A DNA stretch of 64,000 nt from assembly GCA_026003195.1 (NCBI GenBank), contig BPGU01000003.1:849086-913085 (forward strand), given 5' to 3'. Position 1 is the stretch's first letter, and the number at the start of each line of letters is the position of its first letter. Positions 1 through 64,000 of this stretch are shown one piece after another. Under the pieces are notes generated by a model. The model saw only the letters and a program-made list of their open reading frames with translations. It was not told the DNA's origin and did no database searches. The translations under genes were made by a program, and so were the position numbers. This DNA is from Armatimonadota bacterium. GTDB taxonomy: Bacteria > Armatimonadota > HRBIN16.

Positions 1-15
1 GAGACACAGCAACCT

Positions 16-1428
16 CTATCCCCCGTCCAACTTCCCCACGATGCCGCCTTCGGTCATGGGGCGCGGGTCCAGCAGATGGTCCAGCTGCTCGGCGGTGAGG
101 TCGGTCATCTCCAGAGCGACCTCTTTGAGAGAACGTCCCTCCGCATACGCCCGCTTGGCAATCTGCGCCGCCTTGTCGTAGCCGATGACGGGATTGAGCG
201 CGGTGACCAGAATGGGGTTCTTGCCGACCGCTTCGGCGAGGCGCTCGCGATGGACGGTGAAGCCCGCTACCGCCTTGTCGGCGAAGAGGCGTGCGACGTT
301 GCCCAGAATCGTGATGGACTGCAGCAGGTTGTGCGCGATGAGCGGCAGCATCACGTTCAGCTGGAAATTGCCGCGCTCGTTGCCGATGGATACCGCCAGG
401 TCGTTACCCATCACCTGGGCGCACACCATCATCACCGCCTCACAGATCACCGGGTTCACCTTGCCGGGCATGATACTACTGCCGGGTTGCAAGGCAGGCA
501 GGGCGATCTCTCCCAACCCCGCGATGGGACCGCTGTTCATCCAGCGCAGGTCGTTGGCGATTTTCATCAGCGCGGTGGCGGTGGTCTTCAGATGCCCGCT
601 CAGTTCGGTGGCAGTGTCCATCGCTGACTGTGCCGCGAAGTGGTTATCGCTCTCCACGAAGGGGATACCGGTGCGCTCCGCCAATTTCGCCGCCACGCGC
701 GAGGCAAACTCCGGGTGGGCGTTGATGCCCGTGCCTACCGCTGTGCCGCCGATCGCCAGCTTCGCCAGCCGGGGCAGGCAGCTTTCGATGCGCTCGATAC
801 TTTGTGCCACCTGGTACGCCCAGCCTCCTATCTCCTGGCTCATGCGCACCGGCATCGCATCCATCAGGTGCGTCCTGCCTGTTTTCACCACATCGTCCAG
901 CTCGGCAGCACGCTTCAGCAGCACCTGGTGCAGGTGGCGCAGGGCGGGTAACAGGACCTCCTGCACTTCCAGGTACGCGCTGACGTGAATCGCGGAAGGT
1001 ATCACGTCGTTGGAGGATTGTCCCATGTTCACGTGGTCGTTGGGATGCACCAGCTTGCTGCCGATTTCGCCACCTAAAATCTGCGTGGCGCGGTTGGCTA
1101 TCACCTCGTTAGCGTTCATGTTGGTGGAGGTGCCGGAGCCAGTCTGGAAGATGTCGATGGGGAAGTGTTCGTCCCATCTGCCCTCTGCGACCTCTTGTGC
1201 TGCCTGCTGGATGGCTCGCGCTCTCTGTTCGTCCAGCAGCCCCAGCTCATAGTTCACCTCAGCGGCAGCCCCCTTGATCAGCCCCAGCGCACGGATGAAC
1301 ACACGGGGAAAGCGAATACCACTCACAGGGAAGTTGTCCACAGCACGTTGCGTCTGCGCCCCATACAGTGCACGCGCGGGTACCTGCACCTCGCCCAGAG
1401 AATCGCGTTCGATGCGGTAGTCAGCCAT
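16..1428 (-). CDS. fumC: Fumarate hydratase, class II
   Basis: Interconverts fumarate and L-malate in the cytosolic TCA cycle; class II enzymes are iron-independent homotetramers. The 470-residue length is normal. The N-terminus has the class II 'YGAQTQRA' segment, the centre has '[18 protein letters not shown]' and 'TGRTHLMDA', and the superfamily signature '[11 protein letters not shown]' near residue 318 carries the catalytic loop serine. The ATG at 1428 is preceded by a strong GAGAGGAGG ribosome site. It is transcribed alone toward the window edge. Aspartase is the main alternative, but the overall pattern fits fumarase better. Confidence 0.96.
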
Positions 1429-1497
1429 TGTCGTTCGCCTCCTCTCGGTGTATATTTTTCCGAGAGAAGGAGGCTTACCTGCCGGAATGCTCCGACA

Positions 1498-1980
1498 CTA
1501 CCTCGCGAAGATGCTCACCCGCCCCCGCAATACCGTGCCCGCGGGCACTTCGGGAATGAGCACTTCAACGAACGAGGAGTTATACGGCAGATACAGCTCC
1601 GTTCCGTTGATAAACAGCGTATCCTCCAGGGCATAGCCGTTGATGACGTAGAAGTAGATACGACAGTTGCGGGCAGTCTGGTCAATTTCCAGAGTGACAG
1701 GGTTGCTGTAGGTAGTTACCTGTCGCCCGTCTTTGGTGGTGTAGGTCGCGGAAGCCTGTAATTGAAAGGTCTGACGCGGCAGGGGATTCTGCAGACTGAA
1801 GCGCACGGTCTGGACGGTTCCTGTTGGGAAACCGCCGCGCGTCCCCTGAAGGGAAAGCTTTACCGGAAACTCGTTACCGGACTGTGCCCATGCCCGAAGC
1901 AGGGCGTCGGCAGATGTTGGCAGAACCAGCCACACGAGCAGCACCACGCCCCCGAAGAGGCGTGCGACATTCTTTCGCAT
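1498..1980 (-). CDS. Secreted protein of unknown function
   Basis: The ATG at 1980 was chosen because GGGAGGT lies just upstream and the protein then opens with a signal peptide: Arg-Lys, then a hydrophobic core 'LFGGVVLLVWLVLP' and an Ala-type cleavage site near residue 25. The remaining ~135 residues are beta-rich, with alternating hydrophobic residues and Thr/Tyr-rich strands, and look like one extracellular beta-sandwich domain. No catalytic motif is visible. It lies 69 bases upstream of fumC on the same strand, so the two may share a transcript, although their roles look unrelated. The family was not recognised. Confidence 0.7.
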   Translation of the reverse strand: MRKNVARLFGGVVLLVWLVLPTSADALLRAWAQSGNEFPVKLSLQGTRGGFPTGTVQTVRFSLQNPLPRQTFQLQASATYTTKDGRQVTTYSNPVTLEIDQTARNCRIYFYVINGYALEDTLFINGTELYLPYNSSFVEVLIPEVPAGTVLRGRVSIFAR

Positions 1981-2232
1981 CCCATACCTCCCTTTGTCTG
2001 GCAAAAACTCTTTTGTCAGCCCCTTAGGAACGAACCTGTGGGTCTCGGCGGAGAGGGGACTTCTGCCATCGGACGTCTGGTTCCTCAAGTCGCCACCAGC
2101 TATTCTATCACAGGTGCGCAATGACAATCAGTAAGCCAAACCACGATTTCTCCTGTCCGGTAGAGAACGCAGGAATAGCGTGCGCTTCACCCGAAATGAT
2201 AGATACATCGTGCTGGTAGAGGAGAGGATCTC

Positions 2233-4221
2233 TTGAGTCTGCACAGTATCGCCAGTCGGCTCGCTGCGCGTCGGACACAAGAAGAAGTCGCCGAAACAGA
2301 AGCACCTGCGCCCCGTGTGGTCACGTTGCGGGCGGTACTGTTGGGGTTGCCTCTCATTGCTATCAACTGCTTCTGGATTACCGTGGTGGAGGTGCGCCTG
2401 TACACGCTGGACGGCACCTCGTTGCCCCTGTTCATCACACCTATCTTTATGCTGTTCGTGCTGATTATCCTGAACCTGTTGTGGCGGTGGTTGAACCCGC
2501 GCTCTGCCCTGACCCCCGGTGAGCTGTTGACGATATACATCATGCTGGTCACCTCCTCGACGCTGGCGGCGCACGACATGCTGCAGAATATGTTCGGTGT
2601 GCTGGGGCATCCCGTGCAGTTTGCCACCCCGGAAAACAACTGGAAGGCGCTGTGGTTTCAGTATCTGCCCTGGCGGCTGTTCGTGCGGGATGAAAACGTG
2701 TTAAAGGACTTTTATCAGGGCAATGTCTCGCCGTATCGCTGGCATCGTATTCAACCGTTCCTGGAGCCTTTGCTGTTGTGGGCGGTGCTGATTCTCGCGC
2801 TCATCGGCGTCATGCTGGGTGTGAACATCCTGCTGCGTCGCTCGTGGACGGAGCACGAGAGGCTGGTGTTTCCCATCGTGCAGCTGCCTATGGCAATGAC
2901 AGGGCACATCGGCGGGGTGCCCTTCTTCCGCCAGAAGCCGATGTGGATAGGCTTCACTCTCGCCATGGCGATCAGCGGATTGAACGGCATCCACTGGCTG
3001 TATCCTTCCGTGCCTTACATCCAGTACATCAAACTGTACGACCTGCGCCAGCATATCACCAATCGTCCCTGGGATGCGGTGGGCTGGACGCCCATCAGCA
3101 TGTATCCCTTCGGTATCGGGCTGGCGTTCTTCACGCCGCTGGACCTGCAGTTCTCCTGCTGGTTCTTCTATGTGGCACGCAAGCTGTTTCAGGTGATAGG
3201 TGCGGTATTCGGCTGGGATGCCCCAACCAACGTGGGATTTCCCTTCTTCCCGGAGCAGGCGGCAGGCGCGTGGACGGCGCTGGGTATCGTGGTGGTGTAC
3301 GGCGCGCGACGCTACTTCGTGAACGCCTGGCGACAGGCGTGGACGCAAAATCCCGATGACCCCGAAGAGAGCCGTCGCTTCCGCTGGGCGTTCGGGTTGA
3401 TTGCGATGTGTCTGGTGGTGATTATCGTCTTTGCCCAGCAGATAGGACTCTCGCTATGGGTCGGTGCAACCTTCTTCGGTATCTACTTCCTGCTGGCGAT
3501 TACCATCACCCGCGTGCGCGCCGAACTGGGCACGCCCCACGAGATTTACTTTGTCAATCCCAATCGCATGATGACCGCCCTCTTCGGTAGCCAGACCATC
3601 GGCTCGCGCGACCTGACGCTGATTCAAACCCTGTACTGGTTCAACCGGGGTTATCGCTCACACCCCATGCCCAATCAGCTGGAGGCGATGAAGATGTTCG
3701 AGGGTTATCCGAAATCGCTCAACAGGCTGATCGGGGTGATCGTGGTCGCCACACTGTTCGGTTTCGTGGCTACCTGCTGGGCGAATCTGCATGTGACCTA
3801 CCGAGCCGGGGCAGACGCGAAGGCGGTGGGCTTCAAGGACTGGCTGGGCTGGGAGTCTTTTGGCTGGCTAACCAACTGGATGAACGCGCCGGTGAAACGC
3901 GAGAGCACCCGCATTGGATACATGGTAGGAGGTTTCTTTATCGTGGTCTTCCTGCGCCTGATGCGCAACGTGTTCCTGTGGTGGCCTCTGCACCCGGCGG
4001 GCTACGCCCTGGCGGTTTCCTATGCGATGGACTACTTCTGGTTCAACTTCTTCATCGCATGGGTGATTAAGGGCTTGCTCATTCGCTACGGCGGGATGCG
4101 TGCACACAACATCGCCGTGCCCTTCTTCCTTGGGCTGATTCTGGGCGATTACACGATGGGGTCGCTGTGGAGCATCCTCGGCGCGGTGATGGATGTGCAG
4201 ACATACAAGATATACATCTAA
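2233..4221 (+). CDS. Large polytopic membrane protein, DUF6785/DUF6784-like
   Basis: A 662-residue integral membrane protein with about 14 hydrophobic segments spread along its length and an ~35-residue cytosolic N-terminus. It starts at a TTG (2233) behind a GGAGAGG ribosome site; no ATG fits the conserved N-terminus better. Length and recurrent patterns ('PGELLTIYIMLV', 'FPIVQLP', 'ITRVRAELGTPHEI', 'LGLILGDYTMGSLWS') match the DUF6785/DUF6784 proteins of Armatimonadota, Planctomycetes and Verrucomicrobia, whose function is unknown. A paralogue lies at 44114-46081 and shares the same landmarks in the same order. A transporter or polymer-export role is possible but only inferred. Confidence 0.85.
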   Translation: MSLHSIASRLAARRTQEEVAETEAPAPRVVTLRAVLLGLPLIAINCFWITVVEVRLYTLDGTSLPLFITPIFMLFVLIILNLLWRWLNPRSALTPGELLTIYIMLVTSSTLAAHDMLQNMFGVLGHPVQFATPENNWKALWFQYLPWRLFVRDENVLKDFYQGNVSPYRWHRIQPFLEPLLLWAVLILALIGVMLGVNILLRRSWTEHERLVFPIVQLPMAMTGHIGGVPFFRQKPMWIGFTLAMAISGLNGIHWLYPSVPYIQYIKLYDLRQHITNRPWDAVGWTPISMYPFGIGLAFFTPLDLQFSCWFFYVARKLFQVIGAVFGWDAPTNVGFPFFPEQAAGAWTALGIVVVYGARRYFVNAWRQAWTQNPDDPEESRRFRWAFGLIAMCLVVIIVFAQQIGLSLWVGATFFGIYFLLAITITRVRAELGTPHEIYFVNPNRMMTALFGSQTIGSRDLTLIQTLYWFNRGYRSHPMPNQLEAMKMFEGYPKSLNRLIGVIVVATLFGFVATCWANLHVTYRAGADAKAVGFKDWLGWESFGWLTNWMNAPVKRESTRIGYMVGGFFIVVFLRLMRNVFLWWPLHPAGYALAVSYAMDYFWFNFFIAWVIKGLLIRYGGMRAHNIAVPFFLGLILGDYTMGSLWSILGAVMDVQTYKIYI

Positions 4222-4235
4222 CGCGCCCTGTCTGG

Positions 4236-4262
4236 AGGGCGAGGCTCCTGCCGAGCCGTTGG
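4236..4262 (+). repeat. Dispersed palindromic repeat, short copy
   Basis: The sequence AGGGCGAGGCTCCTGCCGAG followed by CCGTTGG contains the inverted repeat GGCTC/GAGCC around CTGCC. Related copies lie at 7912, 16491-16518 (reverse) and 35187 (reverse), always between genes. This copy follows the DUF6785-type gene by 15 bases and could act as a transcript-end hairpin. Confidence 0.7.
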
Positions 4263-4358
4263 GAGATGTAGTGTTCGGCTCACCCGGATGTTCGACCTCC
4301 CGACCTGCGAGCTTGACATCCATGTTCGCTATTTCTAAAATGGTGGCAAGGGGAAAAT

Positions 4359-4500
4359 ATGTGGGACGAAGTACTCATCGGGCGATTTCGCTCCATGGAG
4401 GAGCAGCGGATAAGGCTGTTGCCTCTAACGGTAATATACGGACCGGCGAGCTCTGGGAAGTCCAGTTTACTCCATGCCCTGTTCGTATTGAAAAACTTTG
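4359..4500 (+). pseudogene. Truncated 5' end of an AAA-type ATPase gene
   Basis: From the ATG at 4359 the frame encodes an OLD/RecF-like N-terminus: an 'IGRFRSMEEQRIRLLPLTVI' strand pattern followed by a perfect Walker A, 'GPASSGKSSLL', and then 'HALFVLKN'. Full-length relatives have several hundred residues with Walker B and signature regions. Here the frame runs into unrelated, repeat-like sequence after about 46 codons and stops at 4562. It is best read as the remnant of an ATPase gene whose body was lost. The surrounding ~390 bases (4222-4611) hold nothing else recognisable apart from the short palindrome at 4236. Confidence 0.6.
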
Positions 4501-4611
4501 TTTGTCATCCCGACCGCGAAAGAGGCGAATTCTTTTCCTTCGGTTGCTCACCAAGACGATAAGAACGCGGAACACCCAGCAGAAAATGTCTGTGTTTGCG
4601 AGACAGTTTCG

Positions 4612-5940
4612 GTGCATTGGATAAAAAGGACGATTTATCCATTTTGGCCTGTTTCTCTTATCCTTCTTGCCAACCTGCCCGGGTGGAGGCAGGTGATGGC
4701 GGAGGCTCCTTTACGCGCAGACACCGATACCGCTGCCATGCTGGACGCGATGCAGGCGACGGGTGGACTGCACGGCTGGTGGCGATGGTTCGTGGGCGAC
4801 TGGTTCCTGCATAATGGCTTCTACCGTCCCGTCACCTGCCTCTCCCTGCTGATAGACTACGCCCTGTACGGCGAAAGTGGCTGGGGTTACCGGCTCACGA
4901 ACTGGTTGCTCGCGGTATTGACGGCAATCGGTTTATACGTGCTGTTGCAGTGGTTTGCCCGCCGATGGTTGTCTCCGGTTCTAGCAGAAGAACGGTGGGG
5001 CAGGCTTTTGGCTCTGGCCGGAGCGGTTGCGTTCAGTCTCCAGCAGACGGACGCGCTGACCACGCTTCGAGCGATATCCGCCTGGTGGCTGGTTGCGCTA
5101 TGGGGGCTTGTCTACTGGCGTGCGTGGCAGGCGCGCACGTGGAAAGCCTGGCTGCGCCAGCACTGGTGGCACCTCTGGCTGGGGGCGGGAGCTGTCTTCT
5201 GGGGTTGGGATAGACTGACGCATAGCGGTTTCGAACGCCTGATCGTGTGGGTTCCCTCGCGCACCGCACTGCTGGCAACCTGCTTGGGAGTATGGAGCAT
5301 CTGGTCGCTGATTCGCTGGGCAGATACAGGGCGATTACGGTTGCTTGGGCTGACGTGCCTGTTGTACGCGGGTGCGGTCGGCGCCTACGAGCAGCCTCTC
5401 TTGCTGGCTCCTGCAGTGGCAGTGCTTGCCGTCGCCAGGCGCAGGGAGTGGGGATGGCGTGGGGATGTCGCTCTGATTGCCCTCGCCGCAATAGTCACAG
5501 GCTATCTCACGTTGCGTTTCGTACTTCTTCCCACCACCCTCAGCGGTTATCAGCAACAACAGCTGCGCTCTTCCCCTGCTTTAGGCATATACCATTTGCT
5601 GCAGACGCTTTTGCCCGTGCTGAGCCACTTCCGCTACTGGACGAGCGTTGGGCTGAATCCTTACTTGTTCTTCTTCAAGGAAGCCTGGGACACCCTGATT
5701 GCCGACCTTGCCTTCGCGGGCGTGCTGGTGGCATTCTGGCGTTCGTGGCGCTGGTTCGGCTGGTGGTTGCTGTGGCAGGGGTTGACCTATCTGCCGATGA
5801 GTCTGCTGCATCCGTTCGAGCACTACTACTACCTGCCGCAGATAGGGCAGAATGCTGTAGACCTCGCGCTGATGGCGTGGGGGTGGAGGTACGCACTCCA
5901 GGTCCTGTCCATGTGCCAGAAGCAGGAAACCTCTGCGTAA
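4612..5940 (+). CDS. Polytopic membrane protein, GT39/TMTC-like glycosyltransferase
   Basis: A membrane protein of ~442 residues with about ten hydrophobic segments. The N-terminal region resembles GT39-like polyprenyl-phosphate-sugar transferases: an acidic first luminal loop ('LRADTDTA'), then 'FYRPVTCLSLLIDYALYG' and 'YRLTNWLLAVL', as in PMT/TMTC proteins. Such enzymes move a sugar from a lipid carrier to a protein or glycan on the outer face of the membrane. The frame is open back to 4498, but those codons are repeat-derived, so I chose the GTG at 4612, just before the first membrane segment. Its ribosome site is weak and the start is uncertain. The acceptor is unknown. Confidence 0.65.
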   Translation: MHWIKRTIYPFWPVSLILLANLPGWRQVMAEAPLRADTDTAAMLDAMQATGGLHGWWRWFVGDWFLHNGFYRPVTCLSLLIDYALYGESGWGYRLTNWLLAVLTAIGLYVLLQWFARRWLSPVLAEERWGRLLALAGAVAFSLQQTDALTTLRAISAWWLVALWGLVYWRAWQARTWKAWLRQHWWHLWLGAGAVFWGWDRLTHSGFERLIVWVPSRTALLATCLGVWSIWSLIRWADTGRLRLLGLTCLLYAGAVGAYEQPLLLAPAVAVLAVARRREWGWRGDVALIALAAIVTGYLTLRFVLLPTTLSGYQQQQLRSSPALGIYHLLQTLLPVLSHFRYWTSVGLNPYLFFFKEAWDTLIADLAFAGVLVAFWRSWRWFGWWLLWQGLTYLPMSLLHPFEHYYYLPQIGQNAVDLALMAWGWRYALQVLSMCQKQETSA

Positions 5941-5943
5941 CAT

Positions 5944-5973
5944 TTGAACACCTTCGGGAGAATGGGGTATACT
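5944..5973 (+). promoter_or_regulatory. Sigma-70-type promoter of the ubiE-hepT operon
   Basis: TTGAAC (5944-5949) and TATACT (5968-5973) are separated by 18 bases and placed about 45 bases before the GTG start at 6017. This is the best promoter match ahead of this operon. Confidence 0.65.
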
Positions 5974-6016
5974 GGTTACAACGGTTTGTGAAGAAAAGCT
6001 ACAAGCAGGAGAAGGC

Positions 6017-6754
6017 GTGGTAGAGACGGCTCAGGATGAACTGAATATCGCTGGAGAGCGCAAACGCTCCTACGTGCGTGACCTGTTCGCACGGGTCGCG
6101 CCACGTTATGACCTGCTCAACTCTGTGTTGAGCCTGCGAGTGCATTACTACTGGCGCGAGAAGGCGGCGAGAGCAGCGTGCTTGCACCCCGGCGATGCCG
6201 CTCTGGACGTATGCACCGGCACGGCGGAACTCGCCATTCGTCTGTCAAAAGATGTGGGGGAGAAGGGAATGGTGGTCGGCGTGGATTTCTGCGAGCCGAT
6301 GTTGCGATTGGGACAACGCAAGATAAGCAGACTTGCGGACAGACGGCATATTACTCTGGTGCTTGCCGATGCGCTACAGCTGCCCTTTGACTCTGGCTCC
6401 TTTGAAGCGGTTACGGTGGCTTTTGGTATCCGCAACGTAGCGGATACATACAGAGCCTTTGCAGAGATGTGGCGCGTCTTGAAGCCGGGCGGACGAGTGG
6501 TCTGCTTGGAGTTCTCCCTGCCTCGGCACGGCATCTTCCGTTTACTGTATGGCTTCTATTTCTATCGCCTGCTTCCCTGGATAGGAGGACTGTTGAGCCA
6601 TCGAGACGCCTATACTTACCTGCCGGAGTCGGTGCGCCGTTTCCCCGAACGCGAGGGGCTGGCTCAAATCATGCGTGAAGCAGGATTCACCGAAGTCGCA
6701 TGGCAAGAGATGACCTTTGGCATCGTCTGTGTTTATTCTGGAGTTAAAAGATGA
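6017..6754 (+). CDS. ubiE: Demethylmenaquinone methyltransferase (UbiE/MenG)
   Basis: SAM-dependent C-methyltransferase for the last step of menaquinone (or the C-methylation of ubiquinone) synthesis. The 245-residue length is typical. Motifs are 'LNSVLSLRVHYYWREKA' near the N-terminus, the SAM-binding 'DVCTGTAEL' near residue 65, 'VGVDFCEPML', 'ADALQLPFDSGSFEAVTVAFGIRN' and 'EMWRVLKPGGR'. It starts at a GTG (6017) behind AGGAGAAG. Its last four bases (ATGA) overlap the start of the polyprenyl diphosphate synthase, so the head group and side chain of the quinone are made from one operon. Menaquinone is more likely than ubiquinone in this lineage. Confidence 0.93.
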   Translation: MVETAQDELNIAGERKRSYVRDLFARVAPRYDLLNSVLSLRVHYYWREKAARAACLHPGDAALDVCTGTAELAIRLSKDVGEKGMVVGVDFCEPMLRLGQRKISRLADRRHITLVLADALQLPFDSGSFEAVTVAFGIRNVADTYRAFAEMWRVLKPGGRVVCLEFSLPRHGIFRLLYGFYFYRLLPWIGGLLSHRDAYTYLPESVRRFPEREGLAQIMREAGFTEVAWQEMTFGIVCVYSGVKR

Positions 6755-7767
6755 GCACGGCTATATCGACCACAACCCTGCCTTCCGATCGCAATATTGC
6801 CAAGCTGCTGGATATCATCCAGCCAGACCTGCACGCGGTGGATGAATGCATCCGCGAGGAGATATCTTCTCCTGTGCGCACCATCAGCTCGCTGGGGGAG
6901 CACGTACTCTCGTCGGGGGGGAAACGGTTGCGTCCCGCGCTGGTTTGTCTGAGTGCGTACGCGACCGGACTACCTGTGGACAAAACCAGGCTTATCCCGC
7001 TGGCGGCAGCAGCAGAGCTGATGCACATGGCAACTCTCATTCACGACGACGTAGTGGATAACACCACCACACGGCGTGGTCGCCCCACAGCCAGCGCACT
7101 GTTCGGTAATGGTATTACGGTGCTGACGGGCGATTACTTGCTGGCAAAGTCGATGCACCTGCTCGTCAAAGATGGTGACCTCTCGATTATCCGCACGGTG
7201 CTGCAGGTGGCTATCGAGATGAGCGAGGGTGAAGTACTGCAGATGGTTTATGCTAATGATGCCTCTATCTCTGAGCAAACCTACTTTGACATCATTCGCA
7301 AGAAGACGGCGATATTTATCCAGGGGTGCTGCCAAACAGGTGCCATGGTAGCCGGAGCACCACAGTCTCTGGTGGAAGCCCTGTCTCGGTATGGCTATCA
7401 TATCGGCATGGCATTCCAGATTGCCGACGACCTGCTGGACTATACAGGCAGTCCGGTTCGCATGGGAAAGCCCGCAGGCAGCGACCTGCGGGAGGGGAAG
7501 TTTACTCTGCCCCTGATTATTGCCCTGCGGGAGTCGGAAACAGCCGACCGCGAGAAGCTGCTGCAACTCCTCGAGACGCCACCCAAAGACGGGGAGCTGC
7601 AGCAGGTGATTGAGATAATCCACCGCTACGACGGTTTTGCTCGTACACTGTCTGTTGCAGCCAGCCACGCTCGCCAGGCGGCAGAAGCACTGGCGTTGCT
7701 GCCTCCTAGTGCGATTCGCGATAGCCTGGCGGCATTGTGTGACTATGTGGTGCACCGGGAAAGCTGA
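6751..7767 (+). CDS. Long-chain polyprenyl diphosphate synthase (HepT/IspB type)
   Basis: Condenses isopentenyl diphosphate onto an allylic diphosphate to make the C30-C40 side chain of menaquinone. The 338-residue protein has the first aspartate-rich motif in 'LIHDDVVDNTTTRRGRPT' near residue 95, the GGKRLRP substrate loop near residue 54, and the second motif 'FQIADDLLDYTG' near residue 225. Small or medium residues upstream of the first DDxxD fit a long-chain product. The start codon overlaps the ubiE stop (ATGA), which implies translational coupling. Chain length cannot be read exactly from sequence. Confidence 0.92.
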   Translation: MSTAISTTTLPSDRNIAKLLDIIQPDLHAVDECIREEISSPVRTISSLGEHVLSSGGKRLRPALVCLSAYATGLPVDKTRLIPLAAAAELMHMATLIHDDVVDNTTTRRGRPTASALFGNGITVLTGDYLLAKSMHLLVKDGDLSIIRTVLQVAIEMSEGEVLQMVYANDASISEQTYFDIIRKKTAIFIQGCCQTGAMVAGAPQSLVEALSRYGYHIGMAFQIADDLLDYTGSPVRMGKPAGSDLREGKFTLPLIIALRESETADREKLLQLLETPPKDGELQQVIEIIHRYDGFARTLSVAASHARQAAEALALLPPSAIRDSLAALCDYVVHRES

Positions 7768-7911
7768 AGGCTCTCTAACGGATGCGACCATTGCCCCGAA
7801 TTGCGTTGCTGCGCTAACGGTGGTATGCCACAATCTGTTCTCTGAGACCACCCCTCCTTTTCAACGGGATTCTATTAGTCTGTCCCAGCGTGATACCTGC
7901 TCTCCCATGTG

Positions 7912-8035
7912 AAGGGCGAGGCTCCAGCTGAGCCATTGGTGTGGAATCTGACCCCCTCGCCCCTTTCGCTGCACGGGACGGGGGTGAGGTTGGTGTGGCG
8001 CAGGGGATGGCTTCGCCGCTGCGCGGCTCGCAAGG
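7912..8035 (+). repeat. Dispersed palindromic element, long copy
   Basis: A ~124-base intergenic element. It begins with the AAGGGCGAGGCTCC..GAGCC palindrome and ends with GAGGTT..TGGCGCAGG followed by GATGGCTTCGC; in between is a C-rich/G-rich hairpin. The same two ends, in the same order, occur at 16358-16518 on the opposite strand with a different middle. No protein is encoded. It occupies much of the 425-base gap between the polyprenyl synthase and the GH94 gene. Confidence 0.65.
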
Positions 8036-8147
8036 GCATAAAGGTTGCGACGGAACGCGCCGTTGACAAGATGGACGCTGGACAGGCCGCTAGGGTAGCA
8101 GGAAACTACCCGGTGCAAGGTTAATAGATTTTCGTCTATGGATTTGC

Positions 8148-8159
8148 TGAACCGGTTAA
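8148..8159 (+). promoter_or_regulatory. Putative LacI-type operator upstream of the GH94 gene
   Basis: TGAACCGGTTAA is a near-perfect palindrome (ideal TTAACCGGTTAA) centred 40 bases before the start at 8193. Related sites lie at 10612 and 12830 ahead of two other carbohydrate/surface genes. The CG-centred palindrome is typical of LacI-family sugar regulators. No regulator gene lies in this window. No convincing -35/-10 pair was seen for this gene. Confidence 0.5.
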
Positions 8160-8192
8160 TATCTGAAGACTGCCCGCGAGGTGTCCTGCGCC

Positions 8193-10559
8193 ATGAGTCT
8201 ATTTGCTACCGAATACGGCTACTTTACAGATTCGGGTGAGGAGTACGTCATCACCCGCCATGATACTCCGATGCCCTGGGTCAATGTGATTTCCAACGGC
8301 GACTACGGGATGGTGGTGTCCCAGCTGGGCAGTGGTTACAGCTGGCGCACACATGCCGGCATGAATCGGCTTACCCGATGGGAACAGGACCTGATACGGG
8401 ACCGCTGGGGGAAGTATCTTTATCTGCGAGATACAGAAACCGGTGAGTTCTGGAGCCCTACGTGGCACCCCTGCCCGAATAAGCTCACCGCGTATCGCGT
8501 CAGGCACGGATGGGGCTATTCGGTGTTTGAGGGAGAACACGGGCACATCGTGAGCGAGCTCATCCAGTTCGTGCCAATGGGTGACCCCTGTGAAGTGTGG
8601 CTGCTGCGTCTACACAACAAGGGCACTACTCCCCGCCGACTGCAGATATTCTCGTATCTGGAGTGGCTGCTGGGAACTGCTCCGGACTGGCATCGCGAGT
8701 TTCGGAAGCTGTTCATCGAGACACGCTATGACTCTGCACATGCTGCGCTGCTCGCTACCAGTGTCATGTGGGACATCCCGGGCAGAGGCATGACGCACTG
8801 GAACAGTGATTGGGAATATGTGGCTTTTCACAGCGCCTCGGTGATGCCCAGCGGGTTCGATGGCGACAAGCGCGCTTTTCTGGGGCTCTACCGCGACCTG
8901 GATGCTCCACGAGCGGTGGTGGAGGGGCGCTCTCATGCTACACAGGGGCGCTGGGGCGACGCGATTGCCAGCCTGCAAGCGGTGGTGGATGTGCCGGCGG
9001 GCGAAACGGTGGAACTGGCGTTCGTGCTGGGAGCAGGGGATAACGAGGCGCACGCGCTGGCTCTGGTGGAAAAGTATCGTCAGATACCCATAGTGCATCA
9101 GGCATTGCAGGAGACGCGACAGTTCTGGAAAGAGCTGGTGGGCGGTCTCTCTGTGCAGACGCCTGACGATGCGGTGAACGTGATGGCAAATGGTTGGCTG
9201 GCTTATCAGGCGATCTCCTGCCGACTGTGGGGACGTACCGCCTACTATCAGACGGGTGGTGCGTACGGCTATCGCGACCAGCTGCAGGATAGTCTCGTCT
9301 GGCTTCTGCTGGGGCAACCCGGGCGCACGCTGGAACAGATTCGCCTGCACGCAGCGCATCAGTATCCGGATGGTACGGTGATGCACTGGTGGCATCCGAT
9401 TGCCGAGGAGGGCTTACCTTCCCGCTACAGCGACGACTTGCTGTGGTTGCCCTTTGTCACACTGCACTATCTGATGGAAACGGCTGATTTTGCCTGCCTG
9501 CAGGAGGTGATTCCTTTTCTGGATGGAGGGGCTGATACCTTGTTGGGACACTGCCTGCGGGCGTTTGAGAAAGCACTGAGCCGGCGCAGTGAGCGCGGGT
9601 TGCCGCTGATTCTGCAAGCAGACTGGAACGATGGCATGAACGCTGTGGGGATCGGCGGCAAAGGCGAAAGCGTGTGGATGGCGCACTTCCTGCACTATTT
9701 GTTGACACGCTGGGCGGACTTGCCCGTGCTGGACAGCCAGACCGCTTCCCGTTTCCGGGAGGAGGCATGTTCTTTGCGTGAGGTAGTGAACAGGCACGGC
9801 TGGGATGGCAGGTGGTACTGGAGGGCAAGTACCGATTCGGGCAGGTTGCTCGGTTCGTCCGAGAACGCGCAGGGACGTATCTTTCTCAACGCGCAAACGT
9901 GGGCGGTGATCGCCGATACCGCGCCTCCCGACCGTGCGGAGCAGGCTCTGCAGTCTGCCCGCGAACACCTGTACACCCGCTACGGCGCGCTGTTGCTGGC
10001 TCCAGCGTACAGTACCCCGGACCCCGAGATTGGCTATCTTTCTCGCTACGCGCCGGGCACCCGCGAGAACGGCGGTGTCTATTGCCATGCCGCCTGCTGG
10101 GCAGTGCTGGCAGAGGGCCAGTTGCATGGTGCTCAAGACGCCTACCGGCTATGGCGCAGTTTCTGTCCGCCGGTGCGCGGGATGGAGCCGGAGCGGTATG
10201 CGGCTGAGCCTTATGTGATGCCCGGCAACGTGGACGGTCCCGATTCGCCCGAAGAAGGCAAAGGCGGCTGGACGTGGTACACCGGCTCGGCGGCATGGTA
10301 TCTGCGCGCACTGGTGGAAGGCGTGCTGGGTATCGAGGCTACTCTGGAGGGTTTGCAGGTGCGGGCAGACCTGCCTGGAGAGTGGCAATCATTCCGCGTG
10401 CGAAGACGCTTTCGAGGAGCCATATACGACATCACGGTGCGACGGGCGGAACCTGGCGAGATGCCCCGGTGCGTCGTGGACGGTCAGCCCTGGCAGGAGC
10501 AGACGCTGCCGGTATTTGAACCGGGTACAACGCATCGGGTGGAGATTGTCGTGCCCTGA
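8193..10559 (+). CDS. GH94 family glycoside phosphorylase (cellobiose/chitobiose phosphorylase-like)
   Basis: Cytosolic phosphorylases of this family split beta-linked di- or oligosaccharides with phosphate to give a sugar 1-phosphate. The ~788-residue protein has the GH94 layout: an N-terminal beta-sandwich ('GDYGMVVSQLGSGYSW'), then an (alpha/alpha)6 barrel containing 'YQTGGAYGYRDQLQDSL' and the catalytic-acid motif 'ADWNDGMN' at about residues 476-483, then 'ENGGVYCHAACW' and a C-terminal beta-domain. The ATG at 8193 follows GAGGTG at 8179-8184; an in-frame GTG at 8181 is part of that ribosome site. A sugar-type operator lies upstream. Specificity (cellobiose, laminaribiose, chitobiose) cannot be decided here. 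Confidence 0.9.
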   Translation: MSLFATEYGYFTDSGEEYVITRHDTPMPWVNVISNGDYGMVVSQLGSGYSWRTHAGMNRLTRWEQDLIRDRWGKYLYLRDTETGEFWSPTWHPCPNKLTAYRVRHGWGYSVFEGEHGHIVSELIQFVPMGDPCEVWLLRLHNKGTTPRRLQIFSYLEWLLGTAPDWHREFRKLFIETRYDSAHAALLATSVMWDIPGRGMTHWNSDWEYVAFHSASVMPSGFDGDKRAFLGLYRDLDAPRAVVEGRSHATQGRWGDAIASLQAVVDVPAGETVELAFVLGAGDNEAHALALVEKYRQIPIVHQALQETRQFWKELVGGLSVQTPDDAVNVMANGWLAYQAISCRLWGRTAYYQTGGAYGYRDQLQDSLVWLLLGQPGRTLEQIRLHAAHQYPDGTVMHWWHPIAEEGLPSRYSDDLLWLPFVTLHYLMETADFACLQEVIPFLDGGADTLLGHCLRAFEKALSRRSERGLPLILQADWNDGMNAVGIGGKGESVWMAHFLHYLLTRWADLPVLDSQTASRFREEACSLREVVNRHGWDGRWYWRASTDSGRLLGSSENAQGRIFLNAQTWAVIADTAPPDRAEQALQSAREHLYTRYGALLLAPAYSTPDPEIGYLSRYAPGTRENGGVYCHAACWAVLAEGQLHGAQDAYRLWRSFCPPVRGMEPERYAAEPYVMPGNVDGPDSPEEGKGGWTWYTGSAAWYLRALVEGVLGIEATLEGLQVRADLPGEWQSFRVRRRFRGAIYDITVRRAEPGEMPRCVVDGQPWQEQTLPVFEPGTTHRVEIVVP

Positions 10560-10569
10560 GGCGAATCTC

Positions 10570-10598
10570 TTGACTCTTGATGCGGGATGTGCTACAGT
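10570..10598 (+). promoter_or_regulatory. Sigma-70-type promoter of the dockerin-tailed gene
   Basis: TTGACT (10570-10575), 17-base spacer, TACAGT (10593-10598). The operator-like palindrome at 10612 starts 14 bases after the -10 box, where a bound repressor would block initiation. Confidence 0.7.
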
Positions 10599-10611
10599 AT
10601 TCTTGCAGTGC

Positions 10612-10624
10612 TGAATCGGTTAAT
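10612..10624 (+). promoter_or_regulatory. Putative operator, second copy
   Basis: TGAATCGGTTAAT differs by one base from the core at 8148-8160. It lies just past the predicted transcription start of the dockerin-tailed secreted protein gene, a classic repressor position. Confidence 0.5.
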
Positions 10625-10717
10625 GGGTGATTCAGGGTGGGTTCTTTGCGGTGTTTTGGGCGTAACGCCTGGTGAACAGGCTTCGCTATAGAGAGAAAGG
10701 AAAGGAGGAACAATACA

Positions 10718-11863
10718 ATGAGAAGGCTCGTACTTCTGGCCGCACTCTGTCTGGGGCTGGCTGCCTGGGCGGTGGCTCAACCGGGTGATGTGGTCATTCT
10801 CGACAGAGTGTTCAACGACGACTCGGACTCGATCACCAACCATGTGAAAAACCTCCCGATGGTTATCCTGTCAGACACCAAGCTGGACGGTGATGGAGTG
10901 GCTCCCGAGTTCGCCAATCGTCATGTGTGGTTCGTGTCCGCGGATGGGGTGAACCCTCTGGAAGTTCCCATTACGGAAGAGTGGACGCTGGAGTTTGACC
11001 TTACTCTGACAGGTACCCCGGTCACGCCGCGCAAGGAGGCGGGAGGGTTCGTGCGCATCGGGATGCCCTGGGGCTATTCCGAACTGCAATTTATGGTGAA
11101 CACCGACGCTCATGAGGTGGTAGCGTTCGGATACCCCTTCCCGTTTTATAGGTTTACCAGTCAGTCCTACAACTCCGGCGATACCATTCGTCTGGGCATT
11201 CGCTTCTTTAAGGATACCGATGGCAAGTACAAGGTCGTCTATATGGCGAACGGCGAGTCCAGCCCTGCCGCGGCTCTGTCCGACCAGAACCTGTTTACTG
11301 GCTGGATCACACCGGGCGGCTATCTGCAGGTGAACATTCAGGCGGGCAACCCCAATAACGGCGGGGTGGCGGTTTTTGACAACATTACGTGGAACGGTGT
11401 TCTCCTGCGCAAAGCTTACGCTATCCGCGGAAACATCGAGCTGAAGGATTACGGCGGTGATGTCACGCAGGTGCCCATCCACACCGAACTGCGCCAGGGT
11501 GGCGTTGTAGTAGGCACCGGCACGTTGTTTACCGATTCGGCGGGCAACTATGAGATTCCCAACGTCGTCCCCGGCACCTACGACGTGGCGTTCAAAGCCA
11601 GCCACTGGCTCAGGGCGGTGGTGCCAAACGTCGCTGTAGTCAACTCGGACGTGACCGGCGTGGATGTCTCGCTGACGAACGGCGACATCGACGGGGATAA
11701 CGAAGTGACGCTGTTCGACTTCGGTGAGCTGGTGGCGGCGTTCGGCTCCGTTCCTGGCGACAGCAGCTGGAACCCCGACGCCGACCTGGATGGGGACGAG
11801 GAGGTCACATTGTTCGACTTCGGCATCCTGGTGCGCAACTTCGGTGCGATGGGAGATGATTAG
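10718..11863 (+). CDS. Secreted sugar-binding-like protein with dockerin-type tail
   Basis: A 381-residue protein with a clear signal peptide (residues 1-20, Arg-Arg then a Leu/Ala core ending AVAQ). Residues ~25-225 form a beta-sandwich closely similar to the neighbouring protein at 11986-12747. Residues ~230-310 form a carboxypeptidase-regulatory/Cna-B-like domain ('GTLFTDSAGNYEIPNVVPGTY'). Residues ~318-380 hold two EF-hand-like Ca-binding repeats ('DIDGDNEVTLFDFGELVAAF', 'DADLDGDEEVTLFDFGILV'). The ATG follows AAAGGAGGA. The Ca repeats match dockerin type I, but no cohesin is present, so they probably serve as a surface or folding module. Ligand unknown. Confidence 0.85.
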   Translation: MRRLVLLAALCLGLAAWAVAQPGDVVILDRVFNDDSDSITNHVKNLPMVILSDTKLDGDGVAPEFANRHVWFVSADGVNPLEVPITEEWTLEFDLTLTGTPVTPRKEAGGFVRIGMPWGYSELQFMVNTDAHEVVAFGYPFPFYRFTSQSYNSGDTIRLGIRFFKDTDGKYKVVYMANGESSPAAALSDQNLFTGWITPGGYLQVNIQAGNPNNGGVAVFDNITWNGVLLRKAYAIRGNIELKDYGGDVTQVPIHTELRQGGVVVGTGTLFTDSAGNYEIPNVVPGTYDVAFKASHWLRAVVPNVAVVNSDVTGVDVSLTNGDIDGDNEVTLFDFGELVAAFGSVPGDSSWNPDADLDGDEEVTLFDFGILVRNFGAMGDD

Positions 11864-11933
11864 CCTGTAGGACATCTCCCTGGGTGGAGGATGCAGACAG
11901 GTGGAGTGAGACGGGGACGCGGAGGGATACATG

Positions 11934-11966
11934 CAGACAGGGGCGCGGTCACCGCGCCCCTGTCTG
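11934..11966. terminator. Bidirectional terminator between convergent genes
   Basis: A perfect 16-base inverted repeat (CAGACAGGGGCGCGGT / ACCGCGCCCCTGTCTG) with one central base. It lies between the convergent genes ending at 11863 and 11986 and can end transcripts from both sides. There is no long U tract. Confidence 0.75.
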
Positions 11967-11985
11967 TCTCACGATGGGATTTTTC

Positions 11986-12747
11986 TTATCCCTTCCGTCG
12001 TCGCAGTGCCAGTGCAGCAACGCCCAAGCCCAATACCGCAATGCTGGCCGGCTCGGGCACCGCAGAGATGTTGTTAAAGAGCGCAGCGCCGCCGTTGCTG
12101 GGGTTGTTCGGGTCTACCTGCACTTGCAGGTAGCCACCGGGCGTAATCCAGCCGGTGAAAATCCCCTGGGCATCCAGCGCCAGCGCAGGGCTGGAGATGC
12201 CGTTGGCAGAGTAGATGATCTTGTACAGCCCGTCAGCCGGGTCCTTGAAGAAAGTGACCCCTAAACGGATGGTGTCCCCGGAGTGATACGACAGTCCGTG
12301 GGAGGCATTGAAGCTGTAGAAGGGGAAGGGCCAGCCAAACGCCACCACCTCGTGGGCATCGGTGTTGACGATAAACTGTCCTTCCGAATAGCCCCAAGGC
12401 ATCCCGATGCGAATCAGGTAGCCTGCCTCCTTACGGGGAGTAGCCGGCGCACCGATCAGCGTAAGGTCGAACGATATTGTCCACGGTTGGGAGAGCGAGA
12501 TCTGCAGCTCGCTGACCCCATCGCTGGACACGAACCACGCATGACGGTTCGCCCAGTCCGGAGCCGCACCGTCGCCGTCCACCTTGTTGTCGGTGAGCAG
12601 TATGGCGGGCCAGGCATTAAAGTGGCTGGAGATCGAGTCGGGGTCGTCATTAAACACCCGGTCTAAAATCACCGCCTTGTTGATTTGCGCGTTCGCCCAG
12701 GTGACCAGCCCCAGACTCAGCACTGCGAGCAGTAAGAACCTCTTCAT
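11986..12747 (-). CDS. PEP-CTERM protein, sister of the 10718 protein
   Basis: A 253-residue exported protein: signal peptide (residues 1-20, ending ANAQ), one beta-sandwich domain to about residue 225, then a textbook PEP-CTERM sorting signal ('VPEPAS', hydrophobic helix, 'LRRRKG'). The sandwich is roughly 60% identical by eye to that of the convergent 10718 gene, including 'TPRKEAG', 'RIGMPWGYSE', 'VNTDAHEVVAFG' and 'FTGWITPGGYLQV'. So one domain is used with two different C-terminal anchors. ATG at 12747 follows GAAAGGAGG. PEP-CTERM proteins are processed by an exosortase, which is not in this window. Function unknown; a role in surface polysaccharide is inferred. Confidence 0.88.
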   Translation of the reverse strand: MKRFLLLAVLSLGLVTWANAQINKAVILDRVFNDDPDSISSHFNAWPAILLTDNKVDGDGAAPDWANRHAWFVSSDGVSELQISLSQPWTISFDLTLIGAPATPRKEAGYLIRIGMPWGYSEGQFIVNTDAHEVVAFGWPFPFYSFNASHGLSYHSGDTIRLGVTFFKDPADGLYKIIYSANGISSPALALDAQGIFTGWITPGGYLQVQVDPNNPSNGGAALFNNISAVPEPASIAVLGLGVAALALRRRKG

Positions 12748-12829
12748 ACGACAACCTCCTTTCAGAATGGATGGAATACCGCACTTGTTGTGCGTTTCAG
12801 GAGCAGGGCCGCTCTCTAAGCCTTAACCA

Positions 12830-12841
12830 TTAACCGGTAAA
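12830..12841 (-). promoter_or_regulatory. Putative operator, third copy
   Basis: On the minus strand TTTACCGGTTAA, the third member of the TTAACCGGTTAA-like set. It is located between the predicted promoter (12879-12907) and the PEP-CTERM gene start at 12747. Confidence 0.5.
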
Positions 12842-12878
12842 CCAGTGAAAAACACCACACCTACTCCTTACATTCCTT

Positions 12879-12907
12879 ACTTTAGCACCTGCAGGCAGAA
12901 AAGTCAA
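12879..12907 (-). promoter_or_regulatory. Sigma-70-type promoter of the PEP-CTERM gene
   Basis: On the minus strand TTGACT (12907-12902), 17-base spacer, TAAAGT (12884-12879). The spacer length and -35 box are the same as at 10570. Between here and the terminator at 13093 I see no gene. Confidence 0.6.
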
Positions 12908-13092
12908 GGGATTTTGCAAACCTTCAGAGGAAGTTTTTTTGATGCTTTGTTGCAAAAGGTTGTCGAGCCTCGCACTTCTGGGGGAACCCGATCACGACCG
13001 CGGTATGCCAGCACCCATTCTCTGCTGCGACGAGCGCGGGCGTAGCAAGCCAGAAGCCGTGCAGCCGGTGTGCCCATAGTTTACAGCCAGAT

Positions 13093-13119
13093 AAAAAAGG
13101 GCAGGTTCAGAACCTGCCC
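13093..13119 (-). terminator. Rho-independent terminator of the beta-propeller gene
   Basis: On the minus strand GGGCAGGTTC / GAACCTGCCC form a 10-base-pair stem around one base, followed by six U residues (AAAAAA at 13093-13098 on the plus strand). It lies 12 bases after the stop of the gene at 13131-14468. Confidence 0.85.
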
Positions 13120-13130
13120 CTGCGAGCATT

Positions 13131-14468
13131 TTATTCGTCCCCAACAGCTCCGAAGTTGCGCACCAGGATGCCGAAGTCAAACAGCGTCACCTCTTCGTCT
13201 CCATCCAGGTCGGCATCGGGGTTCCAGTTGTCGTCGCCCGGCGCGCTTCCGAATGCGGCGACCAGCCCACCGAAGTCGAACAGGGTGACCTCGTTATCGC
13301 CGTCGATGTCGCCGTTCATCAGGCTGACGTTCAGTCCCGTTAGTCCCTCTTTCGGCACAACCACGTCCCGCACCACCACCTGCAGCCAGTGGCTGGCTTT
13401 GAAGGCGAAGTCGTAGGTACCTGCTACGACGTTGGGCAGGGTGTAGTTGCCGTTCTCGTCCAGCGTCAGCGTAGCGGTGCGCACTAGCTGACCCGCCTTG
13501 TATACCTTCAGGGTAACTGGCACCTGGGTTACTTTCGTCGGTTCGTAGTCGTTGAGGGTGACGGTGCCCTTCACCGGACGCGGTGTGAACAGTATCATGC
13601 CCGGCTGAGTGAGCCCTCCTGCTCCCGGTGCCACGAAGACGCCGATAAAGGCACCGGTGGTGCCATGGTAGCGCAGGACGGAGTTGCCTCCATAGCTGGA
13701 GAGGTAGAACAGTCCGTCAGGTCCCCATTCAAATCCGAAGGCACCAAACAACCCGCCGCTGCCTTGAGGAATAAACGCTCCCAAAGGCGCGCCCGTTGTA
13801 CCATCATACTTCATCACGCGATGGAACAGTCCACCGGAGACATAGAGGTGTCCATCGGGACCGAAACGGGCGCCAATCGCCGGGTAGAGGTTCACCGGGT
13901 CATTGACAAACACGCCCAGAAACGCGCCGGTGCGCCCATCATAGCGCAAGACCTGAGCGCGCTCCCAGGTGGCAACATACAGGTTGCCATCGGGACCGAA
14001 GGTGATACCCGCGGGGGTATCCAGTCCACCACTGCCGGAAGGCACGAAGGCGTCGATGAATGCGCCGGTGCGCCCATCATAGCGCAGGATGGCGTCTGTG
14101 CCGTAACTGCTGACGTACAGGTTGCCGTCGGGACCGAACTCGAGGTCGGCGGGTGAGTTCAACCCACCGCTACCCGGCGGCACAAAGGCATCGATGAGAG
14201 CACCTGTCTGCCCGTCGAAACGCAATACCGCGTGCTGGTCATTGCTGCACACGTACAGGTTCCCATCGGGACCGTACTCCATGCCTTCTGGTTCGTTCAG
14301 TCCACCGGTTCCAACGGGGACGAAGTCGCCCAGATACGCCCCTGTGACTTCGTCGAAGCGGAGAATGCGGTCGCCGTTGACGCTGCACACCAGCAGGTCA
14401 GCCATGGCAAAGGGAGCCAGTACCACAAGAGCCAGTGTGGCGACAATCAAGCGCATAACCCATTGCAT
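13131..14468 (-). CDS. Secreted NHL/Vgb-like beta-propeller with dockerin-type tail
   Basis: A 445-residue exported protein. After the signal peptide (residues 1-24) there are six or seven repeats of ~42 residues with the pattern 'GPDGNLYV..V.RYDG.TGAFID.FVP.GSGGL', typical of NHL/SMP-30-like propellers. A Cna-B-like domain follows ('LTLDENGNYTLPNVVAGTY'), then two EF-hand-like Ca repeats almost identical to those of the 10718 protein. The ATG at 14468 was chosen over the upstream in-frame start because of GGGAGG just before it and the signal peptide just after. The propeller may bind sugars or proteins; no catalytic residues can be assigned. Ends at a strong terminator. Confidence 0.85.
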   Translation of the reverse strand: MQWVMRLIVATLALVVLAPFAMADLLVCSVNGDRILRFDEVTGAYLGDFVPVGTGGLNEPEGMEYGPDGNLYVCSNDQHAVLRFDGQTGALIDAFVPPGSGGLNSPADLEFGPDGNLYVSSYGTDAILRYDGRTGAFIDAFVPSGSGGLDTPAGITFGPDGNLYVATWERAQVLRYDGRTGAFLGVFVNDPVNLYPAIGARFGPDGHLYVSGGLFHRVMKYDGTTGAPLGAFIPQGSGGLFGAFGFEWGPDGLFYLSSYGGNSVLRYHGTTGAFIGVFVAPGAGGLTQPGMILFTPRPVKGTVTLNDYEPTKVTQVPVTLKVYKAGQLVRTATLTLDENGNYTLPNVVAGTYDFAFKASHWLQVVVRDVVVPKEGLTGLNVSLMNGDIDGDNEVTLFDFGGLVAAFGSAPGDDNWNPDADLDGDEEVTLFDFGILVRNFGAVGDE

Positions 14469-14652
14469 TGTAACCCCTCCCTTTCTTTCAAGTAGATGGA
14501 CCACCATGGATACCGTACACTGAACAGGATAGAAGGTCTGTGTAAAAAAGTCAATAGCCCCTACAGCAGGTTTTTGAGAAATGTTGGCGTATCTCCGTTT
14601 TCAGCGCGGTTTCAATCGGAATCTGCGAAAGGCTTCAGAGGGGAGGAGCATC

Positions 14653-15462
14653 ATGCATGTGCTGATACTGTGCGATATGGAGGGTATCACCGGCATTTCC
14701 GTGTGGGAGCAGGTGAGCGGTGGTGCTGCTCTGTATGAGGAGGGGCGTCGTCTGTACACGGAGGACGTGAATGCGGTGGTGCGAGGATGCCAGCGGGCGG
14801 GCGCGGAGCATATCACGGTGGTAGATTGTCATGGGGCGGGTGGATTCTATTCGTTCAAAAGCCTCATTCCCGAAAAACTGGAACGAGGGGCGCGCTACGT
14901 GCTGGGAGCGCCCTACCTGCGCTACACGGAGCCGTTGGAGCAGGGCTGTGATGCAGCAATGCTGGTGGGGTTTCACTCGATGGCGGGCACGCCGGATGGC
15001 GTGCTTTGTCACACCGTCTCTGCTGAACAATGGGTGAGTGCCACACTCAACGATCAGCCTGCAGGTGAAATCGCCCTGGCGGCAGCGTTTTGTGGAGAGT
15101 GGAACGTGCCAGTGGTGTTTGTCTCTGGGGACGAAGCGGCGTGCCGTGAGGCAAAAGCGTTGCTGGGGGAGCAGATACACACCGCTCCGGTTAAGAAAGG
15201 CATCGGCAGGTTCGCTGCGGTGCATCTTGCTCCTGTTGATGCACACGCCCTGCTGGAGCAGACCGCCAGCGCTGCGCTGACCAGCGGCAAGGAGTTCACA
15301 GTCTTTCGTCCGTCTCCGGTGACGTTGAGGGTGCAACTGCACACACCGGACGCTGTTCAGGCATACGTGGGAAAGCCCGGCGTGCAGATAGAGGATTCAC
15401 GGACGGTGGTCGCGCAGGGTCGCAGCTTCTGGGAAATGTGGGATCGTTTCTGGAAGCGATGA
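14653..15462 (+). CDS. M55 family D-aminopeptidase (DppA-like)
   Basis: Zinc peptidases of family M55 release D-amino acids such as D-Ala from short peptides. The ~269-residue protein begins with the family motif 'CDMEGITGIS', whose Asp and Glu are metal ligands. It then has 'VDCHGAGG' and 'GFHSMAGTPDGVLCHTVS' with the metal-ligand histidines, and 'VSGDEAACREA' with the last acidic ligand. The ATG at 14653 follows GGGAGGAGC and starts exactly at the first conserved strand; the longer frame from 14581 adds only unconserved residues. It stands alone, without the usual dpp transporter genes. A role in recycling cell-wall peptides is inferred. Confidence 0.9.
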   Translation: MHVLILCDMEGITGISVWEQVSGGAALYEEGRRLYTEDVNAVVRGCQRAGAEHITVVDCHGAGGFYSFKSLIPEKLERGARYVLGAPYLRYTEPLEQGCDAAMLVGFHSMAGTPDGVLCHTVSAEQWVSATLNDQPAGEIALAAAFCGEWNVPVVFVSGDEAACREAKALLGEQIHTAPVKKGIGRFAAVHLAPVDAHALLEQTASAALTSGKEFTVFRPSPVTLRVQLHTPDAVQAYVGKPGVQIEDSRTVVAQGRSFWEMWDRFWKR

Positions 15463-15557
15463 GACGGCGAGCAAAATGGTGTGAAAAGGATACAATTTTG
15501 CTCACAGGTACGGTATACTAAATGTAGATTACAATACATTCTGGAAGGTGTGAACCT

Positions 15558-16259
15558 ATGGAACAGAACCTGGTCAAAGACTTCATGCAGCGCATCGATG
15601 TGCTTTCCGCTCTGAACGGACGCATCGCCCGTAAAGTGGAGCAGGAGGCACAGGAGCGTTTTGTACGCCGTCGCGACCCCGTTTTCGAGCCGGGAGACCC
15701 TGAGGATGAAGTGTATATCGTGAAAGAGGGGCGGGTGCGGCTTTATCGTCAGTCTCCGGCTGGCAAAGAGATTTCGCTCGCGCTGTTCGATCCCGGGGAG
15801 ATGTTTGGCGAGATGGCGCTGTTCTTCCCCTCGCAACGGTTGAACACCGCAGAGGCGCATGAGGACACGGAGCTGTACGTGGTGCCAGTCGAGACCTTCC
15901 AGCGCTGGATGCAGGAAGATAGTGAGATCAAGGAATTGATCCTTTACCTGATGGCGGACAGGCGGCGCGCGATGGAACAGAAGGCAGCAGACCTTGTGGC
16001 GATGGAAGTGCCTCAGCGCATGGCAAAGACCATCCTGTGGCTGTTCGACCGTTACCGCACCGACATCATCGCGGGCAAAATCGCGCTCAACATTCGCCTG
16101 ACGCACCACGAACTTGCCAGTCTATCAGGCACCACGCGCGAAACCGCTACGCTTATCCTGAACCGCTTCCGTCGGGATGGCTACATCGATTTCTTCGGGC
16201 GGCGGATGATACTGTTGAACGAAGCGGAACTGGTTCGCATCGCCACGACATACGAATGA
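15558..16259 (+). CDS. Crp/Fnr family transcription regulator
   Basis: A 233-residue regulator: a cyclic-nucleotide-binding beta-roll (residues ~20-130, 'FEPGDPEDEVYIVKEGRVRL', 'FGEMALF'), a dimer helix, and a C-terminal Crp-type helix-turn-helix (residues ~180-215, 'LTHHELASLSGTTRETATLI'). There is no N-terminal FNR cysteine cluster, so an oxygen-labile Fe-S sensor is unlikely. The cAMP-contact pattern is only partly kept, so the effector is unknown. A TATACT box at 15516-15521 lies upstream without a clear -35. The ribosome site is GGAAGGTGTG. Such regulators often control respiration; targets are not visible. Confidence 0.9.
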   Translation: MEQNLVKDFMQRIDVLSALNGRIARKVEQEAQERFVRRRDPVFEPGDPEDEVYIVKEGRVRLYRQSPAGKEISLALFDPGEMFGEMALFFPSQRLNTAEAHEDTELYVVPVETFQRWMQEDSEIKELILYLMADRRRAMEQKAADLVAMEVPQRMAKTILWLFDRYRTDIIAGKIALNIRLTHHELASLSGTTRETATLILNRFRRDGYIDFFGRRMILLNEAELVRIATTYE

Positions 16260-16357
16260 TTGTTGCTCCATGAGGAGTGACGCTGTGCAGAGATTACCTC
16301 AGCAGGAGATGTCTCGCAACCATAGTCTGGAACGCGCGCGTGTCCTGACGGGCGTCT

Positions 16358-16518
16358 CAGAAGCGAAGCCATCTCCTGCGCCAGAGCAACCTCCCCCCGG
16401 TCCCTCTCCGACGAGCAGAGGGACGGTCGTCGTTCCCCCTTCCCTTGCAGGGAAGGGGGCCAGGGGGTTAGGTGGACAGTGCAATGAAACCAACGGCTCG
16501 GCAGGAGCCTCGCCCTTT
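16358..16518 (-). repeat. Dispersed palindromic element, long copy
   Basis: The reverse-strand version of the element at 7912-8035, with the same ends: GGGCGAGGCTCCTGCCGAGC at 16515-16496 and GGCGCAGGAGATGGCTTCGC at 16382-16363. The middle differs and holds two further hairpins (CCCCCTTCCC..GGGAAGGGGG and GTCCCTCT..AGAGGGAC). It fills the 272-base gap before argC. Confidence 0.65.
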
Positions 16519-16531
16519 ACGGGATCGCTTC

Positions 16532-17590
16532 CTACGGAAATACCGGTGGCAGCTCCAGCCCACGCGATTCCACCAGCCCCAGCATCAGGTTCATGTTCTG
16601 CACCGCCTGTCCCGCCGCACCCTTCACCAGATTATCGATGACACTGGTGACCACCAGCCGCCCGGTGCGCTCATCTACCGTCAGGCTGAGGTGGCAATAG
16701 TTCGTACCGGCAACATGTTTGGTGGCGGGGAAGTCGCCGGGCTCACGCACCACCACGAAGGTCTTGTCCTGATAGAATCGGCGGTAGTGCAGGCTCAATT
16801 CCTGCGCCGAGATGGAGCGCAACAGCCGGGCATACGCGGTACACAGGATGCCGCGGGTGATGGGTATCAGGTGGGGTGTGAAGGTGACGGCAATCTGCCT
16901 GCCTGCGACCTCCGACAGCATCTGCTCGATTTCCGGGGTGTGTCGGTGAGTGGGCACGCCGTAGGCGCGCATACTCTCGTTGAGTTCGGCGAAGTGGTAG
17001 TCCAGCCCGAATTTGGACCTGCCCGCGCCCGACACGCCCGATTTGGCGTCTATCACCAGTGAGTCGGGTTCCACCCACCCCTGCGCCAGCACGGGAGCCA
17101 GCGCGAGCACAGCACCAGTGGGGTAGCAACCGGGGTTTGCCACCAGCCTTGCCTCGCGCAGATGGCTGTGCGGAACCAGCTCCGGCAAGCCGTATACCGC
17201 CTCGTCCAACAGGTCTATCGCGGAGTGCTCACGCCGATACCACTGCGCATACACGGCGGGGTCATGCAGCCGGAAGTCGGCGGAGAGGTCAATCAGGCGC
17301 ACGCCCGCCTCCAGCAGCGGCTTGGCAACCTGCATGGCGAAACCCGTCTCACCCGCCAGAAAGAGGATGTCAGCCTTCTGCGCTGCCCGTTGCACGTCGA
17401 ACTCTTCCAGCGGCGGCAGGTGGTGTGCTGCGAGACCGGGGAAGGCGGTGCTGATGGGTTTACCCGCGTAGGTGTGCGAGCTCAGATAGGTAATCTGTAC
17501 GTCGGGGTGTTGTAACAGCAGGCGCACCAGCTCTCCACCCGCATAGCCCGAAGCGCCACCGATGCCCACATGTATCTTTCGATGTCTCAT
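16532..17590 (-). CDS. argC: N-acetyl-gamma-glutamyl-phosphate reductase
   Basis: NADPH-dependent reduction of N-acetylglutamyl phosphate to the semialdehyde, third step of arginine synthesis, in the cytosol. The 352-residue protein has the N-terminal Rossmann motif 'GIGGASGYAGGELVRLL', the catalytic-cysteine signature 'LVANPGCYPTGAVLAL' near residue 150, and 'DAKSGVSGAGR' after it. The ATG at 17590 was chosen because the conserved N-terminus begins there. It has no proper ribosome site, and the predicted -10 box lies so close that the transcript would begin at the ATG itself. No other arg genes are adjacent. Confidence 0.93.
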   Translation of the reverse strand: MRHRKIHVGIGGASGYAGGELVRLLLQHPDVQITYLSSHTYAGKPISTAFPGLAAHHLPPLEEFDVQRAAQKADILFLAGETGFAMQVAKPLLEAGVRLIDLSADFRLHDPAVYAQWYRREHSAIDLLDEAVYGLPELVPHSHLREARLVANPGCYPTGAVLALAPVLAQGWVEPDSLVIDAKSGVSGAGRSKFGLDYHFAELNESMRAYGVPTHRHTPEIEQMLSEVAGRQIAVTFTPHLIPITRGILCTAYARLLRSISAQELSLHYRRFYQDKTFVVVREPGDFPATKHVAGTNYCHLSLTVDERTGRLVVTSVIDNLVKGAAGQAVQNMNLMLGLVESRGLELPPVFP

Positions 17591-17596
17591 ACCTTG

Positions 17597-17626
17597 AGTG
17601 TATCGCGCATGGGCGCGAGTCGTCAA
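17597..17626 (-). promoter_or_regulatory. argC promoter, probably giving a leaderless mRNA
   Basis: On the minus strand TTGACG (17626-17621), 18-base spacer, TACACT (17602-17597). Initiation 7 bases after the -10 box would fall at 17590, the A of the argC start codon. Confidence 0.55.
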
Positions 17627-17650
17627 GGGGGGCGCAGGCGAGGGATGTTT

Positions 17651-18307
17651 TCATCGGGTGCAGAGGATAGTACCCTGACAGATTTTCCAGGGACCACCAT
17701 TCTTTCCATAGTCTGGCGGCATAGGCAGGTCGGTCAGCAGCTCCCACAGACACCGTCCCTGCTCACTTCCCTGCTGGCGCAAGGGTACGTCCACCGCCCG
17801 TATAGAACCGTCACGTCGCACGCGCAGCACTTGACCACAGAAGTTCGCCTCCGTCGGCTTCTGGGGTCCGGGAGGTCCATAGAAGCGTCCATGTAGATAG
17901 CAGAGCAAAATACCGAAATTGGGGTCCTGCTCTCTAATAAGTCGGTCCTTCTTCATGCTCGATGTAAACAGAAAACCAGCGTAGTGGTAGCTCACAGGCG
18001 TTCCGCTGTGCACGGTAGCATCCGAATGGAACCCGCCAAAGCGGTCTAGAGGACACACCAGCACCTCGCGCGATTTGATGTAGGGTACAAAGTGGTGAAA
18101 GTCTTGCGGTGGTGTATCCTGGTAATCGCTGGTGTACAGGCTCCACGCGACGTATATCTGGTGCAGATTATTCATGCACTGTGTTTCGCGTGCCTTCTTG
18201 CGCGCACCCGCGAACAGCGGAAACAGCAGAGCGGCTATCAACGCGATAATCGCGATGACGATGAGCAGCTCCAGCACGGTGAAGGCGGTTCGTTTCATAC
18301 GAGCCAT
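17651..18307 (-). CDS. Prepilin-type N-methylation domain protein
   Basis: A 218-residue type IV pilin-like/pseudopilin protein. A short basic leader is followed by the prepilin motif 'FTVLELLIVIAIIALIAALL' (Phe replaces the usual Gly/Ala-Phe pair in part, and Glu is at +5) and a single hydrophobic helix. The rest is the globular domain typical of DUF1559-like proteins ('ARKKARETQCMNNLHQI', 'CPLDRFGG', 'VRRDGSIRAV'). The ATG at 18307 sits eight bases after GGAGG. A second possible start is the ATG at 18298. It overlaps the end of the upstream membrane-protein gene by 13 bases. Such proteins are processed by a prepilin peptidase; its assembly partner is unknown. Confidence 0.85.
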   Translation of the reverse strand: MARMKRTAFTVLELLIVIAIIALIAALLFPLFAGARKKARETQCMNNLHQIYVAWSLYTSDYQDTPPQDFHHFVPYIKSREVLVCPLDRFGGFHSDATVHSGTPVSYHYAGFLFTSSMKKDRLIREQDPNFGILLCYLHGRFYGPPGPQKPTEANFCGQVLRVRRDGSIRAVDVPLRQQGSEQGRCLWELLTDLPMPPDYGKNGGPWKICQGTILCTR

Positions 18308-18795
18308 TCCGGTATCCTCCTGTCAAGAACTGTAATGCTCTGTTCCAAAAGGCCTACCCACACGACGTTGAGGGCAAACACCAGAACGAGCAACAGCAAA
18401 AAGCCCCCGGCAGCAATGATCCCCTGTGGAACCTGCACCATCAGCGCAGGAGGGTAGTCCACCCAGAGGATAAGGAACGCGGTGACGAGGAGCAGCCAGT
18501 TGCTTCCAAGCAAAGGATGCTCCTTCCGCTGACACCGTATCCTCAGCAGTATCCCCAGCGCGGCTCCCATGAGCACCAGCTGGAGCCATCCTGTGAGTGG
18601 CGTTTCGTACCACCATGTTAACAGCGACATCTGCATTTCCTGTAAGGGCGAGAGCCTTTCAATGGGTGGTTCGGGTGGAGGCGGCACCGTCCATATCTGG
18701 TACAATGCCCCGTTGAGCGCAACTACCAGCACCGTGCGCATCACGTAGGTTATCGCACCCATCACGGCGGCTACCAACCACCCGACCGACTGCAT
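18295..18795 (-). CDS. Small integral membrane protein, unknown
   Basis: 166 residues with four hydrophobic segments (about residues 5-25, 60-80, 95-112 and 125-148) and a proline-rich loop 'VPPPPEPPIERLSP' after the first. The ATG at 18795 follows AAAGGAG; the longer open frame lacks coding character. Its 3' end overlaps the pilin-like gene start at 18307, so the two are co-transcribed. No family recognised. A role in placing or exporting the pilin-like protein is possible from context only. Confidence 0.7.
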   Translation of the reverse strand: MQSVGWLVAAVMGAITYVMRTVLVVALNGALYQIWTVPPPPEPPIERLSPLQEMQMSLLTWWYETPLTGWLQLVLMGAALGILLRIRCQRKEHPLLGSNWLLLVTAFLILWVDYPPALMVQVPQGIIAAGGFLLLLVLVFALNVVWVGLLEQSITVLDRRIPEWLV

Positions 18796-18826
18796 CTTTT
18801 TCTCCTTTCGAGTGTTCTGGAGCATT

Positions 18827-19138
18827 TTAGCAGCTGCCTGGCGTGACATCAGAGCACATCGTTTCGCCCGGGTCGTCACACGGAGGCGGTGTCCACCGGA
18901 ATTGGCTGCTGTCGCTACAACAGTCGTATGTAGGCTGCCAGCTATTTGGACACCAAACCCACACTTTGCCGTCTCCGCAGTTGTAATAACACTTGTTGCG
19001 AACCAGTTTGCGCACCTTTAAAGGTGGAGACGAGCGTATAATGTTGAGGTTACACCACACCTGCACTGTTCGGACATGGGTGCACCTCCGTTTCCACACA
19101 AATAGCGCACACCCTGTAAGAACCCCCAGCACACTCAC
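18827..19138 (-). CDS. Short cysteine-rich, probably membrane-anchored protein
   Basis: A 103-residue frame from a GTG at 19138 with a hydrophobic N-terminus ('VLGVLTGCALFVW') and then KRR, which reads as a membrane anchor or lipobox-like signal (LTGC). It contains ten cysteines, eight of them in the last 60 residues, several in pairs ('DCC', 'NCGDGKVWVWCP'), suggesting disulfides outside the cell. The ribosome site is poor (AAGG only) and no homologue is recognised. It lies just upstream of the membrane protein/pilin pair on the same strand. It may be real or a chance frame. Confidence 0.4.
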   Translation of the reverse strand: MSVLGVLTGCALFVWKRRCTHVRTVQVWCNLNIIRSSPPLKVRKLVRNKCYYNCGDGKVWVWCPNSWQPTYDCCSDSSQFRWTPPPCDDPGETMCSDVTPGSC

Positions 19139-19192
19139 CTTACATCAAATCCAGAAGGAAGACGTTTTTCATGCGATTAAAGTTTCTATAAG

Positions 19193-19960
19193 ATGCTCGA
19201 AGTCACCAATCTCTACAAATCCTTTCGGAGCGTGCGGGCGGTCAACGGACTGAGCTTGCAAGTACAGGCGGGCGAGATAGTGGGCTTGCTGGGCCCCAAC
19301 GGTGCAGGCAAAACCACTACCCTGCGCTGTATCTGTGGTATCCTCCGCCCCGACGCAGGGCAGATTGTGGTGGGAGGCTACGACCTCGCCACGCAGCAAC
19401 AGCAGGCAAAGCGACTGATGGCGTTTATCCCCGAGGTGCCCAACCCCTACGAACTTCTCACCGTGCGCGAGCATATCCAGTTTGTGGCGATGTGTTACGG
19501 CACGATGGATACCTTCCGCGAGCGCATCGAGGAGTTGCTACACCGCTTTGACCTGAAGGAGAAGGAGCACGAGCTGGCGGCTACCCTCTCCAAAGGCATG
19601 AGGCAGAAGCTGGCGGTGGCTTGCGCCTTTGTGCACAACGCAAAAGTGTTCCTGTGTGACGAGCCGCTGATAGGTATTGACCCCAAAGGGCAGCACGAGC
19701 TGAAAAGCGAGCTGCAACGCCTGCGCGATGAGGGATGCGCCATCCTGGTCAGCACACACCAGCTGGACACCGCCGAGCGACTATGCGACCGGGTGATCAT
19801 CATGCAGGCGGGGCGCAAGCTGGCGGAGGGCACTCTGGCGGAACTGCAGGAACAGGCGCAGATGGCAGACAGCACGCTGGAGCAGGTGTTCTTGCGCCTG
19901 ACCGAGGAGGCACAGGATGCAAGCGCTGTGGTTTCTCACGTGGCGTCTCCTGATCAATAG
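19193..19960 (+). CDS. ABC transporter ATP-binding protein (exporter)
   Basis: A 255-residue ATPase that powers the permease encoded just downstream. It has Walker A 'GPNGAGKTTT' (~residues 38-47), the Q-loop region 'FIPEVPNPYELLTVREH', an unusual but intact signature 'LSKGMRQKLAVA', Walker B 'VFLCDEPLIGID' with the catalytic Glu, and the switch His in 'LVSTHQLDTAE'. This pattern belongs to the ABC-2/DrrA-like export group. Its 3' end overlaps the permease gene by 44 bases, which implies tight coupling. Substrate unknown (lipid, drug or peptide). Confidence 0.93.
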   Translation: MLEVTNLYKSFRSVRAVNGLSLQVQAGEIVGLLGPNGAGKTTTLRCICGILRPDAGQIVVGGYDLATQQQQAKRLMAFIPEVPNPYELLTVREHIQFVAMCYGTMDTFRERIEELLHRFDLKEKEHELAATLSKGMRQKLAVACAFVHNAKVFLCDEPLIGIDPKGQHELKSELQRLRDEGCAILVSTHQLDTAERLCDRVIIMQAGRKLAEGTLAELQEQAQMADSTLEQVFLRLTEEAQDASAVVSHVASPDQ

Positions 19961-21611
19961 TGTGCGCCGTACACTGCGCCAGCCGGTGCGGGCAGTCCTG
20001 TTCGCACTGATGGTCGTCTTCTTTGGCTTTGCGTTTACCGTGAGTATCGTGGAGAACCTGTCGGTGTATAGATCTGCCCATCCTCTGCCACCCTCTTCGG
20101 TCCTGCCCAGCGACCAGTTGGTGGCGCTGGCGATGCTGGTGCATCTGTCCATGCTCTGGTCTGCCCTGTCGCCAGCAGCGGGATCCTCTACGATGCCTGT
20201 TTTCACTCCAGCGGATGTGCACTTCCTGTTCCCCTCGCCGCTCCGGCGAAGGCACGTGTTTTTCTTCTTACTGCTGGTGCGGGGGATGTTCACCAGCATC
20301 TTCGCGCTGCTTGTTCTGGTAGCGGTAGTGCTGGGGGTGGGCAACGAACTGATTGCGCGCGTGCTGATGGCACAGCATCGGACGCAAACATCGTTCGTCT
20401 GGGTATACCCGGCGATGTACCTGATGGCGTTTCTCGGGCTGCTGGCTACGGGCATGCTCATCCTGTTGAAAGAGGAACGGCAGGAAGGTTTTCGCACCCG
20501 TCTCCGGCTCCTCTTCTGGGGGGTGTTGGGATTACTCGGCAGCGCACTTGCAGGATACGCTGTGAAGGCATATCTCGAGGGCGAAGATGCGCTGCAGGCG
20601 GTGGTATGGCATGCACTGTACAACCCCTGGATTGCCATTCCCCTGATGCCCCTGCGTTGCCTGGCAGAGGCTGCGATCGCCTTCTACCAGGGTTGGACGC
20701 CCTACGTCACTGTCGGCTTGGTGCTTTGGGGTGGTATTGCTGCGTGTGCTTTCCTGTCGCTGGCAAGGCAGGAGGGCTGGCTGTATGATCTCGGTACGAA
20801 GCTGGCATCTCTCGCGACGACATATCGGGCGCAACGGCAAAACCCGTTGATACTGGCACAGCAGTTTGCCGTCCGACGCGCCAGCAGGCGGGCAAAGAGA
20901 GGGCAGTGGAGCCTGTTCCAGCACTGGACACCACAGGGCGTGCGGGCTTTGTGGTGGTGCAACGGTATCCTGCTCCTGCGCATGGGAGGCTATTTGTTGA
21001 CCTCGGTACTGCTGATGCTGTTGGGGATCACGGCGATGACCGTTCTCAGCGCGTTGCCTCATCGAGATACTGCGCTGGATCCTGCGATGGCGATGATGTT
21101 GCAGCATTCGGGCGCCTTGTTCGTGCTCACTTTCTCGCAAACGTGGATTAGCAACGCGCTGAAACGAGCGGAGATGACTAAATCGTTGCCATTCCAGGCG
21201 CGACAGGTGGTACTGGCGGAGGTGCTTCCGACCACGCTATTGCTGGTGGTTTTCCTGACGGTATACTGGGTGATATGTTGCCTCCTGCTGCCCGGGCATT
21301 GGGGGCTGCTCACCTATAACTATGCTGTGGGGATCTCTCTCGCCCTCCCTTTGAATCTGTGTGTCATGCTGGTGTCGCTCGCCAACCCGGACCCTGGCGA
21401 CTACACGCAACGCATGTTGCAGGGCTTGCTGCTTTTTCCTGTGGTGCTCCTTGCGGTGCTGCCTACGGTGTTGACCGTGGTGGTCGCTTTTCTCCTCGGC
21501 TTACCGCTCTGGTGGAATGCGCTGCTGGTAGTGGTGGTGAATCTGGGGGTCACGTGGGTGCTCGTCTCTGCCGCGGGGGAGAGCTACGCGCGGATGAACT
21601 CCGCAGAATAA
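19917..21611 (+). CDS. Putative ABC exporter permease
   Basis: A 564-residue polytopic protein with about 12-14 hydrophobic segments and a long soluble loop in the middle ('QNPLILAQQFAVRRASRRAK'). Its N-terminus ('WRLLINSVRRTLRQPVRAV') and its position after an ABC-2-type ATPase fit the 'putative ABC exporter' permeases (PF16962-like). The ATG at 19917 lies within the end of the ATPase gene and follows GAGGAGG. The transported substrate is unknown. No periplasmic binding protein is present, as expected for an exporter. Confidence 0.85.
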   Translation: MQALWFLTWRLLINSVRRTLRQPVRAVLFALMVVFFGFAFTVSIVENLSVYRSAHPLPPSSVLPSDQLVALAMLVHLSMLWSALSPAAGSSTMPVFTPADVHFLFPSPLRRRHVFFFLLLVRGMFTSIFALLVLVAVVLGVGNELIARVLMAQHRTQTSFVWVYPAMYLMAFLGLLATGMLILLKEERQEGFRTRLRLLFWGVLGLLGSALAGYAVKAYLEGEDALQAVVWHALYNPWIAIPLMPLRCLAEAAIAFYQGWTPYVTVGLVLWGGIAACAFLSLARQEGWLYDLGTKLASLATTYRAQRQNPLILAQQFAVRRASRRAKRGQWSLFQHWTPQGVRALWWCNGILLLRMGGYLLTSVLLMLLGITAMTVLSALPHRDTALDPAMAMMLQHSGALFVLTFSQTWISNALKRAEMTKSLPFQARQVVLAEVLPTTLLLVVFLTVYWVICCLLLPGHWGLLTYNYAVGISLALPLNLCVMLVSLANPDPGDYTQRMLQGLLLFPVVLLAVLPTVLTVVVAFLLGLPLWWNALLVVVVNLGVTWVLVSAAGESYARMNSAE

Positions 21612-21686
21612 CCGATTCTTGCAGGAAATCAGCGTTCGCCGAGCGAATCGTAACCATGAAAAATGTCTTCGAAAGGAGGCGAAGCG

Positions 21687-22658
21687 ATGCAGTACGTTCG
21701 CCTTGGTCGTTCGGGATTGCGAGTGAGCCGTTTATGCCTCGGCACGATGAATTTTGGTCCCCTCACCAGCGAAGAAGACAGCTATGCGATTATGGACCGC
21801 GCTCTGGAGCTGGGCATCAACTTCTTCGACACCGCCAACGTGTACGGCTGGAAGCTGGGCGAGGGAATCACCGAGCAGATTATCGGACGATGGTTCGCTC
21901 AGGGCGGCGGACGACGTGAGAAAGTGGTCCTTGCCACCAAGGTGTATAACCCCATGGGCAACTGGCCCAACGAGTCACGTCTGTCTATCCTGCACATCAA
22001 GCGCGCTTGCGAGGACAGCCTGCGCCGCCTGCAGACAGATTATATCGACCTCTACCAGATGCACCACGTCGACCGTGACTGTCCCTGGGAAGAGGTATGG
22101 CAGGCGATGGAGCAGTTGTATCGCGAGGGCAAGATACTGTATGTGGGCAGCAGCAACTTCGCGGGATGGCATATCACACAGGCGCAAGAGATTGCCAAAC
22201 AGCGTCACTTCATGGGGCTGGTGTCCGAACAGAGCCTGTATAACCTGACCGCCCGCATGATTGAGCTGGAGGTCATTCCTGCCTGCCAGGCGTACGGCAT
22301 CGGTATCATCCCGTGGAGCCCGCTGGCTGGCGGACTGCTGGGGGGCGTGTTGCAGGGTGTGAAAGAGGGACGACGCGCCTCGGAAGGCATCCAGAAACGC
22401 ATCGAGCAGATGCGCGATAAGCTGGAGGCTTGGGAGAACCTGTGCAAGGAGCTGGGCGATTCGCCTGCCAACGTCGCGCTGGCGTGGTTGTTGCACCAGC
22501 CTGCGGTCACCGCGCCTATTATCGGTCCGCGCACCGTCGAGCAGCTGGACGCAACGATGCGCTGTCTGGATATCCAGCTGAGCGAAGAAGTGCTGAAGAA
22601 GCTGGACGAAATCTTCCCCGGTCCGGGTGGTCCGGCGCCGGAAGCGTATGCGTGGTAG
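21687..22658 (+). CDS. Aldo/keto reductase
   Basis: NADPH-dependent oxidoreductase with a (beta/alpha)8 barrel, 323 residues. The catalytic tetrad residues are visible: Asp in 'NFFDTANVYGW', Tyr two to five residues on, Lys in 'VLATKVY', and His in 'DLYQMHHVDRD'. 'SNFAGWHI' and the cofactor-binding 'IIGPRTVEQLDA' near the C-terminus are also present. The ATG at 21687 follows AAAGGAGG; the upstream in-frame ATG at 21663 lacks such a site. It resembles the YajO/Kv-beta-like group. Its substrate is unknown. It stands alone and ends at a bidirectional terminator. Confidence 0.93.
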   Translation: MQYVRLGRSGLRVSRLCLGTMNFGPLTSEEDSYAIMDRALELGINFFDTANVYGWKLGEGITEQIIGRWFAQGGGRREKVVLATKVYNPMGNWPNESRLSILHIKRACEDSLRRLQTDYIDLYQMHHVDRDCPWEEVWQAMEQLYREGKILYVGSSNFAGWHITQAQEIAKQRHFMGLVSEQSLYNLTARMIELEVIPACQAYGIGIIPWSPLAGGLLGGVLQGVKEGRRASEGIQKRIEQMRDKLEAWENLCKELGDSPANVALAWLLHQPAVTAPIIGPRTVEQLDATMRCLDIQLSEEVLKKLDEIFPGPGGPAPEAYAW

Positions 22659-22666
22659 CAAACTCT

Positions 22667-22692
22667 CCCCCGCAGGCGACTGCCTGCGGGGG
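22667..22692. terminator. Bidirectional terminator
   Basis: Perfect 11-base-pair stem CCCCCGCAGGC / GCCTGCGGGGG with loop GACT, between the convergent aldo/keto reductase gene and the hydrogenase operon. Confidence 0.8.
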
Positions 22693-22698
22693 CACGCT

Positions 22699-23058
22699 TT
22701 ACAGCTGATCCTCCTCTTTCACTTCCAGCGGGGCGCGGTAATACTCCTCCGGCTTGGTGTAAGCGGGGGAGTGGTACTGCGGGATCATCTGGGCACAGCC
22801 GCGCCGACAACCTTCCACACACGCTCCACAGATAATGCACCGGAATGGTTCGAAAACCAGTTCACGCTCGGCACGGTTCACTCGAATAGCCCCGGCGGGG
22901 CAGCGCAGGGCGCAGGCTCCGCAGAAGATGCATCGGCTGATATCGAAGATGATTCTTCCGCGCGCCCGCACGAAGGCTTCGCGCCGCTGATAAGGATGTG
23001 GGCGGGTCGCCGGTTTGGAGACCAGATTCCCCACCACAGTTGGTAGCATCTTCGGCAT
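22699..23058 (-). CDS. Group 4 [NiFe] hydrogenase ferredoxin-like subunit (EchF/NuoI type)
   Basis: A 119-residue two-[4Fe-4S] protein with clusters bound by 'CIFCGACALRCP' and 'CIICGACVEGCRRGC', separated by ~26 residues as in EchF, HycF and NuoI. It passes electrons between the soluble donor/acceptor and the small subunit. The last gene of the four-gene operon, 13 bases after the large subunit. The N-terminal ~35 residues are basic and lack a membrane segment. The second motif has a Cys-x3-Cys spacing with an extra Cys in place of the usual Pro, a small departure from the standard form. Confidence 0.88.
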   Translation of the reverse strand: MPKMLPTVVGNLVSKPATRPHPYQRREAFVRARGRIIFDISRCIFCGACALRCPAGAIRVNRAERELVFEPFRCIICGACVEGCRRGCAQMIPQYHSPAYTKPEEYYRAPLEVKEEDQL

Positions 23059-23071
23059 CGCTGTTCTCCTC

Positions 23072-24151
23072 TCAACGCTCCGTGCAGCTGATGCACGGGT
23101 CGATGGACAGAGTGATTACCGGCACGTCGGCGAACTCCGCGCCGGGCAGCATCTCCAGCAAGGTCGGCACGTTGGCGAGTGTTGGAGTCCGCACGCGCAT
23201 CCGCTCCAGATTCTTGGTACCGTTGCCCACCACGAAGTACATCAGCTCACCACGCGGTGCTTCCACACGCGCAATGGCTTTACCGTTCGGGTTGCCGCGC
23301 GGTTTCGTTTGAATGTCGCCCTCGGGCAGGCGTTGCAGCGCTTGACGGATCAGGTCGATAGTCTGGAAACACTCTCGCGCCCGCACCACGGCGCGCGCGT
23401 AGCTGTCGCCTGCCTGTTCTACCACGGGCTGGAAGTTGAGCTCGCCGTATGCGGCGTAGCCCGTCATGCGCACATCTTGCGCGACCCCACTTGCCCGTAG
23501 AGTAGGACCCACAGCGCCAAGACGTAAAGCCTGGTCGGCGGTCAATACGCCTTTACCGACGGTGCGCTTCTTGACGGTGTAGTCCTCCAGTATCACAGGC
23601 AGTATCGCGTTCAGCTGCTTCTCGCATTCGGCAAGGGTATTCAGTGTTTCTTCTATCTGCTCATCCGCCATATCGCGGCGCACTCCGCCGATGGTATTGA
23701 CGGAGATAATCACCCGGTTGCCCGCCGTCTTCTCCAGAACGTCCATCACCATCTCGCGGATGCGCCAGAGATGCATGAACAGGCTCTCAAAGCCAAACGC
23801 ATCTGCCAGCAACCCCAGCCAGAGCAGGTGGCTGTGCAGACGATGCAGTTCCGTCCACACCACGCGCAGGTAGTTGGCACGCGGCGGTGGCTCGATGCCC
23901 AGCAGTTTTTCCACCGCCAGGCAGTAAGCCAGTCCGTGTGTGGCACTGCAGATACCGCAGATGCGCTCTACCAGGTACACGTTCAGCGGGTAGTCGTTTT
24001 TCTCGCCCGCCTTCTCGATACCTCGATGGATGTATCCCAGGGCGGGCAATACCTGCCCGATATTCTCATCTTCCAGCGTGATGCGCAGCTGTATCGCCTC
24101 GGGCAGGACGGGATGCTGGGGACCGAAGGGCAAAATGGTTTTAACTGCCAT
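23072..24151 (-). CDS. Group 4 [NiFe] hydrogenase large subunit (EchE-like)
   Basis: 359 residues. Unlike the complex I subunit NuoD, it keeps both nickel-binding Cys pairs: 'ERICGICSATHG' near residue 65 and 'DPCISCTER' at the very C-terminus. It is therefore a hydrogenase, reducing protons or oxidising H2. Because the protein ends right after the second motif, there is no C-terminal peptide to cleave; this is also described for CooH and EchE, so a maturation endopeptidase would not be needed. It overlaps the upstream subunit gene by 11 bases. No hyp maturation genes and no membrane subunits are in the window. Confidence 0.88.
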   Translation of the reverse strand: MAVKTILPFGPQHPVLPEAIQLRITLEDENIGQVLPALGYIHRGIEKAGEKNDYPLNVYLVERICGICSATHGLAYCLAVEKLLGIEPPPRANYLRVVWTELHRLHSHLLWLGLLADAFGFESLFMHLWRIREMVMDVLEKTAGNRVIISVNTIGGVRRDMADEQIEETLNTLAECEKQLNAILPVILEDYTVKKRTVGKGVLTADQALRLGAVGPTLRASGVAQDVRMTGYAAYGELNFQPVVEQAGDSYARAVVRARECFQTIDLIRQALQRLPEGDIQTKPRGNPNGKAIARVEAPRGELMYFVVGNGTKNLERMRVRTPTLANVPTLLEMLPGAEFADVPVITLSIDPCISCTER

Positions 24152-24554
24152 CGCCGTTCCTCCTTGCCGATTCTACCTGCTTGCGCATGGGAGGCGCAGG
24201 TACCTCTTCGGACACCAGCATTCTGCCCTGATAGTCGACGTGGAGCCCATCTATATGCAGACCAAACAGGTCCTTCATCTCGTTCTCCGCCACGAAGGCG
24301 CAAAAGTAGACGGGCGTGATGCTGGGTAACGCCTCGTCCTTGTCGAGAGTGACCAGCAGATGGGTTAGCTCCAGATTGCGGTCGAAGTGGTAATACACGT
24401 CGAACCGATCGCCGTTATCGATACAGGTGGTGGTGATGAAACGCATTCCCTGTGCGGCGAGTTCCTCCACGCGCTGCAGGAGATTTTCTCTGGGCACCAC
24501 CTGTACGTTCTCGATGTCAGGTAGTTCAGGGTGATGTCCGTGCGCCTCGCCCAT
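24141..24554 (-). CDS. Hydrogenase subunit EchD/NuoC-like
   Basis: A 137-residue homologue of the 30-kDa subunit of complex I. It has the conserved 'RFITTTCIDNGDRFDVYYHFD' strand pair, 'ITPVYFCAFVAENEMKDLFG' and the 'VDYQGRML' tail equivalent. This subunit links the large and small subunits. The ATG at 24554 was chosen because it follows GAGGA and gives the normal EchD length; the longer open frame from 24653 only overlaps the small-subunit gene. The His-rich start ('GEAHGHHPELPD') may help bind metal but could be incidental. Confidence 0.85.
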   Translation of the reverse strand: MGEAHGHHPELPDIENVQVVPRENLLQRVEELAAQGMRFITTTCIDNGDRFDVYYHFDRNLELTHLLVTLDKDEALPSITPVYFCAFVAENEMKDLFGLHIDGLHVDYQGRMLVSEEVPAPPMRKQVESARRNGDGS

Positions 24555-24562
24555 CGTTTTCC

Positions 24563-25006
24563 TCACTTTCCACGTTTGATCGGCATGTGCTCTGACATGC
24601 GCTCCACCGCCATGAGCACGCCTTCGATAATCGCTTCGGGCTTGGCAGCACACCCAGGAATATAAACATCCACCGGTATCACTTTATCCACCCCGCCGAG
24701 GCAGTTATAGCAGTCGCGGAATACGCCGCCGGAACAGGCACAGGTGCCCACCGCGACCACTGCCTTCGGAGAGGGCATCTGCTCATACAGGTTGCGAAGC
24801 ACCCGCGCTCCCCGATGGGTTACCGGACCGGTCACCAGAAGCACGTCCGCATGTTTGGGGTTCCCGACGTTCACGATGCCAAATCGTTCGAGGTCATACA
24901 TCGGGGTCAAACAGGAGAGGATTTCTATATCGCACCCGTTGCAGCTGCCCGAATTGTAGTGCAGCACCCACGGGGATTTCATCCTGGCTTTGTCTATCAG
25001 TTTCAT
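24563..25006 (-). CDS. Group 4 [NiFe] hydrogenase small subunit (EchC/NuoB-like)
   Basis: 147 residues carrying the proximal [4Fe-4S] cluster: Cys pair in 'SGSCNGCDIEIL' (residues ~21-26), Cys in 'VGTCACSGGVF' and Cys in 'YIPGCAAKPE'. The same fold as NuoB. It is the first gene of the operon echC-D-E-F-like, divergent from pntAA across a 243-base AT-rich gap. The usual EchA (NuoL-like) and EchB (NuoH-like) membrane subunits are absent before and after, so if the complex is membrane-bound these must be encoded elsewhere. Confidence 0.88.
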   Translation of the reverse strand: MKLIDKARMKSPWVLHYNSGSCNGCDIEILSCLTPMYDLERFGIVNVGNPKHADVLLVTGPVTHRGARVLRNLYEQMPSPKAVVAVGTCACSGGVFRDCYNCLGGVDKVIPVDVYIPGCAAKPEAIIEGVLMAVERMSEHMPIKRGK

Positions 25007-25249
25007 GATGCTTTACCTCGTTGTCCCGCTCGCCGTTGAGCAGAAGTTGTGACTTTATCTATTTTATTTACCATATTAAATATACCACGTTTAGAGCGCA
25101 AAAGCAAGGGTGTTGGGAGCCATGACGACGGAAAGAATTTTTCTGGGAGAAATGGACACAGTCTATCGGAAGCAGGCAGGAAAAACGCGCTCTTTTTGTG
25201 AATAAAGACACACACGCAATATCCATTCCAGGAACGCAGGTTATACAAG

Positions 25250-26407
25250 ATGCGTATCGGAGTCACGCAGGAAACTTTTCCGGGCGAAACACGGGTAGCG
25301 CTGGTTCCGTCGGCGATCGCTGCGCTGAAGAAGGCGAAGGCAGAGGTGCTGGTGCAGACGGGGGCAGGTAGGGCAGCGGGATTTTCCGATCTGGAGTACG
25401 CCGAAGCAGGGGCGACCGTACTGCCCTCACGCGAGGAGGTGATCGCCAGCGCGGATATTCTCCTGCAGGTGCGTGCGCTGGGAGCAAACCCTGATGGCTG
25501 GAAAGCAGACCTGTCGCTGGCGCGGGAGGGGCAGGTGTGGATTGCGATGATGGACCCGCTCTGGGCGCCTGAGCCGGTTGTCGAGGCAGCTCAGAAGGGC
25601 ATGATTGCCTTTGCGCTGGAGCTGGTTCCGCGCATCACACGTGCCCAGCCGATGGACGTACTCTCCTCGCAATCCAACCTCGCAGGCTACAAGGCGGTGC
25701 TGCTGGCGGCTTCGGCTCTGCCCAAAATCTTCCCCATGATGATGACCGCCGCGGGCACCATTACTCCGGCTCGCGTGTTTGTCATCGGCGCGGGGGTGGC
25801 GGGCTTGCAGGCGATAGCCACTGCCAGGCGACTGGGAGCGGTAGTCAGCGCATACGATGTGCGTCCTGCTGTTCGCGAACAGGTGGAAAGCCTGGGAGCA
25901 CGCTTCGTGGAGCTGCCTCTGGAAGTACAGGACGCACAAGACACGGGTGGCTACGCCAAGGCTCTGGGGGAAGACTTCTACCGCCGGCAGGCGGAGATGA
26001 TGAAAGGCGTACTGCCCGAGAACGATGTGGTGATTACCACCGCAGCGGTGCCGGGACAGCGCGCACCGGTGTTGATTACCCGCGAGATGGTGGAAGGAAT
26101 GCGCCCCGGCTCGGTGATTGTGGACCTTGCGGCAGAGCGCGGAGGCAACTGTGAACTGACCCAGCCCGGGCAAACGGTGGTGCATCAGGGAGTGACCATC
26201 ATGGGTCCCGCCAATCTCCCAGCCACCATACCCTATCATGCCAGCCAGCTCTACGCCAAGAACATCAGCAGCTTCACCCTGAACTTGCTCAAAGAAGGTG
26301 AACTGAGGCTGGACATGGAGGACCAGATTCTCAGCGAGACGCTGCTAACGCGGGACGGGCAGGTGGTTCATCCGCGCGTTCGCGAAAAGCTGGGTGTGAG
26401 CACGTAA
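25250..26407 (+). CDS. pntAA: Proton-translocating NAD(P) transhydrogenase, subunit alpha 1
   Basis: The NAD(H)-binding dI domain (385 residues) of the transhydrogenase that drives NADPH formation with the proton gradient. It shows 'VTQETFPGETRVALVPS' at the N-terminus, a Rossmann motif 'VIGAGVAGLQAIATARRLGA' near residue 175, 'RPAVREQVESLGA' and 'IVDLAAERGGNCELT'. It is split from the membrane part, as in many bacteria (PntAA/PntAB/PntB). The ATG at 25250 has only a weak ribosome site. The 243-base gap upstream is AT-rich and shared with the divergent hydrogenase operon. Confidence 0.93.
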   Translation: MRIGVTQETFPGETRVALVPSAIAALKKAKAEVLVQTGAGRAAGFSDLEYAEAGATVLPSREEVIASADILLQVRALGANPDGWKADLSLAREGQVWIAMMDPLWAPEPVVEAAQKGMIAFALELVPRITRAQPMDVLSSQSNLAGYKAVLLAASALPKIFPMMMTAAGTITPARVFVIGAGVAGLQAIATARRLGAVVSAYDVRPAVREQVESLGARFVELPLEVQDAQDTGGYAKALGEDFYRRQAEMMKGVLPENDVVITTAAVPGQRAPVLITREMVEGMRPGSVIVDLAAERGGNCELTQPGQTVVHQGVTIMGPANLPATIPYHASQLYAKNISSFTLNLLKEGELRLDMEDQILSETLLTRDGQVVHPRVREKLGVST

Positions 26408-26419
26408 GGAGGCAACAGC

Positions 26420-26731
26420 ATGAACATACAGGAGATTCTCAACTACATATTCGTCTTTGTGCTGGCAACCTTCATCGGCTTCGAGGTGATACGTCGGGTA
26501 TCGCCGCTACTGCACACACCACTGATGTCGCTCACCAACGCCATCTCCGCGATTAGCCTGGTAGGCGCGTTGCTGGTGCTGGGGGCGGAGCATGATACGC
26601 TCTCGATGGTGCTGGCGGGCGTCGCGGTCACTGCTGCGGCGATTAACGTGGTCAGCGGTTTTCTCATCACCGACCGCATGTTGAAGATGTTCAAGAAGCG
26701 TGAGCCGGGCGAGCGAGGGAGGTCGTCATGA
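26420..26731 (+). CDS. pntAB: NAD(P) transhydrogenase, subunit alpha 2
   Basis: The small membrane part of dII (103 residues) with three to four transmembrane helices. 'GFEVIRRVSPLLHTPLMSLTNAIS' and the C-terminal 'SGFLITDRMLKMFKKRE' are family landmarks. It lies 12 bases after pntAA and overlaps pntB by four bases (ATGA). With PntB it forms the proton channel. Confidence 0.93.
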   Translation: MNIQEILNYIFVFVLATFIGFEVIRRVSPLLHTPLMSLTNAISAISLVGALLVLGAEHDTLSMVLAGVAVTAAAINVVSGFLITDRMLKMFKKREPGERGRSS

Positions 26732-28122
26732 GCACGCAGGAGATCATCGCGCAAGCCAGCTACATCGTCGCCGCGGCGCTGTTTATCCTGTCGCTGAAGT
26801 GGCTCAGCGCGGTACCTACTGCCCGTCGTGGGGTCATCGCGGGGGAAGTAGGTATGGTTCTCGCTATCGGTGCCACCCTGATGTTGCCCGAGATTGTGAG
26901 CTATAAATGGATTATCCTCACCCTGCTCATCGGCACAGCCATCGGTATCCCCATCGCTTACCTGATGCCGATGACTCATGTGCCTCAGCGAACCGCCCTC
27001 TCGCACTCTTTTGGCGGTCTGGCGGTAGGACTGGTGGGAACCTCCAAGTACTACCTGTGGAATGCTCAGGAACCCGAACGCCTCACTACCTTCATCACGG
27101 CGGTGCTGTGCTTCGAAGTGTTGCTGGGCTTCCTCACCTTCACCGGTAGCCTGATGGCTTTCGGCAAGCTGCAGGAGATTATCCCCACTCGCCCCATCGT
27201 GTATCGTGGGCAGAACTTCGTGAACCTTTCCGTGCTGGCGATCGCCATCGCCATCGGTGTGTACCTGGTCATCCACCCTGCGCAGACGGCGCTGTTTCCG
27301 ATTTACATCGTGCTGGCACTGGCTTTTGGCGTGATGCTGATTCTGCCCATCGGTGGCGCGGACATGCCGACGGTGATTGCGCTGTTGAACTCCTACGCGG
27401 GCATCTCGGCGTCAGCAATGGGCTTCGTGCTGCAGAATAAGCTGCTGGTGGTTGCGGGCGCACTGGACGGCTCGTCGGGCTTCATCCTCTCGGTCATCAT
27501 GTGCAAGGCGATGAACCGTTCTTTCACGAACGTGCTGTTCGGCGCGTTCGGGCAGGTGTCGCCGCAGGCACTGAAGACGGAGGAGCGCACGGTGCGCAGC
27601 GCGACTCCCGAAGAGGCAGCGGATATCCTGCTGGCAGCGTCGTCGGTGGTTATCATCCCTGGCTACGGGATGGCGGTGGCACAGGCACAGCATAAGGTGC
27701 GCGAGCTGTTTGACCAGCTCACCCGACGCGGTATCGACGTGAAGTTTGGCATCCACCCGGTAGCGGGACGTATGCCCGGACACATGAACGTGCTGCTGGC
27801 AGAGGCAGACATCCCCTACGACCGCCTGTTCGAGATGGAGGACATCAACTCTGAAATGCCACATACCGACGTGGCGCTGGTCATCGGGGCGAACGATGTG
27901 GTGAACCCCGCTGCCAAGCATGATAAGGGCAGCCCCATCTACGGAATGCCCATCATTGAGGCGGACAAGGCGCGCACGGTGATGGTCATCAAGCGCAGTA
28001 TGAACCCCGGCTTCGCAGGCATTGAAAACGAACTGTACTATATGGACAAGACGTTGATGCTTTTCGGCGATGCGAAGGCGTACCTGAGCGAGCTGGTGAA
28101 GGTGATTGGGCAGGAGAAGTGA
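26728..28122 (+). CDS. pntB: NAD(P) transhydrogenase, subunit beta
   Basis: 464 residues: about nine membrane helices (dII, residues 1-260) followed by the NADP(H)-binding dIII domain. dIII shows 'VVIIPGYGMAVAQAQHKV', 'GIHPVAGRMPGHMNVLLAEA' and 'LVIGANDVVNPAA', all typical for NADP binding, and 'KRSMNPGFAGIENELYY' near the end. The start overlaps pntAB. The three genes make a complete enzyme. The nearby hydrogenase operon suggests that the two share a role in balancing H2, NADH and NADPH, but this is inferred from position. Confidence 0.95.
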   Translation: MSTQEIIAQASYIVAAALFILSLKWLSAVPTARRGVIAGEVGMVLAIGATLMLPEIVSYKWIILTLLIGTAIGIPIAYLMPMTHVPQRTALSHSFGGLAVGLVGTSKYYLWNAQEPERLTTFITAVLCFEVLLGFLTFTGSLMAFGKLQEIIPTRPIVYRGQNFVNLSVLAIAIAIGVYLVIHPAQTALFPIYIVLALAFGVMLILPIGGADMPTVIALLNSYAGISASAMGFVLQNKLLVVAGALDGSSGFILSVIMCKAMNRSFTNVLFGAFGQVSPQALKTEERTVRSATPEEAADILLAASSVVIIPGYGMAVAQAQHKVRELFDQLTRRGIDVKFGIHPVAGRMPGHMNVLLAEADIPYDRLFEMEDINSEMPHTDVALVIGANDVVNPAAKHDKGSPIYGMPIIEADKARTVMVIKRSMNPGFAGIENELYYMDKTLMLFGDAKAYLSELVKVIGQEK

Positions 28123-28131
28123 TCCCCACTG

Positions 28132-28173
28132 CTCTTGACACCCCTCCTTCCCTGCCGTAACATAAGGAGGGAG
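28132..28173 (+). repeat. 42-base direct repeat, copy 1, flanking the toxin-antitoxin pair
   Basis: Identical over 42 bases to 28986-29027; weaker similarity continues for ~30 more bases. Contains the inverted pair CCCTCCTT / AAGGAGGG. See the second copy. Confidence 0.9.
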
Positions 28174-28262
28174 ATGGGGATGCGGAAACACGAGGTTGCC
28201 TTTCCGTGGTATGAACCACCTAATGCCGTCAGCGGGTACAATCTCACCGGGAGGGGTGTGAA

Positions 28263-28499
28263 ATGAGGCAACTGCTACATGGAGTGGTGAAAGACGGCGT
28301 GATTGTGCTGGAAGAGGGGCACGCCCTGCCCAACGGTACCGCTGTCATCGTCATACCAGATGAGGCGGCGAGCTTCCGCCCCGATTGGCAAAAGGCGTGG
28401 CAAACGGTCGGTATTGGCGTGGACCGTGAAGGCAGAACCGATATTAGCGAGAATGTAGACAGGTATCTGGCTGAGATCTATCACTCAGCTACTTCATAG
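28263..28499 (+). CDS. Putative antitoxin of a VapBC-like pair
   Basis: A 78-residue protein in the antitoxin position before a PIN-domain gene. The N-terminal half ('GVVKDGVIVLEEGHALPNGT') resembles AF2212-like/DUF104 antitoxins, a short beta-barrel with a 'G.V..G.I.L.....LP.G' pattern. The C-terminal half is longer and acidic and could wrap the toxin. The ATG at 28263 follows GGGAGGGGTG. Such antitoxins neutralise the PIN RNase and often repress their own promoter; no operator was identified. Confidence 0.65.
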   Translation: MRQLLHGVVKDGVIVLEEGHALPNGTAVIVIPDEAASFRPDWQKAWQTVGIGVDREGRTDISENVDRYLAEIYHSATS

Positions 28500-28529
28500 G
28501 GTATCAAGTCAGGAAGCATGCTTCGTGAA

Positions 28530-28964
28530 ATGACGACATCATACTGCTTCGCCGATACGGGATTTTTCTATGCTCTTGTGGACAGAGGGGATGCCTGGCA
28601 CGCTGCATCGGTCAGTGTCTTGCGGGATGTGCAGCGAAAGGGCTTGGTGGTAATGACCTCCGATTTTGTCGTTGCTGAAACGCACGCTTTACTATTGCAC
28701 CGGTTAGGAAGACACGCGGCGTTGCAGTGGCTGGATAATTTATCCGAATGGGTGCTTGTAGAAGCGGCTTTTCGGACAGACCTTTATCAGGCTTACGAGA
28801 TACTGCACCATTATGCCGATCATGAATTTACTCTTACTGATGCGATCTCCTTCTCCCTGATGCGCAGACTGGGCATTCGTGTGGGATTGACAATGGACAG
28901 GCACTTCGCCGCATACGGGGAAGACCTCTTACTCTTTCCTCTGTTTGGAACAGAAATTCCCTAA
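28530..28964 (+). CDS. PIN-domain toxin (VapC-like RNase)
   Basis: About 144 residues with the PIN-domain acidic residues in order: Asp in 'CFADTGFFYALVD', Glu in 'DFVVAETHALL', Asp in 'TLTDAISFSLM' and Asp in 'LTMDRHF'. VapC toxins cut tRNA or rRNA to arrest growth. An in-frame ATG at 28518 lies nearer the AGGAAG site, so the start may be there; the domain itself begins after 28530. It follows the antitoxin by 30 bases. The pair sits between two direct repeats, which suggests past insertion or duplication. Confidence 0.8.
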   Translation: MTTSYCFADTGFFYALVDRGDAWHAASVSVLRDVQRKGLVVMTSDFVVAETHALLLHRLGRHAALQWLDNLSEWVLVEAAFRTDLYQAYEILHHYADHEFTLTDAISFSLMRRLGIRVGLTMDRHFAAYGEDLLLFPLFGTEIP

Positions 28965-28985
28965 AGGGCATACTTCCAGTGAGTA

Positions 28986-29027
28986 CTCTTGACACCCCTC
29001 CTTCCCTGCCGTAACATAAGGAGGGAG
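28986..29027 (+). repeat. 42-base direct repeat, copy 2
   Basis: Identical to 28132-28173. Here the AAGGAGGGAGG end serves as the ribosome site of the gene at 29035. After copy 1 a decayed version of that gene's first codons (ATGCGG... encoding MRK.EVA vs MRRNVVA) can still be recognised. Confidence 0.9.
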
Positions 29028-29034
29028 GTGAGGA

Positions 29035-31560
29035 ATGCGGAGGAACGTCGTTGCCCTTCTGATAGGTGTATTCGGACAGGTGATGAGCCTGTTCGTGTTG
29101 GCATCCGCGCAGCCGCTCCAGCAACCGCATAGCGTGGCGGTGGGCATGGATGGCACTCTCTTCGTTGGCACGGTGGACGATACCACCCTCAAAGTATTCT
29201 CCCCACAGGGCAGACTTCTGGCTCGATCCGCCCCGCGAGGCACCGGGGAACAGGAGGTACAGTTCCCCCAGCGGGTGTTGCTGGTGCGCAACGAGGTGTG
29301 GATACTGGATGCCCCTGCGCGACGGGTGCAGATCTTCGACGCCCGCCCACCCTGTCGCTATCTGCGCACGCTGCTCCTGCCGGTAGAGGAGACGCAGGAA
29401 GTGGTGGACATAGCAGCCGATTCGTCTGGGAGGCTCTTCCTGCTCACACGCCCTGACAACCGTGTACATGTGCTGACTGCGGACGGCGAACGGATAGCCG
29501 CTTTTGCCGGCGCAGGACAGCAGCCCGAGCAGCTGATGAACCCTACCAGTATCACCGTAGACCGTCGTGGACGTATCCTGGTGACCGATACAGACCGGCG
29601 TGTCAATCGCCATCGTATCAAGATTTACCGCTATTCCGTCCTGCGTGGTGAGGCGGAACTGGTCAAAGATGTGCCTGCATGGTTGGACCCGTTGCAGGTA
29701 TGTGTGAACTCGCGCGGACATCTGGTGACGCTGGGCGCGCTGGGCTACTACGAGGACGGCGGCGCGATACGCATCATCACGGAACGAGGCGACCGTGTGG
29801 CACATACAGGACTGTTCTCGCTGGGTGGGATGGGGCGTGCAGGGGGCATTGCCCTTCTGCCGGACGACCGCGTGGTGCTGGCGGACGAGGTGAACGGACG
29901 GCTGGTCATCCTGCCGCCCGACCTGAGCGAACCCGACCCGGTGGTGACCCTGCAACCGGGCGAGGCAAGCATCCGTTGGCGAAGCCCTGTCCCTGTCACC
30001 GAAGCGATGGTCTGGTACGGCACGGACGAAAACAATCCTGCCTCATGGCGCAAACAGGTGGTGCGCTGGCAGGGAGCACGACGCGAGATGCTGGTCAGGC
30101 TGCGAGGGCTGCCCACCTCCACGCGCATCTTCTATCGCTTCTCTCCCGCGCTGCCCACCATTGGCACAGAAGAGAACAACGTCTCGAAGGTATATTCTTT
30201 CCTGAGTGCGCCACCCAGAGGCAAAATGCACGTACTCACTCTGGACGTGCTGACGGTGGTCTACCTGAAAGCGGACGTGGACGGCACGCTACACACCCTC
30301 ACCCGCGAGCAGGTGGGTGATAAGGTGCAGAGGGAGTTCGAGAAGGCGCACGAGTGGTACTTCCGCAATACCCATTTTCGTTTGAATCTGAACCTGAAGG
30401 ACTACCTGTTTCTGGAGGAACCCGCTGCCCGCGTACGCCGCGGCTGGACGGCGCCTGAGAACGTGCGCGAGCATGTACGCCCGCTGTTGGAGGCGCAGGG
30501 CAAGCGACTGGAAGACTATGACAGTCTCATCGCGATATGGCCCGCACCGGGGTACGACGCCGGCAAGCCCGACCAGCTGGGAGATGTCGGGGGTGGGGGA
30601 CTGACCACCTTCGGCTACTCCACCTTTGCCATCAGCGGCAAGCTGGCGTGGCTGCTTTGTCATGAATACAGCCACCAGCTGGACTTCTTTTTTGACCGCA
30701 GCGGCGTGCAGAAGTTCTGGCTGAACCATCCCGACCCCACCATCCATCCGGGCAGATACGGGCAACACTGGGATGTGAACGCCTTTATCTGCCGAAAGTG
30801 GAATCCCAACGACTGGTTCCAGGTGCGCTTTGGCAAAGTATGGGAGGTGGACGACCTGAACGGCAACGGTATCCCCGATGACGATGCCCGCTTGCCGCTG
30901 GACGAGAGAAGGATGGGCAGGATGTCACGTCCGGGCAACGCACGCCCCGATGACCTGCGCAAAGTGATGGCGGGCATCTTCTTCGGCTACCGACTGGACA
31001 ACGGCTTGCCGAACGGCATCGGCTACCGTGAGGAGGGAGCCACCTGGCGGCTGCCGCGCGAAGCGGTGCTGCTCATACCCTACGGCACCCTGCAAGGAGA
31101 CCCGAAAACCTGGTTCCGTTACGCCCGCGCACAGAACCGCTTCCTGTCCGCCGACATCTTCGCCGCCTGGAATGAGCGTGAACTGCAGTTTGGCATCGCC
31201 TGCCGCGAAGCGTGTGATGTAGAGGTAGACATCGACGCCGACAACAACGGCTGGTTCTCGGGGGACGATAACCTGAACGTTCGTGTGCGCGTACGAGGCG
31301 TGGAGAAGCCGGAAGCCAGCGCACGGCTGTGGGACGGTGCGGTGAGTGCATGGAGAGAAGCGCCTACCCCCTCGCTAGAGGTCAGCACTCTGCCCGACGG
31401 GCGCACCCTCTATCGTGTGGGAGTCCCGCGCGGAACGATTCGCTGGCAGGCAAACGCACTGGTGGGGATACGCATCGCGCTGACGGGTGAAAGGGGATGG
31501 GTCTCTGCTTTTGAGCCGTGGGTGCTGATGCAAACTCGTCTGGTGCGTCGGTCACAGTGA
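29035..31560 (+). CDS. Secreted multidomain protein with NHL-like propeller and HExxH motif
   Basis: An 841-residue exported protein: signal peptide (residues 1-26), an NHL/SMP-30-like propeller to about residue 300 ('HSVAVGMDGTLFVGTVDD', 'PTSITVDRRGRILVTDTD'), an FnIII-like linker to ~395, and a domain with the zinc-peptidase motif HEYSH at residues 543-547. A C-terminal beta-domain (~700-830) has 'DIDADNNGWFSGDDNLNV', a possible Ca loop. The HExxH sits in 'WLLCHEYSHQLDFFFDRSG', a plausible active site; a third metal ligand could not be assigned. The ribosome site is AAGGAGGGAGG. It is followed after six bases by an ABC ATPase gene. The peptidase role is inferred from one motif. Confidence 0.75.
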   Translation: MRRNVVALLIGVFGQVMSLFVLASAQPLQQPHSVAVGMDGTLFVGTVDDTTLKVFSPQGRLLARSAPRGTGEQEVQFPQRVLLVRNEVWILDAPARRVQIFDARPPCRYLRTLLLPVEETQEVVDIAADSSGRLFLLTRPDNRVHVLTADGERIAAFAGAGQQPEQLMNPTSITVDRRGRILVTDTDRRVNRHRIKIYRYSVLRGEAELVKDVPAWLDPLQVCVNSRGHLVTLGALGYYEDGGAIRIITERGDRVAHTGLFSLGGMGRAGGIALLPDDRVVLADEVNGRLVILPPDLSEPDPVVTLQPGEASIRWRSPVPVTEAMVWYGTDENNPASWRKQVVRWQGARREMLVRLRGLPTSTRIFYRFSPALPTIGTEENNVSKVYSFLSAPPRGKMHVLTLDVLTVVYLKADVDGTLHTLTREQVGDKVQREFEKAHEWYFRNTHFRLNLNLKDYLFLEEPAARVRRGWTAPENVREHVRPLLEAQGKRLEDYDSLIAIWPAPGYDAGKPDQLGDVGGGGLTTFGYSTFAISGKLAWLLCHEYSHQLDFFFDRSGVQKFWLNHPDPTIHPGRYGQHWDVNAFICRKWNPNDWFQVRFGKVWEVDDLNGNGIPDDDARLPLDERRMGRMSRPGNARPDDLRKVMAGIFFGYRLDNGLPNGIGYREEGATWRLPREAVLLIPYGTLQGDPKTWFRYARAQNRFLSADIFAAWNERELQFGIACREACDVEVDIDADNNGWFSGDDNLNVRVRVRGVEKPEASARLWDGAVSAWREAPTPSLEVSTLPDGRTLYRVGVPRGTIRWQANALVGIRIALTGERGWVSAFEPWVLMQTRLVRRSQ

Positions 31561-31566
31561 GCAAAC

Positions 31567-32385
31567 ATGGCAACGCCGATGATTCTGGAAGTGTGCAACC
31601 TGAGCGTGCCTCCCCAAATACGGGGAGAGGTATCGTTCACCCTGCGCGAGGGCGAGAGGCTCTGCCTGTATGGACACAGCGGAGCGGGAAAAACTACCCT
31701 GTTGCGTGCCCTGCTGGGGTTGCTTGCGCATCGCGGAGAGGTGGTGTGGCATATCCCGCGCACCAGCGCGGGCTACGCCGCGCAACGTCCACGCCTCCTT
31801 CCGCGTGCCACCGTCCTGCAACAGATTCTCTGGTGCGCCCAGCTCTACGGAGTTTCTCTTTCCCTGCATGGAAGCCGCATCCACGAGCTGCTGGACCAGT
31901 GGGGCCTACAGAGGCAAAGACAGAGAGCGGTACGCCACCTGTCCGCGGGCGAGCAAGCACGGCTGGAGATGTGTTGCGCGATGGCGGTGGCTTCACGTTT
32001 GCTGGTGGTGGACGGTTTGCTGGAGCAGCTGGACGAGAGGGCACGAGCGGTATTCTGGGAAGAGGTAGACGGTCGTTGTGCTCGGCGGGAGATGGCGCTA
32101 CTCTACGCGACTCACTCCGCTCGCGAGGCGGAACTGGCTGACCGCGTGTTGCTGTTGCACGAGGGGCAGGTGCTCGCTCTGGACACGCCGGAACATCTAC
32201 GCGCCGCAGCGAGCCCGACAGAAGTTCGCCTGGAGCCTATCAGGGTGCCTGACGGGGCACACGCGCTACAAGTATATCTGGAGCCAGACAGCAGATCTGC
32301 AAGTGCAGCACAGATCGTATTCCGCCACGCGCCCACCATGGAGGAGGTGTTGCAGGTTCTGGCAAAGCGGGGACGCTTGCCATGA
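31567..32385 (+). CDS. ABC ATP-binding protein with degenerate Walker B
   Basis: A 272-residue ABC ATPase: Walker A 'GHSGAGKTT' (residues 36-44), Q-loop 'YAAQRPRLLPRATV', signature 'LSAGEQARLE' near residue 125 (a G is kept but the usual Gly-Gly is replaced by Ala-Gly) and switch His in 'LYATHSAREAEL'. The Walker B reads 'LLVVDGLLEQLD': the Asp (149) is present but the following catalytic Glu is Gly150. So it should bind ATP but hydrolyse poorly, unless it pairs with an intact ATPase. It overlaps the next gene by four bases (ATGA). Substrate unknown. Confidence 0.85.
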   Translation: MATPMILEVCNLSVPPQIRGEVSFTLREGERLCLYGHSGAGKTTLLRALLGLLAHRGEVVWHIPRTSAGYAAQRPRLLPRATVLQQILWCAQLYGVSLSLHGSRIHELLDQWGLQRQRQRAVRHLSAGEQARLEMCCAMAVASRLLVVDGLLEQLDERARAVFWEEVDGRCARREMALLYATHSAREAELADRVLLLHEGQVLALDTPEHLRAAASPTEVRLEPIRVPDGAHALQVYLEPDSRSASAAQIVFRHAPTMEEVLQVLAKRGRLP

Positions 32386-32699
32386 GGGCGTGGCTGCGAT
32401 TCTGGGCAATGTGTTTGCGCCTGATACTCACCAGCCCTCTCACCTGGGGGATGACGGGGGGTGTTGTGCTGTTGGCGTGGAAGTATTCTTTTCCGGCGTG
32501 GGCGTGCTCTGCGGCTTTCGCGAGTGTAGCGGCGGTCAGCCTGTTGTTTGGTATCTTCTTCGAGTCCGGCGGCGCCCTGTTCGAGCACGTCCGCCTGTCC
32601 CGGTCGGGCCAGCCCTTACTGGCAGCCGCTGCCGGTGCGGTTCTCACGCTGGCTGTGGCAATATGGGCAATCTGTATGGCGATCGGGCGCAGTCACTGA
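32382..32699 (+). CDS. Small membrane protein paired with the ABC ATPase
   Basis: 105 residues with three hydrophobic segments (about 10-30, 38-58 and 75-100) and a basic N-terminus. The start codon overlaps the ATPase stop, so it is the likely membrane partner, although far smaller than a usual ABC permease and with no recognisable coupling helix. No family recognised. Its last seven bases overlap the end of the convergent gene at 32693. Confidence 0.7.
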   Translation: MRAWLRFWAMCLRLILTSPLTWGMTGGVVLLAWKYSFPAWACSAAFASVAAVSLLFGIFFESGGALFEHVRLSRSGQPLLAAAAGAVLTLAVAIWAICMAIGRSH

Positions 32700-33496
32700 A
32701 CCTGATGCCCGGGCAGAGTAGTCCCCAGTACTTCCTGCGCAGCGTTCTCGATAGCTGTCGCCTCCTGCCGCAGTTCCTGCAAACGCCGGCGCAGCTGTTC
32801 CACGTCAAACTCCCCCAGTCCTTCGGGAGCCAGCTTCAGGCGAGCCAGCGATTCGCGCAGGCTCTTGAGCGTCTGCAGAATCAGCTCCAGGTGCGCTTCC
32901 ATCCGCTGCACGTATGTGCCGAGAATCTGCTGGTTCTTCAGCCGTTGCTCCAGTAATTGCAGGCTCTCCTCTAAAGCAGCACGCGCCTCGGCGTCTTCAG
33001 CCTGTTCCAGTCGTTTGCGCAGGTCTTCGCGTTCTTCCTCGCTGGCGGTGCCCATCGCCTCACGCAAGCCGTCCAGCTGGTTCTGCAGGTCGTAGTAGCT
33101 ATCCAGCAGGTCTTTCAAATCGCGGGCAATCATCTCTGCAGTCTCTTCGCTGAGGGAGGTGTGCTCGCCCAGGGTCAGCAGAGTATCCATGTAAGCCTGT
33201 TCGCCCTCGTCCAGGTGAAGCAGGGGCAGAAGGCGACGCACGTCATCGGGGGAGAAGGGCGCACGGGAGCGCACTATCTTGTAGGCGTAGGCGACGATGC
33301 CGGCTACAACCATCAGGGTCAGCACCATCGCCTGTGGGTCAGCCACCTCGGGCGATAGGGTAGCGATCGCCCCACCCAGTATTCCACCCACCACAACAGC
33401 TCCCATCACGACAAATGAAAAACAGGTAGCCTGTCCCGACTCGCGCACCAGCAGGCGGTAAATCTCTTCGTGTATCAGGTCGTCACTGAGCCGCAC
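32693..33496 (-). CDS. Membrane-anchored coiled-coil protein, unknown
   Basis: 267 residues: a short cytosolic start, two membrane helices in residues ~25-75 ('VVMGAVVVGGILGGAIA', 'VLTLMVVAGIVAYAYKI'), then a long, highly charged Leu/Glu/Arg-rich helical region (~95-250) with heptad patterns such as 'EEREDLRKRLEQAEDAEARA'. This predicts a long cytosolic coiled coil. There is no recognised domain. It lies 21 bases after the stop of the permease gene upstream, so the two may be co-transcribed. A scaffolding role is a guess from shape only. Confidence 0.75.
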   Translation of the reverse strand: MRLSDDLIHEEIYRLLVRESGQATCFSFVVMGAVVVGGILGGAIATLSPEVADPQAMVLTLMVVAGIVAYAYKIVRSRAPFSPDDVRRLLPLLHLDEGEQAYMDTLLTLGEHTSLSEETAEMIARDLKDLLDSYYDLQNQLDGLREAMGTASEEEREDLRKRLEQAEDAEARAALEESLQLLEQRLKNQQILGTYVQRMEAHLELILQTLKSLRESLARLKLAPEGLGEFDVEQLRRRLQELRQEATAIENAAQEVLGTTLPGHQVQ

Positions 33497-33517
33497 ATAT
33501 ACCCACCTGCCTTCCTC

Positions 33518-34843
33518 CTACCCCTTGATACCCGTTAAGGTAACCCCTTCGATGAAGTAACGTTGCGTGAAGAAGAAGAGCACCAGCACGGGCAGCATCA
33601 CCATCGTGGCGGCTGCCATCAACATGCCCGGTTCGCCGCCGTGCTGCGACTGGAAAAGTTGCAGCGCGTAAGCCAGAGGCATCTTCTCGGGGCTGGAAAT
33701 GTAGATGAGCGGTCCCATGAAGTTGTTCCACGCGCCCATGAAGGTCCATATCGTCACCGCTGCCAGCGCAGGCTTGATCAGGGGCAGCATAATCCGCCAG
33801 TAGATGCCGAAGTAACTGCATCCGTCAATCTTGGCGGCGTCCTCCAGGTCCATCGGGATAGTCATGAAGAACTGCCTCAGCAGGAAGATGTTGAACGCGC
33901 TGCCGAAGAAGGCGGGAACCCACAGCGGGCGTAGCGTATCCACCCAGCCCAGTGCACGGAAGATGACGAACACCGGTAGCATGGTCACCGCGCCGGGCAC
34001 CATCATCGTCGCCAGAAGCACCACGAACCAGATGTCTCTGCCGGGCCAGCGCAATCGGCTGAACGCAAACGCCACCAGCGAGCTGCTCAGCACCGTGCCG
34101 ATGATGCTGAGGATAGACAGGAACAGCGTGTTCCACAGGAAGACCAGCCCGTAGTTGGTTTCGGGAGGCAGGAAGCGCAGGGCGTCCCAGTAGTTCTCCC
34201 ACTTGGGGGCAAACACACGCACCTTCTGCAGCTGCGAGCCGGGCACCAGAAACACCTCGCCCCGTCGCTCGGGCGGCTCCAGCACCTGTACGCGATGCTC
34301 GCCCGTCTCCATCTCCTCCAGGGTTGCCACCTTCAACGTCTGTCCACCCTGCTGGAGCAGGCTCACCCCGCACTCTTTGCCGTGAATGCGCACCTTCACC
34401 TGCTGGCGAGGAACCCACACCGGCGGGAATTTGCTCATATCCTCGTCCTCTTTCAGCGAGGTGACCACCAGCCAGGCGAAGGGGATGCAGAAGAGAACCG
34501 CACCGCTGAGCAGCACGGTATGTAATACCGACTGGCGCAACGCCTGCCCAATGGCGCGGGCAGTCTGCCCCTCACCCTGTTGTCGGGCGCGCCGCACACG
34601 CCGACCCACTATCCACCACGAAGGTAGCCCCAGCACGACATCCCACAGCAGCCAGCTGAAGGGCGGAGGAGCAAGGCGAGCCAGAATCCACCCCAACCCC
34701 ACACCCAGCAGGAACAACGCTCCCAGCGACGCCGCCAGCGCGCTTTTGCCGCGCTTCGCACTCAGAGCGTATGCAGCGGTCAGCGCATAAGCCACCGCCG
34801 GATAGGTACACACGAACGCGAGAAGCCAGAGAACCGGTTGCAT
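33518..34843 (-). CDS. MalG-type sugar ABC transporter permease, N-terminally extended
   Basis: 441 residues. The C-terminal ~270 residues are a standard carbohydrate permease: 'NTLFLSILSIIGTVLSSSL', 'VVLLATMMVPGAVTMLPVF', and the EAA coupling loop 'EDAAKIDGCSYFGIYWRIML' near residue 340. Extra features are an N-terminal ~95 residues with three hydrophobic segments and an ~85-residue outside loop (~140-225) after the first core helix, as in MalF/MalG variants with periplasmic insertions. No partner permease, binding protein or ATPase is adjacent. GAGGAG abuts the ATG with no spacer, so the start is unsure. Confidence 0.88.
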   Translation of the reverse strand: MQPVLWLLAFVCTYPAVAYALTAAYALSAKRGKSALAASLGALFLLGVGLGWILARLAPPPFSWLLWDVVLGLPSWWIVGRRVRRARQQGEGQTARAIGQALRQSVLHTVLLSGAVLFCIPFAWLVVTSLKEDEDMSKFPPVWVPRQQVKVRIHGKECGVSLLQQGGQTLKVATLEEMETGEHRVQVLEPPERRGEVFLVPGSQLQKVRVFAPKWENYWDALRFLPPETNYGLVFLWNTLFLSILSIIGTVLSSSLVAFAFSRLRWPGRDIWFVVLLATMMVPGAVTMLPVFVIFRALGWVDTLRPLWVPAFFGSAFNIFLLRQFFMTIPMDLEDAAKIDGCSYFGIYWRIMLPLIKPALAAVTIWTFMGAWNNFMGPLIYISSPEKMPLAYALQLFQSQHGGEPGMLMAAATMVMLPVLVLFFFTQRYFIEGVTLTGIKG

Positions 34844-34983
34844 CTCCTCACCAGCAGAAAGTGGAATGTACTTACCTATTTCGCATGGAGATCAGGCAAA
34901 ACCTGCGTGCTAGGGTGAGGGCGGTGGTAGGTGTAGTACTTCATCAGACCTTTTTCTGAAGATGTTGGTGTTGTCCGGGCGAT

Positions 34984-35071
34984 GGAAAATCGCGGGCAAC
35001 AGGGAACGAAACCTGCTCACGCAGGTTATCCACCCCCGAAGGGGGTTTTGTCCACGTTGCCCGCGACTTCC
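34984..35071. ncRNA. Candidate structured RNA (three-stem junction)
   Basis: An outer stem, GGAA+TCGCGGGCAAC (34984-35000) with GTTGCCCGCGA+TTCC (35056-35071), closes over two perfect hairpins: AACCTGC-TCAC-GCAGGTT (35010-35027) and ACCCCC-GAA-GGGGGT (35032-35046). All three stems are complete, giving a cloverleaf-like junction of 88 bases. It lies in the 406-base gap between the peptidase gene and the permease, both on the minus strand, so it could be a leader element of the permease mRNA, a terminator, or a mobile repeat. It does not match a riboswitch class I know. Strand is undetermined. Confidence 0.5.
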
Positions 35072-35186
35072 AGTCACCGGGTAGCTCACTACTTCTTGTT
35101 GTCCTGCTGAGTCTCAGCGAAGCAAACCCCCACCTGTTGTTGCAGGATATGGCTTCGGTACGGAGTGCCTCGCAAGGATACGAAAA

Positions 35187-35211
35187 AACGGCTCGGCAGG
35201 AGCCTCTCCCT
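35187..35211 (-). repeat. Dispersed palindromic repeat, short copy
   Basis: AACGGCTCGGCAGGAGCCTC followed by TCCCT matches the reverse of the copy at 4236-4262 and the end of the long copy at 16491-16518. It is 39 bases past the stop of the peptidase gene. Confidence 0.7.
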
Positions 35212-35249
35212 CCACAGGAGAAAGGCAGGGAGCACTTTGGAACGGAAGA

Positions 35250-36857
35250 CTATATTGGCTCTTCGGCTTCCATCTGCCTCACGAAGTACGCCGGGTTCAG
35301 CCGCTCGCCGGTGGCGTACTCCAGCGCCTCCTCCCAGGGCAGCGACGCGCCCGTGGAGAACACCTTCTGCTTCAGGAATGTGCCCACCTTGGGGCTGGAA
35401 ACCAGTGCGTCTTCAGGTTCGCCAGCGAGCACCTTCGTACGCAGCACATGCACCAGCTGCGACGCCTCCATCTCGCCCAGAATGTAGTTCTGGTAGTACA
35501 CCGGGGCGAGCGCAATGTGTATCTTCGCTGCCCAGTCGGGAGCGTTGCGCCCTTCGGGCTTGCGTAGCCACTGGTATTTCTCTACCAGCTGCCACCAGAG
35601 GTTGTTCAGGTCGCTATCGGGGTCGGCGTACATAGCACGTTCGAAGTGCGTCATCACCAGCACCCAGCGTGTGAAGACGATGAGCTGCGCCTGCATCTCC
35701 TCGATGGCGGGACGCGCCACCTGCTGCGCCTGCTCCTCGGGGATGCCCACGTAGCGCTGGAGCCACTCGGCATTGCGGTGCATCCTGCCGAACAGCATGG
35801 CGATGGCTTCGGTGCTGAGCGTGTGCGCGGGCGTGCGCAGCAGGTAGGGCAGGGAGCGGTCGATAGAGTAGTCGTACACTGCGTGCCCCAATTCGTGCAA
35901 CATGGTGCCCATCCATCGCTCGCTGGGGCGCAGGTTGCACAAGATGCGCACATCGCCCTCGCGGTCGATGTCGATGCAGAAAGCGTGCTGGCTCTTGCCC
36001 TCCTTTTCGTACAGGTCGCTGCGCTCCAGTATCGGCTCCACCGGCAGGCCGACGGCGTTGTAGAAGGCGCGCGCAATCGCCTCAATGTCTTTGCCCTCAA
36101 ACAGCGGGTTCAGGTCTACCTCGCCCGGAGGCGGGCTCTGGAAGAAGGGGTCGGTGACGTGCCAGGGGCGCAGGTCTTCTATCGCCACACCGAACCGCTG
36201 CGCCAGGCGGGCATCCAGCCTCTCTTTGTAGCGGCGGAATGGTTCATTGCTGAGCTGATGCAGCTCCTCCAGCAGGGCAAACAGGCGGTTTTCATCCAGC
36301 TCCTGCAGCTCCAGTTGCATAGCGTAGTAATCGCGGAAGCCCAGTCGCCTTGCCTCACGGTTGCGGATGTGCACCAGTTCACGCACCGCGTCCGCCACGC
36401 GCTCGCCGATCTGCTTGCTGGCTTCCCACGCCTCGCGCCGTTCCTCGCTGTCATCGCTCTTCTGCAATACATCGCGCAGGGTATTGTCGCTCACGCGCTC
36501 GCCGCGGAAGAGTGCGCGATAGGTGTTGTACTCCTTCTCTATCTCCTTCTCGCGCTGCACAATCTCGTCAATGGTCTTCTCCGACATCTGGTGCCCGCGG
36601 TACTCGTCCAGCAACAGTTTATGCTGACGGCGCAGCAGCGGGTCGGAGATGCTGTCGTTGGGGATGCTCTGCAGAAGGCGGTAATCGTCCTCGCGGGCAT
36701 ATATCTTCATCAACTGCGCCTGCAGGGCTGCGCCGCGCTCGAAAGCCTCGTCGCTACCCGTCACGTTCGCCTCCCACCACGCTAGCGCAGCCTCTCTGGC
36801 AAGCGGGCGAACCTCCTCCACGTGCTTTTGCAAAAACTGCTCCAAACGCTCTTGCAT
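35250..36857 (-). CDS. M2/M3-like zinc metallopeptidase
   Basis: A 535-residue, mostly helical cytosolic protein with the gluzincin active site HELGH at residues 321-325 and the third zinc ligand Glu at ~350 in 'STEAIAMLFGRM', 25 residues on, as in the ACE-like (M2) and thimet/oligopeptidase F (M3) families. The N-terminal helices ('LRRQHKLLLDEYRGHQM', 'SDDSEERREAWEASKQIG') also fit that clan. No signal peptide is present. The ATG at 36857 follows GGGAGG; the open frame beyond it is not conserved. Likely cuts short peptides. It is divergent from ubiD over 125 bases. Confidence 0.87.
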   Translation of the reverse strand: MQERLEQFLQKHVEEVRPLAREAALAWWEANVTGSDEAFERGAALQAQLMKIYAREDDYRLLQSIPNDSISDPLLRRQHKLLLDEYRGHQMSEKTIDEIVQREKEIEKEYNTYRALFRGERVSDNTLRDVLQKSDDSEERREAWEASKQIGERVADAVRELVHIRNREARRLGFRDYYAMQLELQELDENRLFALLEELHQLSNEPFRRYKERLDARLAQRFGVAIEDLRPWHVTDPFFQSPPPGEVDLNPLFEGKDIEAIARAFYNAVGLPVEPILERSDLYEKEGKSQHAFCIDIDREGDVRILCNLRPSERWMGTMLHELGHAVYDYSIDRSLPYLLRTPAHTLSTEAIAMLFGRMHRNAEWLQRYVGIPEEQAQQVARPAIEEMQAQLIVFTRWVLVMTHFERAMYADPDSDLNNLWWQLVEKYQWLRKPEGRNAPDWAAKIHIALAPVYYQNYILGEMEASQLVHVLRTKVLAGEPEDALVSSPKVGTFLKQKVFSTGASLPWEEALEYATGERLNPAYFVRQMEAEEPI

Positions 36858-36982
36858 CGATACCTCCCTCGATACGTGATGTACTCCGCTTTCGTGATTG
36901 TACCACTTTCGCCCTCTCTGTCCAACCCTTTGCACGAAACGGTGCTTTCGGGTACATTTATGGCGATGGGAGAGGTGAAGCG

Positions 36983-38434
36983 ATGGCATACCGTGATTTT
37001 CAACATTTTCTGCAAGTTCTGGAGCAGCAAGGGGAACTGAAGCGTATCTCCTATCCTCTGGACCCTGTGCTGGAGATTACCGAAGTCGCCGACCGCGTGA
37101 TGAAGTCGGGCGGTCCCGCCCTGCTGATAGAGAAACCGAAGGGCTTTGACATCCCCGTCGCCATCAACACCTTCGGCTCGCGCAAGCGGATGAGCCTGGC
37201 GCTAGGGGTGAGCGACTTCGAGGAGATTGCCCGCGAGATCGAAGAACTGCTCAAGCCCGAAATCCCCGAACGCCTCATCGAGAAGATAGGCATGTTGCCC
37301 AAACTGCTGCGCCTGGCGGACATGCCACCCAAGAAGCGTGGCGGAGATGGGCTATGCCAGCAGGTCGTGCAGACGGGCGAGGAGGTGGATATCGAGAAAC
37401 TGCCTCACCTGAAGTGCTGGCCGCTGGATGGTGGTCGCTACATCACCCTGCCGCTGGTGTTCACGCACGACCCCAACACCGGCAAGCGCAACGTGGGCAT
37501 GTATCGTATTCAGATACTGAACCGCAATACCGCCGCCATGCACTGGCAGATGCACAAGGTGGGCGCAGAGCATTACCGCGTCGCGGAGGAGAAACAACAG
37601 CCGATACAGGTGGCGGTCGTATTAGGGGGAGACCCAGCACTCACTTACTCTGCTACCGCACCTCTGCCTCCCGGCATTGACGAGATGATGTTCGCAGGCT
37701 TCCTGCGCCGACAGCCGGTGGAACTGGTCAAGTGCAAGACGGTCGACGTGTGGGTTCCTGCCGATGCCGAAATCGTCCTGGAAGGCTACATCAACCCCGG
37801 CGAGCGGGTGATGGAAGGTCCCTTCGGTGACCACACGGGCTACTACAGCCTTGCTGACCTGTATCCAGCGTTGCACATTACTGCCGTCACGCACCGCAAA
37901 AACCCGGTGTATCCCGCCACGATTGTCGGTCGCCCACCGATGGAGGACGCCTGGCTGGGCAAAGCTACCGAGCGTATCTTCCTGCCGCTGATCAAACTGA
38001 TGGTTCCAGAAATCGTGGACCTGCACCTGCCCGTGGAGGCGTGCTTCCACAATCTGGCGATAGTGTCCATCAAGAAGCGGTACCCCGGGCACGCCTTTAA
38101 GGTGATGAACGCGCTGTGGGGGCTGGGGCAGCTGATGTTCACCAAAATCATCATCGTGGTGGACGATGATGTGAACGTGCAGGACATGTACGAGGTGATC
38201 TGGCGGTTCACCAATAACATTGACCCGGAGCGCGACATGCTGGTCACGCGCGGCCCGATAGACGTGCTCGATCACGCCTCGCGCCTGTTAGGCTTTGGCT
38301 CCAAAATCGGCTTTGACGCCACTCGCAAGTGGGCTTCTGAAGGTTTCACCCGCGAGTGGCCCGAGGTGATCCAGATGTCGCCCGAGGTGCAACAGCGCAT
38401 CGACCAGATTTGGCAGCAACTGGGACTGGGTTAG
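36983..38434 (+). CDS. ubiD: UbiD family decarboxylase
   Basis: A prenyl-FMN-dependent decarboxylase of 483 residues. It has 'RDFLxxLExxGELxRI'-type N-terminus (here 'FQHFLQVLEQQGELKRI'), 'GMYRIQILNRNTAAMHWQMHK', 'LGGDPALTYSATAPLP', 'EGYINPGERVMEGPFGDHTGYYS' and 'PATIVGRPPMEDAWLGKATE', which carry the prFMN/Mn-binding and catalytic Arg-Glu residues. Roles include 3-polyprenyl-4-hydroxybenzoate decarboxylation or the equivalent step of the futalosine menaquinone route. The prFMN-making UbiX is not in the window. The ATG at 36983 follows GAGAGGTGAAG. The PAP2 gene starts directly after its stop. Confidence 0.93.
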   Translation: MAYRDFQHFLQVLEQQGELKRISYPLDPVLEITEVADRVMKSGGPALLIEKPKGFDIPVAINTFGSRKRMSLALGVSDFEEIAREIEELLKPEIPERLIEKIGMLPKLLRLADMPPKKRGGDGLCQQVVQTGEEVDIEKLPHLKCWPLDGGRYITLPLVFTHDPNTGKRNVGMYRIQILNRNTAAMHWQMHKVGAEHYRVAEEKQQPIQVAVVLGGDPALTYSATAPLPPGIDEMMFAGFLRRQPVELVKCKTVDVWVPADAEIVLEGYINPGERVMEGPFGDHTGYYSLADLYPALHITAVTHRKNPVYPATIVGRPPMEDAWLGKATERIFLPLIKLMVPEIVDLHLPVEACFHNLAIVSIKKRYPGHAFKVMNALWGLGQLMFTKIIIVVDDDVNVQDMYEVIWRFTNNIDPERDMLVTRGPIDVLDHASRLLGFGSKIGFDATRKWASEGFTREWPEVIQMSPEVQQRIDQIWQQLGLG

Positions 38435-39046
38435 ATGGCAGAGGCTGACCGTGCCCTCTTCTTCTGGGTGAACCGGGGCTGGCATCACCCCTGGTTAAAC
38501 GACCTGTTCGGTGCGTTCACCTGGCTGGGGGTGGGATGGGTACAGATACTTCTTGCCCTGCTGGTGTGGTGGGCAGCGAGGCGATACGGTGACAGAGTGT
38601 GGGCGGTCCTGTACCGTTCGGCTTTCGCTCCTCTGCTGGTGGCGTGGCTGGCTTCAGGGGTGCTGGTTCAGGTGCTAAAGCGCATCTGGGAACGCCCCCG
38701 TCCTTCCAACCTCGCTGGTGCGATAGTGGCAGCCGACGAACGCATCTTCACCAAATCGTTCCCCTCCGGGCACGCCTGCACGACCGCCGCGATGGCAATG
38801 GTGTTGACGGTCTTCTTCTGGAAACGGTATCCGGGCGTGGTGCTGGGAGCGTGGGTAGTCACCCTGCTGGTGATGCTATCGCGGGTGTACCGCGGCGTGC
38901 ACTATCCTTCGGATGTGGTGGCAGGCGCGCTCATCGGGGCGATGTGCGGGTATCTGGCGGTGCTGTGGTGGAGACGAAGCGCAGCCCTTCACCAGACGAA
39001 GGCTGCACAGACAACCGGGCGGGGAGGCAAAAAGATTGCCACATGA
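38435..39046 (+). CDS. PAP2 family lipid phosphatase
   Basis: A 203-residue membrane protein with five to six helices and the three PAP2 motifs: 'KRIWERPRP', 'SFPSGHACT' (catalytic His) and 'SRVYRGVHYPSDVVAG' (nucleophile His). Members dephosphorylate undecaprenyl diphosphate or phosphatidyl-glycerophosphate at the outer membrane face. The start codon immediately follows the ubiD stop, so the two are co-transcribed; a polyprenyl (quinone-chain or cell-wall carrier) substrate would fit that link. The exact substrate is inferred. Confidence 0.92.
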   Translation: MAEADRALFFWVNRGWHHPWLNDLFGAFTWLGVGWVQILLALLVWWAARRYGDRVWAVLYRSAFAPLLVAWLASGVLVQVLKRIWERPRPSNLAGAIVAADERIFTKSFPSGHACTTAAMAMVLTVFFWKRYPGVVLGAWVVTLLVMLSRVYRGVHYPSDVVAGALIGAMCGYLAVLWWRRSAALHQTKAAQTTGRGGKKIAT

Positions 39047-39262
39047 TGCTGTCTGGAGGTTTTCCGATGTGGATGTGCTCTATACGTTGTCGCGCAACCC
39101 GGTTGGTACGCACGGGAACGGGCGCATCTGCTCCACTATAGGATGGATGAGGACGGCTGTGTGTATCCCTGGAACGAGAAGGATACTTGTCACTTCACTA
39201 CCAACTCAACTTTCCCCTCGGCTGCCCTGTTGGTATCTGGCGTGCCAGCTGTGGTAAGATAA
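39047..39262 (+). other. In-frame protein-like remnant after the PAP2 stop
   Basis: Directly after the PAP2 stop the same frame stays open for 71 codons to a TAA at 39260. It reads like protein ('PGWYARERAHLLHYRMDEDG', then 'CVYPWNEKDTCHFTTNS') but has no ATG, GTG or TTG start. It may be a gene fragment. No family was recognised. Confidence 0.25.
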
Positions 39263-39294
39263 AGTGCACCCTTTCGACGAGCGAATACGTGCCG

Positions 39295-40737
39295 ATGCCA
39301 GATTCTACGCCAAACCGTACGGAAACTCTGGAACAATCTACCTCGCCGGACATTGAAGCGGCGCGAGCGATGTTACCCTCTGCCCTGCGCGAGGATCGAG
39401 CCTCATCATGGCGAGATATTGCCCGCGATGTGTGGGACATCAGTATCCCGGCAGTGACCACCAACCTGTTGCAGACCACCAACGCCTTTCTGGATCGCAT
39501 GTTTGTCGGGCGGTTAGGTCGGGACGCGCTGGCGGCAGTAGGTGTGGCAGGGCAGGGCATGTTCTTGCTGATGGCAGTCTCGTTCATCGTGGGAACGGGC
39601 ACAACTGCGCTCATTGCCCGATTCATCGGCGGACGGGCTCTAGATGACGCACGTCAGGTGCTACGGCAATCGCTCACTCTAGGCGCCATCATGGGTGTGG
39701 CGTGCATGGTGGTCGGCTACTTGCTGGCGAAGCCTGCTTTCCACCTGATGGGCATGGAGCCTTCCGCCGAGCGTGCCACCGTGAACTTCTTCTCTATCGC
39801 GTTGCTGGGAACCGTGCCTCTGTTCACCGGGCAGGCGCTGGGAGCTACCTTTCGTGGTATGGGTGATATGCGCACGCCGCTGAAGGTGATGGTCTTGGTG
39901 AACGTAGTGCATATCTTGCTGGACTTCGTGCTGATTTTTGGTGTCGGACCCTTTCCACGCATGGGGTTAGCAGGCGCAGCCACCGCGCTCACCGTCTCGC
40001 AGTGGTATGGATTTGCGATGTTCTGGTTTGCGCTGCGCAAGCACCCGGTGATGGGAGAGGCGGTACGCTTCCAGCGACTGGAGATGGCATGGGCGAGGCG
40101 CATCGTGAACATTGGTGCTCCCGCCTCGTTGCAGGCACTGTTGCGCATCACCAGTATGCTGGGCTACACACGTGTTCTCTCAGCAACTCCGGAGGGAACC
40201 GCTGCCCTTGCCGCTTTACCCATTGGGATGACCGCCGAATCCATTGCTTTCATGCCCGGCTTAGGATACAGCATGGCAGCGACGACGCTAGTGGGTCAAA
40301 GTTTGGGGGCGAAACGCCCGGACGTCGCCTCGCGATACGCATGGATGGCGACAGCACAAGCCTGCGCGATTATGACTATCATGGGCATCGTGTTCTACAT
40401 GCTCGCCTATCCTTTTGCTCGCTGGTTCACGCGGGATGCGCTGGTGATAGAGGTGGCTGCAGACTACCTGCGGATTAACGCCTATAGCGAGCCATTTCTG
40501 GCTCTGGCGATGGTATTATCGGGGGCGTTTCAGGGAGCAGGGGATACCCGCACGCCCACATGGATTACCTTTGTCACCATGTGGCTATTTCGGTTACCAC
40601 TCGCCTATCTGCTGGCATTGACGCTGGGCTACGGTACACACGGCGCGTGGTGGGCGATGGCGGCGTCGATGATGGTTTCAGGCGTGCTGACCGCTCTGTT
40701 CTTCCAGCGCGGCGGGTGGAAAAAGGTAAAGGTCTGA
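39295..40737 (+). CDS. MATE family efflux protein
   Basis: A ~480-residue Na+- or H+-driven multidrug/toxin exporter with 12 membrane helices in two similar halves. Family landmarks are 'ISIPAVTTNLLQTTNAFLDR', 'VGRLGRDALAAVGVAGQ', 'GTGTTALIARFIGG' and, in the second half, 'GLGYSMAATTLVGQSLGAKR'. The ATG at 39295 was chosen from the position of the first conserved segment after a ~40-residue cytosolic tail; its ribosome site is weak, and an in-frame start at 39187 is possible. Substrate unknown; it could also be a lipid flippase-like member. Confidence 0.9.
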   Translation: MPDSTPNRTETLEQSTSPDIEAARAMLPSALREDRASSWRDIARDVWDISIPAVTTNLLQTTNAFLDRMFVGRLGRDALAAVGVAGQGMFLLMAVSFIVGTGTTALIARFIGGRALDDARQVLRQSLTLGAIMGVACMVVGYLLAKPAFHLMGMEPSAERATVNFFSIALLGTVPLFTGQALGATFRGMGDMRTPLKVMVLVNVVHILLDFVLIFGVGPFPRMGLAGAATALTVSQWYGFAMFWFALRKHPVMGEAVRFQRLEMAWARRIVNIGAPASLQALLRITSMLGYTRVLSATPEGTAALAALPIGMTAESIAFMPGLGYSMAATTLVGQSLGAKRPDVASRYAWMATAQACAIMTIMGIVFYMLAYPFARWFTRDALVIEVAADYLRINAYSEPFLALAMVLSGAFQGAGDTRTPTWITFVTMWLFRLPLAYLLALTLGYGTHGAWWAMAASMMVSGVLTALFFQRGGWKKVKV

Positions 40738-40778
40738 AGCCCGTTCCTCTGGCAGAAGTACAAAGTTCCCGCAAAAGC

Positions 40779-40807
40779 TTGACAAGCTCGGCAAGTGAGT
40801 GTAGAAT
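40779..40807 (+). promoter_or_regulatory. tRNA-Gly promoter
   Basis: TTGACA (40779-40784), 17-base spacer, TAGAAT (40802-40807), ending 15 bases before the mature tRNA. This is the best sigma-70 match in the window. Confidence 0.85.
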
Positions 40808-40822
40808 ACTCCTGGTAAGCGA

Positions 40823-40897
40823 GCGGGAGTAGTTCAGTGGCAGAACGCCAGCTTCCCAAGCTGGATGTCGCGGGTTCGAGTCCCGTCTCCCGCTCCA
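40823..40897 (+). tRNA. tRNA-Gly (anticodon CCC), CCA encoded
   Basis: A 75-base gene. The acceptor stem GCGGGAG pairs with CTCCCGC, the anticodon stem CCAGC/GCTGG closes the loop TTCCCAA with anticodon CCC, and the T arm CGGG-TTCGAGT-CCCG is standard. The discriminator is T and CCA is encoded. It reads GGG codons. Confidence 0.95.
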
Positions 40898-40952
40898 TTT
40901 TTGTGTGTGGGCGCAAAGTGCTCTGTCCTTCCAGAAGGGCGCTTACCCAAAG

Positions 40953-40986
40953 TTGGATAGCCATCCGGCTATCCAATCGTTTTTTG
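40953..40986 (+). terminator. Rho-independent terminator after the tRNA
   Basis: TTGGATAGCC / GGCTATCCAA form a 10-base-pair stem with loop ATCC, followed by TCG and six T residues. Confidence 0.88.
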
Positions 40987-41047
40987 ACCAACTCTGTTGC
41001 CTCGAGCAACGGAAAGGAGGTAAGCGGCTTCAGCCGTTAGACATCGT

Positions 41048-42379
41048 ATGCCAGCAGTGGTTGTGGTCGGTGCTCAATGGGGCGACGAAGCGAAAGGGAA
41101 AGTGGTGGACTGCCTGGCGCAGGACGCCGATATGGTGGTGCGCTATGGCGGCGGCAGCAACGCCGGTCATACGGTCCGCTTCGATGGGCATGAATTCAAG
41201 CTGCATCTGGTGCCTTCCGGCATTTTCCGCCCGCAGGTTCAGAACATCATCGCCAGTGGGGTAGTGGTAGACCCGCAGGTGCTGGTGGAGGAAATCCGCT
41301 CGCTGCAGGCGGAAGGGGTGGCAGTAGATAACCTGCGCATCAGCGCCAGCGCACATGTGGTCATGCCCTACCACCGGCTTCTGGATGCTCTGGAGGAGAA
41401 ACAGCGGGGTGCGGCGCAAATCGGAACTACCTGCAGAGGCATCGGTCCGGCATACGCCGATAAGGCGGCGCGAAAGGGGATTCGCATGGCGGACCTGCGT
41501 CAGCCCGAGCGATTTGCCACAGTACTGCGCCGAGCGCTGGAGGAGAAAAGCCGCTTGCTCGAACGAGTGTATGACACCCCATGTCCCACCTTCGAAGACA
41601 TCTGGCGCGAATATGAAGAGTACGTGCAGGTGCTTCGCCCGCTTATTACCGATACCGACCCGCTGGTGTATACAGCGGTTCAAAAGGGGCAGCGGGTGGT
41701 CTTCGAGGGAGCGCAGGGCACACTGCTGGATCTGGATCATGGGACGTATCCCTATGTGACCTCTTCGCACCCTGTCGCGGGAGGGGCATGTGTGGGCACT
41801 GGCATCGGTCCCACACACATCGACGCTGTGATTGGGGTCGCCAAAGCGTACACTACTCGTGTCGGCGCGGGAGCGTTTCCGACCGAACAGCCTAATGAGA
41901 CCGGCAACTATCTCCGCGAGCGGGGAAGAGAGTACGGCACCACCACGGGGAGACCGCGCCGTTGCGGATGGCTGGATACGGTGGTGTTGCGCTACGCCGC
42001 GCAGGTGAACGGGCTGACCGCTTTTGCCATGACCCTGCTGGATGTGTTGAGCGGACTGGAAACCGTGCAGGTCTGTCGAGCCTACCGTTTGCCGGATGGA
42101 CAGGTCACCGAACAGCTCCCCTCAGATAGCGCTGTGCTGGAGCGATGTGAGCCGGTATACGAGCAGATGCCCGGCTGGAAAGAGGAAATCGCCGATGTGA
42201 GAAGCTGGGAAGAACTGCCTGAAGGCGCACGCCGATATGTACAGAGAGTGGAAGAGCTCGCGGGCGTTCCGGTAGCCATGGTGTCCGTGGGACCTCTGCG
42301 CGAACAAACCTTCTGGCGGCATGGGGTCACTGCCGAGGCTCCCGTCCGGACATTACAAAGGCTTGCACACCGCCAGTAG
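41048..42379 (+). CDS. purA: Adenylosuccinate synthetase
   Basis: Couples IMP and aspartate with GTP to give adenylosuccinate in AMP synthesis. The 443-residue protein starts with the GTP-loop signature 'VVVGAQWGDEAKGKVVD' and has the catalytic Asp and His in 'QWGDE' and 'GGSNAGHT'. It also has 'IGTTCRGIGPAYADKAAR' and 'EGAQGTLLDLDHGTYPYVTS', and ends in the usual region. The ATG at 41048 is the only start available before an in-frame stop. The strong AAAGGAGG at 41013-41020 is 27 bases away, across a small hairpin. Single gene between a tRNA terminator and the convergent macrodomain gene. Confidence 0.95.
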   Translation: MPAVVVVGAQWGDEAKGKVVDCLAQDADMVVRYGGGSNAGHTVRFDGHEFKLHLVPSGIFRPQVQNIIASGVVVDPQVLVEEIRSLQAEGVAVDNLRISASAHVVMPYHRLLDALEEKQRGAAQIGTTCRGIGPAYADKAARKGIRMADLRQPERFATVLRRALEEKSRLLERVYDTPCPTFEDIWREYEEYVQVLRPLITDTDPLVYTAVQKGQRVVFEGAQGTLLDLDHGTYPYVTSSHPVAGGACVGTGIGPTHIDAVIGVAKAYTTRVGAGAFPTEQPNETGNYLRERGREYGTTTGRPRRCGWLDTVVLRYAAQVNGLTAFAMTLLDVLSGLETVQVCRAYRLPDGQVTEQLPSDSAVLERCEPVYEQMPGWKEEIADVRSWEELPEGARRYVQRVEELAGVPVAMVSVGPLREQTFWRHGVTAEAPVRTLQRLAHRQ

Positions 42380-42384
42380 CAACG

Positions 42385-42954
42385 TTAGCTCGATGTGCCG
42401 TAACGTCTGGCGAACTCCGCCTGAAACGCTTCGCAGGTAGGAGCGTCAAACAGCACCATCCGAATCTCCCGGACACTGCTGTTGGGATGGCTGGCAAAGT
42501 AATCCTCGATGGCGCTCAGCATCACTTTCGCACAGCGCTCTTTCGGGAAGCCGTAAATCCCTGAGCTGATAGCAGGAAAGGCAATCGCGGCTACCTGCAG
42601 TTCGTCCGCTCGCTGCAGGCTGCTGAGAACGGCACTGGCCAGCAGGCGATCGGCTTCTTCGGGCGTGTAGTTCTTCCAGATGGGACCGACGGCGTGAATG
42701 ACGTATCGTGCGGGGAGCCTGCCTGCCCCTGTAACCGCAGCTCCTCCAGTAGGCACGTGCCCGATGCGGTTACTTTCCTGCTGAATCTCCTCGCCGCCGG
42801 CACGCACAATCGCGCCCGCTACTCCTCCGCCATGTTGCAACCACTCGTTGGCGGCGTTTACGATGGCATCTACCTGTTGCTGGGTGATGTCCCCTTGCAG
42901 CAGGATAACCTGCTGACCGTTCGGCAGCGTCGTCCGTGCAAGCAGTTGACTCAT
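42385..42954 (-). CDS. Macrodomain protein (ADP-ribose hydrolase type)
   Basis: A 189-residue single macrodomain of the MacroD/YmdB type. The ADP-ribose-binding loops are clear: 'GDITQQQVDAIVNAANEWL' near the N-terminus, 'GGGVAGAIVRAGG', 'GGAAVTGAGRLPARYVIHAVGP' and 'AFPAISSGIYGFP'. Such proteins remove ADP-ribose from proteins or O-acetyl-ADP-ribose. The ATG at 42954 follows GAGGGG; the in-frame GTG at 42963 lies within that site. Its stop lies five bases from the convergent purA stop. It is transcribed after the PhyH-like gene and might share its mRNA. Confidence 0.93.
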   Translation of the reverse strand: MSQLLARTTLPNGQQVILLQGDITQQQVDAIVNAANEWLQHGGGVAGAIVRAGGEEIQQESNRIGHVPTGGAAVTGAGRLPARYVIHAVGPIWKNYTPEEADRLLASAVLSSLQRADELQVAAIAFPAISSGIYGFPKERCAKVMLSAIEDYFASHPNSSVREIRMVLFDAPTCEAFQAEFARRYGTSS

Positions 42955-43063
42955 CCGTATCACCCCTCTTCAGTATATCGCCTCGTCCTTTCCAGTGCAA
43001 ATGCAATGAGAAGGCTTGAAGCCTCCTCGATCTTTCAGAGTGTCCTGCAAGCAGCGACACGCT

Positions 43064-43942
43064 TTAGCGCGCTGGCGATACTGTCTCAGCGAAGGCGCTC
43101 ACCTGATAGGCGTTGGCATTCTCCCCTTCGCGGTATAGCAGCGGGAAATAGGGGCCCGCGAACGGGTCGCCCTCCTTGCCGCCCAGAAGGAAGACGTTCA
43201 TGTGGCGGTCGCTCCACGTGCCTGCACGATAGAGCGTGCCGTCGGGCATCAGGTGAATCGCCCACGAGCGGCGTGGACGCTGACTCAGGTTCGGACCGCT
43301 GCCATGGATGGTCAGGCAATGGTGGAAGCTGAGTGCGCCTGCAGGCATTTCGCACTTCGCGGTGCGCCAGGGTTGACCGGAAACCTCCTCGATACGTCGC
43401 TGGAGTGTCTCCAGGTCCTGCTCGAAAAAGTTCCCCTCTGGCAGCAAGCCCCACCGATGGCTACCCGGCACCACCTGCATACAACCGTTCTCTTCGGTGA
43501 CATCATCGAGTGCCAGCCACGCGGTGAGCAGCTCGGGCGGGTCGGTACATTGCCAGTAATGGTAGTCCTGATGCCAGCCGACGTTGCCCCGTGCACCGGT
43601 ATCTGGCGGTTTGTAGAGCAGCTGGTCATGCCAGAGGCGGATGCCCCTGGCACCGGTGAGGCGAGCCGCCATCTGCCCAATCAGAGGATGAAGGATATAC
43701 CGTGCGATTACTGCGTCCGCCCAGTAGCTGTTGTCGATCTTGACAATCCGGTCTAACGGTTGTCCGGGTTCGATATTGCGGCTCCATGGGGGACGTTGTG
43801 TGCCGTACTCGCCCGCGATAACCTTCGCATGGTGTTCGCGAAGCAGTTCCAATTCCTCGTCGGACAGAATCTTTGGCGCAATCCAATAGCCGTTTTCCCG
43901 GTAAAACTGCACATCCGCTTCCGTCGGGAGCAAGGAAGACAT
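43064..43942 (-). CDS. Phytanoyl-CoA dioxygenase (PhyH) family oxygenase
   Basis: A 292-residue Fe(II)/2-oxoglutarate oxygenase. It shows 'FYRENGYWIAPKILSDEELE' at the N-terminus, the first iron ligands His-x-Asp in 'GWHQDYHYW', 'TAWLALDDVTEENGCMQVVPG' and the distal His and 2-oxoglutarate Arg in 'LTIHGSGPNLSQRPRRSW'. These enzymes hydroxylate diverse small molecules or lipids; the substrate is not predictable. The ATG at 43942 follows AAGGAGG. A good promoter lies 39-67 bases upstream. Confidence 0.92.
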   Translation of the reverse strand: MSSLLPTEADVQFYRENGYWIAPKILSDEELELLREHHAKVIAGEYGTQRPPWSRNIEPGQPLDRIVKIDNSYWADAVIARYILHPLIGQMAARLTGARGIRLWHDQLLYKPPDTGARGNVGWHQDYHYWQCTDPPELLTAWLALDDVTEENGCMQVVPGSHRWGLLPEGNFFEQDLETLQRRIEEVSGQPWRTAKCEMPAGALSFHHCLTIHGSGPNLSQRPRRSWAIHLMPDGTLYRAGTWSDRHMNVFLLGGKEGDPFAGPYFPLLYREGENANAYQVSAFAETVSPAR

Positions 43943-43980
43943 CGGTTTTCCTCCTTCGCACAATCCTCTTGTTTGCGCAG

Positions 43981-44009
43981 ATTGTACCCTTCTCGTGACC
44001 TGCGGTCAA
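43981..44009 (-). promoter_or_regulatory. Sigma-70-type promoter of the PhyH-like gene
   Basis: On the minus strand TTGACC (44009-44004), 17-base spacer, TACAAT (43986-43981), 39 bases before the start codon. Confidence 0.7.
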
Positions 44010-44113
44010 GGGGGGGATGGTGCTTTGTGCAAATTTTCATACTGTGCTTCCGTTTGTCGACTGCCTTGGGACACGGGAAGGCGTTGAGGTTCCGCACGGA
44101 GAAATAGTGGGTT

Positions 44114-46081
44114 ATGAACAGTCCAGGAGCCGGTGCGGAACTCGTCACACGCTCACCCACCGTTTCTGCCGATAGGGATACACTTCGTCAGCCGCCGGCA
44201 GGCGTTTCACTTCGCGCACTCCTGTTGGGTGTGCTGCTCATCCCTCTGAACGTGTACTGGGTGATCGTGGCGGAGCTGCGCTGGTACGCCATCCTCACGC
44301 TCAACCCGCTGTTTGTGACGCCGGTGTTCTACCTGTTTGTGCTGGTGCTTCTGAATGCCCTGTTGCGCCGACTGGCTCCGCGCTGGACGCTGAATCCGGC
44401 GGAGCTGGTGGTCATCTACCTGATGCTGGTGATGTCATGTACGGTCGCCACGCATGACTTTATCATCAACCTCATCTCTCTGATGGGATGGGCGCGGTGG
44501 TTTGCTACGCCGACAAACCGCTGGGAGGATACGCTGTTTCCACATCTGCCTCGCTGGCTACTTGTGTGGGATAAGGAGCTGCTAGAGGGCTTCTTTCAGG
44601 GCAACAGCACACTCTACCGCCTGGAGGTGCTGAGGATGTGGGCGGCTCCGCTGGCGTTCTGGAGCCTGTTCATCCTTATCGCGGGCTGGACGATGCTGTG
44701 CCTGAACACCCTTTTCCGCCGCGCATGGATGGACCAGACGCGCCTCTCCTTTCCCATCGTGCGCCTGCCCCTTGCGCTCACCGAGCCGTTCACTCCCGGC
44801 GCGATGATACGCACCCGTGCGCTCTGGCTGGGGTTTCTGGCAGCGGCGGGACTGGACCTGCTGAACGGCTTGCATGAGTGGTTTCCCAGCCTGCCGCACT
44901 TCCAAACGCGCGCGGTACCTATCCAGTTCACCCAACCCCCTTGGACGGCGGTGGGCTGGTTCGTGCGCACCTTTTATCCCTTCGCCATCGGACTGGCGTA
45001 TCTGGTGCCGCTGGACGTCTCTTTCTCGTGCTGGTTTTTCTATCTGTTCATCAAGGCGCAGATGGTGATCGGCTACCAGCTGGGCTACAGCAACATCCCC
45101 GATTTCCCCTACATGAGTGAACAGGGCATCGGGGCGTGGGTCACCTTTGGAGTGCTGCTCCTCTATGCCAGCAGGAGCTACCTGAAAGAGATTTTGATTG
45201 CCGCGTGGCGTGGTGACCGTTCGCTGGAGGCTGGAGAACCGCTGTCGTATCGTATGGCGCTGGTAGGCGCGGTGGTGGGGCTGGTGGCTTTCACGGGCTT
45301 CTGGTGGCTGGCAGGCATGAGCCTGCAGTGGGTGCTGCTGATGGTGGCGACCTATTTTCTGCTGGCGCTCTGCATCACGCGCGTGCGTGCAGAGGCGGGT
45401 GGGCAGCACACCGTGTGGGACCTCGAGCCGATTCGTCTCTTCCGCCTGTTCGACTCCACGCTAATGACCGCTCCCACGATGGCGGCTGCCGCGCTCAGTC
45501 ACTGGTTCTGGCGATTGAACCGCAGTCACATCATGCCCAGCCAGATAGAGGGCTTCAAACTGGCGCAGGAGCATGGCATCCCGCTGCGTCAGCTGGTGTG
45601 GCCGATCCTGCTTTCGCTCGCGCTGGCGACGGTGTTCGGGCAGTGGGCGTGCTTGCACGTGCTGTATCGCGAGGGCGCTCTGGCGAAATGTGCGGGGTTC
45701 GCGCAGTGGACAGGGTGGGAGAGTTTCAGCTGGCTGGAAGGAGCGCTCCACTCAGGCTTCAAGGCGGAGGTGAACCGCTGGGGAGTGGTGGGCGCTGCCA
45801 GTCTGTTCACGCTGTTCTTGTACGCCATGCGCACGCGCTTTGTGGGTTTCCCGTTCCATCCGCTGGGGTACTGCATCGGTCCGGGGCTGGTGTGGCTGTG
45901 GTTGCCGTTCTTCATCGCGTGGCTGGTGAAGTTTTTCGTGCTGCGCTACGGTGGGTTACGCATGTATCGGCGCACGCTGCCTTTCTTCCTCGGGCTGGTG
46001 CTGGGCGATTACACGATGGGCGCGCTATGGTCGTTGATTGGCGTCGTGTGGGGTGTGCCCACGCTGCAGATATTCCATTGA
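44114..46081 (+). CDS. Large polytopic membrane protein, DUF6785/DUF6784-like (paralogue)
   Basis: A 655-residue protein with about 14 hydrophobic segments and a ~35-residue cytosolic N-terminus, a clear paralogue of the 2233-4221 gene. Shared landmarks in the same order are 'NPAELVVIYLMLVMS', 'FPIVRLPLALT', 'DVSFSCWFFYLFIK', 'LALCITRVRAEAGG' and the C-terminal 'FLGLVLGDYTMGALWS'. The ATG at 44114 has a weak, distant GGAG. The repeated presence of this family with conserved Trp/His-rich membrane segments suggests transport or catalysis within the membrane, but no function is known. Confidence 0.85.
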   Translation: MNSPGAGAELVTRSPTVSADRDTLRQPPAGVSLRALLLGVLLIPLNVYWVIVAELRWYAILTLNPLFVTPVFYLFVLVLLNALLRRLAPRWTLNPAELVVIYLMLVMSCTVATHDFIINLISLMGWARWFATPTNRWEDTLFPHLPRWLLVWDKELLEGFFQGNSTLYRLEVLRMWAAPLAFWSLFILIAGWTMLCLNTLFRRAWMDQTRLSFPIVRLPLALTEPFTPGAMIRTRALWLGFLAAAGLDLLNGLHEWFPSLPHFQTRAVPIQFTQPPWTAVGWFVRTFYPFAIGLAYLVPLDVSFSCWFFYLFIKAQMVIGYQLGYSNIPDFPYMSEQGIGAWVTFGVLLLYASRSYLKEILIAAWRGDRSLEAGEPLSYRMALVGAVVGLVAFTGFWWLAGMSLQWVLLMVATYFLLALCITRVRAEAGGQHTVWDLEPIRLFRLFDSTLMTAPTMAAAALSHWFWRLNRSHIMPSQIEGFKLAQEHGIPLRQLVWPILLSLALATVFGQWACLHVLYREGALAKCAGFAQWTGWESFSWLEGALHSGFKAEVNRWGVVGAASLFTLFLYAMRTRFVGFPFHPLGYCIGPGLVWLWLPFFIAWLVKFFVLRYGGLRMYRRTLPFFLGLVLGDYTMGALWSLIGVVWGVPTLQIFH

Positions 46082-46173
46082 CTTCGGAGTGACATGGGGT
46101 CGCTTTAAATATTCCGCCCATCTTCTACGCCCGCCTCCCCAGATGTGCTGGTTGTATCAGGTTCTGCAATCTA

Positions 46174-46815
46174 CTATGGGCGTATCGATATGCACTTGTG
46201 ATTTCTGTTCCATACGAGGAAGCTTTCACCATCGAATACCCCGGTCACTATCGTCTGTATCTCACCTGAGCACAGCAACAGGGAAAGAATGCTTGCGACT
46301 ATTTCCCCCTCTTGTGTCTTAGGTATCTTTGCCACGACTAGAAGTGCCGGAGGATACGCTACATCGACACCGTCGACCACCTCTTCTATCTGGCTAAGAG
46401 AAGCGTTCTCCCGGGCGTAGTAATAGAGTGTACCACCATAGGTGACGCGAATAGCTGGGTTGATTTGCGCCACGCATGGATCTGTTGGTAGGCAGAGCAG
46501 ATCTTCAGCGAGCAGAATAGCGGCAGCATGCTCACGCAACTTCCTGTGGAGATATCGTGCAAGCATCCGAGCAGGTTCTTGGCTGATCTCCATACTGCCG
46601 TCAGGCATGACGACACCTCCGATGACCCCGCCTTGGTCTAGCTTTTGAACACGATCCCTGGCAACACCATGCGGAACGTAGACGAAAGCAGACCCCTGCT
46701 GTAAACCGCATCGGTTCAACAGCGCCTTCATGTAGTCGCTGGCTCCAGCGATGCGACGTTCTATGTAGCCCAACGCCCAGCTTCCTACTGGTAGAGGTCG
46801 CAGGAGAGGTTTCAT
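46174..46815 (-). CDS. Unknown protein, candidate immunity protein for RHS tip E
   Basis: A 213-residue soluble protein with no signal peptide, no membrane helix and no recognised domain; it looks alpha/beta, with a hydrophobic strand pair in 'PALLVVAKIP' and 'SGEIQTIVTGVFDGESFLVW'. The ATG follows GAGGAG by seven bases. It lies directly downstream of the RHS tip with a toxin-like domain (46995-47509), the position normally held by an immunity gene, and has no other natural partner. The immunity role is inferred from position only. Confidence 0.55.
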   Translation of the reverse strand: MKPLLRPLPVGSWALGYIERRIAGASDYMKALLNRCGLQQGSAFVYVPHGVARDRVQKLDQGGVIGGVVMPDGSMEISQEPARMLARYLHRKLREHAAAILLAEDLLCLPTDPCVAQINPAIRVTYGGTLYYYARENASLSQIEEVVDGVDVAYPPALLVVAKIPKTQEGEIVASILSLLLCSGEIQTIVTGVFDGESFLVWNRNHKCISIRP

Positions 46816-46994
46816 CTATGTACTCCTCATCTAAGTTCCTCTCGTCAAAGGAGGATAGAGCCCCTATAATGTATGTTATCACATACAGTCCCCTTACAGA
46901 AAGAGAGAGGTACTGTCTTCCTTAAGAATAAAGACGTAAGAAGGAACAACACATTCCCTACAGTAAGTATCTACTCCTCGCTAGGTTTCGGAAT

Positions 46995-47509
46995 TCACAC
47001 CTTCGGCTTACCTCGTCCCGGACGGTAATCCACATGCGGACCGTATGGCGGCCCATGATCAAGGTCTGGGTGCACCGATTCCCCCGTGCTGGGGTTGTGC
47101 CATGCCCCCTCTTTTCCGCCCTCTGGAGGCTTCCCGCGCCATTCCCAACCTTCCCCCTTTGGCTTGCCAGTCCTCCAGTCAATGTCATCTTGTGTGATTC
47201 TCCGGATGAGATCGCTGAACTTATCGTAAGCCCAGATGAGTCCGATCGTAAGACCGACAACAATCGCTCCACCGATAGCTACCTCACGCAATCCGGGTAT
47301 GACCAGAGCAGGGGCCAACACTCCTAAGGCAGTTCGCCCACTCGGATCCACCGCGTTGACCGGGTCATGCTCGCAATACAGATACCGGTTCAACGACAGA
47401 GGGCGGTAGATGTTGCCCAGCCACTTGTCCGCGCTCGTCCACCGACCGACAACAGGATCATACCACCGCGCCCCGATAGACAGCAAGCCCGCATCGCCGT
47501 CGTCGCGGC
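46995..47509 (-). pseudogene. RHS core fragment E with toxin-like C-terminal tip
   Basis: The frame begins abruptly at ~47509 inside the RHS core ('RDDGDAGLLSIGARWYDPVV'), includes 'RYLYCEHDPVNAVDPSGR', then a hydrophobic segment and a C-terminal ~50 residues with 'GKEGAWHNPSTGESVHPDLD' and 'HGPPYGPHVDY'. That His/Asp/Pro-rich pattern resembles the polymorphic toxin domains placed at RHS ends (Ntox37-like, from memory). There is no start codon with a ribosome site; only a TTG at 47486 could serve. So it is a displaced tip, silent unless recombined onto a full-length RHS gene. Confidence 0.65.
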
Positions 47510-47549
47510 GCCATTATCCCAGATACCGCTTCGTTCCTATCTTCGACGA

Positions 47550-48746
47550 CTACAAATGCCCAACGCGCGTTAGCAAGCCGGGAAGAAACGTCAGATAGGC
47601 GTATGCCGCATATATCAGTCCTGAAAACCACAACTGTCTCAGTCGCTCGTAGACAATGATGCTGGCGAAAACCAAGATTGTCCACAGTGCGGAACCGGTA
47701 AGGTCGATGCCTTCTCCAGGCAACACTATAGCAAGGCTCAAGAAAACAGTCCAACCTACCGCTATCGCTGCGCCAAGCAGTCCCATCCGAGGCAATAAGT
47801 TACTACGTGCTTGTTCGTAGACGGTGCCAACAAACCACAAACTGAATATCGCCGAGGCGAGAGGAAGACCGAACGACAAATGGAGCACAGACTGAATAGT
47901 AATGTACTGCAGCACGCGCGGGATGTTCGTATTGACCACCGTCATATGGAGCCAAACCGCTTGATACAGCAGCACTCCCGCGCAAGCGATGGACGCTATC
48001 CCCAACAACCACCGTGGCACCGGCCACGTACAATCTGTATGAGTTCTGAAATACCTGCGCCGATAGAGCATCGTAATAGCCCAGATCCCACCCCAGAAGA
48101 CCAAATATGCCAGCAGCATGTAGGTATCCCTGTTTCCCTGTGCGCCGGGAATGGGTACTCCGAGCGTGATCCACGCAATGAAGAAGCTTGCAACCATGTA
48201 ACACACCCAAAGCAAAAGCATCGCGACCGCTTGCAGCACAGCCCAGCTTCCCATCCAGCGCTTCGCGAAGGCAGCGAAAACAACCATCACTAGTGAAGGA
48301 AGTATCAACCCGCCCACCCATTTCAGTATGTGTCTTTTGGGCAGTAACCGCCATGCTGATTGGTAGTTACCTTTTCGCCATTGTATTGCTGCGAGGGCTT
48401 CCATCGCCATACTACGCTGCTCTGGCGTGGATGGCTGACTGAGGATCTGCTCAAAAACCTGCTCCGCCTCGTCCAACCGCTTCAAGTCTATCAAACAGGA
48501 GGCTTTCATCCACAACAGGCTCCTATCTCCCGGATACTTCTGCAAAGCCTGCTCGGTCTGCCTGAGGAGTTCCCTCACATGAGAAGGTTTGGCACGCCCC
48601 AGTCGGTCATATCCCTCTTGGGACATCAGGCTTAATTGGTGAACCTCGGCGAAGAAGGTGTCTCCTGCGGCCGCTGTCGGCTGGCAGGTTCCTTGCCTGC
48701 ACATAAATAACATCACGGTTGCGAAAAGCAGTATCAGCCTGTGCAT
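47550..48746 (-). CDS. Signal-peptide, TPR-like, polytopic membrane protein; RHS tip D partner
   Basis: 398 residues from the ATG at 48746 (behind GAGGAG). There is a signal peptide (residues 1-22, ending TCQPTA), a helical TPR-like region (~30-125, 'QKYPGDRSLLWMKASCLIDL', 'LDEAEQVFEQILSQP'), then seven or eight membrane helices. Its 5' end overlaps the end of RHS tip D by 140 bases. It lies in the immunity position after tip D and just before the edge of RHS fragment E. A membrane immunity protein against a membrane- or periplasm-acting tip would fit; this is inferred. Confidence 0.6.
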   Translation of the reverse strand: MHRLILLFATVMLFMCRQGTCQPTAAAGDTFFAEVHQLSLMSQEGYDRLGRAKPSHVRELLRQTEQALQKYPGDRSLLWMKASCLIDLKRLDEAEQVFEQILSQPSTPEQRSMAMEALAAIQWRKGNYQSAWRLLPKRHILKWVGGLILPSLVMVVFAAFAKRWMGSWAVLQAVAMLLLWVCYMVASFFIAWITLGVPIPGAQGNRDTYMLLAYLVFWGGIWAITMLYRRRYFRTHTDCTWPVPRWLLGIASIACAGVLLYQAVWLHMTVVNTNIPRVLQYITIQSVLHLSFGLPLASAIFSLWFVGTVYEQARSNLLPRMGLLGAAIAVGWTVFLSLAIVLPGEGIDLTGSALWTILVFASIIVYERLRQLWFSGLIYAAYAYLTFLPGLLTRVGHL

Positions 48747-48957
48747 TCTTTTTCTCCTCATCGTCATCACCGTCCGCGGCATCCGGCAGGCGATCTTGGT
48801 CGCTGTTGCGTGCCGGGTCTATCCTGGGTAGTTCACCAGAGGGGGGCGTACAACCCGGCAAGGTTACCAACAGTACCGCAGCTGCTAGAAGCAGGAGCAC
48901 TGGCAGCCTCCCACTCGGATCCACCCTGTTGACCGGGGCGTGCTCGCAATACAGCGA
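48607..48957 (-). pseudogene. RHS core fragment D with short tip
   Basis: Only ~17 residues of the RHS core remain ('LYCEHAPVNRVDPSGR', edge at ~48957, five bases from the stop of the upstream gene). They are followed by a hydrophobic helix with 'LLVTLPGC' and an acidic region ('RLPDAADGDDDEEKKNAQA'). The last ~45 codons run through the start of the next gene in another frame and are probably not functional. No start codon. It is the shortest of the five fragments. Confidence 0.6.
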
Positions 48958-48961
48958 ACCA

Positions 48962-49246
48962 CTACAACATCCCCTTCCTGTCAAGATGTGCCATTATAAG
49001 GAGCGCCCACACACTTGCGACTGTTACCAAAAAAGCGGCTACTACATACAAGTCCGGTATCCAGCAGATACTAAGTAGCACAAAGGAGTTGCCAATAGCC
49101 AAGCACAGTGAGGAATTTCGGAACGCGGAGGATTTTCCGTATCCGGCAAGTCCTCTGCGTTCTCGGTACCAGCTGGCAAAGCTCAGTAGAGCCACGAACC
49201 AACCAATAACTGCAGATGCAGCACCTAACCATATTGTGTAGTCCAT
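48962..49246 (-). CDS. Small membrane protein, candidate immunity protein for RHS tip C
   Basis: 94 residues with three membrane helices separated by 'ASWYRERRGLAGYGKSSAFR'. The ATG at 49246 follows GGAGGAGG. A clear paralogue of the protein at 54323-54604, sharing 'ASWY.ERRG..GYG..S.FR...LCLAI.N'. It sits directly after RHS tip C, which also has hydrophobic helices, and ends five bases before RHS fragment D. Small multi-helix proteins often serve as immunity to pore-forming tips; that role is inferred. Confidence 0.65.
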   Translation of the reverse strand: MDYTIWLGAASAVIGWFVALLSFASWYRERRGLAGYGKSSAFRNSSLCLAIGNSFVLLSICWIPDLYVVAAFLVTVASVWALLIMAHLDRKGML

Positions 49247-49352
49247 GGTTTCCTCCTCCGGAACTTTCAGAATAGGCGTTCTGTACAGCATGTTTGATGT
49301 GCAGACCGCCACCTCGCTCGTGTCAACTATGACACCCGGCGAGAGGGCTAGC

Positions 49353-50200
49353 TCAGAGCTCTGCAATAACTATACACCCAGCGCCTGACGAGTCGTAAGG
49401 ATACGCTCGCCAGACTGGTGGTCGGTGGTACTTGGGATGGTCCGGCCACGGTATCTCACCATTGTACCAGCCTCGCTCTAACTCGTCGCGATACTGTTTC
49501 AGCTCCTCATCCGTTGGTGGAGGAACGTAATCTGGTCCCCTAGGCATCCAGTGATCAGCAATCCAGTCACCTATCATGTATCCCGCAATGCCGCCGCCAA
49601 CGATAATGAGGCCGAAGCCTGCTATTACCGCGATAGGAGGTTTCAGCACTGCAAAGAACGCTCCGATGCCAGCGAGAATAGCACCTGCTCCTAATAGCTG
49701 GTCTGCTCCCTCTACCTTATACCCACTCGGGTCCACCCACATCACCGGCTCATGCTCGCAATACAGATACGGGTGTTCAGAAAGCACCGCATCCCGACTG
49801 ATGAACCGCCCTGCCTGCGGGTCGTAATAGCGTGCCCCAACGTGCAGTAAGCCTGCATCGCCGTCATCGCGGTAGCCCCATGCGCCCGCAAAGCGATAGG
49901 GGTTCGCACTGTTGCCCCACTGAGCCACCGGGGTGCCAAACGCCTCGGTTGTCAACGTGCTGGTCACCGCTTGACTGCCGTCCACCGTCGCGCGGGTTGT
50001 GCCCAAGCCGTCTGCAAGCACCACCTCGCCGTTACGCGCCACCAGACTGTTGCCGTAACTGTATACGGCGGTGATACTGTTACCCTGCAACTCCAGCACG
50101 ATTCTACCACCGTCGTGCAGGAATTGGGTAGTGGTGCCGTTCACCGTGCGGGAGACGCGACGACCAGAGCGGAGACTGAAGCGCCCACCGCATCAACTAC
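49353..50200 (-). pseudogene. RHS core fragment C with hydrophobic tip
   Basis: The longest fragment, ~282 codons. RHS repeat core from ~50200 ('SRTVNGTTTQFLHDGGRIVL', 'DGLGTTRATVDG', 'TTEAFGTPVAQWGNSANPYR'), then 'GYRDDGDAGLLHVGARYYDP', 'RFISRDAVLSEHPYLYCEHE' and 'VDPSG'. The ~120-residue tip has two glycine-rich hydrophobic helices and a Pro/Trp/Tyr-rich end. There is no start with a ribosome site (the first GTG is at 50144). Its 5' edge lies ~10 bases from the stop of the TPR gene at 50210. It is ~88% identical in DNA to fragment A over the shared core, by eye. Confidence 0.75.
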
Positions 50201-50209
50201 TGTGGGAGA

Positions 50210-51589
50210 TTACAGATTCCCCCCCAGCAAAGCCTCCCTCATTTGCCGAACTTGTTCTGCCTGCTCGAGATGACCGTTGACAACCAGCAGATATTGGGTT
50301 AGCGTCAATAGCTTTCTCAGCCTGTCTCGAACCACCGCTTCAGAAGGATAGTAGCACCAGTCGGGAGAAGGCAGAGTTTGCCATGCCCTGGCAACGAAAT
50401 GCCTGGCTAATCGCAATCGCCGGCGGGTATAGTGCACACGAGCTACCTCCAGCAACGCCTCGATGTACTTGGGCGATTGGCGTAAGAGACGATGAAACGC
50501 GCGCAGCGCCTCTTTGTGGTCGCGTGTAGATATCAATTCGCCCCACCGCAACAGCGGAAACTCCTCCGATGGTGCCAGTTGATGCCATCGCGCGATATAA
50601 TGTATCTCTGCTTCGATATCCTTCGCATGAGCAGCACTCTCCGCCGCGTGAGCTAACAGCCAGCGTTCGCTCCATGCCCTCCAGTCGCCCAGCAAATGGT
50701 CGACATTCGCCGGAAGAGCACTTAAACGGGCAAAAGCCTGTTTATAGTCATGATTGTGTACCAGGTCCGTGATAGCATCGCATTGGCGAGACAGCTCCAG
50801 CAGATGCCTCACAAGCGCGTGGTCTATCGCCGACAACAAAGAGCTGGTGCTGAGATGATACTGAATGCGTGGTGAAAATGAGTCGCGGAGCCTGCGTAGA
50901 TAGCCATCGTCGTCACCCAACACTGCAATTCCCGCTTCTATCACATGGCGAGCCTGCTCTACTCTACCCGTCCACGCTAGGGCGGCAAAGGTTGCCTCAT
51001 AAAGTTCTTCGACCGTGATACGGACTATTGTTGCGCTCGGGTAATATATCCACTTTGGCTTTCTCAAAACTTGCCAGCTTTGGCGCGTAAACCGTATCAG
51101 GTCTCGGAGTGCTGCTTTGCAATCGGCAGACTGTTGCTGTGCCAGCGAATGGGTTCGCCGCAAGGCACACCGCGCCAACCACGTCCAACCCTCTATGGAG
51201 CGAGCGCATACACTGAGTAGTTGCCATAACTCCTGCTCTGCAGAGTGATAGTCGCCAGCCATGATCATGTCCTCAGCCAGCAGCAGTCTAGGCAGCAGAG
51301 CAGAAGGCTCGTGTTTGATCAGCTCCTTTCGCCACCGTAGGGCATGTTCCCAGTCTTCTGTTTCTTCACACCGTACTGCCAGACCATCCAAGGCATCAGC
51401 AATCACTTCTCTCGCATAAGGTGTGAAGCCCTCCCCTCCGCTTGCCAGAACAGAACGGGCTATTGACAAAGCGGACTCCGGATCGCCCCGGCTCAGGTAT
51501 TGCGATGCCTGCTCTAGAAGATGGGCGTTCTGCAAGCAGGTTCTAGCATTTTCAAAAGATACCACTTGTAGCCAGGCCAGATCGTTCAT
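50210..51589 (-). CDS. TPR-repeat protein in the RHS array, partner of tip B
   Basis: A 459-residue cytosolic protein without signal peptide or membrane helix, made of helical TPR-like repeats ('LSRGDPESALSIARSVLAS', 'TGRVEQARHVIEAGIAVLGD', 'SPKYIEALLEVARVHYTRRR', 'NGHLEQAEQVRQ'). The start has a weak ribosome site. It follows RHS tip B and ends ~10 bases before the edge of fragment C. By position it could be the immunity protein for tip B, though its size is unusual for that role; it could also be an unrelated gene caught between modules. Confidence 0.7.
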   Translation of the reverse strand: MNDLAWLQVVSFENARTCLQNAHLLEQASQYLSRGDPESALSIARSVLASGGEGFTPYAREVIADALDGLAVRCEETEDWEHALRWRKELIKHEPSALLPRLLLAEDMIMAGDYHSAEQELWQLLSVCARSIEGWTWLARCALRRTHSLAQQQSADCKAALRDLIRFTRQSWQVLRKPKWIYYPSATIVRITVEELYEATFAALAWTGRVEQARHVIEAGIAVLGDDDGYLRRLRDSFSPRIQYHLSTSSLLSAIDHALVRHLLELSRQCDAITDLVHNHDYKQAFARLSALPANVDHLLGDWRAWSERWLLAHAAESAAHAKDIEAEIHYIARWHQLAPSEEFPLLRWGELISTRDHKEALRAFHRLLRQSPKYIEALLEVARVHYTRRRLRLARHFVARAWQTLPSPDWCYYPSEAVVRDRLRKLLTLTQYLLVVNGHLEQAEQVRQMREALLGGNL

Positions 51590-51692
51590 GGTATGCTATC
51601 TTCCCTATGTTCTCCCTCCAGATCTATGGGAATCTTGGGTTATACGGAGATCCGCCCCAATAAGGTGGTTCGTTGTCTGGGATATTATGTGG

Positions 51693-52075
51693 TTACCGGT
51701 ACTTTGGTTTTGGACGTTTCCCTTTTCTGCCTCCGTCATCCCATTCCTCTTGGTCCTGCTTGGCCTCCTCCCGAGCTCGGCGTTTCTCCCTTCCGTGTAC
51801 TTTCTCACGCCACTTATCTGACCAATCATCGATACTATCGGCAATCTCCTTCACCACGATACCAATACCGACGATGATACCAACGCCGATAATAACCTCA
51901 CGCACCCCGGGTATTCAGAGACCAGGTAGTGCAGCAGGTGTATCCCCGCTCGGATCCACCCTGTTGACCGGCTCGTGCTCGCAATACAGATAGGGATGCT
52001 CCGAAAGCACCGCATCGCGGCTGATAAAACGCCCGACCTGCGGGTCGTAGTAGCGTACCCCGACGTGCAGTAGAG
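51693..52075 (-). pseudogene. RHS core fragment B, tip separated by an in-frame stop
   Basis: The core starts at ~52075 ('LLHVGVRYYDPQVGRFISRD', 'HPYLYCEHEPVNRVDPSG') with no start codon. After nine tip codons a TGA (51917-51915) stops translation, yet the same frame continues with 'IPGVREVIIGVGIIVG' and a basic, charged end ('GREKRRAREEAKQDQEEWDD', ending 'KPKYR'). The stretch after the stop lines up with tip E ('IPGLREVAIGGAIVVGL'), so the stop is a mutation within a once continuous tip. A GTG at 51905 could restart the 70-residue tip alone. Confidence 0.7.
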
Positions 52076-52094
52076 TTACGTCTACTATCTGAGG

Positions 52095-53435
52095 TCAGAG
52101 CATTGTTCCCATCATTCGCTGAAGCTCAACCCACGCCCAATCTGCTCTCGGTGGCCTTGCTATCCATCGGTTCGCCAGCATCTGCGCGTAGGTAACTGGA
52201 GGGACCGTTTCAAGTACCTTCTGAAAGCACGAACGAGCTTTATCCTCTTCACCTGCGATGTGATATAGCAACCCCTCAGCCAACTCCAACCTCACATGAG
52301 AACAAGCGAGTTCCACAAGCGGTTTGCATATGGTGACCAGAGCAAGACACTCACGCACGTCGCGTAATTGTACAGCAAACTGTATAGCAGCGGTCAGAAG
52401 CGGTATGGAGTGAGGTCGGTCTGCGAGAAGATTCCTGACCTTCTGCAACGCCTCAGCAGGGAAACCTGCCTGTGCTAGTTGGTGCGAGAAGGCTAATGCC
52501 TCCTCCACCTCTGGATGGGCATGCAGTGCTCTAGCTTCGTCAAGGCGTTCGCTCCACTGCCGTTCCAGCTCCAGCGCACCACCGAATAGACTCACCATGT
52601 GCGAGAGAGAAATTTGTTCATGGAACCTCGCTCTTGCGTAGCATTCTACCATATGACGCAGACCTTTTCGTTCAGCAACGAACGCGAGCAAGAGGGTTAC
52701 CCCGAGGTCTGCATAGCCTTTCGGTGCACTAGCTAAGTAGAAACTTCTCATGTCCATGCCGATGGAACGAAGAGAAGCAACGGCGCTATAGCGATGGACA
52801 TACCGAGGGGTATTGCTCCATATAATTGCCTGTCCCAAGGTGAATAGTCTATCGGGTATCTTCTGAACCGGTAGCAAAATGCACCTGCTCCCATGCAACA
52901 GATGCAGCGGTACAGCTTGTTGGAGGATACCGTCTGAGGTTACAGTGTTGTCTATAGGAACCGGAAGATAGACAAAGACGCATCTGAAAAGCGCCGACGC
53001 CACTCCAAAAGGCATACCGTCGGGGATCACGTAGATGCCAAGTACATGATGCCTGACAGGTATCCCGATTTCCTGATTCAGTCGCGACAAAATACAAGAG
53101 TACTCTTTTATTTCTTCGGGGTCAATGCACTCTTCAGCGCCGTCGAAGAACACTATCTCGCCGAAGTCTACGACCTGCCAGTGGCTGGCCCGAGAGCGAA
53201 TGTTGCTTACCAGCAAGATGAATTGTGCCGCGAACAGCAATACCACCCCTGCGCTCATCCATAAGAGCGTGGAGAGCATAACCGATTGCTTGAACATGAA
53301 CCATGACATAGACAGAGTTAATAGCAAAGCGGTGAGAACCGCAAAACGGGGCGGTTTAAGGAAGGCTGTGAATGCCAGCCGCCATAAAGTATGTTGTGGT
53401 AGACGTACCCTTGTTTTCCCTTGAGTGAATACCAT
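52095..53435 (-). CDS. Membrane/TPR-like protein in the RHS array, partner of tip A
   Basis: A 446-residue protein: a basic N-terminus, two membrane helices (residues ~30-75), a soluble domain, and a helical TPR-like C-terminal half ('AQAGFPAEALQKVRNLLADR', 'GEEDKARSCFQKVLETVPP'). The ATG at 53435 follows GGGAGG. It lies after RHS tip A and ends 20 bases before the edge of fragment B. The same plan (membrane helices plus TPR) appears in the protein at 47550-48746 and the TPR part in 50210-51589, so the three may be related in role. Immunity is inferred from position. Confidence 0.65.
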   Translation of the reverse strand: MVFTQGKTRVRLPQHTLWRLAFTAFLKPPRFAVLTALLLTLSMSWFMFKQSVMLSTLLWMSAGVVLLFAAQFILLVSNIRSRASHWQVVDFGEIVFFDGAEECIDPEEIKEYSCILSRLNQEIGIPVRHHVLGIYVIPDGMPFGVASALFRCVFVYLPVPIDNTVTSDGILQQAVPLHLLHGSRCILLPVQKIPDRLFTLGQAIIWSNTPRYVHRYSAVASLRSIGMDMRSFYLASAPKGYADLGVTLLLAFVAERKGLRHMVECYARARFHEQISLSHMVSLFGGALELERQWSERLDEARALHAHPEVEEALAFSHQLAQAGFPAEALQKVRNLLADRPHSIPLLTAAIQFAVQLRDVRECLALVTICKPLVELACSHVRLELAEGLLYHIAGEEDKARSCFQKVLETVPPVTYAQMLANRWIARPPRADWAWVELQRMMGTML

Positions 53436-53530
53436 CCTGAACCTCCCGTATTGCGGTACTCACGAGATATCGTTCGGGGACTTCACTCAATTGTAAAGTG
53501 CAGCCCCAACCCTAAAGTCCTTCAGATTCG

Positions 53531-53550
53531 GGGCGGAGATCGCTCCGCCC
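53531..53550. other. Strong hairpin between RHS tip A and its partner gene
   Basis: GGGCGGAG-ATCG-CTCCGCCC, a perfect 8-base-pair stem without a U tract, in the 237-base gap before the gene at 52095-53435. It may weaken read-through from tip A. Confidence 0.45.
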
Positions 53551-53672
53551 ATCACATACGCTCACGTTTCGAATGCGAAGCAACCTCTGCCCTTCTTTAC
53601 CGGTATTTGCTGTTTACCATGTGCTCTGTCGCTTATGGCTCAGCAAGCTTCTGTCTGTGCAACTGCGTAGCT

Positions 53673-54235
53673 TTAGGCTGCCGAACACCAGTCCTTCGGA
53701 CAGGGCCAGCAGGGATTGTCCGGATCCCTGATTATAAAGGGAAGCGGTGGATAAAGACGCGGTGGCATAGGAGCAAGCATCTTAGGTAAATCTTTGATCC
53801 TTTGCCACGTGTCATCCACGAACCCCTTAGCTTTTTGCCAGACTTCTTTGCCGAAATCCTTTATCCGCTCCCAAGGTGATGGATAGATAATCTTATTCCC
53901 TCTATGGTCGTATATCGGAGACTCGCGCGGCTCGGTAAACCAATGCCGGCCACGCTTTAATCCCTCCTCCATCAGCTTGATCAAGGAGTCTTGCCAGCTG
54001 TATCCACTCGGATCCACCCTGTTAACCGGCCCGTGCTCGCAATACAGATACGGATGCTCCGAAAGCACCGCATCCCGACTGATAAAACGCCCTGCCTGCG
54101 GGTCGTAGTAGCGTGCCCCGACGTGCAGCAAGCCCGCATCGCCGTCGTCGCGGTAGCCCCATGCCCCAGCGAAGCGGTAGGGGTTGGCACTGTTGCCCCA
54201 CTGAGCCACCGGGGTGCCAAACGCCTCGGTTGTGA
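53673..54235 (-). pseudogene. RHS core fragment A with Pro/Cys-rich tip
   Basis: The core opens at ~54235 ('TTEAFGTPVAQWGNSANPYR', 'GYRDDGDAGLLHVGARYYDP', 'HPYLYCEHGPVNRVDPSG'). The ~105-residue tip that follows is helical then Pro-rich ('SPWERIKDFGKEVWQKAKG', 'LAPMPPRLYPPLP') and ends with Cys-Trp-Pro-Cys and a final Cys. It has no membrane segment, unlike tips B, C, D and E. A GTG at 54209 could start translation but has no ribosome site. It lies ~90 bases after the small membrane-protein gene. Confidence 0.7.
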
Positions 54236-54322
54236 AGGTTTCAAGAACAACGTGCGAGGAAACCTACCTGCCAACCAACCATTTCTCCCTCTTCCTGTCC
54301 CTTCCAGACGCTCGAGACATCA

Positions 54323-54604
54323 TCAGGACTTACTCTTCCTCTCCAGATATACTGCGGATAGCAGCACCCACATCCCCCCGACAACCACAAAAAGACCTGC
54401 TAACCCGCGCAGTTCAGGGTTCCGAGTGCTGAATAACAGCAGGGTATTGGCAATCGCCAAACACAATATCGGCTTCCGAAACATGGACGCCCGCCCATAT
54501 CCCGACCTCCCCCTACGCTCTTGATACCAACTGGCGTAGCCCACCAGAGCAAGAAACCACGTGAACGCTACGCCTGCGATGATTATCCACGTAACAAAGC
54601 CCAT
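54323..54604 (-). CDS. Small membrane protein, paralogue of the 48962 protein
   Basis: 93 residues, three membrane helices, with 'YASWYQERRGRSGYGRASMF' between the first two; a paralogue of the 94-residue protein at 48962-49246. The ATG at 54604 follows GGGAGGGG. It lies upstream of RHS fragment A and downstream of the interrupted signal-peptide gene at 54769-54876. By analogy it may be the immunity gene of an RHS tip that has been lost from this spot. Confidence 0.7.
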   Translation of the reverse strand: MGFVTWIIIAGVAFTWFLALVGYASWYQERRGRSGYGRASMFRKPILCLAIANTLLLFSTRNPELRGLAGLFVVVGGMWVLLSAVYLERKSKS

Positions 54605-54768
54605 CGTCCCCTCCCTGTAGCTTCGTTATCTACGGTCTGGGCGCTACAGCTGATACCCATCGTTCGCGACAACCTGAGGTATCCTATCTCGCCCGGACGA
54701 GACCTGTGCTGGACGAGGTGGTGTTGACGAGGATAAGCCCTACAGAGGCAAGCGCGGAGAAAAGAGCA

Positions 54769-54876
54769 CTAGCGGTAATTACCCCCCCCCCCCCCCCCCG
54801 CATTAGTAAGCAGGAATACAGCAGAAAGCATCATAGCAAGGGGTTTGGTCACAAAACGTTTACGAACACGGTTCAT
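54769..54876 (-). CDS. Signal-peptide gene interrupted by a G18 tract
   Basis: The ATG at 54876 has a strong ribosome site (GAGGAGG, nine bases upstream). It encodes a signal peptide: basic 'NRVRKRF' and a hydrophobic core 'MMLSAVFLLTNA'. An 18-base G tract (54799-54782) follows at codon 26. With 18 G the frame stops after 35 residues. With 17 or 20 G it would continue 'VITASALFSALASVGLILVN' and end after 63 residues (17 G) at 54684. The start may be the remnant 5' end of the RHS gene whose tips lie downstream; that link is inferred. Upstream, 54877-55040 looks like a promoter region. Confidence 0.5.
   Translation of the reverse strand: MNRVRKRFVTKPLAMMLSAVFLLTNAGGGGGGNYR
54782..54799. repeat. 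C18/G18 homopolymer tract
   Basis: Eighteen consecutive C on the plus strand, i.e. G on the coding strand, inside the short gene starting at 54876. Tracts this long change length by slipped pairing during replication. It is also a place where sequencing or assembly can err. Confidence 0.85.
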
Positions 54877-55046
54877 GACGTTGTTCCTCCTCACTGAGAT
54901 GTGCTGGCAGAGATACCAGCGTTGTCTTCCGCCTTCTATATATAGAAAGATCCGTGCCACAGAAGGCACTAAAACGATTCAGTATTCGCAAAATTCACGG
55001 TTTTTCAGCGAGAATTGCTTGAAAAGAACAGATTGGAAAAGCAAAA

Positions 55047-55080
55047 CCCCTCTCCCTGCTGTTGCAAGCGGGGAGAGGGG
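55047..55080 (-). terminator. Terminator of the signalling operon
   Basis: On the minus strand CCCCTCTCCC(C)GC / GC(A)GGGAGAGGGG form a 13-pair stem with one wobble, followed by TTTTGCTTTT. It lies 20 bases after the histidine kinase stop. Confidence 0.75.
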
Positions 55081-55100
55081 ACAAAAGGTTACTCTATGCC

Positions 55101-56846
55101 TTACTTGCCCGGCTTTTCGTCTTCGGGCACTTCGGGCGGCGGCTGCAAGGGCAGGCGGAAGTAGAAGGTGGAGCCTTTGCCTTCCTCACTCTCCACCCAG
55201 ATAGTGCCGCCGTGCCGCTCCACCAGGTGTTTCACCAGGAACAGCCCGATGCCCGTGCCGCCAGCCTCGCGCGTGTCGCGGTTGTCCACACGGTGGAACC
55301 GCTCGAAAATCTTGGGCAGATGCTCTTTCGGGATGCCGATGCCCTGGTCACTGACGCTGATGAGCACCGTCTCGCCTTCTAGCACACCCTTCACGCGCAC
55401 CTCTCCACCACGCGGCGAGTACTTGATGGCGTTGTTGATCAGGTTGGTCAGTATCTGGTCCACCTTGTCCTCGTCCGCGATGATAGTGGGGAAGTCCTCC
55501 GGGAAGTCCAGGATAATCTGGTGCTTGGTGGTGTACGACCGTTGGATAGTGGCGACGCGATCCGCCAGGGAGGGCAGGTCGATGGGTTTGGGGTTGAGTT
55601 GCAACGCTCGTCCCGATTCGATGCGCGACACGTTCAGCAGGTCGTCGATCAGCCTCTTCAGGCGGTCGGTCTCGGTGTCGATAATCTGCAGGAACTCGCG
55701 CTGTGTCTCACGGTCATAGAAGCCTTCCGTATCCTGCAGCAGGGTGGACACGAATCCCTTGATGGAGGTAAGCGGTGTGCGCAGCTCGTGCGAGACCGTC
55801 GAGACGAAGGCGGTTTTCATGCGCTCCACGTTGCGGATTTCGGTGATGTCGCTGAAGATAGCCACCGCGCCGATGAGGTCGTTCTCTTCATCACCGCGTA
55901 CGATGGCTGCCTGTACCTGAAAGATTCGCTCCGCCTCGCTTTCGTGGTCTTTTACGGAGATTTCGGCAGTGCCTTCGTTCTTTTCGGTGAGTGCGCCTTC
56001 AAACAGCTCGCGCACCTTATCGATATGGATGACTTCCTTATAGGGTTTGCCGATAACGTTCTCGCCGTTTTGGATGCCGAAGATACGCCGTGCGGAGGCG
56101 TTCATCTGCGTGATGCGCTCGTGCTTGTTCACCATTACCAGCCCAGCATAGAGGCTCTCGATGGTATGCACCAGTTCCTCTTTTTCTTCCACGACCTCGC
56201 GGTACATCTGCGCGCTGACGATGACCGCGGCAGCGTTGCGGGCGAGACGTTCCAGCAGGCGCACGTCCTCATCGATGAAGGTGCCGCCGTAACGCTTGTT
56301 GAACACGTGCACCACACCGATAGTGATGCGGTCGATAACGCGGTTCTCTTCATCGCGCTTTTCCACAATCAGCGGTGCGCTGACACCGTTGCGAATGCGC
56401 AGCAGTGCTACATGTTCCTGCAGGGTGCGAGGGTCGTTGACCGCATCGTGGAAGATAATCGGCTGCGACGAGCGAAAGACCTCTCCGCTGATACCCTGGG
56501 TGGCCCGCACGCGGAAGCTACGGATCTCATCATCGGTGAGACCGAAGGCGGGACGCACCGCGTACAGTTCGCCGCTTTCACGGTCAAAGAGCATGAAGAC
56601 GCACTTTTCCGCCTGCAGAATCATGGCGATGCGATGTACCAGGCGTTTGAGGGTCTCCTCGAACTCGGTGATAGCCGTAGGGGTTTCTACTGTCTCGGCA
56701 GTACTGCGATATTTCTGTTCCAGTTCTCGATAGCTGCGCTGTAGCTCTTGCAGATCGCGCTCCAGCTTCGCGATATATCTGTCCTTCTCCTCCAGACTTT
56801 TCTGGAGTGCCTCTATTTGTGAGCGCAGTTGAAACACGTTGTCCAT
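55101..56846 (-). CDS. GAF-PAS histidine kinase
   Basis: A 581-residue soluble sensor kinase. Domains: a coiled coil (residues ~5-50), GAF (~60-215), a second coiled coil and PAS (~228-340), HisKA with phospho-His 353 in 'STVSHELRTPLTSIKGF', and HATPase (~450-565) with 'NLINNAIKYSPRGG', 'SDQGIGIPKEHLPKIFERF' and 'GTGIGLFLVKHLVERHGG'. There is no membrane helix, so it senses a cytosolic signal. The ATG at 56846 follows AGGAGAGG; the longer open frame upstream is not conserved. It is the last gene of the cheW-cheA-HDOD-kinase group; its response regulator is not here. Confidence 0.93.
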   Translation of the reverse strand: MDNVFQLRSQIEALQKSLEEKDRYIAKLERDLQELQRSYRELEQKYRSTAETVETPTAITEFEETLKRLVHRIAMILQAEKCVFMLFDRESGELYAVRPAFGLTDDEIRSFRVRATQGISGEVFRSSQPIIFHDAVNDPRTLQEHVALLRIRNGVSAPLIVEKRDEENRVIDRITIGVVHVFNKRYGGTFIDEDVRLLERLARNAAAVIVSAQMYREVVEEKEELVHTIESLYAGLVMVNKHERITQMNASARRIFGIQNGENVIGKPYKEVIHIDKVRELFEGALTEKNEGTAEISVKDHESEAERIFQVQAAIVRGDEENDLIGAVAIFSDITEIRNVERMKTAFVSTVSHELRTPLTSIKGFVSTLLQDTEGFYDRETQREFLQIIDTETDRLKRLIDDLLNVSRIESGRALQLNPKPIDLPSLADRVATIQRSYTTKHQIILDFPEDFPTIIADEDKVDQILTNLINNAIKYSPRGGEVRVKGVLEGETVLISVSDQGIGIPKEHLPKIFERFHRVDNRDTREAGGTGIGLFLVKHLVERHGGTIWVESEEGKGSTFYFRLPLQPPPEVPEDEKPGK

Positions 56847-57034
56847 AAGCGACCTTTTCCTCTCCTGCTTCTGTACGGATGGTTCCTCTGCACCGAAAGG
56901 ATTATAACATACAGCCTTTAGGACTGCAACCCGAGCGGTCTTCAGCCTCTTCGCGATGTGCGTAGAGGGGTGTTGCCACCAATCCATTAGGCGGTGTCCC
57001 CTGTAAAATAGTTCCACAAAGGAGGCTTTCCGGG

Positions 57035-57937
57035 CTACGGAGATTGAAGGATATGCAAAAAGTCTCTCGCAGCGTCCATCTGCATTTCCACCTCGCGCCG
57101 ACACCAGCTCCACGAGTTTCCATCCAGCTGGAAGACCTCACAGAGGGAGGCGGGCAGCTCCGGCATCTGTTCGGCAGGCTCCTCAGCAGCGATGCTTTGG
57201 GACACCCGGTCACCCAGGTACACTGCACCCACCTGGTGGAAGAAGGGGCTATCTTCTATCGGATTGTGATGGTGCCGCATCACCTCCGCGAAGACAGGAG
57301 GAAGATTCCAGTACTCCACCATTCTCGCGCCGACTTCTGTGTGGGTGATTCCCAGCAGCTCTTGCTCTACCGGGCTGGCTGCCTCGATAGAGCCACACCG
57401 TTCGATGACAGCCCGGTACTCTGTAGGAAAGTTCTGGCTCAGGAACAGAATGCCCAAGTCGTGCAACAGACCCGTGAGGAACATCTCCTCGCGCGTGATC
57501 AGGTCCTTGCGCAGGTGCTTGGCAAACGCAGAGGCTGCCAGCCCTGTCTCTAGAGAATGCTCCCAGAACCGTTGCCGGTTGATCGGGGAACTGGCGCCTT
57601 GTCGCAGAAGCAGACGCACGGCAGCGACGCCTATCGCCAGATTGCGGATGGTCTCAAAGCCCAGCAGAATCACCGCATGGGAAAGCGTGGTAATGCGTCG
57701 GGGGAAGCCGTATCTCGCCGAGTTCACCAGACGCAAGACCTTCGAGGAAAGCACCTCGTCCATGCTGATCACTTTCTGTAGCTCCTGCACCCCGCAGTTC
57801 GGGTCGTTGGTCATCTCCATCACCCGGGTGATGACCGCCGGCATAGGAGGCAGACTCTCCAGGCTCTCGCGGATGGCTTCCTCCAGGTGTTGGGTAACGA
57901 TGCTACTGGATGCCTGCATGTAAGACAGCTCTGCCAT
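57035..57937 (-). CDS. HDOD domain protein
   Basis: A 300-residue protein filled by a HDOD domain (residues ~20-220, 'LESLPPMPAVITRVMEMTND', 'VISMDEVLSSKVLRLVNSA', 'LLHDLGILFLSQNF', 'ITHTEVGARMVEYWNLPPVF') plus a C-terminal ~60 residues. Several HD-type His/Asp residues remain ('HDLG', 'RHHHNP'), but activity is doubtful, as HDOD proteins usually act by binding. The ATG at 57937 follows GAAAGGAG. Located between cheA and a histidine kinase, 25 bases after cheA, it is probably part of the same signalling output. Confidence 0.92.
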   Translation of the reverse strand: MAELSYMQASSSIVTQHLEEAIRESLESLPPMPAVITRVMEMTNDPNCGVQELQKVISMDEVLSSKVLRLVNSARYGFPRRITTLSHAVILLGFETIRNLAIGVAAVRLLLRQGASSPINRQRFWEHSLETGLAASAFAKHLRKDLITREEMFLTGLLHDLGILFLSQNFPTEYRAVIERCGSIEAASPVEQELLGITHTEVGARMVEYWNLPPVFAEVMRHHHNPIEDSPFFHQVGAVYLGDRVSQSIAAEEPAEQMPELPASLCEVFQLDGNSWSWCRREVEMQMDAARDFLHILQSP

Positions 57938-57962
57938 GGTTTCTCCTTTCCCCCTTCTAGAT

Positions 57963-60080
57963 TCAGGCGGCACGTGCTGAGACGTTCTGGAAGAGGTCTG
58001 CAATCTCCAGGATGAGGGCAACGCGACCGTCGCCCAGAATGGTAGCACCGGAAACGCCGCTAATCTCTCCAAGATAACGGCTGAGCGATTTAATCACGAT
58101 CTCCTGTTCGCCAATCAGGTGGCTGACTACCAGTCCGACCTGCCTCTCACCCAGCCCGACAACCACCACAAACATCGGTTCCGTGCCAGCGGAGGAAGCG
58201 GCGGAGAAATCTTCGCCGTAGAAGTGTGCCTTCAAGCTGACGAGCGGCAGAGTGCGCCCGCGCAGCACGATAGCTGGTCTCATGCCGAGGAACTGTACCA
58301 TCTCGGGTTGAATCTTGAGTGTCTCCAGCACCGAGCTGAGCGGAATGGCGTAAACCTGTCCGGCAACGCGCACCAGCAACGCGCGGATGATTGCCAGTGT
58401 CAGAGGCAGACGGATAGAGAAGCGAGTGCCTTTGCCGGGAGTGCTCTCCAGGTCCACGATACCCCCGACGCGCTGGATGTTGTTGCGCACAATGTCCATC
58501 CCCACGCCCCTGCCGGACACTTCCGTGACCTCTTTGGCGGTGCTGAAGCCCGGAGCAAAGATGAGATGCAGAGCCTCCTTATCGCTGAGCCTCTCGGCGG
58601 CGTCACGAGTCAGCACACCTTTACGCACCGCCACCTCGCGCAGTTGCGCCGGGTCCATACCCTTGCCGTCATCCTCGATTTCGATGAGGATGTAGTTCTC
58701 CTCGTGCCGCGCGCTCAGGCGAATGGTTCCCTGCCGAGGCTTGCCTGCTGCTTCGCGCACTTCGGGAGGCTCGATGCCGTGATCCACGCTATTGCGCAGC
58801 ATGTGAATCAACGGGTCGCTGATGATTTCAATCACCGAGCGGTCGAGCTCGGTCTCCTGACCTTCCATGACCAACCGCACTTCTTTGCCGAACTTCTGAG
58901 CGAGGTCACGTATCATGCGCGGGAAGCGATTGAAGACGTGCTCGATGGGTAGCATCCGCGCTTTCATAATGTGTTCCTGCAGTTCATCGGTGATACGCCC
59001 GATGTGCCCCGCCGCCTCCAGCAGACTGTCCACCAGGTCGTCATGCTGGGAGCGTGCCTCGAACTCCCGTCCCAGCTGGGCAATGCGCGTGCGGTCAATC
59101 ACCAGCTCCCCAACCAGGTTCAGCAAGGTGTCCAGACGTGCCACATCCACCCGCACCGTTTGGGAAGTAGATGGTGCCCGACTGGTGGTCTTTTCTGTCT
59201 CCCCGGCTGCAGTCACGGCAGGCTGCACAGGAGACTCCGCCCTCTCCGCCACGGGAAAAGCCGCTGGCTGTTCTGGCTCTCGCTCGAAGCGGGGAGCAGG
59301 CTGCGTAGAATGGGTAGAAGGGGTTTCCTGCCAGGGTGAGGCTTCTACTTCTCGAACCTCGCTAATGCTCAAAAGCGCGTTTCGCAGGTGGTCAATGGGC
59401 TTGTCGGTGGCGACGAGTAGCTCGAACGAGTCGGCGAACTGCTCGTTATCCAGTGCGTCCTCGTCGGGATACGAGGCGATAACGGTACCTCCCTGGGCGT
59501 CTATCGCCTGCAACACCATCAGCGCGCGTACGGACTTCATCAGGGTGTCTTCCGCCAGCCGCACGGTGAAATGGTAGACCTGCAGACCGTTGTCGATAGC
59601 GGCCAGCGCAGCTTCTCGCTGATATTCCTGTAGCGCCATCCCTGCCTGCGGCGGCTGCTGCGTCGGTGAGGATGTGTTGGCTGCGGGTGCGTCGGCAGTG
59701 TGTTGCTGCAGGGCATTGCGCAAGCTCTGCACCAGTTCATCACAGTCGATGCTGGAGGTGCCTCCCTCTGCAATCTGGTCCCGCATGGCTTTGAGGGTGT
59801 CCAGCGCATCAAACAGGCGGTTCACCAGCGATGTGCTCACGCTGATTTCGCCTTTGCGCAGGGCATCGAAGACATCCTCCATCGCGTGGGTGAGCTCGCC
59901 CATCGCCGTGAAGCCCATCGCGCGTGATGACCCCTTCAGGGTATGGGCAGCGCGAAATATCTCGTTCAACACATCCTGAGAAGGCGACTGCTCCAGCAGC
60001 AGGATGTCCTGCTCCAGAATGTTAATCTGCTCTGCAGCCTCCTCCAGAAAAAGCGCAATATATTCGCTGGTGTCCATCAT
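57963..60080 (-). CDS. cheA: Chemotaxis histidine kinase CheA
   Basis: ~705 residues: HPt domain (P1) with the phospho-His at ~45 in 'FRAAHTLKGSSRAMGF', a P2-like CheY-binding domain (~150-240), dimer domain (P3, ~320-380), ATPase (P4) with 'HMLRNSVDHGIEPPEVREAA', 'IEIEDDGKGMDPAQLREVA' and 'VSGRGVGMDIVRNNI', and the CheW-like P5 at the end. It phosphorylates CheY-type regulators under receptor control. Two ATGs (60080, 60077) follow GAGG; either may be used. It lies 46 bases after cheW. No CheY, CheB, CheR or receptor is in the window, so it may belong to a non-flagellar system. Confidence 0.95.
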   Translation of the reverse strand: MMDTSEYIALFLEEAAEQINILEQDILLLEQSPSQDVLNEIFRAAHTLKGSSRAMGFTAMGELTHAMEDVFDALRKGEISVSTSLVNRLFDALDTLKAMRDQIAEGGTSSIDCDELVQSLRNALQQHTADAPAANTSSPTQQPPQAGMALQEYQREAALAAIDNGLQVYHFTVRLAEDTLMKSVRALMVLQAIDAQGGTVIASYPDEDALDNEQFADSFELLVATDKPIDHLRNALLSISEVREVEASPWQETPSTHSTQPAPRFEREPEQPAAFPVAERAESPVQPAVTAAGETEKTTSRAPSTSQTVRVDVARLDTLLNLVGELVIDRTRIAQLGREFEARSQHDDLVDSLLEAAGHIGRITDELQEHIMKARMLPIEHVFNRFPRMIRDLAQKFGKEVRLVMEGQETELDRSVIEIISDPLIHMLRNSVDHGIEPPEVREAAGKPRQGTIRLSARHEENYILIEIEDDGKGMDPAQLREVAVRKGVLTRDAAERLSDKEALHLIFAPGFSTAKEVTEVSGRGVGMDIVRNNIQRVGGIVDLESTPGKGTRFSIRLPLTLAIIRALLVRVAGQVYAIPLSSVLETLKIQPEMVQFLGMRPAIVLRGRTLPLVSLKAHFYGEDFSAASSAGTEPMFVVVVGLGERQVGLVVSHLIGEQEIVIKSLSRYLGEISGVSGATILGDGRVALILEIADLFQNVSARAA

Positions 60081-60126
60081 AAGCAACCTCGCGGCAAAGA
60101 GTTTCTGTCTTTTGCAGGTGGATTGT

Positions 60127-60576
60127 CTAGGTCTGTTCCACCACTTTTTCCACATCCAGCAACAGCACCAGCTTGTCGTCGATCTTGCCCAGCCCGCTGA
60201 TATAGTCTGCGCTTTCGGTGCCTGCCATCTGAGTGGGCGGCTCAATCTGGTCTTCGGGCAATCGCAGCACTTCCGAAACCGCGTCCACAATCATACCGAT
60301 GCTTTCACCGTTGACCTCCACCACGATAATGCGCGATTGAGTGGTCTCCTCCTGAACAGGCAGACCCAGCCGCGCACTCAGGCTCATCACGGGCACGATA
60401 CGTCCACGCAGATTGATGACTCCACGCATGTAGTGAGGTGCACGAGGCACGAAGGTGATCTCCTTCATGCGAATGATTTCGTGGATATAGGAGATGTCTA
60501 TAGCGTATGTCTCGTTGCCCAGACGAAATGCGACAACCTGCCTTTCGGCGGTTGCGGTCATTGTGGCCGCGCTCAT
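60127..60576 (-). CDS. cheW: Chemotaxis adaptor CheW
   Basis: A 149-residue CheW domain that couples receptors to CheA: 'VAFRLGNETYAIDISYIHEI', 'RAPHYMRGVINLRGRIVPVM' and 'IVVEVNGESIGMIVDAVSEV'. The ATG at 60576 follows GGAGG. First gene of the che-HDOD-kinase group. The C-terminal 'KIDDKLVLLLDVEKVV' is typical. Confidence 0.95.
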   Translation of the reverse strand: MSAATMTATAERQVVAFRLGNETYAIDISYIHEIIRMKEITFVPRAPHYMRGVINLRGRIVPVMSLSARLGLPVQEETTQSRIIVVEVNGESIGMIVDAVSEVLRLPEDQIEPPTQMAGTESADYISGLGKIDDKLVLLLDVEKVVEQT

Positions 60577-60657
60577 GCTAGTTTCCTCCGCTTGATGTGA
60601 GTGTGATACTGGTAAAATCTTCGGCTTCAGGAGACTTCTTGTGTAGGGGGATGGTTG

Positions 60658-62760
60658 TCACCCGGTTGCCTGCGAGGAAGCACTGCCGGGTTCCGCAGAG
60701 ACACTGGGAAGGTAGATATGGAAGGTGGTGCCCTGTCCGGGTGTACTTTCTACGGTAATGTGTCCGCCGCTCTGTTTCACCACACCGTACACCACCGCCA
60801 GCCCTAACCCCGTGCCCTGCTCACCTTTAGTGGTAAAGAAGGGCTCAAAAATGTGCTCCAGATGTTCGGGCTCTATGCCGACTCCGGTGTCGCTCACCGA
60901 TAACCTGACGTGTTCTCCGGGTGAGAGGCCGGGGTGGGTTTGCACATAGGCGGCGTCCAGCACGACGTTCGCGGTTTCAATGGTTAACATTCCTCCCTCC
61001 GGCATGGCGTCGCGGGCGTTGATCACAAGATTCAGAAGCACTTGCTCCATCTGTGCGGGGTCCGCTTTGACCTTCTTCAGAGCCTGTTCGGTCACTACCC
61101 TCAGATCCACCTGCTTGCCAATCAGGCGAGTGATGAGCGGGGTGATGTCGCGGATAATCTGGTTCAGGTCTATCACCTGCGGCGACAACGTTTGGCGCCG
61201 AGCGAAAGCCAGCAAATGTTTCACCAGTTCTGCCGCGCGATTGGCGGTATCCTGCAGTCGTTTCAGGTCGTCCGCAGCGGGGTGGTTCTCGGGCAGCCGT
61301 GCCATGGCAAGGTCTGCATAGCTCATGATGGCGGTGAGCAGGTTGTTGAAGTCGTGCGCGATGCCTCCCGCCAGCCGTCCGATGCTGTCCAGCCGTTGAG
61401 CACGAAGCAGCTCGCTCTCCAGCCGTTTGCGTTCGGTGATGTCTACGTCCATACACACGACCTGTACCTTGTCCGCGCCGAGCTGAACAGGAAAGAGCGA
61501 GGAGATAATGTAACGCGGTGTACCGGAGGCGGTTTGGGTTTCCCACTCATGTAGCGGGGCGGGCTGTCCCGTTTGCACAATGTCCCGCAACATCTGCTCA
61601 AACTCTCTGGCGTTCTCGTCGGAGAGCAGAAGCTCTCCCAGGCGTTTGCCCAGCACCTGCTGTTCGGTAAAACCGTAGAGGTCTTCCGACGCCTTGTTCC
61701 AGAACAGCACCCGTCCTTCGCTGTCGTAGCCCTGTATCGCGACGCCCGGTGCATTGCTGATAATCTGGTAAATCTGAGCATATGCTTGCTGGAGGGCTTG
61801 TTCCGCGTGGCGACGCTCGCTGACCGAGGTGGCGAGCACCAGCGCAGGCAGGGTGGTGGCTGCCATGAAAACCCATAACAGCACGATGCTATCCTGTAAG
61901 CCGAAGGGGGCAAAGGGTCCCTTTCCGCTGACTGTCATCCACGCTCCCAAGCCTGCTGAGACGAGGTTTGCTACGGTGCTGCCGTACTGTTCGAACCGCA
62001 ATGCTGCCCAGATCAGAAGCGGGAAAACGACGAACGCCAGTGGATAGGGTTTCACCGAAGTGGAAGGTATCCAGCCGCCGAAAGCTATCAAGGTGACAAG
62101 GCTGGTGAGCATCAGCATCATGGCGAATTCGACTAGAAGGTCCAGTCGCCAGCGGGGTAAGCGGCTCCATACCAGCAGCAGCGGCGCCACCAACAGGTCG
62201 CTCATCACATTGCCCAGCCACCATATCAGCCACACTTTGGGAAACTGCGCCCAGGAGGCGGCTCCTGAGACACACAGACTGCCCACTCCAATGGTGGCGC
62301 TGGCAATCGTGCTCACCAGGGCTGCCCAGAGGAGCAGGTTCCTGACGTCCCGCAGGCGTTGCAGGCGCAGGTCAAACTGGGCAACCCGTTGCAGCAGGAA
62401 GGCTCCGAGAAAGGCTTCCAGAGTGTTACCGACGGATACAGCCAAGGCAACCCACAGGGGAACGGGGGTAGTCGCGACGGTCACGAAGGCGCCCAGTGCT
62501 ACTCCGGGCAGCAACACGTAACCACCCAGAAGCACCGCAGCCAGAGACAGACCGGTGGGTATCCATATCAAGGTGGCGTTTCCCTGTACAAAGGCAAATT
62601 GCAAGCCCAGCTTCGCCGCGCCCACGTACAGCGCAGCGAGTATCAGATTAACCAGTACTGTGCGCCATATTACAGTGCGTGATGGAGATAGGAACCGTGC
62701 CACCCGCTTCTTCCCCCTCGCCTCAGGGCTCGGTGATGGTGTATCCGGAAACACCCACAT
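60658..62760 (-). CDS. MASE1-PAS sensor histidine kinase
   Basis: 700 residues: eight membrane helices forming a MASE1 sensor (residues ~30-320, 'GNATLIWIPTGLSLAAVLLG', 'FLGAFLLQR', 'VWLIWWLGNVMSDLLVAPLL'), a PAS domain (~325-445, 'GYDSEGRVLFWNKASEDLYG'), HisKA with phospho-His 469 in 'GIAHDFNNLLTAIMS', and HATPase with 'NLVINARDAMPEGG', 'VSDTGVGIEPEHLEHIF' and 'GTGLGLAVVYGVVKQSGGH'. No receiver domain follows. The ATG at 62760 has no ribosome site; a GTG at ~62703, behind GAGGGGG, may be the true start. Signal unknown. Confidence 0.92.
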   Translation of the reverse strand: MWVFPDTPSPSPEARGKKRVARFLSPSRTVIWRTVLVNLILAALYVGAAKLGLQFAFVQGNATLIWIPTGLSLAAVLLGGYVLLPGVALGAFVTVATTPVPLWVALAVSVGNTLEAFLGAFLLQRVAQFDLRLQRLRDVRNLLLWAALVSTIASATIGVGSLCVSGAASWAQFPKVWLIWWLGNVMSDLLVAPLLLVWSRLPRWRLDLLVEFAMMLMLTSLVTLIAFGGWIPSTSVKPYPLAFVVFPLLIWAALRFEQYGSTVANLVSAGLGAWMTVSGKGPFAPFGLQDSIVLLWVFMAATTLPALVLATSVSERRHAEQALQQAYAQIYQIISNAPGVAIQGYDSEGRVLFWNKASEDLYGFTEQQVLGKRLGELLLSDENAREFEQMLRDIVQTGQPAPLHEWETQTASGTPRYIISSLFPVQLGADKVQVVCMDVDITERKRLESELLRAQRLDSIGRLAGGIAHDFNNLLTAIMSYADLAMARLPENHPAADDLKRLQDTANRAAELVKHLLAFARRQTLSPQVIDLNQIIRDITPLITRLIGKQVDLRVVTEQALKKVKADPAQMEQVLLNLVINARDAMPEGGMLTIETANVVLDAAYVQTHPGLSPGEHVRLSVSDTGVGIEPEHLEHIFEPFFTTKGEQGTGLGLAVVYGVVKQSGGHITVESTPGQGTTFHIYLPSVSAEPGSASSQATG

Positions 62761-62801
62761 ATATCATATGTTCGGCATTTTGTGGTTGTTCCTGCTGTTT
62801 T

Positions 62802-63155
62802 CTAAAAAGCTTCTCGCAACCAGCGCACATGTGCCTTGCCGGATTGCCACCAGACTTCTACCACGTCGAAACGGCACAGGGCTTCTGGACAAAACAGGCT
62901 GAGATACAGCTCCGCGCACTGGCGCAGGCGTGCCTGTTTGCGCTCATCCACCGCCTCACGGGGTAGAGCATACTCTATGTGATGGCGCGCTTTGACCTCT
63001 ACGAACAGTATCACATCGCCGTCCTGAGCTACAATGTCCACTTCGCCGTACGGGCATCGCCAGTTTTGGTGTAAAATGGTGCAGCCTTTTCGCCTCAGGT
63101 ATTGTGCGGCGATGCGTTCGCCGGCGCGTGCGGTCTCGCGGTTATCCACTTTCAT
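62802..63155 (-). CDS. YraN family (UPF0102) nuclease-like protein
   Basis: 117 residues with the family pattern 'GERIAAQYLRRKGCTILHQN', 'GEVDIVAQDGDVILFVEVKA' (Glu, Asp and Glu-x-Lys of a PD-(D/E)xK nuclease-like site) and 'AVDERKQARLRQCA'. The role is not firmly known; it often lies beside rnhB, as here. The ATG at 63155 overlaps the rnhB end by 14 bases. Confidence 0.92.
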   Translation of the reverse strand: MKVDNRETARAGERIAAQYLRRKGCTILHQNWRCPYGEVDIVAQDGDVILFVEVKARHHIEYALPREAVDERKQARLRQCAELYLSLFCPEALCRFDVVEVWWQSGKAHVRWLREAF

Positions 63156-63774
63156 TCTCCAGTGGCAGGTGCAGCATTTTCGCACAGAAGCTCTGCCGGT
63201 GTTGCGGACATAAACCAAACTGTTCAATCGCTCGCCGATGCTGGACGGTTCCGTAGCCCTTGTGCTGAGCGAAACCGTAGTGCGGGAACAGTCGGTGCAG
63301 TTGCTCCATCAGGTGGTCGCGCACCACTTTAGCGACGATGGACGCCGCGCTGATGAGGGGTATCTGCTCATCCCCGTCGACCACCGCCTCCGCTGCACAG
63401 GGCAGCCCATCGGGGACGTGGGAACCATCGATGAGCACCCTCTGAAAAGGCAAAGGCGAGGCTTCCACGGCGCGTCGCATTGCCAGCAAGGAGGCTTGAA
63501 GGATATTCACTCGCTCAATCTCCTCTACCGTCGCCAGTCCTACCGACACCACCGGTGCGTGGCGGTATATCCAGAGGCAGGCTTGCTCGCGTTGCGCGGG
63601 GGAGAGCTTTTTGGAGTCGCGGATCCACGTCGGGAAGGGGAATTCTGCCGGGAACGCCACACACGCCGCGACAACCGGTCCCGCCAGGCAGCCGCGTCCC
63701 GCCTCGTCCACCCCGGCGACCAGAGGGGTCAACGCACAATGCGAATGCGCTGAGGCGGCCAGAAGAGGATCCAT
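63142..63774 (-). CDS. rnhB: Ribonuclease HII
   Basis: Cuts RNA in RNA-DNA hybrids, including single ribonucleotides in DNA. 210 residues with the 'GVDEAGRGCLAGPVVAA' active-site signature (Asp22, Glu23), 'DSKKLSPAQRE', the third acidic residue in 'VLIDGSHVP', 'ISAASIVAKVVRDHLM' with the fourth, and 'HKGYGTVQHRRAI'. It overlaps lepB (46 bases) and yraN (14 bases) in one operon. Confidence 0.95.
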   Translation of the reverse strand: MDPLLAASAHSHCALTPLVAGVDEAGRGCLAGPVVAACVAFPAEFPFPTWIRDSKKLSPAQREQACLWIYRHAPVVSVGLATVEEIERVNILQASLLAMRRAVEASPLPFQRVLIDGSHVPDGLPCAAEAVVDGDEQIPLISAASIVAKVVRDHLMEQLHRLFPHYGFAQHKGYGTVQHRRAIEQFGLCPQHRQSFCAKMLHLPLENESG

Positions 63775-64000
63775 GCTTTGCCTACCACCCGACTACGGTC
63801 CAGCAATCCCCACTTGTGACCGTCATTGCTATCGTTGCGGTTATCCCCCAGCATGAGCAGCTTGCCGGGCGGAATCTGTTCGGAGGGGGATTCTCGAATG
63901 TACGCTTCCCGGTGAGGGTCCAGGATGAGCTGGTTATTCTCCATCACCTCACCGTAGCGGTTGATCTCGTACACGTGCCCGCCAATAATCTTGAGGTTGT
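63729..64000 (-). CDS. lepB: Signal peptidase I, C-terminal part
   Basis: The last ~90 codons of a gene that continues past the window edge. Box E of signal peptidase I, 'GDNRNDSNDGHKWG', and the end 'SRVVGKAWILFWPPQRIRIV' are clear; 'HVYEINRYG' precedes them. The catalytic Ser and Lys lie beyond the window. It cleaves signal peptides of exported proteins at the membrane. It heads the lepB-rnhB-yraN operon and overlaps rnhB. Confidence 0.92.
   Translation of the reverse strand, partial: NLKIIGGHVYEINRYGEVMENNQLILDPHREAYIRESPSEQIPPGKLLMLGDNRNDSNDGHKWGLLDRSRVVGKAWILFWPPQRIRIVR

Follow-up and report, generated by a model that had tools for sequence, protein, structure and literature searches.

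Organization of the RHS locus

The window, a stretch of 64,000 nucleotides from an Armatimonadota bacterium (contig BPGU01000003.1, positions 849,086 to 913,085), carries on its minus strand five RHS-core fragments (47508-54239) that pass through a common hinge and then diverge completely, and a different intact gene lies behind each of them (Table 1). An earlier note on this DNA had described the five fragments and their five different followers, and both points were borne out. Read along the minus strand from 54876 to 46174, the order is about 190 bp of the 5' end of a parent RHS gene, a tipless partner gene (F) and modules E, D, C, B and A, where E is the first on this strand and the nearest to the parent 5' end and A is the last. 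Each of the modules E to A consists of the end of an RHS core, the hinge, a tip and a partner gene. The parent 5' end (54876 to about 54690) and partner F were absent from the earlier note. The stop codon of the preceding partner lies about 83 (E), 22 (D), 39 (C), 6 (B) and 41 bp (A) from the core edge, so that distances of 90, 20, 5 and 40 bp reported before were close to those measured, but the third (10 bp given, 39 found) was not.

When the five cores were aligned as DNA, a check that had been proposed with the first description, they were 70-92% identical in pairwise comparisons, and three of the fragments matched the Rhs_assc_core model TIGR03696 above its cut-off (5e-14 to 3e-17). The tips, in contrast, are mutually unrelated, the 60-71% obtained in loose global DNA alignments being the level of unrelated sequence. 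The GC content is 63% in the cores, 54% in the tips, 53% in the partners and 58.5% in the window. In agreement with the claim that the fragments lack a start codon with a ribosome site, inspection of the upstream sequence revealed no evident start and ribosome site at the edge of any of the five, whereas five of the six partners have a purine-rich site ahead of their ATG; partner B starts inside tip B. The frames of all six partner genes are intact. Judging from the sequence, tips A, B and D appear to be broken or truncated, since two stop codons lie within tip D, tip B continues, out of frame, into the partner gene and tip A is cut short. Tips C and E have open frames.

Table 1. Features of the RHS locus and its flanks in minus-strand order. 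Core edges and hinge ends were placed by DNA comparison with relatives; hinge ends are approximate.
Feature	Position	Strand	Core edge to hinge end	Description
Left flank	55101..57113	-		Sensor histidine kinase gene; adjoins the 655-aa gene in G002, G009 and G004
Sigma-54-like promoter element	54944..54959	-		TGGCACG-N4-TTTCT, degraded -12 element; consensus match only
Parent RHS 5' leader	54690..54876 (54690 approximate)	-		MNRVRKRFVTKPLAMMLSAVFLLTNA, followed by a run of 18 G (54782-54799) and the beginning of the mature RHS segment (VITASALFSALASVGLILVNTTSS)
Partner F	54323..54604	-		93-aa membrane protein without its tip; two predicted membrane segments; 43% identical to partner C
Fragment E	53676..54239	-	54239-54004	Core and 109-aa tip; TIGR03696 E=2.7e-15
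Partner E	52095..53435	-		446 aa; membrane segments at the N-terminus, weak TPR; a single marginal relative within the phylum
Fragment D	51620..52072	-	52072-51945	Core and tip; two in-frame stops in the tip when compared with its G001 relative
Partner D	50210..51589	-		459-aa TPR protein; TPR_19 5.6e-10
Fragment C	49356..50170	-	50170-49722	Longest core and 122-aa tip with two hydrophobic segments; TIGR03696 3.1e-17
Partner C	48962..49246	-		94 aa; three predicted membrane segments
Fragment B	48640..48955	-	48955-48910	46-bp core remnant and tip whose frame enters the partner gene
Partner B	47550..48743	-		397 aa; TPR, then about eight membrane segments; TPR_19 2e-6, above curated cut-off
Fragment A	46998..47508	-	47508-47338	Core of a second subtype and 113-aa Ntox37-like tip
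Partner A	46174..46815	-		213 aa; no known domain
Right flank	44114..46081	+		Gene for 655-aa multi-pass membrane protein; orthologues in 8 congeners, 89-96%

Four of the five tips matched no toxin family, and no usable hit to Pfam or NCBIfam was obtained for tips C, D and E. Tip A matched Ntox37 (PF15535) weakly (14.5 bits, E=0.055), below the curated cut-off of 27.8, and its homologue in another family of the phylum (L157) reached 22.9 bits (E=1.3e-4), so that tip A may be called Ntox37-like only, with the end of the domain apparently missing. Among the partners of this RHS group, TPR repeats were found in at least 7 of 40, ankyrin repeats in 3 and HEAT repeats in 2, and all three are listed among immunity types (PMC3482391). 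For partner A, a structure predicted together with four homologues had a mean pLDDT of 34, too low to be of use. By analogy with the orphan modules of Poole 2011 (PMC3150448), the partners are probably immunity proteins and the tips would be toxic, although the size of about 400-460 aa that some partners reach is large for an immunity protein, which counts against this reading.

The 655-aa membrane protein of the right flank belongs to an unusually large paralogous family, with about 17 copies in the genome of the window (G000) and 9-17 in each congener.

The parent leader and its G-run

No full-length RHS gene is left in the window, as had been noted before, and of the parent only the 5' leader remains. 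Leaders 85-92% identical to it open full-length RHS genes in four congeners (G005, G001, G002 and G007). An intact body of this family was not found elsewhere in G000 either, where the body search gave array fragments and relatives that are only 33-34% identical, the level at which the other RHS families of this genome are related to the lost one. Since the parent leader and the tipless partner F have both been kept, the RHS body must have been deleted, and partner F presumably conferred immunity to the last tip that the parent carried. Modules without a detected body also occur in G003, G004, G006 and G009, several of which are fragmentary metagenome-assembled genomes (MAGs), so that an intact body is missing from five of the nine genomes with such modules; because all of the named relatives are MAGs, gaps in the assemblies could account for part of the missing bodies, although G000, in 29 contigs, has a completeness rating of 100%. 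A further internal loss is seen in G006, where the leader is fused directly to a late part of the core.

The 18-G run of the window leader is the longest in G000. Nine leader copies were compared (window 54782-54799, L094 1627-1635 and L145-L154), and their G-runs measure 6, 6, 6, 9 and 18 in the clade of G000, G001 and G005, and 7 and 10, with two interrupted forms, in that of G002 and G007; within each clade the clean lengths differ by multiples of three. The leader ATG was considered as the start of the RHS frame and was rejected, being out of frame in all nine copies with a readable G-run. In the G000/G001/G005 group a second ATG immediately before the G-run opens the RHS frame, and in the G002/G007 group a start for this frame was not seen. 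The G-run could possibly act as a phase switch, through an overlapping start or through slippage, a guess about an activity that consensus assemblies cannot show.

Other G-runs occur at RHS loci, which hold about 6 of the 24 distinct runs of at least nine G in G000. An unrelated RHS gene on contig C21 has 12 G in frame after its signal peptide (L165 8718-8729), and runs of 9 G follow signal peptides in TPR genes that precede three other RHS genes. The runs seen directly behind signal peptides at the 5' ends of RHS loci other than that of the window measure 9-12 G (L165 as above, L031 16997, L032 16449, L033 11576 and L034 11270). Separately, two near-identical promoters have ten G within a 17-bp spacer (TTGACA-CGGGGGGGGGGACAGAG-TAGAAT; L037 594-603, and L069 at contig C1 920383), and they are possibly phase-variable.

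The G001 relative has the exact TGGCACG-N4-TTGCT, where the sigma-54-like element of the window has a degraded -12 element. The assignment of the window element is weak, because the window has 3 such matches and 1.3 are expected. Sigma-54-like elements (TGGCACG-N4-TTGC and near forms) were observed upstream of RHS genes, before the leader in L153 and in the 5' regions of L031 and L032.

Insertion site, cassettes and tip-partner linkage

In G002, G009 and G004 the histidine kinase and 655-aa membrane protein genes are adjacent without RHS sequences, and they thus present an empty site. In G005, the closest congener compared, an RHS island with a full-length RHS frame occupies the same site; the island further contains two displaced modules that are complete, a partner without a tip and a scrap of core. 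No tip of the window was found in the G005 island, whose tips are entirely different. An insertion sequence (DDE transposase) lies within the tip region of the full-length RHS gene of G005 (L094 4586-5707).

One cassette of the G005 island is also present in a different array, on contig C4 of G000 (tip 98% and partner 97% identical, with 94% identity over the first 151 bp past the partner), which indicates that cassettes move between loci. A core of the C4 array that bears an unrelated tip shares 95% DNA identity with core A. Core A represents a second core subtype (SADKW...), other than that of cores E, D and C, and shows 92.6% DNA identity to the parent body at the orthologous locus of G005. 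On sequence grounds, these data fit with module A being the oldest, displaced before the parent gained the other core type. A model of circle integration predicts inherited junctions between a partner and the next core; such junctions were common only to near-identical cassettes (L094/L037 and L031/L032), and this was not so for cassette D of the window.

The comparison of tips with related genomes, which the earlier note had also proposed, showed that three tips recur with their partners. Tip A is 80% identical to a tip of G009, behind which the partner is 64% identical; the values are 43% and 53% for tip and partner B in G002 (L090), and 70% and 69% for tip and partner D in G001 (L092). Cassette D and L092 share 72% DNA identity over 1,878 bp, and the alignment stops at the stop codon of the partner. 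The tip attached to a full-length RHS protein of G002 shows 34% identity to tip C, and the gene behind this G002 tip scored z=3.6 to partner F and 0.2 to partner C, which is only suggestive of a direct link. Tip E had no relative among 291 genomes of the phylum, and linked relatives of tip E and partner E were not found there. In a set of 95 modules that come from this genus and, in addition, from the relative G042, and in which some partners were wrongly picked by the automatic rule, 23 of 72 cross-locus pairs with homologous tips had homologous partners, compared with 6 of 3,368 other pairs (Fisher p about 2e-35, an indication of effect size only, since the pairs share lineages and are not independent). 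Many of the 49 discordant pairs have in common only the short hydrophobic start of the tip. Between species, the partners showed dN/dS values of 0.125 (A), 0.194 (B) and 0.157 (D), which are no proof of selection in the silent state because they span the time since the species split, when some copies stood behind active genes.

Taken together, the co-inheritance of tips and partners, the empty site in three congeners and the orthologous island of G005 with its full-length body and different tips support the displacement of cassettes, that is, the insertion of tip plus partner by recombination in the shared core that had been proposed from the window. A genome with no RHS gene carrying the hinge and no matching tips elsewhere had been named as evidence against that proposal. 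No intact RHS gene of G000 carries the hinge, but counterparts of the tips and partners exist elsewhere, and there they are linked.

Origin and present role of the modules

The suggestion that such an array is undescribed is not supported, because long arrays of dissociated rhs tips were reported in Enterobacteriaceae by Jackson 2009, who named the process C-terminal displacement (PMC2935791), and Poole 2011 described orphan modules without translation starts, whose immunity genes are expressed and whose toxins work once attached (PMC3150448). As in the arrays of Jackson 2009, fragments of the core that differ in length but share one hinge follow each other on a single strand of the window, and their tips are unrelated; the fragments mostly lack starts, which the partners have, and some contain stop codons; and the GC-rich core contrasts with the GC-poor tip known from enterobacterial rhs genes, cores within a locus being nearly alike (PMC2935791). 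Unlike those arrays, which lie downstream of an intact rhs gene, that of the window has no parent body but only its leader, combines two core subtypes and belongs to a different phylum. A full-length body stands at the orthologous locus of G005, and we read the missing parent as a secondary loss, the window array deriving from a complete locus rather than being one.

Orphan rhs-CT/rhsI and cdiA-CT/cdiI modules, as described in Poole 2011 (PMC3150448) and Koskiniemi 2014 (PMC3967940), resemble the modules of the window in that tip and downstream gene form a unit, the tip is startless and the partner expressible, and the same tip is found on full-length genes in other strains. They differ in that function was established there by experiment and would follow here by analogy, and in that the partners of the window are mostly repeat-solenoid or multi-pass membrane proteins, several of them of at least about 400 aa. 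The locus also shares with the polymorphic toxin systems of Zhang 2012 the RHS repeats, a Sec-type signal, variable C-terminal domains and, presumably, downstream immunity genes. That catalogue includes Ntox37, Imm-HEAT, ankyrin and TPR, but for the majority of the tips and partners of the array it has no matching family (PMC3482391).

We consider it highly probable that the locus is an RHS island with displaced tip-plus-partner modules, that the parent body was deleted later and that the partners are most likely retained immunity genes. An RHS island would have entered between the histidine kinase and membrane protein genes in hot-spring Armatimonadota of the HRbin16 genus, and repeated recombination in the shared core would have given the parent gene new C-terminal tips, each with its own partner. 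Every such event would move the previous module of core end, tip and partner downstream, where the displaced tip would be silent for want of a start. A later deletion, from just past the leader to just before the last partner, would then have removed the parent body and left the leader with its G-run, tipless partner F and modules E, the youngest, to A, the oldest. The partners would most likely still guard the cell against neighbours bearing the same tips. This order of events and the retention for immunity are what we infer from the arrangement.

That a single RHS gene was copied in tandem, that its copies decayed into the five fragments and that the neighbouring genes are unrelated to them is very improbable, because the similarity of the repeated cores, which it would explain, is accompanied by tips that are mutually unrelated, and the linkage and the recurrence of cassettes A, B and D with the same partners contradict it. 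Rather unlikely, but the best placed of the alternatives, is that the locus is neutral debris of a dead RHS gene in which neither tips nor partners are now under selection. The deleted parent, the broken tips, the degraded -12 promoter element and a leader that ends shortly past its G-run all agree with decay; nevertheless, six of six partner frames are intact, five of them with a plausible ribosome site, the partners are conserved between species (dN/dS 0.13-0.19), and at least four other congeners likewise retain modules without a detected body.

The role of the modules as a store of toxin tips, which the earlier note had put forward, is doubtful for this array and we regard it as unlikely. 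Such a store has been discussed for orphan CDI and RHS modules (PMC3150448), tips C and E are open reading frames, and the intact bodies of the family in G005, G001, G002 and G007 mean that a body could be regained by gene transfer. However, G000 contains no body of this type to take up a tip, its other RHS families being too distant to offer a local acceptor, and three of the five tips look broken while all partners are intact, tip A in particular lacking the end of its Ntox37-like domain. With an acceptor gene missing from G000, the pattern is better explained by immunity that has been retained than by a store of toxins, and the apparently broken tips together with the missing start sites make retained immunity the likeliest present role.

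The process itself was known from Jackson 2009 and Poole 2011; its occurrence in this phylum, an array without its parent and a leader with a poly-G run are new. No relevant paper came up when the literature was searched for Armatimonadetes together with rhs. The locus extends RHS C-terminal displacement to hot-spring Armatimonadota, with empty and orthologous occupied sites available for comparison. It also offers a case in which the weapon was lost and the partner genes were kept, and it thereby allows one to ask why orphan modules are kept; partners that stay intact although there is no body to be reloaded would speak for immunity as the simpler reason. As a speculation to which we give little weight, parentless arrays might be a stable end state in this genus, immunity banks that outlast a costly delivery gene, with the surviving parents switched by the G-run behind the leader.

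At least three further RHS families are present in G000 (L036 on contig C12, L035, L031, L032, L033 and L040), several of which form arrays with modules in duplicate (Tox-REase-7, Tle3-like lipase) or lie downstream of intact genes of 1,317-1,349 aa. Toxin domains recognised on RHS tips elsewhere in this genome include Tox-REase-7, a nuclease (5.9e-23), and the phospholipase-like Tle3 (8.9e-10). The RHS loci on contig C1 (1-13000) and contig C9 (15000-28000) look identical (L033 and L034), as a duplicate or an assembly copy would.
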